Assembly: GCA_030625085.1 (NCBI GenBank)
Contig: DAOURK010000016.1
Coordinates: 1-47,436, forward strand
Reading direction: 5' to 3'
Origin: Pseudomonadota bacterium
GTDB taxonomy: Bacteria; SZUA-182; DTGQ01
DNA length: 47,436 bases
The translations under genes were made by a program, and so were the position numbers. This document shows, piece after piece, positions 1 through 47,436 of this stretch. The notes under the pieces were generated by a model. That model had not been told where the DNA came from, searched no databases, and worked only from the letters and a program-made list of their open reading frames with translations. Within the stretch, counting starts at the first letter, position 1; each line of letters begins with the position of its first letter.

Positions 1-107
1 AAGACGACTTATCCACAGGCACTTGGAAAACTCATAAAGACGAGTTTTCCACACTCTCCACAATCCCGACGACTACTATTTATTAATTATTTTATAAATT
101 TATAATT

Positions 108-512
108 TTGGGGTGGGTGATTTTTCGGTTGACATTACCAACAAGGCTTTTTACCTTTGCCTCAATGAAAACCATCTTGAATCAATCTGGCTATGAAATC
201 TTAGAAATTAAAGGTATTCCTGCGCCGTTTCCAAAGGCATTAAGAAGCAGATTATTAGAAATGGGGCTGGTTAAGCTTAATGATATATTGATTAAATTGA
301 GTAAGGCCCTGTTCGCATACCAGATGTATTTTAAAGCAGTGCCTTTGCCAACAGTGGACAATCTATTGAAAGAAACTATCAGCTATTCAAAAGGAAAAAA
401 GGCAAAGTGCGAGCAGTATATATATGCCTCCGAATTGATAAAAAGGAATAATAATAGGGCGCCGTTACCAGGGATAAATCAAGGTATGTTAGCGGTATAT
501 TTTGAATTCTAA
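108..512 (+). pseudogene. C-terminal remnant of a SAM-dependent methyltransferase
   Basis: Only the tail of a class I methyltransferase of the kind often linked or fused to GT2 enzymes in polysaccharide loci appears to be present. The stretch TRLFTFASMK followed by SGYEILEIKGIPAPFP, and further on LFAYQMYF, resembles the end of that family, where the 'tRLFTf' segment lies after the Rossmann core. The SAM-binding glycine motif that should come about 100 residues earlier is absent, and the DNA directly upstream (1-107) has no matching open frame. The first residues before TRLFTF look like chance coding, so no real start is claimed. It is probably a non-functional leftover of a deletion at the left edge of the sugar locus. 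Family assignment is from memory of the motif pattern. Confidence 0.5.
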
Positions 513-679
513 CTGGCCGCTTATTTATGGCGCATTGTATTACGTATAATAGAAAATAAACAAAATTACCGAAATCATAAACAGATAAAGGTTCTAAATA
601 GTATTAATTTATAAGTATTATTTAATTATTTATAGGTTTATGGATAAAATATGTTTATCATAGATAAAGGAAAAAGAAA

Positions 680-1177
680 ATGAAAAAATTATTATTATTT
701 TCATTATTTTCAGTTATTATCGTTTCATCTTTATTTTTATTGATTTATTTTAATTCTTCACAAGATGTTAGAAGTCAGCCTATAAATGATACTTCTAATG
801 AACAATTACTCCAAGGCAATGTTCCGGGCAATGAGGTAGTGCAGGATGTAATGGGCTTGACTGGTGTTACAATACCTATCACTGTTGGTCAAGGTCCGGG
901 AACTGGATGGTATGGTTACAATATCATTGGGCCTGGTTATGGAGATGTAATATTTACAAGTACAGGGTGGAATTTTTATACCTATAGGCCCAGTGTAGTA
1001 ATCTGTCAACCCCGACAAGCAGAAAACACGGATTACGGTTGGCCCTATCAGTTCGTGATTCAAGTTATTCAAACTGACTATAATTTTATAAAATTCAGAA
1101 TTAGACGTATCGATGATGGCACTGGTTCTTCTTCCTGGAGACAAGATTTGAGGGTAGATATATTCATTGTAGAGTAA
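680..1177 (+). CDS. Small membrane-anchored or secreted protein of unknown function
   Basis: A 165-residue protein with a classic export start: two lysines, then a hydrophobic stretch (about residues 4-24) rich in Leu, Phe, Ile and Val, with no obvious cleavage site, so it may be an N-terminal anchor. The remainder (about 30-165) is polar, rich in Gly, Thr and aromatic residues, and ends with basic and Asp-rich beta-type sequence. It has no cysteines in a lipobox position and no PEP-CTERM-like tail. A purine-rich ribosome site (AAAGGAAAAAG) precedes the ATG. It stands alone, followed by a terminator-like hairpin about 55 bases after the stop. I do not recognise the family. Confidence 0.7.
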   Translation: MKKLLLFSLFSVIIVSSLFLLIYFNSSQDVRSQPINDTSNEQLLQGNVPGNEVVQDVMGLTGVTIPITVGQGPGTGWYGYNIIGPGYGDVIFTSTGWNFYTYRPSVVICQPRQAENTDYGWPYQFVIQVIQTDYNFIKFRIRRIDDGTGSSSWRQDLRVDIFIVE

Positions 1178-1230
1178 CATAGTAAATACTGAATTATTTA
1201 AACAAATATTAGGTAAAAACTTAAGTAATC

Positions 1231-1274
1231 AGCTACAACGGCAGAGCCGGCAATGACTTTGCCGTTTAGCTTTT
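1231..1274 (+). terminator. Rho-independent terminator-like hairpin
   Basis: AACGGCAGAG (1237-1246) pairs with CTTTGCCGTT (1257-1266), with one G-U wobble and a 10-base loop. Outer bases AGCT on both sides may extend the stem. A short T run (TTTT, 1271-1274) follows. It lies about 55 bases after the stop of the small exported protein gene, a natural place for its terminator. Confidence 0.55.
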
Positions 1275-1319
1275 ATCAATTAAGATAAAGGCTAAAAGTA
1301 CATTTCTTCAATCTGAATA

Positions 1320-1482
1320 AAATTTGGAATCTGGGATATCTACTTGACTCAACCAAATTGGTGCTAATAGATTGAATCTATTGGGTTTTTAGCTATACAA
1401 AATGAAAATAGCAAAAACACTTTATTTTTAAATAGATAGCCAGTCTTAGGTTGCGTCAAGTAGATAATCCCAAATTTGGAAT
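1320..1482. mobile_element. MITE-like element with terminal inverted repeats and 11-bp direct repeats
   Basis: Inverted ends of about 23 bases (1332-1354 and 1449-1472) match with one gap and one mismatch, sharing ATCTACTTGAC and CAACC. The pair is flanked by a perfect 11-base direct repeat AAATTTGGAAT at 1320-1330 and 1472-1482, as expected of a target-site duplication. The interior is only about 95 bases, AT-rich and non-coding. This fits a small non-autonomous DNA transposon. It interrupts a short minus-strand frame that begins at 1552 and has a plausible ribosome site, so that frame may itself be a remnant. No transposase is present in the window to pair with it. Confidence 0.55.
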
Positions 1483-1600
1483 TACTAATAGCAGCCTGAT
1501 GATTGACATCAAGTATTATTTCTCTTACTTTACAATGTTCGAATTTATCCATTTTATTAATCCTTTATCCACATAACAAATGAAAATGAGGGGATTTAAC

Positions 1601-1640
1601 AAGTCGTCATATTTTTGGCACAGGGGCTTGGGCAGGAAAA
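1601..1640 (+). repeat. Leader repeat, copy 1 (upstream of a GT4 gene)
   Basis: A 40-base block that matches 12875-12914 at 36 of 40 positions. Both share the core GGGGCTTGGGCAGGAAAA, and a shorter relative lies at 31020-31050. All three sit shortly upstream of, or abut, GT4 glycosyltransferase genes on the same strand. This copy ends 44 bases before the ATG at 1685. Whether it is a regulatory leader or a scar of a shared recombination event is not decided by the sequence. Confidence 0.6.
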
Positions 1641-1684
1641 ATTTTAGGCACGGGGTAGTCAATATTTTAGGATAGGATTTTAAT

Positions 1685-2956
1685 ATGAAGATAGGTATAT
1701 TTCTAAATGAAACTTATAGTCCAAAAATCGGCGGCGGATTTAGTTACACGAAGACATTGCTAAAATCCTTGGCACAATCTAATACAAAACATAAGTTTAT
1801 TTTTATTGCCAAAACAAGTAATAAAAGAACCAATTTGCCTTTTTTAGAAAGATATTTAAACCGGGAAAACTGTATTTTTTATATGCCTGAAGAACTTAGG
1901 TTTGCATTAAGCTTTAGGATATTTAATAAATTGCTTAAATTATTTTCACAGCAATCTTTATCTGTCTTAATGGAAATTATAATTCAAGCAAAGAGGCAAA
2001 AACAAAAAAAGGATAATGGGAAAATTTTTTTGGATCTGGTTAAAGAAAATAAAATAGATTTGATTTATTACGCTGATCCCTTTAATTGCGCAAATTTAGA
2101 TGTTCCATTTTTTACGACTGTTTGGGATTTAGGGCATTTAAAGGTAGGTTTTTTTCCTGAAGTCTCTGCTAACAATAAATTTGATGGTAGAGAAAATGGA
2201 TACAGAAAAATTCTCCCTCGTGCAGCGCGAATAATCGCTGAATCAGAAACAGGCAAAGAGGATATTTGCAAGCACTATGGGATTGATGCTGAAAAAATTG
2301 CAGTTGTCCCGATGTTCCCCGGAACTTGTATTAATATTAAATTTGAAAAAAACAAAAAATTGCTTTGGCTACAGAAAAATAGACTGAAGGAAAAAAACTT
2401 TTTATTTTATCCTGCAAACTTCTGGCCTCATAAAAATCATATTAATATTTTGAAAGCAATCAATTATTTAAGAAGAGATAATAAAACTGAGATTAAATTG
2501 ATTTTGACGGGTAGTGCCCAAGGAAACCTTAATTATATTTTAAGAAAAATAAAAGATTATCAATTAGGAGAACAGGTGTTTTATTTCGGTTTTCTGAGTG
2601 AAGAAGAGATAAAAATACTTTATGATAGCGCTTTGGCATTGATAATGCCCACATTTATTGGGCCGACAAATATGCCGATACTCGAAGCATTAGCATCCGG
2701 ATGCCCGGTTATATGTTCGGCCCTTGAGGGGCATAGGGCGATGGCTAAGGATGGCGCACTTTATGTGAAGCCGGATGATCCATACGATATTGCAGAAAAA
2801 ATTAAAGTTCTTATCTCTAATACTCAGCTACGCAATGACTTAGCAAAGAGGGGTAAAAGGATTTATGAAACAGGCGTGCATACTGTCAAAAATGCGGTTA
2901 ACTCACTTTTAAACGCATTTGATGCATTCGAAAGTATAAGAAATTGTTGGGAATAA
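1685..2956 (+). CDS. GT4-family glycosyltransferase
   Basis: A retaining GT-B glycosyltransferase that probably transfers a sugar from a nucleotide donor to a growing lipid-linked oligosaccharide in the cytoplasm. The N-terminal acceptor domain starts MKIGIFLNETYSPKIGGG, the usual first strand and glycine-rich loop. The C-terminal donor domain begins near residue 238 (FLFYPANFWPHKNHINILK) and contains the acidic motif region around PILEALASGCPVICSALEG. At 423 residues it is normal for the family. A weak AGGA lies about 13 bases upstream of the ATG. It is the first intact sugar gene of the plus-strand run; donor and acceptor cannot be read from the sequence. Confidence 0.88.
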   Translation: MKIGIFLNETYSPKIGGGFSYTKTLLKSLAQSNTKHKFIFIAKTSNKRTNLPFLERYLNRENCIFYMPEELRFALSFRIFNKLLKLFSQQSLSVLMEIIIQAKRQKQKKDNGKIFLDLVKENKIDLIYYADPFNCANLDVPFFTTVWDLGHLKVGFFPEVSANNKFDGRENGYRKILPRAARIIAESETGKEDICKHYGIDAEKIAVVPMFPGTCINIKFEKNKKLLWLQKNRLKEKNFLFYPANFWPHKNHINILKAINYLRRDNKTEIKLILTGSAQGNLNYILRKIKDYQLGEQVFYFGFLSEEEIKILYDSALALIMPTFIGPTNMPILEALASGCPVICSALEGHRAMAKDGALYVKPDDPYDIAEKIKVLISNTQLRNDLAKRGKRIYETGVHTVKNAVNSLLNAFDAFESIRNCWE

Positions 2957-2963
2957 ATTAAAC

Positions 2964-3020
2964 CTGATTACTTTGGAAAGCCATTTAGCGGAAAAGGAAA
3001 TATTTCCAAATCCGCGAAAT
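2964..3020 (+). repeat. Diverged intergenic repeat, copy 1 of 2
   Basis: This stretch, starting CTGATTACTTTGGAAAGCC, is a diverged copy of 8828-8884. Translated in one frame both read DY(F/L)GK(P/A)F followed by a Gly/Lys-rich turn, so they may be scraps of one former gene. Here the open frame runs to a stop just before the next gene. I see no functional product. Confidence 0.4.
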
Positions 3021-3080
3021 TTGAAGCCAATATTATGAAAGAACCAAGCACTTCAGGAGACATTAATTAGGAATAGGATT

Positions 3081-3998
3081 ATGATTGAAGACGGATTAAG
3101 CCTTGTAATCCCGATCTATAATGAACGGAAATCTATCCCAAGCTTATTACAAAGCCTTGAAGCTTTGCAAGCTAAAGCTCCAGACGCTATTGAGATTATC
3201 CTTGTGAATGATGGCTCTACTGATGGCACAGATGAAAATTTGAAAGATATTAAAGCGGATTACGTTAAGGTGATAAATCATTCTATGAATAGGGGCTATG
3301 GGGCCAGTTTGAAAACCGGTATCAGAATGGCCAAGTATGCCTGGGTTGCCATTATAGATGCAGATGATACTTATCCAATAATGGCGCTTCTAAATCTATT
3401 ACAACATGCTCAAAAAAATAAATGCGACATGGTGGTAGGTTCTCGAAATGGGCAAAATGTGAAGATTCCATTGATACGTCGGCCGGCCAAATGGACTCTT
3501 AATGTTCTTGCTAACTGGCTAAGCGGCTACACAATACCGGATCTTAATTCGGGAATGCGAATTATGTTGAAACAGTCGGTGAATAAATTTCTCATGATAT
3601 TACCGAATGGATTTAGCTTCACCACTACTATAACCTTGGCGATGCTTAGTAGCGGTTATCAGGTAAAATATATTCCGATCAACTACTTTCATCGAGTAGG
3701 CCGATCAAAGATTCGCCCCATCCATGATACTTTAAATTTTTTACAACTTATCTGCCGTGCTGTCCTGTGGTTCAATCCGTTACGGATTTTTATTCCCATG
3801 AGTCTGTTTTTTATTGCGCTTGCTTTTGGAGTTCTCGGTGCAAGTTGGGTGCTGACCGGAAAAGCTTGGGACATTACATTTGGTGCGTTTGTAATGACAG
3901 GTGTGTTGGTTCTGGCGGTGGGGATGCTTGCAGATTTAATCGATAAAAGGATAGATAAATATGAAAGTGTTGCTGATAAATCCTCCGCGTATAAATGA
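3081..3998 (+). CDS. GT2-family glycosyltransferase with C-terminal membrane segments (DPM1/GtrB-like)
   Basis: Inverting GT-A glycosyltransferase related to polyprenyl-phosphate sugar synthases. The start LSLVIPIYNERKSIPSLLQS, the nucleotide-binding VNDGSTDGT (about residues 43-51) and the metal-binding IIDADDTYP (about 93-101) are all present. MVVGSRNG and LNSGMRIM are typical of the DPM1 branch. Two hydrophobic segments at about 233-252 and 265-285 anchor it to the inner membrane, so it may make a lipid-phosphate-linked sugar for the GT39-like enzymes encoded nearby. AGGA lies well placed before the ATG. Its 3' end overlaps the next gene by 38 bases in another frame, indicating translational coupling. 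Confidence 0.9.
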   Translation: MIEDGLSLVIPIYNERKSIPSLLQSLEALQAKAPDAIEIILVNDGSTDGTDENLKDIKADYVKVINHSMNRGYGASLKTGIRMAKYAWVAIIDADDTYPIMALLNLLQHAQKNKCDMVVGSRNGQNVKIPLIRRPAKWTLNVLANWLSGYTIPDLNSGMRIMLKQSVNKFLMILPNGFSFTTTITLAMLSSGYQVKYIPINYFHRVGRSKIRPIHDTLNFLQLICRAVLWFNPLRIFIPMSLFFIALAFGVLGASWVLTGKAWDITFGAFVMTGVLVLAVGMLADLIDKRIDKYESVADKSSAYK

Positions 3999-5388
3999 GA
4001 TCATGGGGAATAATCCTATGATCATTGAGGAAGAGCGCGGGCACAATCCACCTTTGGGGCTTCTATATATTGCCGGTTACCTTGAAGCGCATACTTCCCA
4101 TATTGTAAATATCATTGATGCGCAGGTAGAAGAATTGTCTTACAACGAACTCAAGACTCGTATTGCTGAAAGCCTGCCTGATGTTGTTGGGCTTACTGTC
4201 ATGACTATGACCTTGATTGATGTGATGAAAACAGTGAAAGTGTTAAAAGCTGTCAACCACGAAGCAAAAGTAGTATTGGGAGGCCCTCACGTTCATTTAT
4301 TCCCGGAAGAAACCATTCTCCTCCCTGGAGTTGATTTTCTTGTTCTGGGTGAAGGTGAAAAGACATTCGCAGAATTATTGAAGTACATTGACGATGAAAA
4401 GCGGTTACACCAAATACCAGGTATCGTTTTTAAAAGCGATGATGCTGTCGTCAACACAGGTGTTCGTCCGGTTGTCGATGATCTGGACGCACTTCCCTTC
4501 CCCGCGCGCCACCTGGTGCCGTATCAAAAGTATAGCAGCTTGCTGTCTGTTGGTGGTGTGGTAACGACAATTTTTACTAGTCGTGGGTGCCCTTTTAAGT
4601 GCCATTTTTGTGATCGGCCGCACTTGGGAAAGCGTTTCCGAGCACGCTCCGCTAAGAATGTTATTGATGAAATTGAACAATGTGTAAATTTGGGGATTCA
4701 TGAATTTCTTGTATATGACGATACATTTACTATTAACCATCAGCGGGTTTTAGATGTCTGTGAAGGGATTATACAGCGAAAGCTTAACATAGGCTTTGAT
4801 ATCCGGGCGCGTGTTGATACAGTAACTGAGGCGATGCTGAAGGAGCTTAAGTCTGCGGGGTGCCAGGGCATTCATTATGGTGTTGAAGCTGGAACAGCTA
4901 AGATCCTAAAAGCCCTTAATAAAGGTATTACACTGGAAAAGGCAAAAGAGACATTCGACCTTACCCGTAAATATAAAATTCAGACCTTGGCCTATTTCAT
5001 GATCGGTAATCCTGGAGAGACTATTGAGGATATTTACACTACCTTTAAAGTCATGCGCCGGCTCAACCCAGACTACGTGCACATGACAATCCTTACTCCC
5101 TTTCCCGGTACCAAAATCTATCTTGATGCTTTGAAATATGGAATCATTAAAAATGATGTCTGGAGGGAATTTGCTAAGGACCCCACGCCCTCATTTGAGC
5201 CACCATACTGGGCGGAATATTTCATAAGGGAAGAGCTTATGCAGATATTGGTCCATGGTTATAAAAAATTTTATTTGCGTCCCCACTATATTCTTCGTCG
5301 CATATTAAAACTCCGGAGTTGGGTTGAGTTTAAGAGGAAAGCCAAAGCAGGGGCCGGGGTTATTGCGATGAAAGCAAAGAGATGTTAA
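3961..5388 (+). CDS. B12-binding-domain radical SAM enzyme
   Basis: A 475-residue enzyme of the cobalamin-binding radical SAM class. Residues 1-140 resemble the B12-binding fold (LLINPPR, PPLGLLYIAGYLE, VVGLTVMTMT, LGGPHV, GEGE). The classic DxHxxG cobalamin-ligand motif is not visible, as in many members. Radical SAM cysteines are C210, C214 and C217 in CPFKCHFC. YFMIGNPGET is a further family hallmark. Such enzymes often methylate unactivated carbons or rearrange substrates. In this sugar locus a role in building a branched or C-methylated sugar, or a lipid-carrier change, is plausible but unproven. The start MKVLLINPP is secure and lies inside the end of the preceding GT2 gene. Confidence 0.9.
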   Translation: MKVLLINPPRINEIMGNNPMIIEEERGHNPPLGLLYIAGYLEAHTSHIVNIIDAQVEELSYNELKTRIAESLPDVVGLTVMTMTLIDVMKTVKVLKAVNHEAKVVLGGPHVHLFPEETILLPGVDFLVLGEGEKTFAELLKYIDDEKRLHQIPGIVFKSDDAVVNTGVRPVVDDLDALPFPARHLVPYQKYSSLLSVGGVVTTIFTSRGCPFKCHFCDRPHLGKRFRARSAKNVIDEIEQCVNLGIHEFLVYDDTFTINHQRVLDVCEGIIQRKLNIGFDIRARVDTVTEAMLKELKSAGCQGIHYGVEAGTAKILKALNKGITLEKAKETFDLTRKYKIQTLAYFMIGNPGETIEDIYTTFKVMRRLNPDYVHMTILTPFPGTKIYLDALKYGIIKNDVWREFAKDPTPSFEPPYWAEYFIREELMQILVHGYKKFYLRPHYILRRILKLRSWVEFKRKAKAGAGVIAMKAKRC

Positions 5389-5506
5389 TCATCACCATTC
5401 ATCACCATCACCTTGCCTAAGTAATTATAAATATTGCATGGGGCAAGTTGGTGAGCAAGTATCGTAAAAAAATGGACAGTTACTAGCGATCATAAGGTGG
5501 ATAACG

Positions 5507-6076
5507 ATGATAAAATGTAGAAACGGTAAAATTGAAGGTCAGCCTCTGGATAATTTCAATTATTGCTGCAACACGAATCCTATCTCTTATGTGATTCTGC
5601 CCTTTACAAGATGGTTGCGGGCGCGAAATGTGGCGCGCTGTATTTCAACTATGTGCGGGCCTTTGCTGGATATTGGTTGTGGCGACGGCTACTTTCTAAA
5701 ATACATTAAATTCCCAGAATCCTACGGCTTTGATAAAAATTTTTTTGATAAATGGGAAGATCTAAGCTGTTTCAAAGATCATTATTTTTCATATGTTACT
5801 TTATTAGCTGTGGTCGAACATCTCCATGATGCAAATGTACTCAACACGCATTTATGGAGGATTCTCAAGCCGGGAGGCTATTTGATTTTAACAACCCCGC
5901 TGCATAAGGCAGAAAGACTTATCAGCCTTTATGCACCACATATAGATGAGGAGCATGAATGCTACTACGATTACAATTCGATGAATTTATTACTTAAAAA
6001 TAAATATGCTTTGATAAAATACCGCAAATTTTTGCTTGGGCTGAATCAGGTATTTTGCTATGAACGGCTCCTGTAA
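5507..6076 (+). CDS. Class I SAM-dependent methyltransferase
   Basis: A short 189-residue methyltransferase. The SAM-binding motif LLDIGCGDGYFLKY falls at about residues 50-63. The motif around LLAVVEHLHD, the loop ILKPGGYLILTTP and a C-terminal Tyr-rich stretch follow the usual order of the UbiE/Methyltransf_11 fold. It would act in the cytoplasm, and by context could methylate a sugar or lipid-linked intermediate. A clear ribosome site (AAGGTGG) precedes the ATG. The N-terminal 45 residues carry several cysteines and do not match the fold. The gap before it (5389-5506) holds only a CATCACCAT-type microrepeat. Confidence 0.82.
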   Translation: MIKCRNGKIEGQPLDNFNYCCNTNPISYVILPFTRWLRARNVARCISTMCGPLLDIGCGDGYFLKYIKFPESYGFDKNFFDKWEDLSCFKDHYFSYVTLLAVVEHLHDANVLNTHLWRILKPGGYLILTTPLHKAERLISLYAPHIDEEHECYYDYNSMNLLLKNKYALIKYRKFLLGLNQVFCYERLL

Positions 6077-6117
6077 TAGCAAAGGATAAAGAGGGGCAGA
6101 GTCGAGTCTACCTGAAT

Positions 6118-6294
6118 ATGCGTACACAAAGAAACATATATTCGAGGGTTTCGCTATCGGTGTTAGTGCCAGTATATAATGAGGCTTATACTATTGCTAA
6201 ATGTCTCCAAAGGATATTGGAAATAAAAAATGATTTCATTTCCTGTCTTGAGATCATCGTAGTGATAGACGAAAATTATATTCCCTGTTTTTGA
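6118..6294 (+). pseudogene. N-terminal remnant of a GT2 glycosyltransferase
   Basis: This 58-codon frame reads VSLSVLVPVYNEAYTIAKCL and then LEIIVVID, the first beta-strand, helix and second strand of a GT2 enzyme. It stops immediately after ID-E, where the DGS(T)DGT motif should continue. Sequence after about 6275 instead belongs, in another frame, to the tail of an unrelated membrane protein. A deletion has therefore joined two genes. The remnant is too short to be active. Confidence 0.65.
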
Positions 6295-6809
6295 TTTCGT
6301 TTTTTATTTTACCGGTAGTGATATATAGATATGATTTTCATTACTTTATGATTTATATGGCTATAGGCTCTATCCCTTTTGCCTATGCACTCCAATTTGC
6401 CACTAAGAAATATTTCTCAGTAAATGTCACACATGGTAAACGCTTCTTAGTGTTATGTCTTCTGGTCGGATTGATTCATTATCTTGGAATAATTATCTTT
6501 TATCTTAATGCCAAGTTCTGGGATATCAATGTATATTCCAAAACATATCAGCCTTACTATGATGCGTTAAAACAAATACGAAATGACGAACTTATTGCAG
6601 TTAATGGCCCCCGGGAATTGATCCTCAAGGCGCTAGGCCTCTGCTATGACACCGATCCTCCCATATTGAGAGAAACTGCTTTGTCGTTCATCGTTAGTGT
6701 GCCCAATAAATTTGAGTACAAAAATTTATCAAAAAATGTAAGATTCTTAATAAATCATAAGGAAGATAAAGTTACTGCTATATCGATACCTTCTGAATTA
6801 TTTCCCTAA
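6252..6809 (+). pseudogene. C-terminal remnant of a multispanning (GT39/PMT-like) membrane protein
   Basis: The frame is open from 6252 and convincingly protein-like from about 6276 (LYSLFLISFFILPVVIYRYD). It holds about three membrane segments and a soluble tail of about 80 residues. The pattern (FILPVVIYRYDFHYFMIYM, then a final helix and an exported tail) fits the last third of a GT39-like or similar polyprenyl-sugar-dependent transferase. The N-terminal two thirds, with the catalytic acidic loop, are missing. It joins the GT2 remnant at about 6275 in a different frame. A TTG codon at 6291 could in theory start translation but would not yield a complete enzyme. Confidence 0.5.
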
Positions 6810-6867
6810 AGTGGTAGGTATGCCAGAAAATACGAAGAATATGAAATATAACAAATAAGGAGAGAAA

Positions 6868-8589
6868 ATGATTTTTGGCATGTCCTTGATTTTGATAACA
6901 TGGTTGTCAGTTTTTCTTGCTTTTTGTGGAATCGGCCTTTCAATTCACAGGATGTTTGGTCTTAAAAATCAAAATGCAGAGTTGATTTCATCAGCTTTTT
7001 GGGTAGGCTGGGCATTTGTTTTGATATTACTGGAAGTATGGCATTTTATTGCTCCAATCAATAACAGAACTTTTCTATTTGTAATGATAATAGGTATAGT
7101 AAGTTTGATTTATAACTTAAAAAAGCTAATGCAATTTTTTGAAAATAATATTCTTATCAAATTATCATTCTTTTTACCTTTATGTTTATTCGCCATATGG
7201 TTGGCAAACCGCGCAATGGGCCCCATAGGCCCCTATGATGCAGGACTTTATCACTTAGGTATGATCCGATGGATATCCACATATCCAATCGTTCCTGGTC
7301 TTGGGAACCTCCTGGATCGGTTTGCATTTAATAGCACCTATTTTCTTTTTCTGGCTTTATTAAATATAAAATTATGGGGTCTTAAGGCACATAACCTTGC
7401 CGGCGGCCTATTATTGTTTGTATTTGTTTCACAAATTGGATTGAGTGTATCAAAAATAGTCATGAAGGAAGCCAATATTCAGTGCTATGATCTTTTAAGG
7501 GTTTTGTTGATCCCTCCAATAGTACATCAATGTTTTATCAATGCTTCCGGTACTTCTTATGACCTCCCTTTACTTATTATAAGTATGGCTATAAGTATTC
7601 AGTTATGCAAAATGTGGTTCAGCGATGAGAGCCTTCATGAATGCTATTACAGCACTTTTTTTGTCATATTGCTTTCTGCTTTGGGTGTCTCAATTAAATT
7701 GAATTTTCTCATTTTAGGTTTTTTCTCTTCGCTGTTTGCATTTGGAAAACTCGCTGCTTATAGGTGCCAGGGGAATAGTAAATCTCAAAATCTAAAAATG
7801 CTAATTTGGCTAATTTTACCTGCGGCTGTTATAATAATATCTTGGATGATTCGCGGTATAATCCTAAGTGGGTATGTTGCCTTTCCAAGTACATATATTT
7901 CACGTGATGTAGAATGGAAGGTTCCGAATAAGGATGCAATTTCTATGATGAAAACATTGAAAAGCTGGGCTAGACAGCCTAATCCTCCTCCTGATATACT
8001 TGATAACTGGGAATGGTTTATGCCATGGTTAAAACGGATGGTTTATTCAACCGGTTCGAGATTTGATGCTTTTTTCCCCTTTTTGTTAGCGCTTGTTGGG
8101 ATCTCCCTTATTTTTTACAGCAAGAAACGCATGGATAAAAATTTCTATTATGATATGCTGTTTTTATTCCCACCAGTAGCTTCTCTATTGCTTTTGTTCC
8201 TTAAAATTCCAAATCCAAGATATGCAGCAATTGCTTTCTGGTGGCTTGGTGCAGGCGCAGTGACAGTAGCTTATAAGAGATGGGGTATGGCGAGGCTTTC
8301 AAATAGTGCTGTGGTAGTAATTATGCTGCTATCTATCATGTTTGGGATAGCTACGCATATAAAGAGGGAAAAGTTTATTGATTCCGGCCCCCAAAATGGA
8401 TTTTATCCTATTCCAATTGCAAAGGCACACCCATTTACAACAAGCTCAGGGTTAACTGTATATGTTCCCGACGAAGGAGATCAATGCTGGGATGCTCCAT
8501 TGCCCTGTACACCATATCCTAAATCAAACCTCCGGTTAAGGAATGATGGGGAAATAGAGAGTGGGTTTATGATCTCTTCAGAAATGTAG
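6868..8589 (+). CDS. Multispanning membrane protein, GT39/PMT-like or LIC_10190-like
   Basis: A 573-residue polytopic membrane protein with roughly 11-13 hydrophobic segments. The exported loop after the third or fourth segment carries GPIGPYDAGLYHLGMIRW, whose acidic residue is placed like the catalytic Asp of GT-C transferases. RFAFNSTYFLFLALLN is also typical of the family. Enzymes of this fold move a sugar from a polyprenyl phosphate to an acceptor on the periplasmic side of the inner membrane. The last 65 residues are soluble. A strong ribosome site (AAGGAG) precedes the ATG. It follows a deletion remnant of a similar protein, so this site may have hosted successive GT-C genes. The exact family is uncertain. 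Confidence 0.78.
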   Translation: MIFGMSLILITWLSVFLAFCGIGLSIHRMFGLKNQNAELISSAFWVGWAFVLILLEVWHFIAPINNRTFLFVMIIGIVSLIYNLKKLMQFFENNILIKLSFFLPLCLFAIWLANRAMGPIGPYDAGLYHLGMIRWISTYPIVPGLGNLLDRFAFNSTYFLFLALLNIKLWGLKAHNLAGGLLLFVFVSQIGLSVSKIVMKEANIQCYDLLRVLLIPPIVHQCFINASGTSYDLPLLIISMAISIQLCKMWFSDESLHECYYSTFFVILLSALGVSIKLNFLILGFFSSLFAFGKLAAYRCQGNSKSQNLKMLIWLILPAAVIIISWMIRGIILSGYVAFPSTYISRDVEWKVPNKDAISMMKTLKSWARQPNPPPDILDNWEWFMPWLKRMVYSTGSRFDAFFPFLLALVGISLIFYSKKRMDKNFYYDMLFLFPPVASLLLLFLKIPNPRYAAIAFWWLGAGAVTVAYKRWGMARLSNSAVVVIMLLSIMFGIATHIKREKFIDSGPQNGFYPIPIAKAHPFTTSSGLTVYVPDEGDQCWDAPLPCTPYPKSNLRLRNDGEIESGFMISSEM

Positions 8590-8600
8590 CGGATTTCAGG

Positions 8601-8741
8601 ATGATTTCTCGTAAAGTTTGTAATGAAATAATAAAGATGGACGAAAGAGATCTTTTTCCCTATGGATCGTCGGCTAGATCCGGGCATACTCCTGACAGGC
8701 ATCAGATACATCAGGGACTTGGTAAGTTTTTCGCACAGTAA
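8601..8741 (+). CDS. Possible 46-residue ORF or gene remnant
   Basis: The frame starts MISRKVCNEIIKMDERDLFP and continues with a polar, His-rich segment (SGHTPDRHQIHQG) to a TAA. The composition looks protein-like rather than random, but there is no clear ribosome site and I do not recognise it. It may be a scrap of a larger lost gene, given the remnant directly downstream. Confidence 0.25.
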   Translation: MISRKVCNEIIKMDERDLFPYGSSARSGHTPDRHQIHQGLGKFFAQ

Positions 8742-8778
8742 TTCAGATATATCCGCATCTTAAAATATTTAGTATAGC

Positions 8779-8994
8779 CCGGTTTGGGATTCCACAGGTA
8801 AGGCTTGCCAAGCGGTTAGGTCACACACTGATTACTTGGGAAAGGCATTTGGGGAAAATGGCAGCGTTGCCAAACCGATAAATGCCGATTTACGCAATGG
8901 CTTTGCTCTTCCACAGCTTGCTGAAAAGCATGGCTGGTTCGCGCCGATGCCGATTGGGCTGAATAAAGCCAAGATTATACTCGAAGGCAATTAA
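8779..8994 (+). pseudogene. Short decayed coding remnant containing intergenic repeat copy 2
   Basis: A stop-to-stop frame of 71 codons reads, in part, DYLGKAFGENGSVAKPINAD and GFALPQLAEKHGW, which looks like real protein but lacks a start codon. Bases 8828-8884 are a diverged copy of 2964-3020. The rest of the gap up to the next gene (8995-9187) holds a stable hairpin, CGCCC-GAA-GGGCG, at 9140-9152 and otherwise nothing I can identify. The source gene is not recognised. Confidence 0.35.
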
Positions 8995-9187
8995 TTAAAT
9001 AGTATAGGAATTTTCATTTTTTTATGCACCTTCACAGCCGATGCAGATCAAAGAGTCAATGATTACAATAAGATAATTTGTATCCCCTTTGGGACAAAAT
9101 GAAGCAAATATTTACCGATCATACAAAAGACTAAAAGTCCGCCCGAAGGGCGCTAAGTTCAAGGAAGGAAAGTTATTAAATTGCCTT

Positions 9188-10474
9188 ATGATATGCTTGG
9201 GTTATTATTTACGTAAGATCAAAAAAACTAAGACCTTAGCGAATGGATCCCTCATTGCACTTATTGATAATATAGGGGGTGGACACCATGAAATGTACAT
9301 GAAGATTTTTACTCGTGTGCTTTTAGAATTGGGATATAATGTAATGACTTTGTGTCCAAATCCATTTCAACTTGAAGAATGGATACAAAAAAAACTCCCT
9401 GATTTTAGTCACCAATTTCGAGCTTTTAAAATCAATGAACCACAATCTTTATCAACAAACCGGTTTCTTATTAAGATTCCAAGGATATCGCAAGGATGGT
9501 GGCATTGGTACAATGCCGCCTGCGTAATTAGGCGCGGTGTAAAGGACTGCAAAACAGAACCATCACTGGTTTTTTTTAATTACCTGGACGATTATCTGTA
9601 CTTTAATTCCTTTTTTACACATCTTATAGTTAGCGCCATTTTCCAGTATAGATGGGCCGGCCTTTTTTTTAACTCCGCCCTTTTACGCAAACCTGATGAA
9701 TACGCCAGGCTTGGCGGTTTAGACAATCGATATCTCTCACTTAGATCATCTAAATGTCATTCCGTTGGCGTTTTAGATGAAGGCATCGCTTATAAATTAC
9801 AAGAAGTTGCAGGAAGAACTCGGGTGGTTGTTTTTCCGGATATCACAGATAATACGAAACCAACCCTGGGATACCATGTAGTTCAAAAGATTATTAATAG
9901 GGCGGGTAAGCGAAAAATTATTGGTTTAGTTGGTTCTCAAGAAAAGCGTAAAGGAGTCCTTACATTTCTAAAAATAGCAAGTCAATGTACTGATAAACCT
10001 TGGTTTTTTGTTTTTGCCGGAAAATTAGCAAAAAATACATTTAATTCAGAAGAATTACGCTATATAAAAAATATGACCAAGTCCTTTCCATCAAATTGTT
10101 TTTTTTATTTTGATTTCATTCCCCAGGAAGCACAATTCAACGCTATAATAAATATCTGCGATTGCTTATACGCTGCCTATAAAGCCTTTGCTGGTAGCAG
10201 CAATATACTTACCAAGGCAGCCATTTTTGAAAAGCCTGTTATTGTGAGCAAGGGGTTTTGCATGGAAGAACGTGTTAAAAAATTCAACTTGGGGTTGAGT
10301 GTTCAGGAAGGGAAAGTGGAAGAGTGTATCAATGCTATCAGCTTTCTTATGGAAAGAAATGTGGCCAGTGTCGACGTTGAAATTCCTAATTACGAAAATT
10401 TTAGAGAAAACCATTCTGAGAAACAATTAAAAAAAGCATTCATACAGGTTTTACATGGAATTGGAAAAAATTGA
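9188..10474 (+). CDS. GT4-like glycosyltransferase (divergent)
   Basis: GT-B glycosyltransferase with the N-terminal sequence LIALIDNIGGGHHEMYMK, i.e. first strand plus the Gly-rich acceptor loop. The C-terminal domain starts near KIIGLVGSQEKRKGVLTFL, and the donor-site region SSNILTKAAIFEKPVIVS replaces the usual EAxxxGxPV motif. It probably adds one sugar in the cytoplasm. The start is unclear: ATG at 9188 has an AAGGAAGG about 18 bases upstream, while a TTG at 9089 would add 33 basic residues without a ribosome site and run through a hairpin. The last 72 bases are duplicated at 11834-11905, bracketing the next GT4 gene. Confidence 0.78.
   Translation: MICLGYYLRKIKKTKTLANGSLIALIDNIGGGHHEMYMKIFTRVLLELGYNVMTLCPNPFQLEEWIQKKLPDFSHQFRAFKINEPQSLSTNRFLIKIPRISQGWWHWYNAACVIRRGVKDCKTEPSLVFFNYLDDYLYFNSFFTHLIVSAIFQYRWAGLFFNSALLRKPDEYARLGGLDNRYLSLRSSKCHSVGVLDEGIAYKLQEVAGRTRVVVFPDITDNTKPTLGYHVVQKIINRAGKRKIIGLVGSQEKRKGVLTFLKIASQCTDKPWFFVFAGKLAKNTFNSEELRYIKNMTKSFPSNCFFYFDFIPQEAQFNAIINICDCLYAAYKAFAGSSNILTKAAIFEKPVIVSKGFCMEERVKKFNLGLSVQEGKVEECINAISFLMERNVASVDVEIPNYENFRENHSEKQLKKAFIQVLHGIGKN
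10401..10472 (+). repeat. 72-bp direct repeat, copy 1 (3' end of a GT4 gene)
   Basis: This is the coding 3' end of the preceding glycosyltransferase. It matches 11834-11905 at about 66 of 72 positions without gaps. The pair is in direct orientation and encloses exactly one complete gene (10608-11777), so recombination between them could remove or insert that gene as a cassette. Confidence 0.75.
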
Positions 10475-10607
10475 AACCTTTGAATTAGAAAGAGTTAAAT
10501 CTTTCTATAGTTAAAAAAAGAGTGAGGGATTCTTAGTGAGCTTATGTTCGCTCCAGTGAAAAGATGTAGTTATGGATCGTTTTGTTATTACAATAGGTTA
10601 GTATGAT

Positions 10608-11777
10608 ATGAAGTCACGACTTGTCCTATTTTCTTCCCATGCATTTTACAGGCCTCGATTTGAGACATTCAAGGCCCTTTGTGCCAAACATGAATTAGAT
10701 GGATTTATCATAGGCCCCTCGAAAAGCACGCATTCACCAGTTTATGTTGCTAATGGAATAATGACCCCTGCTTCGGCCGGGCTAAAAAAAATCCCCTCCA
10801 ACATCTTACTGTATGAAGGGGAACCAATACCATCGGTGCGACAATGGCGTCAAATTGAAAAATATCTGCTTCGGGTCCGTCCGCACTACATTTGGGTGAA
10901 TGAAGAACCAGATCACTACTTATCAACTCAAATATTATGGTGGGCCTGGCGTCATCCTAAAGTCAAAATCATTGTGGCGCCTGCAGAAAATATTCACGGC
11001 GGAAAATCCCTTCGCAACCAACTGCTGTTTAAATTTCGTCGCCACTTTTTTTGGAGACGCTGGGATGCAGTTTTGCCATGTAGCACCATCACAGCAGATT
11101 CAATGTATGACTGGGGTGTCCCTATAAAGGTGCCTATCTATATTGCTTACCTTCCGCACTTAGAACCACCAAATGGCATCCAACCAATGCGTTTCGATTT
11201 TGGGCCTGTTAACGCTGAGGAAAAAAATAGTAGTGAATCCGCATTCATTGTAGGGTTCGCCGGAAACATCTGTGAACAAAAAGGCTGGAAAATTCTCCTT
11301 GCAGCCATCTCTCAGCTACCCCAAAGATTTAAATGTGTCCTGGCAGGCGTAGGTATGCAGATGGCGGAATTGCAACTTTTTTTACAGTTGTCTTCCTTGA
11401 AAGGACGTTGTCTATACCTCGGTGTCCTTCCAAAGAGTGAATTGTGGGGATTCTATAAAGGGGTGGATTGTATGATCGTGCCTTCTTTGACAACAAGCTC
11501 ATGTGTCGAACAATTTGGTTCTGTAACTGCTGAGGCCATGGCAAGCGGCACCCCAGTAATTGGGAGCTCAAGCGGCGCTATTCCTGAAGTGATTTCGGAT
11601 GCTGGGCTTATATTCACTGAGGGGAACATTCAAGAGCTTTGTGATTGCATAAAGAAATTAGCAGCATCATTATCATTGCGTGCGGAATTGAAGTATAAGG
11701 GTATAAACCGGTTTAAACAGCATTTTAGTATTCCTGCTTATGTGGAGAAGCTTGCCGCATCATTCGGGCTTGTATGA
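10608..11777 (+). CDS. GT4-family glycosyltransferase
   Basis: A 389-residue GT-B glycosyltransferase. The N-terminal half starts SRLVLFSSHAFYRPRFETFK; the donor domain starts near FIVGFAGNICEQKGWKILL (about residue 206). The acidic motif region is GSVTAEAMASGTPVIGS with downstream GAIPEVISDAGLIF, as in functional members. It would transfer a sugar to a lipid-linked intermediate in the cytoplasm. No good ribosome site precedes the ATG. The gene is bracketed by 72-bp direct repeats derived from the tail of its left neighbour, so it may be a recently inserted or excisable cassette. Confidence 0.87.
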   Translation: MKSRLVLFSSHAFYRPRFETFKALCAKHELDGFIIGPSKSTHSPVYVANGIMTPASAGLKKIPSNILLYEGEPIPSVRQWRQIEKYLLRVRPHYIWVNEEPDHYLSTQILWWAWRHPKVKIIVAPAENIHGGKSLRNQLLFKFRRHFFWRRWDAVLPCSTITADSMYDWGVPIKVPIYIAYLPHLEPPNGIQPMRFDFGPVNAEEKNSSESAFIVGFAGNICEQKGWKILLAAISQLPQRFKCVLAGVGMQMAELQLFLQLSSLKGRCLYLGVLPKSELWGFYKGVDCMIVPSLTTSSCVEQFGSVTAEAMASGTPVIGSSSGAIPEVISDAGLIFTEGNIQELCDCIKKLAASLSLRAELKYKGINRFKQHFSIPAYVEKLAASFGLV

Positions 11778-11833
11778 ATCACCTTTAAAATATTATGATC
11801 GCAAAACTTGGTTGGGAATTTCTTAGTCAATTG

Positions 11834-11905
11834 TTAGTGAAAACCATTCTGGGAAACAAATAAAAAAAACATTCATACAGGTTTTACATGAAATTGAAAA
11901 AAATT
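11834..11905 (+). repeat. 72-bp direct repeat, copy 2 (supplies the start region of the next gene)
   Basis: A copy, about 92% identical, of the 3' end of the GT4 gene at 10401-10472. In the original frame it still reads NHS-KQ-KK-FIQVLH without a stop, then runs into foreign sequence. The ATG of the following methyltransferase (11888) lies inside this copy in another frame, so the junction appears to have given that gene its present start. Confidence 0.75.
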
Positions 11906-12823
11906 ATGCCTTTTCAAGGCAGCCGCCCCAGCAATTACACCGATAACCAACGAAAAACAATGCTGAAAAATGATTCTAAATACATAAAGATTTCTTTCGA
12001 AAAAGAGTTTCTTAGAATTCCATTAAAAAAACAAATTAAAAAATGCGACAGATACGAACTGGTGCCATTGTTTAAACGTTGGATGCCCGCCAATCAACCG
12101 ATCCTAGAGGCTGGATGCGGATCGGGACGTTGGGTTGCCTGGGCGATGGATAATGGTTGGAAAGTAGTAGGTCTGGATTGGAGTGAAGTGCTGTGCGCAA
12201 AAGCTAAGGCGGCTATTCCGTGTGCGGGGGTTGTGCCCGCAAATATGTGTAAGATGCCTTTCCTCGATAAACAATTCGGATCTATAATTGCACTAGGCTC
12301 CATTGAACATTCTGTCGAAGGGCCTGAAGCTATCCTGCGGGAATTTGCTCGTGTCTTACGCCCTGAGGGAATTGCAATAATAACTGTTCCGTTTTTTAGT
12401 TTAGCTCGTAGACTCAGTCGCTGTATTACACTGCCGCTGCAATGCGCTAAGGCATCTAGTACATTAAGTCGCGTGTTTCAGAAATCCGGTTGGGATGGCC
12501 GTGCCCTTAGGGAGGCCAGAAGTAATACAGTATTAGAATGGTTTCCGGATTTTGGTTGCGATAAAGAAGGATGGGCATTTTTCCAATACAATTTTACAAA
12601 AGGCCAAATGCGAAATTTTTTACGATTGAATAGATTTGAGATAATAGAGGAATTAGTGGCGCTGGGTGATGAGGGCATTCTCCAAAATTTTGGTCGATTG
12701 GCAGGCTATTTTGATGATTTAGAAGGAGTTGTTGTATTTTCGCCATTAGGTAAAATAATTAGTCGTTTATTACCGGTTAGTTTGGTGGGGCACATGCTTT
12801 GTTATGTAGTGCGCTGTATTTGA
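11888..12823 (+). CDS. Class I SAM-dependent methyltransferase
   Basis: A 311-residue methyltransferase with motif I ILEAGCGSGRWVAWAMDNGW at about residues 72-91. A motif II-type acidic strand end (VVGLDWS), GSIEHSVEGPEAILREFARV and LRPEGIAIITVP follow in the order of the Methyltransf_11/UbiE family. It likely methylates a sugar, or caps a chain, in the cytoplasm. The first residues (MKLKKIMPFQGSR) derive from a duplicated glycosyltransferase tail, so the native start may be the internal ATG at 11906 or further in, and the N-terminus is suspect. A C-terminal helical extension beyond residue 230 is not part of the core fold. Confidence 0.83.
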   Translation: MKLKKIMPFQGSRPSNYTDNQRKTMLKNDSKYIKISFEKEFLRIPLKKQIKKCDRYELVPLFKRWMPANQPILEAGCGSGRWVAWAMDNGWKVVGLDWSEVLCAKAKAAIPCAGVVPANMCKMPFLDKQFGSIIALGSIEHSVEGPEAILREFARVLRPEGIAIITVPFFSLARRLSRCITLPLQCAKASSTLSRVFQKSGWDGRALREARSNTVLEWFPDFGCDKEGWAFFQYNFTKGQMRNFLRLNRFEIIEELVALGDEGILQNFGRLAGYFDDLEGVVVFSPLGKIISRLLPVSLVGHMLCYVVRCI

Positions 12824-12874
12824 AATGTCTAATTTATAAAAATGGTCATCAATAGATATTTTTGTTAAGGTAAT

Positions 12875-12914
12875 AAGTCGGCAGATTTTTGCCATAGGGG
12901 CTTGGGCAGGAAAA
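12875..12914 (+). repeat. Leader repeat, copy 2 (abuts a GT4 start)
   Basis: Matches 1601-1640 at 36 of 40 positions. It ends four bases before the ATG of the next gene, and its AGGAAAA may act as that gene's ribosome site. The shared segment GGGGCTTGGGCAGGAAAA is identical in both copies. Confidence 0.65.
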
Positions 12915-12918
12915 CCAG

Positions 12919-14094
12919 ATGCGGCGTTTTTTATTTATACTCGATTATTATTTTAAGAGGTGGTCGTCCTTAGACATATTTTTTGCCCGGTTAGCTCGCA
13001 CATATGCAGATAATGGGCATGAGGTTTACATTGCTGTCCCTATTTTGCCGGTGCCTTCGATTTTTAAGCATTTTATTCATGAGCGGATAAAATTTGTAGA
13101 ATTAACCTCCTGGCGGGAAATATCTATCGATGCTAAATCTAAGCGATTTAATTTGCAAGCTGCCAAACAGTTGAAGGCCGCGCTTGAAGTTGATCAATTT
13201 GATCTTGTGGCATTACATCATTGTTCGCCCGTGTTTGCCTTTTTAATTTCTTACCAATTTTTTCTTAAGAAGAAGGTTCCGTGTCTTGTTTTTCATCAAC
13301 ACAATGAAGTAAAAATCCCCCCAAACCCTATACGTAAATGGATCTCTAATAGATTCTCAAAATTACGCATTTTATCCCTGCTGTGCGGTAAAATTGTAAC
13401 TGTTTATGAAGGTGGGAAAAGTTCCTTATTGAAAAAAGGAATAGCCCCAAAAAAGATACGAGTGATTCATAATGGTGTAGATCTCGATCGATTTAATTAT
13501 GCGCAGGGTGTCCTTGGGGTTTATGAGGAATTCGATATACCTGCAAATTGGAAAATTATTGTTTTTGTCGGCACCCTGATCCCAACCAAGGGCCTTGCTG
13601 AATTATTTGAAGCTATAAAGAAAGTGCTTCGCTCAGTGCCTGAAACCGCCTTACTTCTGGTGGGCGAGGGGTCGATGCGAATTGAGTTGGAGAATCGTAC
13701 TCATGATCTAAATCTTAATGGTCATATTTTTTGGGCCGGAAGACGGAGTGATATTCCCCGCATCCTGCAAGCCGCAGACCTTCTGGTTTTGCCATCGCAT
13801 ACTGAGGGATTTAGTTTAGTTAATATTGAGGCCGGAGCGGCACGGATACCAGTTGTTGCCACCCGCGTAGGGGGGAGCCCGGAAGTAGTAATTGACAAAG
13901 TCTGTGGTCTATTAGTGGAGCCTAAAAATACAAATGATCTCGCAAAGGCTATAGTGTGTTTACTTCGCGATGATATTCTGCGGAAGGCTATGGGCGCCAA
14001 TCTTCGTAAAAGGGTTGAAACCTGCTTTTCAATTGACTCAATGTTAAATAATTACATTAATTTGTATGATTCTTTAGTCTTCCTCAGCTTGTGA
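12919..14094 (+). CDS. GT4-family glycosyltransferase
   Basis: A 391-residue GT-B enzyme with all usual landmarks. The acceptor domain has FARLARTYADNGHEVYIA. A linker VIHNGVDLDRFN (about residue 183) leads to the donor domain starting IIVFVGTLIPTKGLAELFEA, with LLLVGEGSM and HIFWAGRRSDIPRILQAADL. The catalytic/donor segment is PSHTEGFSLVNIEAGAARIP. It probably adds a sugar to the lipid-linked repeat unit. The start codon directly follows the repeated leader element found before two other GT4 genes. The substrate is unknown. Confidence 0.9.
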   Translation: MRRFLFILDYYFKRWSSLDIFFARLARTYADNGHEVYIAVPILPVPSIFKHFIHERIKFVELTSWREISIDAKSKRFNLQAAKQLKAALEVDQFDLVALHHCSPVFAFLISYQFFLKKKVPCLVFHQHNEVKIPPNPIRKWISNRFSKLRILSLLCGKIVTVYEGGKSSLLKKGIAPKKIRVIHNGVDLDRFNYAQGVLGVYEEFDIPANWKIIVFVGTLIPTKGLAELFEAIKKVLRSVPETALLLVGEGSMRIELENRTHDLNLNGHIFWAGRRSDIPRILQAADLLVLPSHTEGFSLVNIEAGAARIPVVATRVGGSPEVVIDKVCGLLVEPKNTNDLAKAIVCLLRDDILRKAMGANLRKRVETCFSIDSMLNNYINLYDSLVFLSL

Positions 14095-14241
14095 CTATGC
14101 TACTTATAAACAGGATACATCCGATAGCCCCAGGCTTAAAGAAGTGTTAGGATGGCCTCAGGCACAAAGCTTAAGGGAAGGAATAAAGAAAACAAACTCG
14201 GCGGATTGCCGAACAAGTAAAAAGGTGACAAGGTAATCACA

Positions 14242-15405
14242 ATGCCTAAGAAATTGCTTGTCTTTGCTCAGCGCTTTCCACCGTCAATTGGCGGCACACC
14301 TTCTGGCTTACGGAATTTATTCTCCGGATTTCCCAACAAAAATTTTGCTGTGATCTCACTAGGAGAGCCCGGCGTCCGGGAAAAATGCAATAGTAGTTAT
14401 CCTCAGTTTAGGCTTCGATGGCCGTGCAAGTTCATTCGAAAGTTTGATTCGACTTTTTTATCTTTGGTGCCATGGGTTGTGCTTAGATCGTTGCGTTTGA
14501 CAAAGCGAAAAGAAACTTACGCTGTTTTCGCAAATTTTCCCGGTGTTTCTTTTTTGTTAGCTGGTTGGCTGGTCTCAAAATTGCGAGGGGTGGATTTATA
14601 TATATATTTTCATGATGTATTTGAGGAAAATTGCCGCCTATGCTTGCAGCGATGGGTTGCAAGGCGTTTTGAAAAGCGGATTTGTCGGGATGCAAAAAAA
14701 ATTTTTTGTATAAGTATAGCTTTGCGGGATTTTTTTACAAAAAAATACCGGGGAGCCAGTGTGATCTGGTTGCCCCAGTGCATTGAGTTAAATAAACATG
14801 TTGTCGGCAATAGGAAAATTACTTATTATCAGAGGTGGAAGAAAGAAGATGAGACACTTATTGTCTTTACCGGCCAAATTTACGAATCCTCTGTTGATCC
14901 GATTCACAATCTGATCGCCACTTTTAACAAAATAACCGCACTTAATCCCCGATTGATTATTTCTACACCGGATCCGGCCTACCGGTTGGCAAAATGTGGA
15001 ATATCTAAAAGTAATCGAGTCGAAATTGTATTCCTTAAGACAGAGGAGGAAGTTCAATTATTGCAAAAGGAGGCAGATATCCTTTTCAATCCTGTGTCTT
15101 TTAAATTTTCCGATAAAGTTCAGATTCAAACATTATTCCCCCTTAAGACGACCGAATACCTGCGGGCGGGCCGGCCGATGCTCGTGCATGGGCCCCCAAC
15201 AGCCCTTTTTGTGAAATACGTGCAGGAAAAAGGTTTCGCTACTGTTGTCGATAAGCCGGATACTGATTTGCTTGCAGCCGCAATAAGGGAAATTATGGGG
15301 ACTCCTAATCCGCCGGCACAAAAAGAAGCATGTCGCAGGGAACTTGCGAGACGCGATTCCCGTATCATTCCAAAAAAATTGCTTACTGAAATCGGATTAC
15401 TCTGA
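14242..15405 (+). CDS. GT4-like glycosyltransferase
   Basis: A 387-residue GT-B-type protein. The start KKLLVFAQRFPPSIGGTPSG is the standard first strand and Gly loop of GT4. The donor domain begins near ETLIVFTGQIYESSVDPIHN, and the donor-site segment FPLKTTEYLRAGRPMLVHG keeps the K-x(3)-Y-x(3)-G-x-P pattern of this sub-branch in place of the common EAxxxGxPV. AAGGTGA upstream, with AAGGT closer in, can serve as ribosome site. The 147-base gap before it holds nothing notable. Its place among other glycosyltransferases and directly before the amidotransferase supports a role in repeat-unit assembly. Confidence 0.82.
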   Translation: MPKKLLVFAQRFPPSIGGTPSGLRNLFSGFPNKNFAVISLGEPGVREKCNSSYPQFRLRWPCKFIRKFDSTFLSLVPWVVLRSLRLTKRKETYAVFANFPGVSFLLAGWLVSKLRGVDLYIYFHDVFEENCRLCLQRWVARRFEKRICRDAKKIFCISIALRDFFTKKYRGASVIWLPQCIELNKHVVGNRKITYYQRWKKEDETLIVFTGQIYESSVDPIHNLIATFNKITALNPRLIISTPDPAYRLAKCGISKSNRVEIVFLKTEEEVQLLQKEADILFNPVSFKFSDKVQIQTLFPLKTTEYLRAGRPMLVHGPPTALFVKYVQEKGFATVVDKPDTDLLAAAIREIMGTPNPPAQKEACRRELARRDSRIIPKKLLTEIGLL

Positions 15406-15434
15406 AAACCCTACCCTTTAGCTAATAAACAAAT

Positions 15435-17321
15435 ATGTGCGGTATAGCCGGATTAGTCTGCGATAATAAATCTCCCCAAGAACTTCAGGGGAGTTTACAT
15501 AGGATGTGTGATGTAATAGCGCATCGTGGGCCGGACGATGAAGGATATTATATTTCGGATGATGGCCGTCTCGGGTTGGGGATGCGCCGGCTCAGCATCA
15601 TCGATCTGCAAGGGGGAAAGCAACCGTTCTTCAATGAAAGCAAAACAATTGCTTGCGTTTGTAATGGCGAGATTTATAATTTTGGCACTTTACGCAAAAA
15701 ATTACAGAGAAAGGGGCATAACTTCCGGAGCCAATCGGATTGCGAAGTTATTGTTCATGCCTATGCAGAGTATGGTGATGCCTTCATCCGGCATGTTGAA
15801 GGCATGTTCGGCCTTGCCCTGTATGACAGTGCCAAACAAAGGCTGGTTCTTATCCGCGACCGGTTTGGGATAAAACCGCTATATTATTACATAAATTCAC
15901 AGGGAATAATTTTTGGGTCGGAAATCAAAAGTATTTTAACTTTTTCGGGTATTGAACGAAGGATCAATCTCCAAGCTCTACAACAATACCTGTGGAATGT
16001 GAGTGTGCCAGAGCCATACACTTTGTTTGAAGGTATAAGAAAACTGCCGCCGGCCTATATGTTGTTTTACGATTTAAAGCGACTGGAACATCGCCTGGTT
16101 CGATATTGGCGGCTGCCTATAGGGCAATCCAAAACTACAAAAATAACCACAGACGACATGCGCAGTGCACTCCGGAATTCAGTAAAATTGCATCTTCAAA
16201 GTGATGTGCCTGTAGGCATTTTACTCTCAGGTGGTGTAGATTCAAGCGCCATAACGGCTATGGCGGCGAAGCTGTATAAGGGGAAGCTACATACGTTCTC
16301 GGTGGCCTTTGATACCCCGGGCTACAGCGAGTTTGAGTATTCGCGACAGGTGGCGAAGCTGTATGGCACAGCACATCATGAGGTGATTTTGGATGCTGAT
16401 AAATATTGGGAAATTGTTAAGAAAGTGATCCGGAACATGGATGAACCAATCTGTGATCCGGCCATGCCGGCTATGTATTGCATCTGTAATTATGCACGGG
16501 AATATGTCAAGGCGCTTTTGTCAGGTGAGGGCGCTGATGAAGTCTTTGGCGGGTATGCAGGACGGCTCAACGGCGCTGCCAAGCGTATGGGGCTAACAGG
16601 GCGTTTGACCTATCTGGCACGGTCTAAAGGAAAAGGTAGCAAATGGCATAGATTGATTAAATCGTTGAGGGAATTGCCCCAGGCAATGGCCTTGCCAGGG
16701 CCTATTTGGATGTTGAGGGTAGAAAGGCTCGGTTGGGCAGAGGAGGCGCTGGCCCGGCTCATGGGAAAATTGAATTTTCCCCGGAAGCGCAAGCCGTGGC
16801 TTGATTGGATGGAAGATCCCGAGATGCGGGATCGGTGGGAATGCGACGCACCCTTGCTAATGGACCGTCTTCTTTATCTTGATGCAAATGTCAACTTACC
16901 GGCTACTTTGCTCATGAAGGCAGATAAAATGAGTATGGCCGCTTCGATTGAGCTGCGGGTCCCCTTTCTTGGCGATGAGTTTGTGCGCTATGCTGCCGCC
17001 TTGCCTGTTTCCGCAAAAGTTGACGGCCTAAACGGCAAGGCTTTATTAAAGAAAGCAATGGAAGGGTATTTGCCGCATGAATTATTATATCGTCGTAAAC
17101 GTGGTTGGCCGGTGCCTATAGGCGCCTGGCTTCGCAAGAATTTGAAAAATATTGGGGAGCATTATTTGTTTGATTCAATTGATGGTTTGACTGATTTGTT
17201 TCCAAAGGACGTAATCCGGCAATATTGGAATTTACACCAAGCAGGCAAACGAGAGCTTGGGCCTCAATTGTGGCAGTTAGTGCTGTTGAGCCTTTGGCGG
17301 AAGAGGTTTGCTGTTGGCTGA
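15435..17321 (+). CDS. asnB: Glutamine-hydrolysing asparagine synthase-like amidotransferase
   Basis: A full-length 628-residue class II amidotransferase. After Met1 removal Cys2 (MCGIAGLV) would be the glutaminase nucleophile; HRGPDDEGYY and CNGEIYNF complete that domain. The synthetase domain carries the PP-loop LSGGVDSSAITAM at about residues 265-277, then GEGADEVFGGYA and LLMKADKMSMAASIELRVPF. Family members either make asparagine or, in polysaccharide loci, amidate sugar carboxylates. Exosortase-associated amidotransferases have this same length and layout. It lies tight between glycosyltransferase genes (30 and 20 bases), so co-transcription and a role in modifying a uronic acid are likely. 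The symbol denotes family, not proven activity. Confidence 0.9.
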   Translation: MCGIAGLVCDNKSPQELQGSLHRMCDVIAHRGPDDEGYYISDDGRLGLGMRRLSIIDLQGGKQPFFNESKTIACVCNGEIYNFGTLRKKLQRKGHNFRSQSDCEVIVHAYAEYGDAFIRHVEGMFGLALYDSAKQRLVLIRDRFGIKPLYYYINSQGIIFGSEIKSILTFSGIERRINLQALQQYLWNVSVPEPYTLFEGIRKLPPAYMLFYDLKRLEHRLVRYWRLPIGQSKTTKITTDDMRSALRNSVKLHLQSDVPVGILLSGGVDSSAITAMAAKLYKGKLHTFSVAFDTPGYSEFEYSRQVAKLYGTAHHEVILDADKYWEIVKKVIRNMDEPICDPAMPAMYCICNYAREYVKALLSGEGADEVFGGYAGRLNGAAKRMGLTGRLTYLARSKGKGSKWHRLIKSLRELPQAMALPGPIWMLRVERLGWAEEALARLMGKLNFPRKRKPWLDWMEDPEMRDRWECDAPLLMDRLLYLDANVNLPATLLMKADKMSMAASIELRVPFLGDEFVRYAAALPVSAKVDGLNGKALLKKAMEGYLPHELLYRRKRGWPVPIGAWLRKNLKNIGEHYLFDSIDGLTDLFPKDVIRQYWNLHQAGKRELGPQLWQLVLLSLWRKRFAVG

Positions 17322-17341
17322 TTATGGGAAGCGGCGCATAA

Positions 17342-18382
17342 ATGGCAAAGACTGATAGAAGTGATAGATTGCGGGTCAGTGTTATCATTCCCGCCTATAA
17401 TGCTGAAGCAACTATTGTAAGCACAGTCCGGAGCGCACTTAATCAAACCCGCCCTCCGGAAGAGATTATTATTGTGGATGATGGCTCACAGGATGATACT
17501 GTAAAGAGGGTAAAAAAACTTGATGGCCAGATTAAGCTTTTTCAACAGAAAAATAAAGGATCAGCCGCAGCCCGCAACCTGGCCATCAAGCATAGTTCCG
17601 GCAATATTTTAGCCTTTCTGGATGCCGACGATTTATGGCACGAAGATAAGCTTGAACAGCAATGTGGAATTTTTAGCTCTTTTCCGGATGTGGATTTTTG
17701 TTTTGCCAATGTGGTGAACCAATTCCCTGAAGACTTAAGGGGAAAACCCTTCATTGATTTTAAGCGCAGTAATATGGCTCGAATATGTTCTCGACGATAT
17801 GGTGCCTTTGTAATTTTTGAAAATTCGCTGCTGCCTTATTTTCTCATAGACAATCATGCACATACTCAAACCATATGTGCAAGGCGCCAGTTACTTTTTT
17901 CAGTTGGAGGATTCGATGAAAGCCTTCGAGTAGGTCAAGATCTTGACTTATGGCTTCGGGCAGTCAGTAAGGCCAAAAGCGCCTATATTGATAAGGTATT
18001 ATGCTATCGTAGGATACATGATCATAATATAACAAGAGAAAATTTGCGAATCGATCTTGCACAAGTCGATATTTTACGTCGTTGGCTGTCTCGTGATTTG
18101 TACTGGGGGGCTGGGCAGCAGGTACAATTTTTAAATCGTCTTGCCCGTTTAGATTATTCCGTTGGCAGGAGGCTGCTTAAAGAGGCGCGGCCAAAAGAGG
18201 CGCGTTTATATCTTTGGCGCAGTTTGCATCAAAAATTCGTGGTTAAAAAATTATTTTTGATATTTTTAACATGGTCGCCATCTTTTTTAATTATTTTGTT
18301 AAATATAATTAACACTAAAGTTAATTTATTTAGACAATGCCCCCTATTTAACCACAAAGGCACAAAGGACACAAAGGGATGA
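17342..18382 (+). CDS. GT2-family glycosyltransferase
   Basis: Inverting GT-A glycosyltransferase. VSVIIPAYNAEATIVSTVRS, the nucleotide motif IIIVDDGSQDDT (about residues 41-52), KGSAAARNLAIKHSSGNILA and the metal-binding FLDADDLW are all intact. The acceptor region has VGQDLDLWLRAV, the typical ED-like (here QD) motif. At 346 residues it has a C-terminal helical part that may touch the membrane. The last residues, NHKGTKDTKG, are not native: they translate a dispersed CACAAAGG repeat, so the original C-terminus was probably altered by repeat insertion. GGAAG precedes the ATG. It probably adds a sugar to the repeat unit. Confidence 0.88.
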   Translation: MAKTDRSDRLRVSVIIPAYNAEATIVSTVRSALNQTRPPEEIIIVDDGSQDDTVKRVKKLDGQIKLFQQKNKGSAAARNLAIKHSSGNILAFLDADDLWHEDKLEQQCGIFSSFPDVDFCFANVVNQFPEDLRGKPFIDFKRSNMARICSRRYGAFVIFENSLLPYFLIDNHAHTQTICARRQLLFSVGGFDESLRVGQDLDLWLRAVSKAKSAYIDKVLCYRRIHDHNITRENLRIDLAQVDILRRWLSRDLYWGAGQQVQFLNRLARLDYSVGRRLLKEARPKEARLYLWRSLHQKFVVKKLFLIFLTWSPSFLIILLNIINTKVNLFRQCPLFNHKGTKDTKG

Positions 18383-18433
18383 AAAAATATAGAATTTAAA
18401 AAAATTAATTCCTTCCTTTGTGTCTTTGTGGTT
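18350..18433. repeat. Inverted CACAAAGG repeat (dispersed REP-like)
   Basis: Arms at 18350-18369 and 18414-18433 are reverse complements at 19 of 20 bases around a 44-base loop. The left arm continues as a near-tandem ACAAAGG motif. The left arm is translated as the end of the GT2 protein (NHKGTKDTKG). Such CACAAAGG repeats are common dispersed elements in environmental bacterial genomes; function unknown. Confidence 0.75.
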
Positions 18434-18486
18434 TAAAATATAACCCACTTTTATAAATCAGCTTAGGGGATCTGAACGGTTACAAA

Positions 18487-19659
18487 GTGAAAAGTAAGGG
18501 TCAAAAAAATATTCGTTTATGCCATCTCATAATATCACTCGATGTTGGTGGAATGGAGAATGGCATTATTAATATTTCGAATAGACTTGATCAACATGGT
18601 ATTTTGCCATATATTCTTTGTATTCGGCGCAAGGGAAGCATGGCTGACAGGCTTAAAGAAGATATTCCCGTGTTTTTCTTAGGATATGAATCGGGGTTTC
18701 ACTGGCCGGGCATATTTCGCATTGTATATTTTCTTCAGCGCAATCATATTAATATCTTTCACACACATAACCGTACTTCATTGATTTGGGGTGGGATAGC
18801 ATCGATGTTATGTCCCCATATGGTATGGATTCATACTGAGCATGGCAATTCTAAATTTTCGGGTCGGTTAGAATCAATATTAATTCGCCGTGCGAGAGCG
18901 CTGTTATGTGTTTCTAAAAATCTTATTAAAGAATTACAACAAAACTATAGGTTCCCCTCGGCCAAGGTTACAGTTATTCTAAATGGTGTAGATCCGGATC
19001 TTTTTTCACCTGTTGCAAAAACTCATAGCGTACATCATGAACTGGGTGTGTCCAAAAGTTGGAAACTATTTACCGTTGTTGGTCGCCTTGAGCCGCGCAA
19101 AAATCAGCAGCTTGCCATTCGCGCGCTTTATCAAGGAATTCAGAGAATAACCAATTTCGGTTCATTGTCTGCCAAGGGTCAACTTCCTAAGCTCGGTCTT
19201 GTTTTGATTGGGGATGGCACTGATCGTAAAAATCTTCAGGAATTGGTGAATAAGCTGGGCATAAGAAAACATGTATTCTTCCTTGGTTATCGAAATGATC
19301 TGCCGAATATTCTTCCCCAAATGGATTGCTTAATGCTGCCCTCCGCATGGGGAGAAGGCATGGCGAATGTTATACTGGAGGCCGCAAGCTGCGGTTTGCC
19401 AGTTTTGGCATCCGATATCCCGGGCAATGATCAAATTGTTCAAAATGAAAAGACAGGGTTGCTGATAGCGCCCAATGATGTTGATGCCTGGGCTAATGCC
19501 ATAGTGCGCATAGCAAATTTTTCGAAGGAGCGGGCAGCTATGAAAGATGCGGGCAGGCGGATGGTGTTGGATCACTTCAGCCTCGGTAGTATGGTGCGTA
19601 ATTACACTGAATTTTATTACAAAGCGCACTCTAAGTTTCAAGCAAATAAGCGGCAATGA
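18487..19659 (+). CDS. GT4-family glycosyltransferase
   Basis: A 390-residue GT-B enzyme, start GTG. The N-terminal domain reads IRLCHLIISLDVGGMENGII, the conserved Gly loop before the first helix. Further landmarks are HTHNRTSLIWGGIA, the hinge VTVILNGVDPDLFSP, the donor-domain start FTVVGRLEPRKNQQLAIRA, and the donor-site segment WGEGMANVILEAASCGLP. The layout matches the PelF/exosortase-type branch of GT4, in which a leading 'GGME' is common. It is followed closely by the ligase/polymerase-like gene. It probably acts late in repeat-unit assembly, in the cytoplasm. The ribosome site is weak. Confidence 0.9.
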   Translation: MKSKGQKNIRLCHLIISLDVGGMENGIINISNRLDQHGILPYILCIRRKGSMADRLKEDIPVFFLGYESGFHWPGIFRIVYFLQRNHINIFHTHNRTSLIWGGIASMLCPHMVWIHTEHGNSKFSGRLESILIRRARALLCVSKNLIKELQQNYRFPSAKVTVILNGVDPDLFSPVAKTHSVHHELGVSKSWKLFTVVGRLEPRKNQQLAIRALYQGIQRITNFGSLSAKGQLPKLGLVLIGDGTDRKNLQELVNKLGIRKHVFFLGYRNDLPNILPQMDCLMLPSAWGEGMANVILEAASCGLPVLASDIPGNDQIVQNEKTGLLIAPNDVDAWANAIVRIANFSKERAAMKDAGRRMVLDHFSLGSMVRNYTEFYYKAHSKFQANKRQ

Positions 19660-19682
19660 GAAACAAGTAGGCATTTATATTT

Positions 19683-21002
19683 ATGGATTTTTTTATCACA
19701 TGTTTGTATATGGGCCTTCTTTTTATCCGGCCACAAGACTGGGTCCCATTTTTACATGGGTTCCATCTTTTGGATATTGTTGCTGTGGGCGCTATTTTTG
19801 TCATAGTCAATTATTTTATGAATGAGGAAAAAACTTTTCCGTCAATATTAGAAAATCCGCAATTTATTTTGGTTCTTTTGTTTTTGTTTGTGATTATATT
19901 TAGTTATGTCAGTCAGTTTTTTTTAGCTGAAATTATAAGATCTTTTAAGGTGATAGGCAAGCTGGCGCTCTTTTTTACCTTAGTTATGGTTACCATAAAT
20001 TCGCGAAAGCGTTTAGATCAAATTTTGATATTCTTACTCGGATGTCTCGTTGTACTTGGATTTCACTGTACTCTACAAAAATTAACGGGCCATGGATTTG
20101 GAGGCTTGGGCCTAGTCGTCAGGGGAGGTTCATTTAATCCAATTATCCAGGTTCAGGCCTTCGGGATTTTTGCTAATCCCAATGATATAGGCACAATTAC
20201 CGCGCTGGGCGTGGTGGTTAGTTTTTCCTTAATTCAACGCTTTTGGCCGCATCTTTTTCGTTGCTTAGGCCTTTTTTTGTTATCTCTTTTTTTCTGTTTA
20301 GTATTATTTTGGACACAAAGCCGGCAAGCTGTGTTGGCGCTTGGCGTTGGCGTCTTCACCCTGTTTTTTTCCAAAAGACATGGGTGGTTGGCGCTCTTAT
20401 TATCGATTTTCATCATATTTTTTGTTATCTCCCATCATCGTCGCTGGCGTGAAAATAGCCTTGGGCAGGATGATAGCGTTGCTCGCCGTATCAGTTGCGT
20501 AACCAGAGGGCTGCAGATTTTCTGGAAAAAGCCTGTATTCGGCGTCGGTATGGGCCGGGCCTATGATGCCGTGGGCATGAAAATGCCGCTTCATAATAGT
20601 TACTTGCAAATATTGGTGGAGAATGGCTTCCCCGGGCTTTTTGTTCTGGTCGGTATATATTTATGTTCAATATTACAGCTCCACTTTTTTTGCCGTGCCC
20701 TTCCGGAGTTCCCCGGTGATGAAGCTGATATTTATCATGCAAGATTGCTGTTTGCCTTGATTTTAGTTACTGCTATAGGTTCGTATTTTAGGAACCGAAG
20801 TTATCTCGTGGATGTTTTTTTCTTGTTTAGTTTGGCTGCGGCCTTTGGATTGAATATGTTGCGCACTTACCCGGCCGCTCTCCCGAATTATTTCCAAAAA
20901 AATTGGCTTTGGGGAAAAGGCGCTTTAATATGTGCTTTAGCAACCGCCGGTATGATCTTTATGTTGCATTTGAGCTCCCGGTTTTATTGGTTGTGTTTCT
21001 AA
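19683..21002 (+). CDS. O-antigen ligase/polymerase-like membrane protein (Wzy/WaaL family)
   Basis: A 439-residue polytopic protein with about 11 membrane segments. The large exported loop (about residues 255-315) contains GLQIFWKKPVFGVGMGRAYD and LHNSYLQILVENGFPGL. These are the G-x-G and H-N-x-x-L hallmarks of the Wzy_C/WaaL family, in which the His and loop Arg residues drive glycan transfer. It would join polyprenyl-linked repeats, or attach finished glycan, at the periplasmic face. It begins 24 bases after the preceding GT4 gene. A second, larger protein of this family is encoded at 42535-44673, so the two may split polymerase and ligase roles. Confidence 0.88.
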   Translation: MDFFITCLYMGLLFIRPQDWVPFLHGFHLLDIVAVGAIFVIVNYFMNEEKTFPSILENPQFILVLLFLFVIIFSYVSQFFLAEIIRSFKVIGKLALFFTLVMVTINSRKRLDQILIFLLGCLVVLGFHCTLQKLTGHGFGGLGLVVRGGSFNPIIQVQAFGIFANPNDIGTITALGVVVSFSLIQRFWPHLFRCLGLFLLSLFFCLVLFWTQSRQAVLALGVGVFTLFFSKRHGWLALLLSIFIIFFVISHHRRWRENSLGQDDSVARRISCVTRGLQIFWKKPVFGVGMGRAYDAVGMKMPLHNSYLQILVENGFPGLFVLVGIYLCSILQLHFFCRALPEFPGDEADIYHARLLFALILVTAIGSYFRNRSYLVDVFFLFSLAAAFGLNMLRTYPAALPNYFQKNWLWGKGALICALATAGMIFMLHLSSRFYWLCF

Positions 21003-21096
21003 GCCAAATAATACATATATATTCAAATTGAATTTAACATTCACTGCAGTATCATAAAATAAATCTCAATATTTGGGTTGTTTGAAATAAAAAATT

Positions 21097-22521
21097 ATGC
21101 TGTTTAACAGCCTCCATTTCGCATCATTCTTCCTGATTGTATTTTGCCTGTATTGGTTATTGCCTCATAAACGGCAAAATCAATTTTTGTTGATAGCCAG
21201 CTATTACTTCTACAGTTGCTGGGATGCACGATTTTTATTATTGATTTTGCTGTCGACTGTTATTGATTATTATTGCGGAAGGTGTATAGATGACCAAAAG
21301 GATCAGTTGGCCAAAAAAAAATATTTGATTTTTAGTATAATAGCCAACCTGGGAATATTGGGTTTCTTTAAGTATTTTAATTTTTTTTCCGAGAGCCTCA
21401 TGGCGCTGTTATCATCAGTGGGCCTGACTTTTTCTAAGCGTAATCTCGGCATCATTTTGCCCGTTGGTATTTCTTTTTATACCTTTCAAACAATGAGTTA
21501 TACAATCGATATCTATCGGGGAAAGTTAAAGCATGTTGATAACTTTTTTGATTTCGCGCTTTATGTGGCCTTTTTCCCTCAACTGGTTGCCGGCCCAATC
21601 GAGCGCGCAGTTAACCTTGTGCCGCAAATATTAACTAAGCGTGAGTTTTCCTCCGGAAAGGCCAAAGAAGGTTTTTTTTTAATTTTTTGGGGATTGTTCA
21701 AGAAGGCATTCATCGCCGACAATGTGGCCAAAATTGTAGATCGAATTTTTGCCGCCCCAGGCGGCTATGGGCCGCTTGAGTTGCTTTTAAGTTTATACGC
21801 TTTTGCGGTGCAGATTTACTGTGATTTTTCCGGTTATTCTGATATAGCTAGGGGCGTGGGCAAAACTCTGGGTTTTGAACTATGTCTGAATTTCAATTTG
21901 CCTTATTTTGCCGGCAACCCCCACGATTTTTGGCAGCGCTGGCACATTAGCTTATCCTCGTGGCTTAAAGATTATCTTTACCTGCCTTTAGGCGGGAACA
22001 GAAAAGGCAATCTGCGAACATATATTAACCTGATGCTGGTGATGCTGTTAGGCGGATTATGGCATGGGGCCGCTTGGACGTTTGTTGCATGGGGCGCTTA
22101 TCATGGCCTGCTGTTGATAATCCACAAATTATATAGGCAGTTGATTCCTTTCAAGGAAATATCCGATGGGCAAGGCTTGCATGCCCGGTTTTTTAAATGG
22201 TTGAAATTTTTTTGCTTCTTTCAGCTTGTCTGCTTAGGATGGCTATTATTTCGTGCGGAATCCTTGGGCCATGTATGGCTTTTTTTACTTAGCCTTGGCC
22301 GTAATTTTTACCTTACCCCATATCCCGCGACTATCCTGAAAGGGTTTATTCTTTATGCAGTGATTCTTCTTTTGATCCAGATATGGCAAGCGCTTGCCGG
22401 GACGGCATTTGTATTTGGCCGCCTCCCTCTTTGGGCCAGATCAAGTTGCTATGCTGTGCTTTCATATTTGTTCTTCTTCCATGCTGCTTCTTCACGAGCA
22501 TTTATCTATTTTCAGTTTTGA
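21097..22521 (+). CDS. MBOAT-family O-acyltransferase (AlgI/DltB-like)
   Basis: A 474-residue membrane-bound O-acyltransferase. The signature block FWQRWHISLSSWLKDYLYLP is followed by LGGN and by LGGLWHGAAWTFVAWGAYHG with the presumed catalytic His323. About ten membrane helices flank these motifs, and the N-terminal LLPHKRQNQFLLIASYYFY is typical for AlgI relatives. The enzyme would move an acyl group, usually acetyl, across the inner membrane. The next gene, 16 bases on, encodes a periplasmic-facing SGNH protein, the usual partner that places the acetyl group on the polysaccharide. Together they predict an O-acetylated product. Confidence 0.93.
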   Translation: MLFNSLHFASFFLIVFCLYWLLPHKRQNQFLLIASYYFYSCWDARFLLLILLSTVIDYYCGRCIDDQKDQLAKKKYLIFSIIANLGILGFFKYFNFFSESLMALLSSVGLTFSKRNLGIILPVGISFYTFQTMSYTIDIYRGKLKHVDNFFDFALYVAFFPQLVAGPIERAVNLVPQILTKREFSSGKAKEGFFLIFWGLFKKAFIADNVAKIVDRIFAAPGGYGPLELLLSLYAFAVQIYCDFSGYSDIARGVGKTLGFELCLNFNLPYFAGNPHDFWQRWHISLSSWLKDYLYLPLGGNRKGNLRTYINLMLVMLLGGLWHGAAWTFVAWGAYHGLLLIIHKLYRQLIPFKEISDGQGLHARFFKWLKFFCFFQLVCLGWLLFRAESLGHVWLFLLSLGRNFYLTPYPATILKGFILYAVILLLIQIWQALAGTAFVFGRLPLWARSSCYAVLSYLFFFHAASSRAFIYFQF

Positions 22522-22536
22522 TAATCCTTTTCAATA

Positions 22537-23679
22537 ATGTTCAGGAATAAGCTTTTAATATACTTGGGGTATGGTATGGGTTGCCTTGTTATCTTCCTGA
22601 TCATATGGGAAAGTTGCGCTCAAATTGATGACTGGGTAAGGTTTGGCGCATCTTTTGGCGGGCAATACAATCACGACAGTTTATTCATCCGCGCAGCGGA
22701 TGGGCCGCACGGTATTCCTTATGCCCGTTTTGAAAAATGGCGGCTTAACAATCGTGGTTTTCGGGGATATCGAGATACTGACTTTAATAAAAACGGGATG
22801 AGGCGGATTTTGTGTTTGGGGGCCTCAGAAACATTTGGGTTGTATGAGAGCCCAGGGAAAGAGTGGCCGGCGCAATTACAGAAGTTATTAAACCAACTGC
22901 GGCCGGGGGAATTTGAAGTCATCAATGCGGCCTTGCCGGGTTTTAGTTTGCCGCTGATGATAAAAGGTTTCGAATCTCGCTTTCTACCTTACAGGCCCGA
23001 TATTATTTTATTATATCAGAGTAACCGGCATTATTTTTACCGGGCCAAAGATGTAATCACCCCCAAAATGCGGAATACAAGCGTAATAAAAGCAACTCAA
23101 CCTTTTTCTCCCTTGGAATTAACACCTATCAGGCGGCCCTATTTTCCCAGGATTTTCAGGAAAATCAAACAAGTTGTAAAGCCGTTAATTCCTTCTATAA
23201 TATTAACCTTTTTGCAAAGTGAACTCAGCAAAAGAGAATTTCGAGCCATTGCCAAAGTGTATGGTTTGGCAAAACCTATCGAGTCGGTCCCCAAAGAAAA
23301 TCTTGACCAGCTTAAGGTCGACTTACTGCAGTTAGAGGCTTTGTGCCGGAAGAACGGCATCTCCCTGGCGCTGTCTACCCATCAATATTTTCTTGATAAA
23401 AATAATCTTATTGCTTTTCAGCGATTTATCCCGGCGATTGCCAAAAAGACTATTCCTGAGTTTTGTCGTCAATATAATTTTGTTATTCGAGCGGTAGCCA
23501 ATAAAACAAAACTTCTCCTGGCCGATATAGTGCGGGCAGTCCCGCCGGATCGGAATCATTTTGCGGATTATTGTCATTTTTTAGATTCCGGTGCGGCTTG
23601 TACAGCCAGGGAATTTTCCAAGATAATTCTAACCCACCCAAAAATCGGCGCCTCGGGATGTAATAGAACTTCTCTGTAA
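22537..23679 (+). CDS. Membrane-anchored SGNH-fold protein, O-acetylation partner of MBOAT
   Basis: A 380-residue protein with one N-terminal membrane helix (about residues 5-25) and a large exported domain. RRILCLGASETFGLYE gives a GxSxTxG-type block I with Ser97. The Asn-containing region IILLYQSNRHY and the terminal D344-x-x-H347 (in DYCHFLD) complete an SGNH catalytic set. It is thus likely an active esterase or acetyltransferase rather than a dead relative. Directly downstream of an MBOAT gene it probably takes acetyl groups from that protein and transfers them to the polysaccharide in the periplasm. Known AlgJ/AlgX or PatB-like partners share this pairing, although the sequence family is not one I can name exactly. 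Confidence 0.83.
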   Translation: MFRNKLLIYLGYGMGCLVIFLIIWESCAQIDDWVRFGASFGGQYNHDSLFIRAADGPHGIPYARFEKWRLNNRGFRGYRDTDFNKNGMRRILCLGASETFGLYESPGKEWPAQLQKLLNQLRPGEFEVINAALPGFSLPLMIKGFESRFLPYRPDIILLYQSNRHYFYRAKDVITPKMRNTSVIKATQPFSPLELTPIRRPYFPRIFRKIKQVVKPLIPSIILTFLQSELSKREFRAIAKVYGLAKPIESVPKENLDQLKVDLLQLEALCRKNGISLALSTHQYFLDKNNLIAFQRFIPAIAKKTIPEFCRQYNFVIRAVANKTKLLLADIVRAVPPDRNHFADYCHFLDSGAACTAREFSKIILTHPKIGASGCNRTSL

Positions 23680-23718
23680 AAACCGGCCTTAAAATTTCAT
23701 CATTCATAAATATCTACT

Positions 23719-24987
23719 ATGGAAAAACCTTCCTCTAATAATACAGGGACAAAAACATCTTTCTTTGGGATGGAAAGGCAAGGTGATTTTTCGGCGCCTT
23801 TCCATGTCCGGCCTAAAGCAAAGGGCAATTTTCCCATTGTGTCGGTTGTGATGCCTGTCCGCAATGAGGAAATTTTTATTGAACGAAGCTTGGGCGCAAT
23901 CTTGGTTCAGGATTATCCGCACGACCGGTACGAGGTAATTGTTGTGGACGGTATGAGCACAGACCGGACGCGAAGCCTGGTCAAAAAGTTGGCTCAAGAA
24001 AGCGACGTGGAGGTAAGGTTGCTCGATAATCCGGGGCTGATTGTCTCACCGGCCTTAAACATTGGTATTCGCGCCGCTAAGGGCGATATTATTGCTCGTA
24101 TGGACGGCCACACCATTGCAGAACCGAATTATTTGCGTGAGGTGGTCTTGGGCTTGGAACAAACAGGCGCTGACAATGTGGGCAGCCATACCGATTTTGT
24201 CGCTGAGGATCGTTTTGGTAAAGCAGTTGCTTTAGGGGTGAATCACCCCTTCGGCCTGGGAAGCGCCAGAATCCATTATCAGGCCAAAGAGGAGCAGGAA
24301 GTGGATACTGTGTTTCCCGGCGCTTGGCGCCGTGAGGCCTTCGAAAAATTCGGTATGTTTGATGAATACTTTGTCCGCACTCAGGACTCGGAATTTAATT
24401 ATCGCACGCGTATGCTTGGCGGCAGAATTTGGCTCTGCCCACGTATCCGCGCCAGGTATTATTGTCGATCCTCCCCTGCCAAATTGGCCAAACAATACTT
24501 TCAATACGGGTTTTGGAAGACCCGGTTAATGTTTAAACTTGGCGGCAAACTGAAGCTTCGGCATTTTGCTGCGCCGGCTTTGGTTGCCGGACAGATATGC
24601 TCTATTTTGCTTATTATGCAAGGGTGTATGCGTGCAGCCGGTTGGATGTGGCGGTTTGGATTGGTGTTTCCGGTCCTTTACTTGTTTGCTGTTCTCGGCG
24701 CATCCTTGCACAGCGCTGCCAAAAACCACGCCGGGCAATTGCTCCCATTATTTTTTCTTGTTTTTCCTACCCTCCATATCGCATGGGGTACAGGTTTTTT
24801 ACTTGGATTAATCAAACGTCCTGAAAAAGGGCGGTTTGCTCCCTTACCCCAGAAAGAAATAACTGAGCCAATGCAGTTTAAGCTAAAGAAGGAAGAGATA
24901 TGGTTTGAAGCTTTACCTGAAATAGAGAAAATTAAAGAAGAAAATATCCAAATAAAAGCAGCAATGGAACTTATCAATAAACGATAG
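23719..24987 (+). CDS. GT2-family glycosyltransferase, ExoA-like, with membrane C-terminus
   Basis: Resembles succinoglycan ExoA-type beta-glycosyltransferases. VSVVMPVRNEEIFIERSLGA, VVDGMSTDRT (about residues 77-86), ARMDGHTIAEPNYL with the metal-binding MDGH, and the acceptor-side RTQDSEFNYR are intact. Three hydrophobic segments lie at about 280-365. The last 45 residues, rich in Lys and Glu with heptad-like spacing (KKEEIWFEAL, IEKIKEENIQIKAA), are unusual for the family and may form a short coiled coil for partner contact, or be an acquired tail. A small charged frame of similar type follows at 25032. It probably adds a sugar to the lipid-linked unit at the membrane. Confidence 0.88.
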   Translation: MEKPSSNNTGTKTSFFGMERQGDFSAPFHVRPKAKGNFPIVSVVMPVRNEEIFIERSLGAILVQDYPHDRYEVIVVDGMSTDRTRSLVKKLAQESDVEVRLLDNPGLIVSPALNIGIRAAKGDIIARMDGHTIAEPNYLREVVLGLEQTGADNVGSHTDFVAEDRFGKAVALGVNHPFGLGSARIHYQAKEEQEVDTVFPGAWRREAFEKFGMFDEYFVRTQDSEFNYRTRMLGGRIWLCPRIRARYYCRSSPAKLAKQYFQYGFWKTRLMFKLGGKLKLRHFAAPALVAGQICSILLIMQGCMRAAGWMWRFGLVFPVLYLFAVLGASLHSAAKNHAGQLLPLFFLVFPTLHIAWGTGFLLGLIKRPEKGRFAPLPQKEITEPMQFKLKKEEIWFEALPEIEKIKEENIQIKAAMELINKR

Positions 24988-25031
24988 GATGACATAAGTT
25001 TATATCTGGATGAACAGTGTCGGCAAAATAG

Positions 25032-25130
25032 ATGAGGCAAATAAAAAGTTTGGATACTGCAAATTATAGGATAAATACGACCAAGGATGAAATAGACATA
25101 GTTAAGGCAGAATTAAAAGAAGAAATCTAA
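25032..25130 (+). CDS. Possible 32-residue charged ORF
   Basis: The frame reads MRQIKSLDTANYRINTTKDE and ends DIVKAELKEEI. It has a weak upstream context and an acidic/basic helix like the tail of the preceding glycosyltransferase. It may be a scrap that once continued that tail, or chance. No family is recognised. Confidence 0.2.
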   Translation: MRQIKSLDTANYRINTTKDEIDIVKAELKEEI

Positions 25131-25178
25131 TAATAAGCCAAAACTATCAATTGCTTCATGCACGCATAAGGAACCCAT

Positions 25179-26735
25179 ATGATTAGAGACAAATTTTTAT
25201 TGGCAAAAAAGGTCTTTATCGGTAAAAAGAAGATAAGTTGGGTTATTATTTTGGCTGTTGTCATTTCGTTTCTTTGCGTTGATATATATATTGCCTCAAA
25301 ATTGCCCCTGACCACTGGTGATGAAGCTTACCGCTATTCCAATTTAGCTGTACAATTAGCGGAGAAGGGACAGATTCCTTCGATAGGGCAATATCCATTG
25401 CGGGTGTGGTTGCAAGCCGGTATTTATCTTTTATGCCGCAAAGATTTGATGGCGGTGGATATCTCCAATAAAATCCTTTTGTGTTTGGTCCGAATTTGTT
25501 GTGTCGCGGTATTGTTAATCATGCTTGTCAAAGAAATTAAGCGCCCTTGGGCAACTGCCATAGGCGCCATGTTTTTTTTATTGTGGTCTATTTTATTACA
25601 CACTTATATGGCTGGAATTAACTGGCTGTTTTTGCTCTTTCTATTAACCACCGTCTATTTTTTAGGTGAAGCTGTGCGAAACTCAGGCCCGACCGCATGG
25701 GTTCTTACTGGTTTAAGTTTAGCAACTGCGGTGTTGGTCCGGCTTGAGGCGCTTGTCACTATTATCCCAATTTGTTTATTTTTAATCATGCGGTGCATGC
25801 TCGGCCAAAAACATTGGGGAAAAAATTTCAAAAATATGACTATACTACTATTTACTTTTGCCGGGCCGCTGATTATGTATTGGCTTTTATCCGGTTTGCT
25901 GATTGGTGATATGCAAATGATGGCTCTCTCTCCATCTCCATGTGGTGTAATAGGATATTACCATCCCGATATTTTTAAAAAAGTGGGAAATATCAGCATC
26001 ATTCGTTTGATTCTAATCCATCCATTATTGTTCTTTACTATAATTTTTCGAAATGTATCAATTTTTACTACTAAGATTGTTCTGCGTAAGCAAAATATTC
26101 CGTTCTTAATGACAGGCGCATTGGGTTTGTTGATAGCCTGGCGAAGTCTAAAGGATCGGACTCAGCTACTGGCCTGGGGCCTGCTTATGTTATTTCTAAA
26201 TATATATTTTATTTTTGGAATTGTTCCTCGATTTATTTTGCTCTTTTATTTCTGTGCGCTTTATTTCAGCGCTTATGGCATAAGTAAATTAATGCTCGGC
26301 GAATCGACATTTTCATGGTTAAAGGGAAGACGTGCGCTTGTTGCAGCCGGTGCATTAATTTGCTGTATGATGCTGCTTTATTTCCCGTTCGTTTTGCGGG
26401 AATTCCGTAGAATTACGCAAATTGATCAGCAAAAACAAACAGTCCTCTATGCTCGAACTTATGTGCAGGATGCTGACATAATTATGGCTTTAAGAAATAA
26501 TTGGCGATCTTTTGCTTTTGCAGCACATTTCCCGTATCAAAATGTATACTGTTATAAGTCTCCTTGTTGTGAATCCATCGATGATGCGAATAAGCTACTT
26601 AAAAAAACAGATGAGGTTGGGCAAATCTATGCAATCGGGCACAGAGAAATATTAAAGGATATGTTTTTGAAGACGGGTTATAAGTGGAAACTCAAGAAGA
26701 AGTTTGGGGAAATACAACTTGTATCTATCCAATAA
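25179..26735 (+). CDS. GT39-like polytopic glycosyltransferase
   Basis: A 518-residue GT-C-type membrane protein with about 11-12 hydrophobic segments. Just after the first helix the exported loop reads LPLTTGDEAYRYSNLAVQLA: the Asp-Glu pair is the catalytic motif of the PMT/ArnT (GT39) class. The TM block is followed by a soluble C-terminal domain of about 120 residues. It would use a polyprenyl-phosphate sugar as donor at the periplasmic face, for example one made by the DPM1-like GT2 at 3081. AAGGA lies ideally spaced before the ATG. It differs in sequence from the other GT-C-like protein at 6868. Confidence 0.84.
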   Translation: MIRDKFLLAKKVFIGKKKISWVIILAVVISFLCVDIYIASKLPLTTGDEAYRYSNLAVQLAEKGQIPSIGQYPLRVWLQAGIYLLCRKDLMAVDISNKILLCLVRICCVAVLLIMLVKEIKRPWATAIGAMFFLLWSILLHTYMAGINWLFLLFLLTTVYFLGEAVRNSGPTAWVLTGLSLATAVLVRLEALVTIIPICLFLIMRCMLGQKHWGKNFKNMTILLFTFAGPLIMYWLLSGLLIGDMQMMALSPSPCGVIGYYHPDIFKKVGNISIIRLILIHPLLFFTIIFRNVSIFTTKIVLRKQNIPFLMTGALGLLIAWRSLKDRTQLLAWGLLMLFLNIYFIFGIVPRFILLFYFCALYFSAYGISKLMLGESTFSWLKGRRALVAAGALICCMMLLYFPFVLREFRRITQIDQQKQTVLYARTYVQDADIIMALRNNWRSFAFAAHFPYQNVYCYKSPCCESIDDANKLLKKTDEVGQIYAIGHREILKDMFLKTGYKWKLKKKFGEIQLVSIQ

Positions 26736-27038
26736 AGTATGAAAAGTGTGCTTAGTCGCCCTACAAATTAAATGGCCATTGGCACATCGGATCGATTGGC
26801 TAAATACATGGCACGGTAAGTTATGTGCCTTGCTGCCATCAAAGATTTTATCAAATATCAGGCATTCGATCAAAAAGCACAGACAAAAAGCACAGACAAT
26901 TCATTTCTATTCATTTCCAAAGCAAAGTTAATCTCAGTAAAATCAGACCCTGTTTCTATTTGCTGTCATTTCGGCGGTATTATTATTCGACATATTATCG
27001 AAAAAATTTTTCAAATTGATCACGGGAGTAAAAAACCA

Positions 27039-28244
27039 GTGCGTGTGTTGCACGTCATGGATCAATCTTTGCCGCATATAGCCGGCTACACGATTCGAGC
27101 GAAATATCTACTTGAGGATCAGGTGGCAAGGGGGCATGAGGTTTTTGTATTAACCGGCCCAAAACAAGGGCCGGACGCTGTGGATCAAAAAATCGGCGGA
27201 GTGAAATATTTGCGAACCCATTTTAACCGTTGGGAAAAAGGGATTGCAAGCCTGAAGGGAAAACACATTGTTTTCGGCAGGGCGATTAAGCGCAGGCTGC
27301 GAAAATTAATCAAAACCGGCGGGTTTGATATCATTCACGCGCACACTCCTTTCACTATTGCTTTGCCTGCTTTGAAGATCGCCCACAATTTCACTCTTCC
27401 CTTTGTCTATGAAAAAAGAAATTTGTGGGAGGAAAGTGCCCGATGCCGAGGCAAGCTTAGCGGCCGTTGGCCTTTATATCAATTGTCAAAATACATTGAC
27501 AGATGGGTCACGCGCCGTGCCGACAGTGTAATAACTATCACTGAGAATTTACGGCAACACACAATTAAAATGGGCCTGGCCCCGGAAAAGGTGGTTGTCG
27601 TTGGTAACGGTGCAGACACAAAGGCCTTTGTTCCTCGTGAACCCGACCCAAATTTACGTGCACGATGTTTACAAGGCGGTTCGTTTATAATTGGATATAT
27701 TGGGACCTTTTTTAAATTTGAGGGTTTGCCTTTGCTCCTTGAAACATTTGCTTTGCTTGTTAAAAGACATCCTGGTGTGCGGTTGGTGCTGGTTGGCGAT
27801 GGTGAAGATAGAAAAAATATCGAGGTTTTGTGTCGGGAATTGGGGGTGGGAGGTAAGTGTTTATTGGTTGGCAAGGTGTTGCATGAAAAGATTATTGATT
27901 ACTATTCCATCATGGATGTGCTGGTTTACCCCCGTTACCGATCAACATTGACTGAGATGATTTCACCTTTGAAACCCCTTGAGCCAATGGCGATGGCGAA
28001 GGTGGTTGTGCTTAGTGATGTTGGGGGGGTGCGGGATTTGGTGGAGAATAATGAAAGCGGTCTTTTTTTTGAGGCCGGCTCAAAAAATTCTTTGATGGAG
28101 GTGTTAAGCAGGCTTGTTGCGCAACCGGATAAGGCGCTTTATTTTGGGGAAAAGGCTTATAAGTATGTGCATGAAAAGCGTCAATGGCGGGATATGGCCG
28201 GAAAATATGAAGAAGCTTATGAGAAAATTCAATCAAAGTTTTGA
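27039..28244 (+). CDS. GT4 glycosyltransferase of the exosortase-associated type
   Basis: A GT-B enzyme whose start VRVLHVMDQSLPHIAGYTIR and the following YLLEDQVARGHEVFVLTGPK closely match glycosyltransferases linked to exosortase loci (TIGR04063-like). Later landmarks are VYEKRNLWEES, VVVVGNGADTKAF, FIIGYIGTFFKFEGLPLLLE and LKPLEPMAMAKVVVLSDVGG. A GTG at 27039 is preferred: it has GGGAG ten bases upstream and gives the usual length of about 400 residues. The ATG at 26823 would add 72 residues of odd composition encoded partly by a short direct repeat. The gene runs directly into the deacetylase and FemAB-like genes, forming a set known from exosortase-type exopolysaccharide loci. Confidence 0.88.
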   Translation: MRVLHVMDQSLPHIAGYTIRAKYLLEDQVARGHEVFVLTGPKQGPDAVDQKIGGVKYLRTHFNRWEKGIASLKGKHIVFGRAIKRRLRKLIKTGGFDIIHAHTPFTIALPALKIAHNFTLPFVYEKRNLWEESARCRGKLSGRWPLYQLSKYIDRWVTRRADSVITITENLRQHTIKMGLAPEKVVVVGNGADTKAFVPREPDPNLRARCLQGGSFIIGYIGTFFKFEGLPLLLETFALLVKRHPGVRLVLVGDGEDRKNIEVLCRELGVGGKCLLVGKVLHEKIIDYYSIMDVLVYPRYRSTLTEMISPLKPLEPMAMAKVVVLSDVGGVRDLVENNESGLFFEAGSKNSLMEVLSRLVAQPDKALYFGEKAYKYVHEKRQWRDMAGKYEEAYEKIQSKF

Positions 28245-28272
28245 TCGGCGTGTGCATACGGGGGCCAATCTA

Positions 28273-29247
28273 ATGACTCACTTTCTTTTTTTAACCGTTG
28301 ACACCGAATTATCAAATTTGCCGGCCGCCCAAGGGTTGTGGGGTAAAGTCGGCGCTGATGAGTATGGCATACGATTTATCTTAGATTTGTTCAAACGTGT
28401 TGATATTAAAGGCACTTTTTTTGTTGATGTGTTTGGTAATAATCAATATGATATTAAAGCGCAGCATAAAGCCTGTGACCTAATACTCAAATATGGTCAG
28501 GACATTCAACTGCACACACATCCGGCAGCGGCCTTTGATCAAAATCGGCCCCAGATGAGGCAATATACTTTTGAAGAGCAGGTTGAGATATTGGAGTTTG
28601 GGGCAAATCGAATAAAGGCATGGACAGGAACACGCCCTGTGGCCCATCGTGCAGGAGATTGGGCCGGTAATATTGACACACTAAGAGCCCTGAAAACTGC
28701 GGGTTTCAAGATCGATTCATCAATATGCGCATGGGGGAATCAGAGTGATTTCCCTAAGCATCTCTTTTTGCTTTCGGGATGTTATCTTGTAGAAAATATC
28801 CTGAAGATACCTCCAACCTGTTATTACAGACGATTTCCAAATAAAATTAAAAAGCTGGATGTTAATGGTTGTGTCTGGCCGGAAGTAAAGGCGGTGCTTT
28901 CGTCTAAACAGAATATAGTGGTTCAAACCTTACATAGTTTTTCTTTTTTAGGTAAAAATAACAGGCCCTTATTTAAAATTCCTTCCCGAAAAATTTTTTG
29001 GCCAGATGCAAAAGCAATAAAAAATTGCCGGCTTTTTGTTGATTTCGCCAGAGAGGTTTGTGGTTATCATTTTCTCTCTTTTAGAGAAGCGGCTGGGGTT
29101 ATATTTAAAAATATAAATTATTTCACTCAAAAAAAACTATACCGGCTAAATTGCGCCACTGACTTTGCAGCAAATTTTTGCCGTGTATTTGATATTTGTC
29201 ATCATAGTTTAAAATCTTTATTAATGTTGAGTTTAAATGGCATATGA
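28273..29247 (+). CDS. Polysaccharide deacetylase family protein (NodB-like fold)
   Basis: A carbohydrate esterase 4-like protein of about 324 residues from this ATG. FLFLTVDTELSNLP contributes the first acidic residue of the NodB motif. GTFFVDVFG, then IQLHTHPAAAFD (the metal-binding H-x-H), and VAHRAGDWAGNIDTLRALKT (the R-x-G motif) follow in family order. No signal peptide is visible, so it may act on cytoplasmic or lipid-linked sugar, as proposed for exosortase-locus deacetylases. Alternative starts lie at 28219 (overlapping the preceding gene) and earlier. Its stop overlaps the next start as ATGA, indicating coupling with the FemAB-like gene. Confidence 0.86.
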   Translation: MTHFLFLTVDTELSNLPAAQGLWGKVGADEYGIRFILDLFKRVDIKGTFFVDVFGNNQYDIKAQHKACDLILKYGQDIQLHTHPAAAFDQNRPQMRQYTFEEQVEILEFGANRIKAWTGTRPVAHRAGDWAGNIDTLRALKTAGFKIDSSICAWGNQSDFPKHLFLLSGCYLVENILKIPPTCYYRRFPNKIKKLDVNGCVWPEVKAVLSSKQNIVVQTLHSFSFLGKNNRPLFKIPSRKIFWPDAKAIKNCRLFVDFAREVCGYHFLSFREAAGVIFKNINYFTQKKLYRLNCATDFAANFCRVFDICHHSLKSLLMLSLNGI

Positions 29248-30353
29248 AAATAGATATTTATTCACTTAATGAGCTTCCGGGGCATGTTAATGAATTTTGG
29301 CAGGAAGCTGCTTATTTACAAGCTGACGGCTTAGGTTTTCTGCGAAGCAGGGAATGGATTGAATTTTTATCGCCTTCAGTGAAAATATTTTGTCTTTCAG
29401 AAGAATCTGAAATTAAAGCCATTGCCCCGGTAGTCTTGCAGGCTTGGCAACTGCCGTATGAATTTATTCCGGGTTGGACTGCCTGGAAACAAAATTGGAA
29501 GGTTGTCAAAATATGTGGTGGTGCGATTTTAGGCGCTGAAGCTAATCTGGAATGTGTTGCCACATTGTTATATTCAATCTATGAGTTTTTCCCTAACACT
29601 CAGGGAGTGCTTTGCTCAGATGTTAAAGCTGATAGCATACTTGGCCAGTTTTTTAAATATGAAGCTTGCGACTTTTTATGCTGGGACTTAAGTGGGGCTC
29701 AGTGCCATCGGTTGTGGCATATTTCAAAAAAATCCGGATTTAAATTCAAAAACCGGCGTAATAAATTTAATAAACTTAGTAAAATCCTTGGCGGACCTTT
29801 ATGTTTGTTCAAAATAACTGACTTGTACGCCCTGAATAAATATTGGGAGCGGATTGATAACCTTTTAAAAGGTTCTTGGCAGTATCGCCTTAGAGGCCAC
29901 AAGTTGTCTAAAGGGAAGTTTGAGGATCTAGTAAAAAAAGGATGGTTGCGATCATACCTCCTGGGCACAGTGAAACAAGATTGTGCTTTTGTTTTTGGCT
30001 TTGTTGGGAGTAAGACTTTATTTCATGAGCATACTGTTTATGATAGAAGTTTTAGCCAGTATTCTCCAGGCATGCTTCTACTAAATTTCATTTATCAAGA
30101 TTTATCTAATGAAGGTGGTTTTGAGTTTATTGATTTTGGTGAAGGAAATGCCACATGGAAAAAACGTTTTGGTAATTGTTGTTTGAACACCAATCATTTT
30201 TTAATTGTTAAAAGAGGATTATTTTATTGCATATTATTTTTTTTATATAGAATTTCCCGTGTCACAGCCGGATTTATACGCCAAGTGGGTAATAATTTAA
30301 AAATTAAGCCAAAAATAAAAAAAATTCTTTTAAATAGAGGTGGCGGGGATTAA
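29244..30353 (+). CDS. FemAB/GNAT-like acyl or aminoacyl transferase (CelD/BioF2 family)
   Basis: A 369-residue protein of the Acetyltransf_6 (BioF2/CelD) type. The first half has LGFLRSREWIEFLSPSVKIF, KAIAPVV and the C-shaped linker region. The second GNAT-like half includes SGFKFKNRRNKFNKLSK, GFVGSKTLFHEHTVYDRSFS, SPGMLLLNFIYQDL, FEFIDFGEGNATWKKRFGN and a final NHFLIVKRG. FemAB relatives occur in exosortase-linked polysaccharide clusters, where they are thought to attach an acyl or aminoacyl group to an amino sugar, perhaps one freed by the preceding deacetylase. The four-base overlap with that gene supports linked action. Substrate unknown. Confidence 0.82.
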   Translation: MKIDIYSLNELPGHVNEFWQEAAYLQADGLGFLRSREWIEFLSPSVKIFCLSEESEIKAIAPVVLQAWQLPYEFIPGWTAWKQNWKVVKICGGAILGAEANLECVATLLYSIYEFFPNTQGVLCSDVKADSILGQFFKYEACDFLCWDLSGAQCHRLWHISKKSGFKFKNRRNKFNKLSKILGGPLCLFKITDLYALNKYWERIDNLLKGSWQYRLRGHKLSKGKFEDLVKKGWLRSYLLGTVKQDCAFVFGFVGSKTLFHEHTVYDRSFSQYSPGMLLLNFIYQDLSNEGGFEFIDFGEGNATWKKRFGNCCLNTNHFLIVKRGLFYCILFFLYRISRVTAGFIRQVGNNLKIKPKIKKILLNRGGGD

Positions 30354-30418
30354 GTTTTCTGAAGCTGAAAAAATAAGTAATTTATAGTGAATTAAATTCA
30401 TTGAAAGGATACATAAAA

Positions 30419-30967
30419 ATGATAGAAAAATTTTCTCATTTGTTGCTTAGATCAATCGCCTATTTTATTCTTGAACCGCGGTTCAAGAATGGGAAATGGC
30501 TGATCAGTAAAGATTCTTTACAGTGCTTAAGTTTAAACCTTGACTCTTTACTGGTGGCATACAATGAAGCTTTAAAAATTTTTCATCAACTCAACTTATG
30601 TTCAACATGTTCAGGATATTGTTGTTATGGGGCATACAATCGACTTTCCGTTTATGACCATATAGCACATAAAGTCGCTGGATTAAAAGATTCGCCGGCA
30701 TGGGGGTATAGATTGCATCCAATTAGGGCAAATACCTTGAATCGTATCGATGAGGGGAAATGCCCATTTTTTATTGCGGGGAAAGGTTGCGCTCTGGAAT
30801 ATCGTAAAAGACCAGCTCTTTGTATTTGGTGGATTTGTAATAAAATGAAAATAAGCCTTAATGATAATGAAAAATATTTACTCAAAAAGATAAGGCGAAA
30901 GATAGATAAAGTGCATTGGGCATTTGCGAGGTGCTTGCTTTTGGGTGGCATGTCGCGATTAAAATGA
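30419..30967 (+). CDS. YkgJ-like cysteine-cluster protein
   Basis: A 182-residue protein starting at an ATG with GAAAGGA ten bases upstream; a TTG 18 bases earlier is less likely. Cysteines are grouped as CSTCSGYCC, then GKCPFFIAGKGCALEYRKRP followed by LC and W-x-C. This is the arrangement of the YkgJ/zinc- and iron-chelating CxxCxxxCC family. Such proteins bind a metal or Fe-S cluster; their role is unclear, with maturation of other metalloproteins one idea. It follows the FemAB-like gene by 65 bases. The N-terminal 50 residues are hydrophobic in part (LLLRSIAYFIL) but not a clear signal. Confidence 0.72.
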   Translation: MIEKFSHLLLRSIAYFILEPRFKNGKWLISKDSLQCLSLNLDSLLVAYNEALKIFHQLNLCSTCSGYCCYGAYNRLSVYDHIAHKVAGLKDSPAWGYRLHPIRANTLNRIDEGKCPFFIAGKGCALEYRKRPALCIWWICNKMKISLNDNEKYLLKKIRRKIDKVHWAFARCLLLGGMSRLK

Positions 30968-31019
30968 CAATAATAATGAACTTTTTTCCAAGCTCAGATA
31001 AAAAAACCGGTTGACTTAT

Positions 31020-31050
31020 AATCGGCAGTGGCGCTTGGGCACAAAACCGG
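31020..31050 (+). repeat. Leader repeat, copy 3 (shortened)
   Basis: Reads TCGGCAG, then CGCTTGGGCACAAAACC, matching the two ends of the 12875-12914 element but lacking its middle. It lies five bases before the start of another GT4 gene, as with the other copies. Similarity is lower, so homology is probable rather than certain. Confidence 0.45.
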
Positions 31051-31055
31051 ATTTA

Positions 31056-31667
31056 ATGCATATACTTTTCATTTCAAGGCTTTTCCCAAACCAGGCCAAA
31101 CCTAACCGGGCGCTTTATAACCGGCAATTGCTTTTTGCTCTGCAAAAGCTGGGACATAAAGTTTATGTCATCGCTCCGGTTTTATGGTTTCCCGGGGGGA
31201 AAATTATCCGGCCAAGGCCATTCCCACCGGTTGAAGCAAAATTAGATCGAGAATATATCTATCATCCCCGGCTGTTTTATACGCCGGGGATTTTTATTTA
31301 TTGGCATTATCTGTTTTACCGTTGGTCAATCAGAGGGCATTTTTATCGTATGGTTAATGAATTCCATCCGGATCATATTATTTTGGGCTTTATATATCCG
31401 GACGCAGTTGCGCTTGCGCCGTTTTGCCGGAAATTGCAATTGGATTACTCTGTTCTTGTGCTCGGTTCGGATTTTCGGTTACGTACCCGGCAATCTAAAT
31501 TTAAAAATCTTGTGATGACAACACTCCATAAGTCGCCCTTGATCTTTTGTCCAGGGTTGGCATTGAAAGACGATATGACGACAGATGGAATTGAAGGGAG
31601 CAAAATTATTCCCTTTAATAATGGTGTGGATTGCAAGCTTTTCTATCCACAAATAAACGCAGATTAA
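31056..31667 (+). pseudogene. N-terminal half of a split GT4 glycosyltransferase (TuaC-like)
   Basis: The start MHILFISRLFPNQAKPNRAL and the following HKVYVIAPVLWFP match TuaC-type GT4 enzymes. The acceptor domain runs through GFIYPDAVALAPF, LVLGSDFRLRTR and the hinge FNNGVDCKLFYP. It then stops within a dispersed repeat (AAACGCAGATTAA) at about residue 203, exactly where the donor domain should begin. A fitting donor half starts at 33334, after a 1.7-kb block holding a beta-helix gene. The simplest reading is one GT4 gene broken by insertion. Alternatively the halves are made as two polypeptides. The start given is preferred over an upstream ATG at 31011. Confidence 0.72.
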
Positions 31668-31715
31668 TAACGTGCTGCAGATGAACTCAAATTAGAAAGA
31701 GAGATGAACGCAGAT
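31656..31715 (+). repeat. Dispersed AACGCAGAT repeats at the left edge of the insertion
   Basis: AACGCAGAT occurs at 31656-31664 and again at 31707-31715, in a context (GATGAACGCAGATAAA) known as a dispersed repeat in many environmental bacteria. The first copy contains the stop codon of the truncated GT4 half, so it probably marks the break. The rest of the gap to 31951 holds no clear gene. Confidence 0.45.
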
Positions 31716-31951
31716 AAAGCGGCATCCTTTATAATTTTAAACATGTTCAGGTTCCCACAGGGAGGGAATAAGTCTAAAGTTGCAGATGTATGTAGATAAT
31801 GCTGCGTTTTTATTATTTGCATATGTTTGGGGATTTGCAAATAATTATTGGCTGGATTGTTTTGATGATGCCGATTTCTTGGTTGGTGTAGTTTTAAAAT
31901 TTTAAATTTGATGTACTTAAATATTTTACCAGACCAAGAAAGGAAATGAAA

Positions 31952-33172
31952 ATGGAAAAGAAGGGCAAAAGAGGAGCGCTTAGGTATTTATTATTTTTAA
32001 TTATAAGCATTGGATTAATTATAGGAGCAACCGTCTTACCCGGCCAGGCTGATGAGCCGGTTTATCTTTCAACTTCAAATGATTTGATGGATGCATCAAG
32101 GGGAGAAGGCCGGTTTGCCGGCTCGCCTCCGGATACGACATTTATCATCAGGAATGGAATATATTTCGCTGAACGGGTAAAAGTTCTTTTTTATGTTACC
32201 AAAGGGGGATTGGCCGAATCTCCAAGACGTTTTATCGGAGAGAGTCGAGATGGGGTGATTATTCAAGACAGGGCGACTATTGCAGCGGATTTTGTGGAAT
32301 TGCACAATCTTACCTTTGATCTTTCAGAGTATGAACGATCACAAAACCAGAGCTTCAACACCATCACCATTGTCAATGCCGGCCATATCAGGCTAAACAA
32401 CCTTTTTTGTACAGGCAAGGGGGATAAGGGACGAAGAGGCGGACATGTTGCGTTTGAGTATTATTCAGGCCAAAAGATCCCTGAAGACATAATTGTTGAG
32501 AATTGCGTGATTGAAAGATTCGGACGCTTTGATAACCCCGAAGGAAAATTGGATCATGGGGTCTATATCTCCGCCGTACGAAAGCTTGTGTTAAGAAATA
32601 ATGAAATACGCGATAATGCCGGCCGGGGAATTCAGTTTTATACTTCCAATGGAGGGATTGAGCATATTTCCGATGTTTTGATTGAAAACAATATAATCCA
32701 TCATAACGGTTATTTCCCTTATGCTGATGGGATTCTCATATCCGCCGGTTCAAGTGTGCCTAAAGGAACAATTAAGAATATAACTATTCGGAATAATCTG
32801 ATTTACAAGAATGCCTTTTCGGGTATTAGACTGAATACATCGGCCAGTGAAAATATTACAATAGAGAATAATACCTTCTATCATAACAGCTTCAAATTTT
32901 CCAGGGGAGCTGAAATATTCATTGATGATAGTAGGGGAGGGAAAGACGTCGCTTTCACAAAAAATATTTTTGTTCCCGATACTGTGGCCATGAAGGGCTG
33001 GAAATGGGCGGAGGATGTGGTTCTTTATGATAATATAATTGATGGTGATATGGGTGATGAAGCTGCTTTTGATAACACCAATCTCTTTATTTCAGCAATA
33101 TTAACAGATCCTGAAGCAGGTGATTTCAGGTGCGCGGAACCCGATTTGAGCGACTATGGCTATCAATTTTGA
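31952..33172 (+). CDS. Secreted right-handed parallel beta-helix protein
   Basis: Starts MEKKGKRGALRYLLFLIISI, with a signal peptide whose likely cleavage is after GQA at about residue 33. AAGGA lies seven bases upstream of this ATG; an ATG six bases earlier is too close. From about residue 85 on, short repeats carry the Asn ladder of PbH1 folds: IIVENCVIE, LVLRNNEIRDNAGRGIQF, VLIENNIIHHNG, ITIRNNLIYKNAFSGIRL, ITIENNTFYHN. Proteins of this fold in sugar loci are often lyases or C5-epimerases acting on polysaccharide in the periplasm or outside. No catalytic set can be assigned. The gene sits inside a GT4 gene and may have arrived with the block that broke it. Confidence 0.85.
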   Translation: MEKKGKRGALRYLLFLIISIGLIIGATVLPGQADEPVYLSTSNDLMDASRGEGRFAGSPPDTTFIIRNGIYFAERVKVLFYVTKGGLAESPRRFIGESRDGVIIQDRATIAADFVELHNLTFDLSEYERSQNQSFNTITIVNAGHIRLNNLFCTGKGDKGRRGGHVAFEYYSGQKIPEDIIVENCVIERFGRFDNPEGKLDHGVYISAVRKLVLRNNEIRDNAGRGIQFYTSNGGIEHISDVLIENNIIHHNGYFPYADGILISAGSSVPKGTIKNITIRNNLIYKNAFSGIRLNTSASENITIENNTFYHNSFKFSRGAEIFIDDSRGGKDVAFTKNIFVPDTVAMKGWKWAEDVVLYDNIIDGDMGDEAAFDNTNLFISAILTDPEAGDFRCAEPDLSDYGYQF

Positions 33173-33228
33173 TTTATGCCTATTCAGAATTTCAAGGCTA
33201 TAGATTTTCAGATATTAAATTTTATATT

Positions 33229-33280
33229 GTAGCGCAGAGCTTCAGCCCTGCATTTTGGTAGGGCTGAAGCCCTGCGCTAC
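33229..33280. repeat. GTAGCGCAG hairpin repeat, possible terminator
   Basis: GTAGCGCAGAGCTTCAGCCC (33229-33248) and its near-perfect reverse complement (33261-33280, 19 of 20) enclose a 12-base loop. TTTTG follows the right arm. It lies 57 bases after the beta-helix stop and could end its transcript. The same hairpin type is a common dispersed repeat in bacteria, so it also marks the right side of the block inserted in the GT4 gene. Confidence 0.75.
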
Positions 33281-33333
33281 TTTTGTCTAAATATCGATTA
33301 TGAAGTTATTTTTCTAAAAATCTATATAAGGCT

Positions 33334-33990
33334 ATGATGAGAGCAAAATTGGTTTTATTTGTAGGGAATGCGGTCGATGTCAAAGGCATCGACCGTTTAC
33401 TTTTTGCCTGGAAGATTTTGCTTGATGAATTCAAGGCTAAAAATGCGCATTATGCCCTTGAATTGGAAATTATTGGGGACGGGCCGAGGCGAAAGCGCCT
33501 GGAGAGGCAGGCGCGTGAATTGGGCATTGCGAACTCGGTGCGGTTTGTGGGGCAAAGGCCCCAGGCGGAGATTGCCGGGCGGATGAGAGCGGCGGATTGT
33601 CTTTGTCTTCCCAGCCGTTCGGAAGGAATGCCGAATGTTGTGATTGAGGCCTTGGCTTGTGGGATTCCGGTCGTTGCCTCTGATGTAGGCGAAGTGCCTT
33701 TTTTAATTAAGGATGGTGTGAACGGCTTTGTTGTGCCTCAGGTTGAAAAGCAGATAATCGTAAATAAACAAGGATGCCTGTTAAGAAAAGAGCATGGGGT
33801 AGAAGCAAAGGGTATGAATTCAGAAGAGGAAAGTTTCGCCGTCCGCCTGGCCGGGGCTTTGGCCGAGACGCTTGTTCGTGAATGGAATGTCGGGGCAATT
33901 ACCGAAGGGGTGAATGGTTTTACCTGGGACCGGGCTGCGCAAATTATCGTCGAGGCCATTCAAAACGGTAGGACGATGAGGGCGGAGTAA
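33334..33990 (+). pseudogene. C-terminal (donor-domain) half of a split GT4 glycosyltransferase
   Basis: It starts with KLVLFVGNAVDVKGIDRLLF, which is normally preceded in GT4 enzymes by the NGVD hinge and about 15 linker residues. Here that part lies 1.7 kb upstream at the end of 31056-31667. LEIIGDGPRRKRLERQA, SVRFVGQRPQAEIAGRMRAA, PSRSEGMPNVVIEALACGIP and VGEVPFLIKDGVNGFVVP are complete. An extra segment of about 40 residues (after VPQVEKQ) is unusual. The frame is stopped upstream at about 33301, so no fusion to the N half is possible without processing. It could be translated from ATG 33334 or 33337 as a lone donor domain, but is most likely inactive. Confidence 0.72.
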
Positions 33991-34109
33991 ATGGCTTTGG
34001 ATTCATGGCCTTCTGATCAATGTCAGTTAACTCAAGTTCGGAACAGCCTTCCTTCAATTAATGGCATTATCTTTTGAATGTTGAGGGCAGAAGCGGGTAT
34101 GGGTAATGC

Positions 34110-35393
34110 TTGAGGAAAGCATTGTATAAAGCCATAGATAAATGGCTGGCCGGGTATCTACGTTCGGTTTTCTCTCGGCCGAAATCAGTTAAAAGGCCAC
34201 TCCATGTGATGTTCGCTCTGGTGGATCATTTTGAGCCCTGCCCGCCTATTACTGCGAAGGGGCTTAAAGCCGGTATGCAAAAGGTTGACCGTTGGGTTAA
34301 GGAATTTCCTCCTTTGGTTAAATCCTTTGTGGATTATGATGGGCATCGTCCAAAGCATACCTTTTTTTTCCCGGCTGAGAAATATCACCGGGATTATCTT
34401 GAAGGGCTGGCTGATATTTGCGGCAGCGGCTTTGGTGAGGTGGAAATCCATTTGCACCACGATAATGACACTGAGGCAGGATTTCGCCAAAAGCTAAGCC
34501 GGTTTCGCGACTTGCTGCACCTTGAACATGGATTTCTCGGACGGGATTTTAAAAACAGACCGCGATATGCTTTTATCCACGGTAATTGGACCCTTTGCAA
34601 TTCACATCCTCAGGGCAAGCTCTGCGGAGTGGATAATGAACTGCACATTTTGCAGGAAACCGGCTGTTATGTAGATATGACCATGCCCTCAGGCGTGACT
34701 CCCACCCAGACCAGGACTGTCAATTCAATATATTATGCGGGTGATATACCCGGCCGGCCCCGTTCGCATGATTACGGCATTCCTGTCAGTGTAATGGCGG
34801 CCTGCGGACATGATTACGGCCTTCCTGTCAGTGCAATGGCGGCCTGCGGAGCGAAAGAATTGGGCCATGGGCAACAGAGAGCAGCGCGCGGCATAACAAG
34901 GGCCGGAGGATGGCAAACCGGCAAAGCGCGCAAACCGGCAGTGGGCTGGGCGCAGGCGGCATCGCCGGAAGATGGGCTGATGCTTATTCAGGGACCGTTG
35001 GCCTTGAACTGGGCCTGGCGCAAGTGGGGTGTTTTGCCCCGCTTTGAACATGCGGATATCAGGGGATCAAGTCCCCCCGGGCCGCAGCGGGTTGACCTTT
35101 GGGTTCGCCAACATATTCATGTGCTCGGTCGTCCTGAGTGGATTTTTATCAAGGTTCACACTCATGGCTGTCAGGAGGCGAATATGAAATTGTTGCTGGG
35201 AGCTTCGCTTAAGGACTTATACCGGTATTTGAACTTGCAGTATAATGACCGCCGGAATTTTTGCCTGCACTATGTAAGTGCCCGTGAAATGTATAATATT
35301 GTCAAGGCTGCCGAAGCCGGGGCAAAGGGTAATCCGGGAGAATTCCGGGATTTTGAGATTCAGGCGCCCAAAATTTCCGGAAAAGATTTTTAG
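34110..35393 (+). CDS. Polysaccharide deacetylase-like protein with a low-complexity insert
   Basis: A 427-residue protein from a TTG start. LHVMFALVDHFEPCPP, the HTFFFPAEKYH strand and VEIHLHHDNDTEAGFRQKL (metal-type H-x-H-H) resemble the NodB-like fold. RYAFIHGNWTLCNSHP, LNWAWRKWGVLPRFEHADI, RVDLWVRQHIHVLGRPEW and IFIKVHTHGCQE match a conserved uncharacterised deacetylase family of sugar loci. Between SHDYG and LMLIQGP, about residues 220-290, lies a repetitive insert (two copies of HDYG-PVS-MAACG, then Ala/Gly/Arg-rich sequence) not expected in the family. It may be an expanded surface loop or a repeat insertion kept in frame. The ribosome site is poor, so the start is uncertain. Confidence 0.72.
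   Translation: MRKALYKAIDKWLAGYLRSVFSRPKSVKRPLHVMFALVDHFEPCPPITAKGLKAGMQKVDRWVKEFPPLVKSFVDYDGHRPKHTFFFPAEKYHRDYLEGLADICGSGFGEVEIHLHHDNDTEAGFRQKLSRFRDLLHLEHGFLGRDFKNRPRYAFIHGNWTLCNSHPQGKLCGVDNELHILQETGCYVDMTMPSGVTPTQTRTVNSIYYAGDIPGRPRSHDYGIPVSVMAACGHDYGLPVSAMAACGAKELGHGQQRAARGITRAGGWQTGKARKPAVGWAQAASPEDGLMLIQGPLALNWAWRKWGVLPRFEHADIRGSSPPGPQRVDLWVRQHIHVLGRPEWIFIKVHTHGCQEANMKLLLGASLKDLYRYLNLQYNDRRNFCLHYVSAREMYNIVKAAEAGAKGNPGEFRDFEIQAPKISGKDF
34767..34850 (+). repeat. 42-bp in-frame tandem duplication
   Basis: Two adjacent 42-base units (34767-34808 and 34809-34850) differ at only two positions and encode HDYGIPVSVMAACG and HDYGLPVSAMAACG. The unit length is a multiple of three, so the reading frame of the deacetylase-like gene is kept. 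High identity suggests a recent slip or unequal exchange. Confidence 0.9.
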
Positions 35394-35421
35394 ACAGGAT
35401 TAACAGGATAATCAGGATAAA
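35393..35421. repeat. Dispersed CAGGATTAACAGGATAA-type repeat
   Basis: A run of GACAGGATTAACAGGAT followed by AATCAGGATAAAT, known as a short dispersed repeat in many bacterial genomes. It directly follows the deacetylase stop. On the other strand it replaces the C-terminal part of a toxin gene, so it lies at a breakpoint. Confidence 0.55.
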
Positions 35422-35561
35422 TAAAGGGCCAAGAAATTATTTTTTTTTAAATACACTCTTCCACTCAAGACAATACTTTCTGTTTTGAGATCTGTATCTT
35501 CTACAAAATCAAGTGTAGTCATGACTGAGAGAAGCTCAGCGAGAAAAGTTTTTACATCCAT
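35412..35561 (-). pseudogene. Truncated TumE-like (DUF6516) toxin
   Basis: The frame reads MDVKTFLAELLSVMTTLDFV, then EDTDLKTESIVLSGRVYLKK, which resembles the N-terminus of TumE/DUF6516 toxins. It ends after 49 residues inside a dispersed CAGGAT repeat, against the usual length of about 100 or more. Its ATG overlaps the end of the antitoxin-like gene, the standard layout of such pairs. The toxin is presumably inactive. Confidence 0.55.
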
Positions 35562-35857
35562 TGTGATCTCAATTCTTTGTAATATTTTCTAAGGGTCTCT
35601 AACCTTTCCCAATTCCAAAAATCTTTTTCTGTCTCATACGAAAATAAATTTTTGCCTATCTCTCCTTTCTTGCTTTTTTCTAAAAATTCATTAAAAGACA
35701 TTTTCCACCTTTTTTCAAATTTTTTTACTTCCTTATTTAAATCAGTAAGTTTAAGATCTAAGTATTCTCTAAGAATTTGTTTTAAAGCCATTTCAAGGTC
35801 AGGAATCTGGGTTGCCTTTACAAGGAACTCGCCTAATTTTGGAGTTAGTTTGATCAT
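35552..35857 (-). CDS. Antitoxin-like protein paired with a TumE-like toxin
   Basis: A 101-residue helical, highly charged protein starting MIKLTPKLGEFLVKATQIPD and ending LRKYYKELRSQWM. It lacks cysteine and is rich in Lys, Glu and Leu. Its 3' end overlaps the start of a truncated TumE/DUF6516-like toxin by ten bases, so it is probably the antitoxin (TumA-like position). A longer frame reaches 35938, but its first residues merely translate a repeat element (QDLTPNF), so they are excluded. A GAGGAGGT lies about 14 bases upstream of the chosen ATG. With the toxin broken, it is an orphan antitoxin. Confidence 0.6.
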   Translation of the reverse strand: MIKLTPKLGEFLVKATQIPDLEMALKQILREYLDLKLTDLNKEVKKFEKRWKMSFNEFLEKSKKGEIGKNLFSYETEKDFWNWERLETLRKYYKELRSQWM

Positions 35858-35887
35858 AGCTTTAATTTCACACCTCCTCTCTAAAAA

Positions 35888-35994
35888 ATTTGGGGTCAAG
35901 TCTTGAATTATCAGTTTGAAGAAAGAAATTATATACATATAGCCAAAAATTTAAATACTACACTTGTGACACGTGTCACAAAATTGAATTATCG
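35888..35994. repeat. GGGGTCAAGTCTTGAATTATCA repeat element with palindrome, copy A
   Basis: Contains the dispersed-repeat start (GGGGTCAAGTCTTGAATTA), a constant stretch ending CCAAAAATTTAAATACTACA, and the perfect 18-base palindrome TTGTGACACGTGTCACAA at 35964-35981. A close relative lies at 38888-38985 and a partial one at 38615-38665. The same repeat type is often found near REP-associated or IS200-like transposase genes, but none is visible here. Confidence 0.75.
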
Positions 35995-36107
35995 CGCTGC
36001 GCGGGAATTGTAAGGGAAGGGTTGGAGGTTACGATTTATGATTATTGTTTCTGGAGATGGTTTATAATTTTCCACAAGGGGGGTGCCCATATATTTTTTT
36101 TAAGGGA

Positions 36108-36245
36108 TTATATTATTTCTTTCCATAGTTGGGGAGTAAAAGGCTTAATACCTTTTATAGCTTCACCCACCTGGCCAAAAAAAGTTGAGGCTTCGTCCCT
36201 GGAATAAACCAGAATGTTGGTATCAAGTAATATTCTTTTGGACAT
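36108..36245 (-). pseudogene. Truncated PIN-domain (VapC-like) toxin
   Basis: The frame starts MSKRILLDTNILVYSRDEAS. LLDTNILVY contains the first catalytic Asp of PIN ribonucleases. It stops after 45 residues instead of about 130, so the remaining acidic residues are missing. Its ATG overlaps the stop of the upstream small gene as TAATG, the typical antitoxin-toxin arrangement. A further 26 codons stay open after the TAA, but none resemble a PIN domain core. Confidence 0.65.
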
Positions 36246-36472
36246 TATTCATCCTCATAGATAGCTTCACGCCTAAGTTGCGCAGGATCTAGCCAACCAG
36301 CCTTGTATCCGCCAAGAGGTATATGCTTAGCATCTAACATGTGCGCAGATTGTGGATGGTCAGAATTGCCAAGCAAAATAATAAGATCAACCTCACCTGG
36401 TGGTAAATCATGATCTACCACATGAATAATTCCGTCTTTGCTAACTTCAGTATGAATGACCTTTGCTTTCAT
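36245..36472 (-). CDS. Small antitoxin-like protein, partner of the truncated PIN toxin
   Basis: A 75-residue protein, MKAKVIHTEVSKDGIIHVVD to the acidic end REAIYEDE. The first half looks like a short beta-rich fold (VIHTEVSKDGIIHVV, EVDLIILLG), as in several small antitoxins; the second half is an extended toxin-binding type tail. Its stop overlaps the start of a PIN-domain toxin remnant by one base. GGGGA lies about ten bases upstream of the ATG. Function is inferred only from position and size. Confidence 0.6.
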   Translation of the reverse strand: MKAKVIHTEVSKDGIIHVVDHDLPPGEVDLIILLGNSDHPQSAHMLDAKHIPLGGYKAGWLDPAQLRREAIYEDE

Positions 36473-36605
36473 AGACTATTTCCCCTTTATATATATCATA
36501 AATTGAACAAACTTTAACTTTTGCCTTAATACTATATTAATAATATAAAAATCAAAAAAATACAATTATTTTTATTTACTTTTTGGCTACTTTTTACTCT
36601 AAAAT

Positions 36606-36707
36606 GTGTGCCCTGGGTCAATGACCCTAAAATTGTGCCGTCGGTTACATTAATTAGCGGCGGCGAATCAATAATAACCCGCTCATAAAGGCTGGATACT
36701 TTGGATA
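36606..36707 (-). pseudogene. Duplicated fragment of the wzc tyrosine-kinase gene
   Basis: Matches 39266-39367, inside the intact wzc, at 99 of 102 bases and in the same orientation. It encodes the Walker B part (YERVIIDSPPLINVTDG). Surrounding frames do not match wzc. The near identity points to a recent duplication. Together with the intact copy it brackets the ATPase/nuclease gene in direct orientation. The rest of 36473-36816 is AT-rich spacer with the likely promoter zone of the antitoxin gene. Confidence 0.85.
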
Positions 36708-36816
36708 GCCGGCACGCACACCTTTTAGGCAATCTTGTTGCAATTAGAATAGATTAAAGCTAAAATGCTAAAAAGAAAGTATATTCATATATCGAAAGAA
36801 AAAGGGGGATTAAGCT

Positions 36817-38577
36817 GTGTTAAGACTGCCCTATGGAATAGCGAGTTTTGAGGGGATAAGGGGAGAAGGGTTCTATTATGTGGACAGGACCCAATATATC
36901 CCTGTTCTTGAATCCCTCGGCAAATACCTGTTGCTCCTTCGCCCCCGGCGTTTTGGGAAGAGCTTATTCTTGAATACCCTGGCTGCATATTACGACCTAA
37001 ACAAAAAGCAGGGGTTTGCCGGATTGTTTGGCAATCTTTACATTGGCAACCACCCAACCCCTGAGGCAAATAAATATCTGATACTCAAGTTTGACTTCTC
37101 AGGGATAAAGGTAGATGAGGGTTATAAGCGGCTCAGTGAATCTTTTACAGAATATGTAAAAACAATCTGTGTGAATTTTATAGATAGATATCGGGGATAT
37201 TTAAAGGACGGCTATGAAGAGAGAAGGGGATGGATAGTAAGCAGCAAGGATGTAACGACAGTAGTAGTAAATACATTAGCGCTTGTGGAGAAGAATGATA
37301 AAAAGGTATATTTTCTTATAGATGAATACGATAATTTTGCGAATGAGCTATTATCCGGCAGCGATGAGCCTACGTATAGGAGATTGGCCCAGGGCACAGG
37401 TTTTTTGAAGACCTTTTTCAAGCAGATAAAAGTGTATACACAGGAGGGGACAGGGCTGGTTGCCAGGGCATTTATAACCGGCGTTACACCAATGCTCCTG
37501 GATGACCTGGGAAGCGGATTCAATAGTGCAAAGAATATCTCCGATTACCAGAAGGTCAATGAAATCATTGGTTTTACTGAGGAGGAAGTAAAGAAGCTTG
37601 GGCATAAGGCAATAATGGAGGCAGGCTTAAGCTATCCATTGGAAGAGGTCCTGAAGAAGATAAGGATACATTATAATGGATACAGGTTTAATCGTTTCTC
37701 CCCGGGTAAGGTATATAATTCAACGATGGTGATATATTTTTTCGATAGGCTGTTGGCAGAGAGTAGAATTGCGGATGAGCTGTATGATGAGAATGTGAAG
37801 ACAGACTATAGTAAAATAAAGCTTTTAATCACCGTGGATCGTCATCTTAAGCGGCATGAGGGCCCAAATGGCAGTTATTCTATCCTGAAGCAGGTGATAA
37901 GAGATAACGAGGTTTCTTGTAGGCTGTGTCGGAGTTTCAGGATAGACGAGGTGCCTGAGAGGGATAATTTTATATCGCTATTGTATTATCTTGGGTTGCT
38001 GACGATAAGGGCCTATGCTATGGGTGAGCATGTATTGGAGATACCCAATCTTAGCATTCGGTATCTTTACTGGGAGTAGTTCAGGGAAGGGTTGCGGGAC
38101 TTTGAGGGAGTGAGATGGGATATATTTAAGGTACATGCTGCCATAAAGGCCCTGGCGACTGAAGGCAAGTTAGCCGAGTTTGAGGATGAAGTGATCCGTG
38201 AGGTATTTAAATACCTATCACATCGGGACATGCAAGGCTTCAACGAACGAACGATACAGTGTATCTGGCTCAGTTTCCTTGCTACCTTACCAGTGTACAG
38301 GCCGCTCGCCGAGGAGGACTGGGGTGTAGGCTTGGGCTATTCTGATCTCATCCTCGTGCCTGAGGCGGAGGATGTGCAGTATGGGTATGTGATAGAGCTG
38401 AAGTATGTGAAGAAAGGGGCAGGGCAGGCAGATGTGGAGCGGGCATATAAAGAGGCGCAACAACAAATAAAGCGCTACCTTGCCTCAGATAAGCTAAAGG
38501 TGCTGGTGAGGGGCAAGCCGATAAAAACAGGCATATTTGTTTATAAGGGCTTGAAGGTGGCCAAGACTAATAAGTGA
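36817..38577 (+). pseudogene. AAA-ATPase/PD-(D/E)XK nuclease-like protein (DUF1703 type) with in-frame TAG
   Basis: The GTG start is preceded by AAGGGGG nine bases away. The product begins MLRLPYGIASFEGIRGEGFY followed by YVDRT, standard for AAA-ATPase_like/PDDEXK_9 proteins. The P-loop-like RPRRFGKSLFLNTL lies at about residues 43-56, and FLIDEYDNF is the Walker B region. A TAG at 38077-38079 cuts the frame after IRYLYWE. The same frame then continues FREGLRDFEG to 38577 and includes the nuclease motif SDLILVP with VIELKYVKK. Read through, it would be a normal 586 residues. Either half alone lacks a domain. These proteins are widespread in anaerobes, possibly mobile or defence-related; the role is unknown. 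Confidence 0.82.
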
Positions 38578-38614
38578 CTAAAAGAAATGGAGACATAAAG
38601 AAGGTGTGTGTATA

Positions 38615-38665
38615 GCCAAAAATTTAAATACTACATTTATGACTCGAGTCATGAAATTGAATTAT
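38615..38665. repeat. Palindrome repeat element, copy B (partial)
   Basis: Shares AGCCAAAAATTTAAATACTA with copy A and carries the perfect 14-base palindrome ATGACTCGAGTCAT at 38639-38652. It then continues AAATTGAATTATCGC, as in copy A. The leading GGGGTCAAG part is missing. It lies just after the ATPase/nuclease gene. Confidence 0.7.
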
Positions 38666-38784
38666 CGCTGATAAAAATACAATCCTTAAAATTAAAAATA
38701 AAAAATTTGTTGAAAAGACTGTCAAGGTTCCTGTGTTAGACGGCACCGGCACTTATGGATAACTATCAGGAAAAAATAAACGTT

Positions 38785-38990
38785 TCTGGGGCCAGGTCTT
38801 GAATTGGCAGGCTTGAATCATCAGTTTAGAAAAAGATATGGGCAATTTTTGGGATTAAAATTTGGGGTCAAGTCTTGGGATTAAAATTTGGGGTCAAGTC
38901 TTGAATTATCAGTTTGGAGAAAGAAATTATATACATATGGCCAAAAATTTAAATACTACACTTATGACTCGAGTCATAAAATTGACAGAT
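38785..38990. repeat. Nested GGGGTCAAGTCTT repeats with palindrome element copy C
   Basis: A diverged unit (GGGGCCAGGTCTTGAATTGG) at about 38789 is followed by two perfect tandem 26-base units at 38851-38876 and 38877-38902. The second runs into the full element, with the 18-base palindrome TTATGACTCGAGTCATAA at 38962-38979. In copy C a frame begins MAKNLNTTLMTRVIKL, and copies A and B keep AKNLNTT..TRV. The region 38578-39068 thus holds only repeats and no gene I can support. Confidence 0.75.
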
Positions 38991-39019
38991 GTTATAAGAG
39001 AAAAGATAACCATTCAGTC

Positions 39020-39040
39020 CCCCTCCCTTGATGGGAGGGG
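39020..39040. terminator. GC-rich hairpin repeat downstream of wzc
   Basis: CCCCTCCC (39020-39027) and GGGAGGGG (39033-39040) form a perfect stem around TTGAT. A further GGGGAGGG follows. It lies 28 bases beyond the wzc stop (minus strand) and could end that transcript, though it lacks a clear T run. This CCCTCCC hairpin is also a familiar dispersed repeat. Confidence 0.5.
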
Positions 39041-39068
39041 TTAGGGGAGGGTGATCTTTATGTGAAGT

Positions 39069-41243
39069 TTATTCTTGCTCTTCTTGCTCTTCATAGCCAT
39101 AATTGTAATATTTATAATGGCTGTAATACTGAGAATAGTAATCGTGTTTTTTCCTTTCCAAATTATTAATGATCACACCGATAATATTAACATGATTATT
39201 TATCAGGTTTTCCACTGATTGCTTAATTAAAGCCCGGCGGGTTTTCCCACCCTCAACAATAAAAAGTGTGCCCTGGGTTAATGACCCTAAAATTGTGCTG
39301 TCGGTTACATTAATTAGCGGCGGCGAATCAATAATAACCCGCTCATAAAGGCCGGATACTTTGGATAACAAATCCTTCATAGACTCGCCGGCAAGGAGTT
39401 CGGGCGGATTAGGCGGATAAATACCGCATGGCAGGATATCCAGATTTTCTATACCGCTTGGTTGAATAACCGCTTCTAATGTATCCTGGCCGATAAGATA
39501 AACCGAACATCCCGGGTCTTTTTTTAGATTAAAATATGAATGAATTTTTCCTTTCCTTAAATCGCCGTCTATTAAAAGGGTTTTGGTTCCGGAAATGGCA
39601 AAACAACAGGCCAGATTAACTGCTGTCTGGGTTTTTCCTTCTCTGGGGACGGCCGAAGTAATGAGGAGAGTAGTTAATTTTTTGGGAGGGGAAGAAAGGA
39701 CTATATCGGTGCGCAATTGTCTGAATATTTCTAAGATAACATTTTGTTTATCATCCGGTTTTATAATCTTTTCATCCGTTTTCTTATCATGATAAGAAGC
39801 AAACGCGGGTATTAAAGCAAGCATAGGTAAAGAAGAAAACATAGGGGCGGAAAACAGTTTCACAAATTCTTCCTTACTTCTTATCGTATCGTTTAAATAT
39901 TCAACAGTAAAGGCAAGGCCCAAACCCAGCCCAAGGCCAAGAAAGATGGCCGTCATCATGCCCTTGAAAGGCTTCGGGGCAACAGGTTTTGGTAAAAGGT
40001 AAGGGTTTTCAATGACTTGTATCTGGACCCTTTCATTATTAAAGTTAGTGGCTATATCAATTTCATTAACTCGCTGGAATAAAAGATTATAAAATTGTCG
40101 CCTGCGTCCTAAGGCAGTCTTTAAATTTCCATATTCACGTGATTGTTTATTCAAAACGATGATTTTATTTCGCCATTTTTTCAATAACCTTTTTTTTGTT
40201 TCCTCTTCTATTTTCAACATATTATACTGGGAATTCAATTTTTTTTGCAGGCAGTCTATTTCACTGTCAATATGTTTTTGAATATTATCCAGCTCTTTCA
40301 TCAATTTTATAATTTTCGGGTGACTTTTTTTATAAATCAGGCTTTCGTTGATTAAGTTGCTTTTTAATTCGACCTTTTGCGCACTAAGATAGGAATATCC
40401 CTGCAGTTTATTTCCTCTTAAAAAATAGGCCGGTATGGTTTCGGCCTGTGCGACATTTTCTTTTTGGCCGTTTATTAATGGGAAAGAATATATGCGGGCC
40501 AGGCTGCTTTCAATTGAAAAGGGGTCTATTTTTTTATTAAATTTTTCCATCTGGGCTTCGATTATTTCCCGTTCGTTGCTTAATGCAGCAAGCGAAGATT
40601 GTAAAGTTCCCACTGTGTTGGCCGGGATATTACCTATCAGGTCATGGGCTATAAGATCGTGGGATTTTTCAAAGGCTAAAATTTGTTCCTCCAAAAATCC
40701 AATCTGCTTTTCAGCGGCGTTTATTTGTGAAGTCAACTCCAGCAAGGCTATTTCAGCGCTGGTGCCTTTTTTTTCCACTTTAAATTTAATATATTCATTT
40801 ATTAAAAGATTGTTGTAGAACAGAGCATATTCCCGGCTAATGCTGTCAATATCAATGGCTATAATATCCAGACCACTCAATTGACGAAAACTCACTTTCG
40901 GCGCAAGATCTTCCGGACTGAGGTGTTTGTCCCAACCGGCTTCAAGGGCTTTTTTCTCAAGCCGTTTTTTGAAGGTTTTACTGTTTATTATCTCACTTTG
41001 CCCTCGAATATAAGAGCCGGCTGTTTCAGTATAGACATTTGGCACGGGCAAGCGCATGCCTGAGGAAAACTGGATTTTGCTTTTTGCGCGCCAGATTTTC
41101 GGCTGCTTAAAAAACCACAGGGCTGTCGCCGAGACGCTGACCACAAAGCAAAACATAATCAGCCATTTGTGCTTAGTAAACTTAAAAAGATATTCGCGTA
41201 TATCTAAGGGCGCTGTTTGCTGATTTTTATCCGGAAACTGCAT
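39069..41243 (-). CDS. wzc: Wzc-like polysaccharide co-polymerase with tyrosine autokinase
   Basis: A 724-residue inner-membrane protein that controls chain length and export. The N-terminal Wzz domain has a first helix at about residues 29-48 (KHKWLIMFCFVVSVSATALW), a long periplasmic coiled-coil part with Leu/Lys/Glu repeats, and the PKPVAPKPFKG motif before the second helix (about 425-445). The cytoplasmic BY-kinase has Walker A (SAVPREGKTQ, about 528-537), Walker A' (LLIDGDLRKG) and Walker B (RVIIDSPP, about 636). The tail holds nine tyrosines in YYSQYYSHYKYYNYGY, the usual autophosphorylation cluster, before an acidic end. It is downstream of wza on the same strand. Confidence 0.95.
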   Translation of the reverse strand: MQFPDKNQQTAPLDIREYLFKFTKHKWLIMFCFVVSVSATALWFFKQPKIWRAKSKIQFSSGMRLPVPNVYTETAGSYIRGQSEIINSKTFKKRLEKKALEAGWDKHLSPEDLAPKVSFRQLSGLDIIAIDIDSISREYALFYNNLLINEYIKFKVEKKGTSAEIALLELTSQINAAEKQIGFLEEQILAFEKSHDLIAHDLIGNIPANTVGTLQSSLAALSNEREIIEAQMEKFNKKIDPFSIESSLARIYSFPLINGQKENVAQAETIPAYFLRGNKLQGYSYLSAQKVELKSNLINESLIYKKSHPKIIKLMKELDNIQKHIDSEIDCLQKKLNSQYNMLKIEEETKKRLLKKWRNKIIVLNKQSREYGNLKTALGRRRQFYNLLFQRVNEIDIATNFNNERVQIQVIENPYLLPKPVAPKPFKGMMTAIFLGLGLGLGLAFTVEYLNDTIRSKEEFVKLFSAPMFSSLPMLALIPAFASYHDKKTDEKIIKPDDKQNVILEIFRQLRTDIVLSSPPKKLTTLLITSAVPREGKTQTAVNLACCFAISGTKTLLIDGDLRKGKIHSYFNLKKDPGCSVYLIGQDTLEAVIQPSGIENLDILPCGIYPPNPPELLAGESMKDLLSKVSGLYERVIIDSPPLINVTDSTILGSLTQGTLFIVEGGKTRRALIKQSVENLINNHVNIIGVIINNLERKKHDYYSQYYSHYKYYNYGYEEQEEQE

Positions 41244-41324
41244 ATTCTGTTATCTTTCCTCTAAAAATTATCGAAGGTGCGTTTTACGAAATTTGTCGGC
41301 GCTGATGTTCCTTTATAAATGAAT

Positions 41325-41434
41325 CTGTTTATTTACTATGGTTTTAAAAATCACTTAAATTTTTTTTTAATAAAAATAAAATGTTATGGTTACCATTTTT
41401 ATAAAAATTACTCAATTTTGGACTAAATAAACAG
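41325..41434. other. Inverted CTGTTTATTTA pair in the wza-wzc gap
   Basis: CTGTTTATTTA (41325-41335) and its exact reverse complement TAAATAAACAG (41424-41434) frame about 88 bases of AT-rich sequence between wza and wzc. It might allow a long-range hairpin or mark a small element. No flanking direct repeat is seen, and chance is possible in such AT-rich DNA. Confidence 0.3.
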
Positions 41435-41459
41435 AGTCATAAATATGGGCGCCGGTGTT

Positions 41460-42356
41460 TTAGAATTTGAAGAAGCTTTGGGGCACGATAATCCAATCCC
41501 CGTTTTCCAGCACAATATCTTTTTCAAGATGCCCTTTTTTAAAAATATTGTCCGTGTTTATAATTGTAATTCCTCTCTTGCCTTTATTATCAAACCGGGC
41601 CAGTTTCACTTTTTTTTGTTTGGCAAATTGTGTAAAACCGCCTGCTATAATAATGGCCTTGCACACAGTGAAGGTCTCGTCTCCCGGTATATTCATTGCG
41701 CCGGGCCTTGAAACCTCTCCGACAATATAAATTTTTTCGGTGGTGGTTTTGGCGTCAATAGTTTCGGTGTCTATCGCATTGATATATGAAGTTATAGTTT
41801 CGTTATCCGGAAGTAATTTTTTTTCATGGTAAAAGACCGAAACAGTGGCTTTACGAAAAAATTTTTTTTCTAGATCAACTTTGATTTTTTGAGCTAAGGC
41901 TGAAGGCCGCCAACCAACTGCGTAGATTTCATTTATTAAAGGCAAAACAATGTAGCCAGTTGGGGTAATGGTAAATAGGTCTCCATAATCTTTATCTTCT
42001 TCCAACCGGATGTACAGTTTATCACCCGGAAGAATAAATTTCTCGTTTAAGGCTTGATAATAGTCGGCTTTTTTTTGGGATGCGGAGGCCTTTATTTCAG
42101 CCCCGGCCAGGTAATCGCCGGCTTTTTTTCTGGTTTCCACAGCCTGCGTTTCTGCCCCGGCCAGATGATCGGCTGCTTCAGTCTTGGCCCTGGAATTTTT
42201 GGCTTTTGCTTTGGCTGGGTAATTTTCGGCTTTTGCCTCCGGCCTGAGCCGGTAAAGGGGACTAATACCGATCAAATTGATTAAAAGGGTCAACACTATT
42301 AATTGCTTTAGAATAAAGATGAGGGGAGGTATATATACAATATTTTTTGGCTTCAT
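41460..42356 (-). CDS. wza: Wza-like polysaccharide export protein with an Ala/Lys-rich helical insert
   Basis: A 298-residue protein. After an N-terminal hydrophobic segment (about residues 10-32) comes an unusual stretch (about 38-100) rich in Ala, Lys and Glu with imperfect repeats (KAGDYLAGAEIKA, DHLAGAETQAVE). The Poly_export domain starts NEKFILPGDKLYIRL and runs TPTGYIVLPLIN, then a SLBB-like part EKIYIVGEVSRPGAMNIPGD. No lipobox Cys is present, and the C-terminal barrel helix of E. coli Wza is lacking, so it is the short form typical of exosortase- and Gum-like loci. It forms an operon with wzc, 216 bases downstream. Confidence 0.85.
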   Translation of the reverse strand: MKPKNIVYIPPLIFILKQLIVLTLLINLIGISPLYRLRPEAKAENYPAKAKAKNSRAKTEAADHLAGAETQAVETRKKAGDYLAGAEIKASASQKKADYYQALNEKFILPGDKLYIRLEEDKDYGDLFTITPTGYIVLPLINEIYAVGWRPSALAQKIKVDLEKKFFRKATVSVFYHEKKLLPDNETITSYINAIDTETIDAKTTTEKIYIVGEVSRPGAMNIPGDETFTVCKAIIIAGGFTQFAKQKKVKLARFDNKGKRGITIINTDNIFKKGHLEKDIVLENGDWIIVPQSFFKF

Positions 42357-42534
42357 CGATTTTTGATTCTTTATGTATAGGTTTTTAGATATTAAAAAGA
42401 TTTTGGTTATTATCGGTATTGTTTATTTAGATGAATTTAGTATAATATCTATTTACTGCTTTATTGTATATACATCGGAATAAATGAAGAATTATAGCTA
42501 ATAAAAAATGTCAACTTTTTGTATGTAATGAAGG

Positions 42535-44673
42535 ATGCCGAAAAATTATTTTAAAATGGAATACGGCCTGATTTTTTTAATTATTCTGTCCCCCTTGCTT
42601 ATAGGCGCTGTCTATCCATGGGCCTATGCTCTGTTGGCGGCAGTGGCCTACTGCCTTATGGGCTGCTGGTTGATAAGAGGACTACGCGGAAAATCCATGG
42701 GTTTTCCGCCGGTGTGTGTGGGAAAAAATTGCCGGATACAATGGGCTCTGGTATGGCCGTGCCTGTTTGTCCTTATAGCCTTGATCCAGCTTGCCCCTTT
42801 ACCCCTTTGGTTTATAAAATTTATTTCTCCGGCTGCCTATCGCCTTTATATGCCGTTGGGGGTAAAGTTCCACACCTTATCAGTGGATAGGTTTGCCGCC
42901 TGGAACGAGTTGATAAAGGTTTTTGCCTATCTGTGTATATTTCTTATCCTGGTGTATTATCCCTTTAATGGCTCTAATAGGGTATTGCGCCGAATCTACC
43001 GGGCAGTCATGGGCGTCGGCGCCATAGTGGGCATAGTGGGCTTAATTCAAAAATTTACCGGAGCTGATAAAATCTTATGGCTATGGGCCCCCTACATGAT
43101 AAATGAGCCCATTTTTTATGGTACTTTTGTGAACCCCAACCATTTTGCCGTTTATATAGAAATGATCATCAGCCTCTATTGGGGCTATATTGCTTATCAA
43201 ATAGCCGGTGGAGGTGGATATGAAGATGGATATGGAGGTGGAGGTAGATATGGAAGTAGAAGTAGAAGTAGAAGTAGAAGTGGATGTGAAGGTGAAGGGG
43301 GAGGGGGAGGTGAAGGGGGAGGTGGAGGTGAAGGGGGAAGAGGGAGGATGAAAAAAGCACGAGGATTCAAAACCTGGATTGTAGACATGGAGGATGTCTT
43401 GGCCAGGAGCGGTCTTCTCTTTTTTGTAATGCTCATCCTGACTGTTTCCCTTTTCTTTTCTTTGTCCCGTGGCGGAATAGCGGTTATCCTGATTGGCTTT
43501 TTGTTTTTCCTTGTCATGATAATTATTCGCCGTAGGCAGGTAAGGTGGCCCATGGTATTGACCGTATTTTTCCTGCTGTTTCTTTTTTCTTCTTTAACCT
43601 ATCTGGGGGTCAAACCGGTCCTGCAGGAAATGCAGACACTATCCGCATCAAGGGAAGATCCTTCCATTAAGTCAAGGATGAAGACCTGGCGGCACACCTG
43701 GGAGCTGATACGAGAGTTTCCTGTGTGCGGGGTGGGGCTGGGCGGTTTTGAGCAAATATACCGCCGGTATGAAAGGTGGAGGATCTGGTCGTATACGCAT
43801 AACGATTTTCTTCAGCTCTGGGCAGAGTTGGGTATGGGAGGGATTATCCTGCTATCCCTCGGCCTGGTTTTGTTTCTTTTGGGGGTCATACGCTGGGCAA
43901 AAGGCAAAGAGAGGTTAAATAGTGGTTTTGAGGCAGCGGAGTATATGCGCTTAGGGTGCTATACTGCTATGTTCTGCTTTTTGCTTCATAGTTTAATTAC
44001 CTTTAATTTTTATATCTTTGCCAATATGATGCTCTTTGTGGTTATTTGCGGAATGACTGTTAGGGGGCAAAAAGGGAGGAAGAGACCGGGGCCGGGGCAC
44101 AATCATAGGGCCGGATTTTGGAGAATGAGTTATGGCCTTCTGATGGGATTGATTCTGCTTTTGATAGTCGCTGCCCTAAGGGGGGGATATGGTCGGGGAG
44201 GTTATAAATCCGTGGGCGATCGAAATTTCCGGGAGCAGGTCCTTAAAGAATTGCCCATGGCCCGGATTATGCCCTTGTGGAACAATAGTCCTTATCGGTA
44301 TTATTTTTTGGCCAGGTGGTATGAAGAGAAAGGATTTGCCGAGGAAAATTCCGGCGACGAACAGAGAACCAACCGGCAAAAAGCTATTCGGGAAATGTAT
44401 AGAGCCCTGGAACTTCAGCCTGCCAGGTCACTTTTTTGGGCAAAACTGGGGTATTTGATGAGTCATGTTGAAGAAGAGGAAATCGGTTACCGCAAAGCTT
44501 TTGGTCAGGCGCTGCATTTTGCTCCCCAAGACGCAGGGCTCCACTTTTTTATAGGGTCTTATCTGTGGCGTCTTGGTGATCCATTAGGCCTTGGTGTCCT
44601 ACAAAAGGCCGTTAACCTTAATCCTTCCCTTGCTCGTAAATGTGAAAAATTGTTTAATATCTCCTTCCACTAA
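42535..44673 (+). CDS. O-antigen ligase/polymerase-like membrane protein with TPR tail and Gly/Arg/Glu-rich loop
   Basis: A 712-residue polytopic protein. About 12 membrane helices hold the Wzy_C-type loop with KTWRHTWELIREFPVCGVGL, GGFEQIYRRYE and the H-N motif YTHNDFLQLWAELGMGG. The soluble C-terminal part (about residues 600-712) has TPR-like helices (AIREMYRALELQPARSLFWA). Between helices, about residues 224-275, lies a low-complexity insert of Gly, Arg, Ser and Glu encoded by microsatellites. It would ligate or polymerise glycan at the periplasmic face and is the second such protein in the window. The start could also be the ATG at 42556. It is transcribed away from wza. Confidence 0.85.
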   Translation: MPKNYFKMEYGLIFLIILSPLLIGAVYPWAYALLAAVAYCLMGCWLIRGLRGKSMGFPPVCVGKNCRIQWALVWPCLFVLIALIQLAPLPLWFIKFISPAAYRLYMPLGVKFHTLSVDRFAAWNELIKVFAYLCIFLILVYYPFNGSNRVLRRIYRAVMGVGAIVGIVGLIQKFTGADKILWLWAPYMINEPIFYGTFVNPNHFAVYIEMIISLYWGYIAYQIAGGGGYEDGYGGGGRYGSRSRSRSRSGCEGEGGGGGEGGGGGEGGRGRMKKARGFKTWIVDMEDVLARSGLLFFVMLILTVSLFFSLSRGGIAVILIGFLFFLVMIIIRRRQVRWPMVLTVFFLLFLFSSLTYLGVKPVLQEMQTLSASREDPSIKSRMKTWRHTWELIREFPVCGVGLGGFEQIYRRYERWRIWSYTHNDFLQLWAELGMGGIILLSLGLVLFLLGVIRWAKGKERLNSGFEAAEYMRLGCYTAMFCFLLHSLITFNFYIFANMMLFVVICGMTVRGQKGRKRPGPGHNHRAGFWRMSYGLLMGLILLLIVAALRGGYGRGGYKSVGDRNFREQVLKELPMARIMPLWNNSPYRYYFLARWYEEKGFAEENSGDEQRTNRQKAIREMYRALELQPARSLFWAKLGYLMSHVEEEEIGYRKAFGQALHFAPQDAGLHFFIGSYLWRLGDPLGLGVLQKAVNLNPSLARKCEKLFNISFH
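43204..43352 (+). repeat. Purine-rich microsatellite with GAAGTA units and G-runs
   Basis: GAAGTA repeats nearly five times at 43253-43282, encoding Ser-Arg repeats. From 43291 to 43352 the coding strand has many runs of 2-5 G separated by A, GA or TGA, a strong G-quadruplex pattern. All units are multiples of three, keeping the frame. Such tracts slip easily, so loop length may vary between strains. Confidence 0.9.
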
Positions 44674-44698
44674 CCGGCAATTCTAATTTTGACCTTTA

Positions 44699-44728
44699 TC
44701 TGACTATAGTATTTCTATAGTTTTTCAG
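44699..44728. terminator. Weak bidirectional terminator-like hairpin
   Basis: ACTATAG (44703-44709) and CTATAGT (44715-44721) form a perfect stem around TATTT, followed by TTTT and then CAG pairing with an outer CTG. It lies between two convergent genes. The stem is AT-rich, so termination would be weak. Confidence 0.35.
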
Positions 44729-44891
44729 ATAATTAATTGCTATTTTTTATTGTCGCAATCGTTTTAAAATTGAGGATTGCGAGAGAATATTTTTGTAATC
44801 AGATGCAGTTATTTTCATTTACGACGAATAAAAAAATGTAGCAGAAAAGGGTAGGATGGGCAAAGGCTGTGCCGTGCACATCAAATGGGGC

Positions 44892-46376
44892 TTATAATTT
44901 TGCGGTTACTCTGATATAAACAAGGTTGTTCGTATAGTCATGGTCATCAATATTGGAGTTTTTCCCGGAATAGCGATAGCCGGTATCAATTTGAAAATAG
45001 GGGGAAGCCTGCCATAGAATGCCGGTATTTATCCGGTGATGTTTGATTTTTTCATATTCGGGCTCAAAATCACTCCTTAGCCATTCGCCGCTGACTTTAA
45101 GGTGGATTCTTGGGCGCAAGGGAACGTCCAATGAAGCATCAGCTCCCCAGAACTTATCATCCCAGTTTTTTTCAACATAGGTATCCTTCTGCTGAAATAC
45201 TGTCAGCCCAACCCGGTTTCGACGTTCGTAATTTACTCCCAGGCTGTGCCGGCTTATCTTTAGTGCGCCGCCTTCAAGATCATTTTGGTAAGATTGGTTA
45301 TAACTGTAAAAGGTTTTTAGTGTCCCTAAAATTAGAAATGTGCCCTGAACACCGGCATTCCAAAGCGGCCCTTCATCTGTAACCCCGTTGTCAAGCTCAA
45401 GTTTGTTCCATCCGCTTGTTCCGGTAAGTCTAAGTGAAGGACCTAATTGGCCCTGCAAATTTAAGCTTGCTTCCTGGCGGTTATAATCATTAAAATCGCT
45501 GCTGTGTGCGGTTTCCCGCGTGTAGCTATATAAAATATTCCCCTTTAGACGCCTGGAAATTGTCTTATTGAGTATAAACGATCCGCTATTAGATCCGCCA
45601 TGAAATTCTTTGTCCATAGATCCGGAATCAAGATATTCCGTGTTGCTGTACTCATATCCTACATTGAAAGTGGTTAGTTCTGTAAGATTTCTCTTAATGT
45701 AGGGGTGGATTTTTAGCTCATTTTTGGTGATTCGATCCACAAAGGGGCCCTCGTCTTTTGTTTCGGTGCGGGAATAATGCTCTTCACTGCTAAGCGAGTC
45801 CGAAAAGTCAAAAAAGAGTAAATTCGGGATAAGTGTCATATCTCTGTCAGTGCCCACACTCAGGCCGATATCAAGTGAAATATCGAATTCGTGTCTCAGT
45901 TCGTTTTTATCCGAATATCGAGAAAATATTAGCTGCTCGGGGTGATAGCTTAGACTGAATTTACATAACGGCCATGACATATTCAAGGAGGCGGCTAATT
46001 TGATCCGGGTAATAAAATCGGTGTATTCATCATCCGGCTTAAGAAATATATTGTCGTTGTATTCCTCTTCCATGGAAAAACTTAATGATGTAGACACATC
46101 TTTAATAAAATCGTTGAGGTGAAAAATGTGCTCAATTCGGCTATCTTCTTCAGGTCCGGAAAAAACAACAGCATTATTGGGATTGCGGAAATAGTGGAAA
46201 GCCGGCCCCCCCTGAGTCTCTTCTTCCCAATGATCGGGTGATGAAGGCAGAAGCCCGGCTGATACTGATTTTGCCGTTCTTGCTCCGGTGATCAACAAGA
46301 GTCCGGTGATCAGCAAGAATATGATAGAAATAATAAAAGCGATAATCGCCGTGTGTGCGGATAGGGATATTTTCAT
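44892..46376 (-). CDS. Outer-membrane beta-barrel protein of exopolysaccharide loci
   Basis: A 494-residue exported protein. A long hydrophobic N-terminus (about residues 10-40) ends in SVSAG. The rest is alternating polar/aromatic beta-strands in hairpin units with short charged turns. SLSFSMEEEYNDNIFLKPDD followed by TDFITRI matches the conserved start of beta-barrel proteins associated with PEP-CTERM/exosortase exopolysaccharide loci (TIGR03016-like). About 18-20 strands may be present, ending VYIRVTAKL. It probably passes or anchors polysaccharide at the outer membrane, complementing the short Wza. The start directly follows the stop of the small membrane protein gene (TAAATG), with AAGGTG upstream, so the two are coupled. 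Confidence 0.82.
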   Translation of the reverse strand: MKISLSAHTAIIAFIISIIFLLITGLLLITGARTAKSVSAGLLPSSPDHWEEETQGGPAFHYFRNPNNAVVFSGPEEDSRIEHIFHLNDFIKDVSTSLSFSMEEEYNDNIFLKPDDEYTDFITRIKLAASLNMSWPLCKFSLSYHPEQLIFSRYSDKNELRHEFDISLDIGLSVGTDRDMTLIPNLLFFDFSDSLSSEEHYSRTETKDEGPFVDRITKNELKIHPYIKRNLTELTTFNVGYEYSNTEYLDSGSMDKEFHGGSNSGSFILNKTISRRLKGNILYSYTRETAHSSDFNDYNRQEASLNLQGQLGPSLRLTGTSGWNKLELDNGVTDEGPLWNAGVQGTFLILGTLKTFYSYNQSYQNDLEGGALKISRHSLGVNYERRNRVGLTVFQQKDTYVEKNWDDKFWGADASLDVPLRPRIHLKVSGEWLRSDFEPEYEKIKHHRINTGILWQASPYFQIDTGYRYSGKNSNIDDHDYTNNLVYIRVTAKL

Positions 46377-46802
46377 TTAAAAATGCACCTTCCTTTGCCC
46401 TCTTTTGTGACGTGCGATGCGCGATTTTTTTAGTCTTCTTAATAACCTCCGAATTTCTAAAAGATAAATGGCTATTAGCGAGGAAAAAATAAAGATGGTG
46501 ACTGCCAGTCCTATAATAGTTCCCTTTCTTGCAAAGTTAGTATCTAAGTATCCGTGGAAAAAGAATATATCAGGCCAGCCCGGTCTATGAGCTTCGCCGG
46601 ACCAAGTATAGGGCAGGTGAAAGAGCATAGCCAACATGCGTATCCAGTCAGGGCCAAAGGCCCATAATCCACAGCAAACAATGGAGATAGGCATGATAAC
46701 CAGATGGCGGAAGGTTGTCCGACAGCGTCTTGCCGCATAGATAGCCAGATTAACTATAAAAGCAGCAGAGCTGCCTACTGCAAAGTGTCCGATCGGCAGC
46801 AT
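46377..46802 (-). CDS. Small polytopic membrane protein of unknown function
   Basis: A 141-residue protein with about three hydrophobic segments (residues 8-24, 35-60, 96-115) and a highly basic C-terminus (RRLLRRLKKSRIARHKRGQR). The N-terminus MLPIGHFAVGSSAAFIVNLA, with a His in the first segment, and the internal PDIFFFHGYLDTNF faintly recall YdjM-like membrane metal hydrolases, but the rest of their histidines are missing. AAAGGGA precedes the ATG. It is the first gene of a two-gene unit with the beta-barrel protein, so it may help that protein's export function. The family is not recognised. Confidence 0.68.
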   Translation of the reverse strand: MLPIGHFAVGSSAAFIVNLAIYAARRCRTTFRHLVIMPISIVCCGLWAFGPDWIRMLAMLFHLPYTWSGEAHRPGWPDIFFFHGYLDTNFARKGTIIGLAVTIFIFSSLIAIYLLEIRRLLRRLKKSRIARHKRGQRKVHF

Positions 46803-47147
46803 CTTAAATCCCTTTTTCTGTTATTAAAACTGTTAAGAAATTAGTAAAAGATTATATAGCCATAACCACAAAAAAGCAAATTTCTCTACTATTTTGAATT
46901 TTGTTATTCATTATAATGTGAACAATTTAGATATCCGGCAATTAAATGACTTAACTTAGTTCATTTTGAAAAGCGTGGTCAGGCTTTATACATAATACAT
47001 ATCATGCAATTATTATCGTCATTAAAATTAAACCTGAACCAAAAGACGTTCAGAATTTGAGTATTTAAAGAAGTTGCTATTTCTTGATGCTGCTGGTGAG
47101 GGATAAGAATTAATTGGATTTCCTTGATTAGCAAAGCTGTTTTTGAA
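46803..47147. other. AT-rich intergenic region between a minus-strand operon and a regulator gene
   Basis: About 345 bases without an open frame worth calling. Apart from the promoter candidate at 46851-46879, I see only AT-rich sequence and no strong hairpin or repeat. Confidence 0.5.
46851..46879 (-). promoter_or_regulatory. Sigma-70-type promoter candidate for the membrane protein/beta-barrel operon
   Basis: On the minus strand a perfect -10 box TATAAT (46851-46856) lies 17 bases from TTGCTT (46874-46879), a partial match to the -35 consensus. It is about 50 bases upstream of the ATG at 46802. The -35 box is weak, so an activator may be needed. Confidence 0.4.
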
Positions 47148-47436
47148 TTATATCTGGCCGTGCAGATTATGTTGGATTATTTTGTTATATAGAGTCTTGT
47201 AGTCAACATCAAGGATTTTAGCTGCTTCAGTTTTATGCCCGTTCGTTTTTTCAATGGTTTTTTGAATTAACTCTTTTTCCATAACTCCTAAAGCGATTCT
47301 GCAAGCATCAATTAAACCTAAATCACTGCCAAGATCAACATCCAAAAAATGGCCGGGGATTTTTTCTTCGTAAATAACCTTATTATCAATGTTATATTTT
47401 TTAGACTTTAACCATAGGGTCTTGTAATCCACTTTT
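47148..47436 (-). CDS. C-terminal part of an NtrC-type regulator with Fis-family helix-turn-helix (partial)
   Basis: The frame is open to the window edge, so the N-terminus lies outside. The last 50 residues read MEKELIQKTIEKTNGHKTEA followed by AKILDVDYKTLYNKI, the Fis-type DNA-binding domain that ends sigma-54 activators. About 60 residues earlier the segment KVDYKTLWLKSKKYNI repeats the recognition-helix part (VDYKTLYNKIIQHNL), implying a second, partly visible Fis-like domain. Regulators of this type often control exopolysaccharide genes. The ATPase and receiver domains cannot be seen here. Confidence 0.75.
   Translation of the reverse strand, partial: KVDYKTLWLKSKKYNIDNKVIYEEKIPGHFLDVDLGSDLGLIDACRIALGVMEKELIQKTIEKTNGHKTEAAKILDVDYKTLYNKIIQHNLHGQI

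Follow-up and report, generated by a model that had tools for sequence, protein, structure and literature searches.

A GT4 glycosyltransferase gene split at its interdomain linker, with a beta-helix gene between the halves, in an exopolysaccharide cluster

Two open frames in the window (the whole stretch of 47,436 nucleotides that was analysed, an entire contig of a 4.94-Mb genome in 247 contigs) encode the acceptor and the donor domain of a GT4 glycosyltransferase, and their derivation from one ancestral gene, now split, is well supported by sequence comparison. We consider it probable (roughly 60%) that this gene was broken at the linker between its two domains by a rearrangement within its cluster, that the full-length enzyme was lost, and that the fragments most likely represent a young pseudogene. 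The features of the locus are listed in Table 1.

Table 1. Features of the split GT4 locus (positions are those of the window).
Feature	Position	Strand	Details
GT4 acceptor-domain half	31056..31667	+	203 aa; PF13439; profile positions 1-201; ends FYPQINAD, TAA TAA
Possible in-frame linker remnant RAADELK	31668..31691	+	past two stop codons; read-through match
Unique non-coding stretch	31692..31945	.	5' of beta-helix gene; no other genomic copy
Right-handed beta-helix protein gene	31946..33172	+	408 aa; N-terminal signal peptide or anchor; AAGGA Shine-Dalgarno-like motif
MITE-like element	33198..33327	.	130 bp; inverted ends CTATAGATTTTCAG / CTAAAAATCTATAT; GTAGCGCAG hairpin core; AAGG both sides
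GT4 donor-domain half	33334..33990	+	218 aa; PF00534; profile positions 215-387; own ATG ATG, AAGG upstream
Syntenic neighbour, conserved protein	34110..35393	+	427 aa; clusters with uninterrupted GT4 in G097 and G106

The positions of both halves given in a preliminary description of this DNA were confirmed, and both frames are fully open. The acceptor half matched PF13439 (1e-7; 32.6 bits against a cut-off of 28.5) and the donor half matched PF00534 (9e-36), the latter including a conserved E-x7-E-type segment, SEGMPNVVIEAL. For comparison, 80 loci encoding acceptor-domain relatives were drawn from GTDB genomes, and the 76 uninterrupted homologues that passed a length filter (330-460 codons) were used to build a family profile of 394 positions. 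The acceptor half scored 142 bits and the donor half 154 bits against this profile, with a gap of 13 positions between their spans. GT4 is a single chain in all 76 length-filtered homologues, and no split homologue was found among the 80 loci; of the four outside the filter, L134 and L142 have short frames near the end of the available DNA, and L089 and L133 have longer frames in which both halves were matched. Within the homologue set, the top-scoring gene for both halves was the same uninterrupted 412-aa gene of the Verrucomicrobiota MAG Yes70-15 (L067, which is G097), with 43% identity to the acceptor half and 46% to the donor half. The subclade also includes an uninterrupted open frame of 431 aa in G106, as well as G112, where the acceptor domain continues into the donor domain until the contig ends. 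Uninterrupted orthologues therefore exist in L067/G097 and G106.

In trees, the acceptor half grouped with L067, G106, and G112 (support 100/100); the closest partner of the donor half was L067 (95/82), with G106 joining next (97/91). Since both halves belong to one subclade, occupy adjacent profile positions, and have only uninterrupted relatives among the length-filtered homologues, we attribute them to one ancestral gene, as had been proposed; the alignments to intact relatives did not place the halves in different subfamilies, and the relatives at the 80 loci did not share the two-gene layout. The halves do differ in composition (GC 42% vs. 51%; GC skew 0.02 vs. 0.32), which would fit two different GT4 genes lying close together by chance, but the own halves of intact GT4 genes in the same genome differ by up to 12 GC points and by 0.32 in skew. 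An origin from two genes was rejected on the common subclade in the trees and appears extremely improbable.

When compared with TuaC-like GT4 enzymes (PF13439 plus PF00534/PF13692), the two halves together have both domains in the same order, the NGVD hinge, the SRSEGMPNVVIEAL segment, and the C-terminal TW..A helix. They differ in being two frames 1.7 kb apart, and thus not a single GT4 chain, in carrying L-x-L-G-S-D in place of R-x-N-G-S-D in the acceptor half, and in a donor half that is ~25 residues longer internally. The donor half also remained far under the NCBIfam TuaC equivalog cut-off (NF047684; 75/550 bits), and the acceptor half had no match to that model. We note that ~25-30 additional residues of the donor half (EKQIIVNKQGCLLRKEHGVEAKGMNSEEE; 33740-33835) lie between GFVV and the next helix and are missing from relatives.

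The break coincides with the natural boundary between the two GT4 domains, the interdomain linker, and the acceptor frame ends there in two in-frame stop codons. With the stops masked, the read-through match extended to profile position 213 and gained 2.7 bits; among 1000 random continuations, 17 scored as high and 30 got to position 213. This is suggestive of a part of the linker (RAADELK) surviving past the stops. The previous estimate of about 15 lost linker codons is near the 13 profile positions that separate the halves, but linker length differs among the nearest relatives, which makes any figure for the lost codons approximate, and some of the linker may persist. With regard to this region in other enzymes, the GT4 homologue of G007 (L007:1492-2823) carries an in-frame insert of ~37 residues (QSPLTQPSPLRGEGD...LSPVGRGQGEGG) just before the hinge, near the site that matches the break in the window gene; the insert resembles a palindromic repeat translated within the protein.

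The earlier description of the gene between the halves as a beta-helix gene was confirmed: its ORF matched PF13229 (5e-19) and PF05048 (6e-7), and the N-terminus of the protein is hydrophobic and signal-peptide-like. A role in polysaccharide editing, which had also been suggested, found nothing in its support: a search of the PDB by sequence gave no relative for the beta-helix protein (or for the acceptor half), and its predicted fold was a low-confidence model (pLDDT 54) with no significant structural match. The unique non-coding stretch upstream of this gene showed no similarity to proteins of the syntenic loci, and no remnants of neighbour genes were found in the non-coding edges of the insert. 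Between 31640 and 33340, nothing outside the MITE-like element recurs in the genome, and the insert was accordingly rejected as a repeated mobile element. The CGCAGAT sequence at the left edge, previously taken for a dispersed repeat, is not one. Its two-unit pattern (≤2 mismatches) was found only once elsewhere in the 4.94 Mb, the left 161 bp matched themselves alone in a genome search, and the one-unit pattern occurs in the window at chance frequency (18/100 shuffles reach its count).

Gene order in related clusters bears on how the beta-helix gene came to lie there. The conserved protein downstream of the donor half (34110-35393) had no Pfam or NCBIfam family match, and its orthologues were found in L178 (47%; 1.6e-124) and L177 (43%; 5e-105). 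The order in G097 (L178) is asparagine synthase/GT, the uninterrupted GT4, GT, hexapeptide transferase, beta-helix, GT2, and the orthologue of the 34110 protein, while that in the window is acceptor half, beta-helix, donor half, and the 34110 protein; in G106, one cluster holds both the GT4 and the 34110 orthologue (43%). A two-sequence comparison of the beta-helix proteins of the window and of the G097 cluster gave a weak match (28% across 144 columns of the alignment; E 2e-10), and from their gene position they are likely orthologous. The beta-helix gene is therefore probably not foreign to the cluster. In G097, too, the interval from the GT4 to the 34110 orthologue contains a beta-helix gene, and for this reason a rearrangement inside the cluster fits better than the earlier proposal that the GT4 gene was broken by insertion of a polysaccharide-editing cargo gene. 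In nine genomes of the phylum, neither the beta-helix gene nor the 34110 gene had an orthologue and GT4 homologues reached just 27-32%, and conservation of the layout within the phylum was rejected on the missing orthologues. We also note that homologues of the 34110 protein occur in several phyla (L178, L177, L095) and that the window protein contains an internal near-repeat (GHDYGIPVSVMAAC / GHDYGLPVSAMAAC) with ~50 additional residues around it when compared with the L177 orthologue.

Building on the single ancestral gene, the break site, the MITE-like element, and the synteny as documented by these comparisons, we infer a rearrangement route, an order of events, and a loss of activity as follows. 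The starting point would be a single TuaC-like GT4 gene of the exopolysaccharide cluster, and a rearrangement inside the cluster would then have brought the secreted beta-helix gene in between the acceptor and donor domains. The 130-bp element before the donor half was probably acquired in a separate event. The full-length enzyme would no longer be made, and the two open fragments would most likely constitute a young pseudogene. Relocation of the beta-helix gene and duplication followed by deletions are indistinguishable here. In one specific version of the latter, the GT4 gene was duplicated in tandem around the beta-helix gene, after which deletions removed the donor part from the first copy and the acceptor part from the second; this would yield the window order from a G097-like GT4 - beta-helix - 34110 arrangement with the beta-helix gene unmoved. 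It requires, however, two independent deletions ending at nearly the same linker codon, and the edges hold no remnants of the lost parts, so that we regard it as improbable.

The GTAGCGCAG hairpin reported at the right edge is real and far above chance, its arms occurring 245 times in the genome (119 + 126) and the reversed control pattern not at all (0), but it forms merely the core of the 130-bp element. At least 40 further full-length or near-full-length copies of this element were detected, with identities of 77-92% (40 scored out of 241 candidate places), within a MITE-like family of 130- to 146-bp palindromes with inverted ends CTATAGATTTTCAG that is spread genome-wide (e.g., L036-L065). 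Its predicted fold is strong (-58 kcal/mol; z -9.7). The element resembles prokaryotic MITEs and dispersed palindromic repeats in being short, non-coding, strongly palindromic, bounded by inverted ends, and present in many copies. AAGG flanks the window copy on both sides, but the other examined copies showed no consistent target duplication. Only 6 bases separate the element from the donor ATG, which would sit ~30 bp past the beta-helix stop if the element were removed.

A multi-copy element at the right edge, in a genome of 247 contigs, raises the question of whether the contig was assembled from non-adjacent sequences. The window copy has at most 38 consecutive identical bases in common with 28 sampled loci, the left edge is unique sequence, and to the right of the element come the correct donor half and the syntenic 34110 gene. 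These observations make a misjoin at the MITE-like element unlikely, and we assign an assembly artefact only a very small probability.

To judge the state of the halves, we considered conserved sites, substitution counts, and translation signals. The acceptor half kept 18/29 of the family-conserved sites, which is below every intact homologue (20-29), although this loss is partly subclade-wide (L067 keeps 21 and G106 22 of the 29). In its R-x-N-G-S-D motif, R134 and N136 are both replaced by Leu, and both are unchanged in the three closest relatives. Relative-rate counts against L067 were raised for the acceptor half with G106 (35:19; p 0.04) and L080 (26:10; p 0.01) as outgroups, both p values being uncorrected, but not for the donor half (14:16 and 9:20, respectively). 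The count for the acceptor half against G106 was non-significant (35:25), and the use of own_C116 as the outgroup turned the direction around (12:22). No Shine-Dalgarno-like motif was present at the acceptor ATG. The donor half kept 23/26 conserved sites, and its branch is the shortest in its subclade. Our results suggest that the acceptor half carries some extra divergence and the donor half none.

It is possible, though we think it unlikely, that each half is translated on its own and that the two products assemble into a functional GT4 enzyme of two pieces. Such an arrangement would be analogous to EpsE/EpsF of exopolysaccharide synthesis and to Alg14/Alg13, MurG-related GT-B enzymes reported to be divided in the same way, with the acceptor domain on one chain and the donor domain on another (PMC4973528). 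In its favour, the split falls precisely on the boundary between the domains, both frames are open, and the donor half retains its conserved sites and has its own ATG with AAGG upstream, close to the beta-helix stop if the MITE-like element is disregarded. Nonetheless, the conserved two-gene layout that a functional split would predict was not seen, with no split homologue in the 80 loci; the acceptor half is altered in its motif, extra-divergent, and poorly equipped for translation; and the halves are 1.7 kb apart with an unrelated gene in between and a strong palindrome ahead of the donor half. The known split enzymes are also MurG-related and not GT4, and their split is conserved in many species, as opposed to one genome here. 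A search of the open literature found no split GT4 enzyme, which is weak evidence of absence. Slightly less likely again is the full proposition, a GT4 that functions although its two domains are made as individual chains parted at their natural boundary, and whose two coding regions enclose the gene of a secreted beta-helix protein.

Interrupted genes are common in polysaccharide clusters. The window gene resembles other interrupted glycosyltransferase genes of such clusters in being a transferase broken in an O-antigen or exopolysaccharide locus, and differs from them in that no insertion-sequence transposase is involved; the intervening gene is instead a probable cluster member, accompanied by a MITE-like element. 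If the gene is indeed broken, as we favour, the locus would be a further case of a polysaccharide cluster changing its product via transferase loss, in which both fragments have remained open. Should both halves work, it would be a natural split GT4, meaning that the two domains of a very large family are able to function as separate chains, which is already known for MurG-related enzymes. Given that split GT-B enzymes are known and that interrupted genes are commonplace in these clusters, the locus offers little novelty unless the halves work together.

Directly 5' of the acceptor half, an ORF of 188 aa (30401-30967) has a cysteine-rich CxxCxxxCC-like cluster and no Pfam or NCBIfam match. No defence families were detected. 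The surroundings (9089-30967 and 39069-44673) form a large exopolysaccharide locus with many GT4/GT2 genes, asparagine synthase, MBOAT, two Wzy_C proteins, Wzz/AAA, polysaccharide export genes, and a FemAB-like protein. One glycosyltransferase of this locus is near the PEP-CTERM/XrtA stp3 family (343/442 bits).
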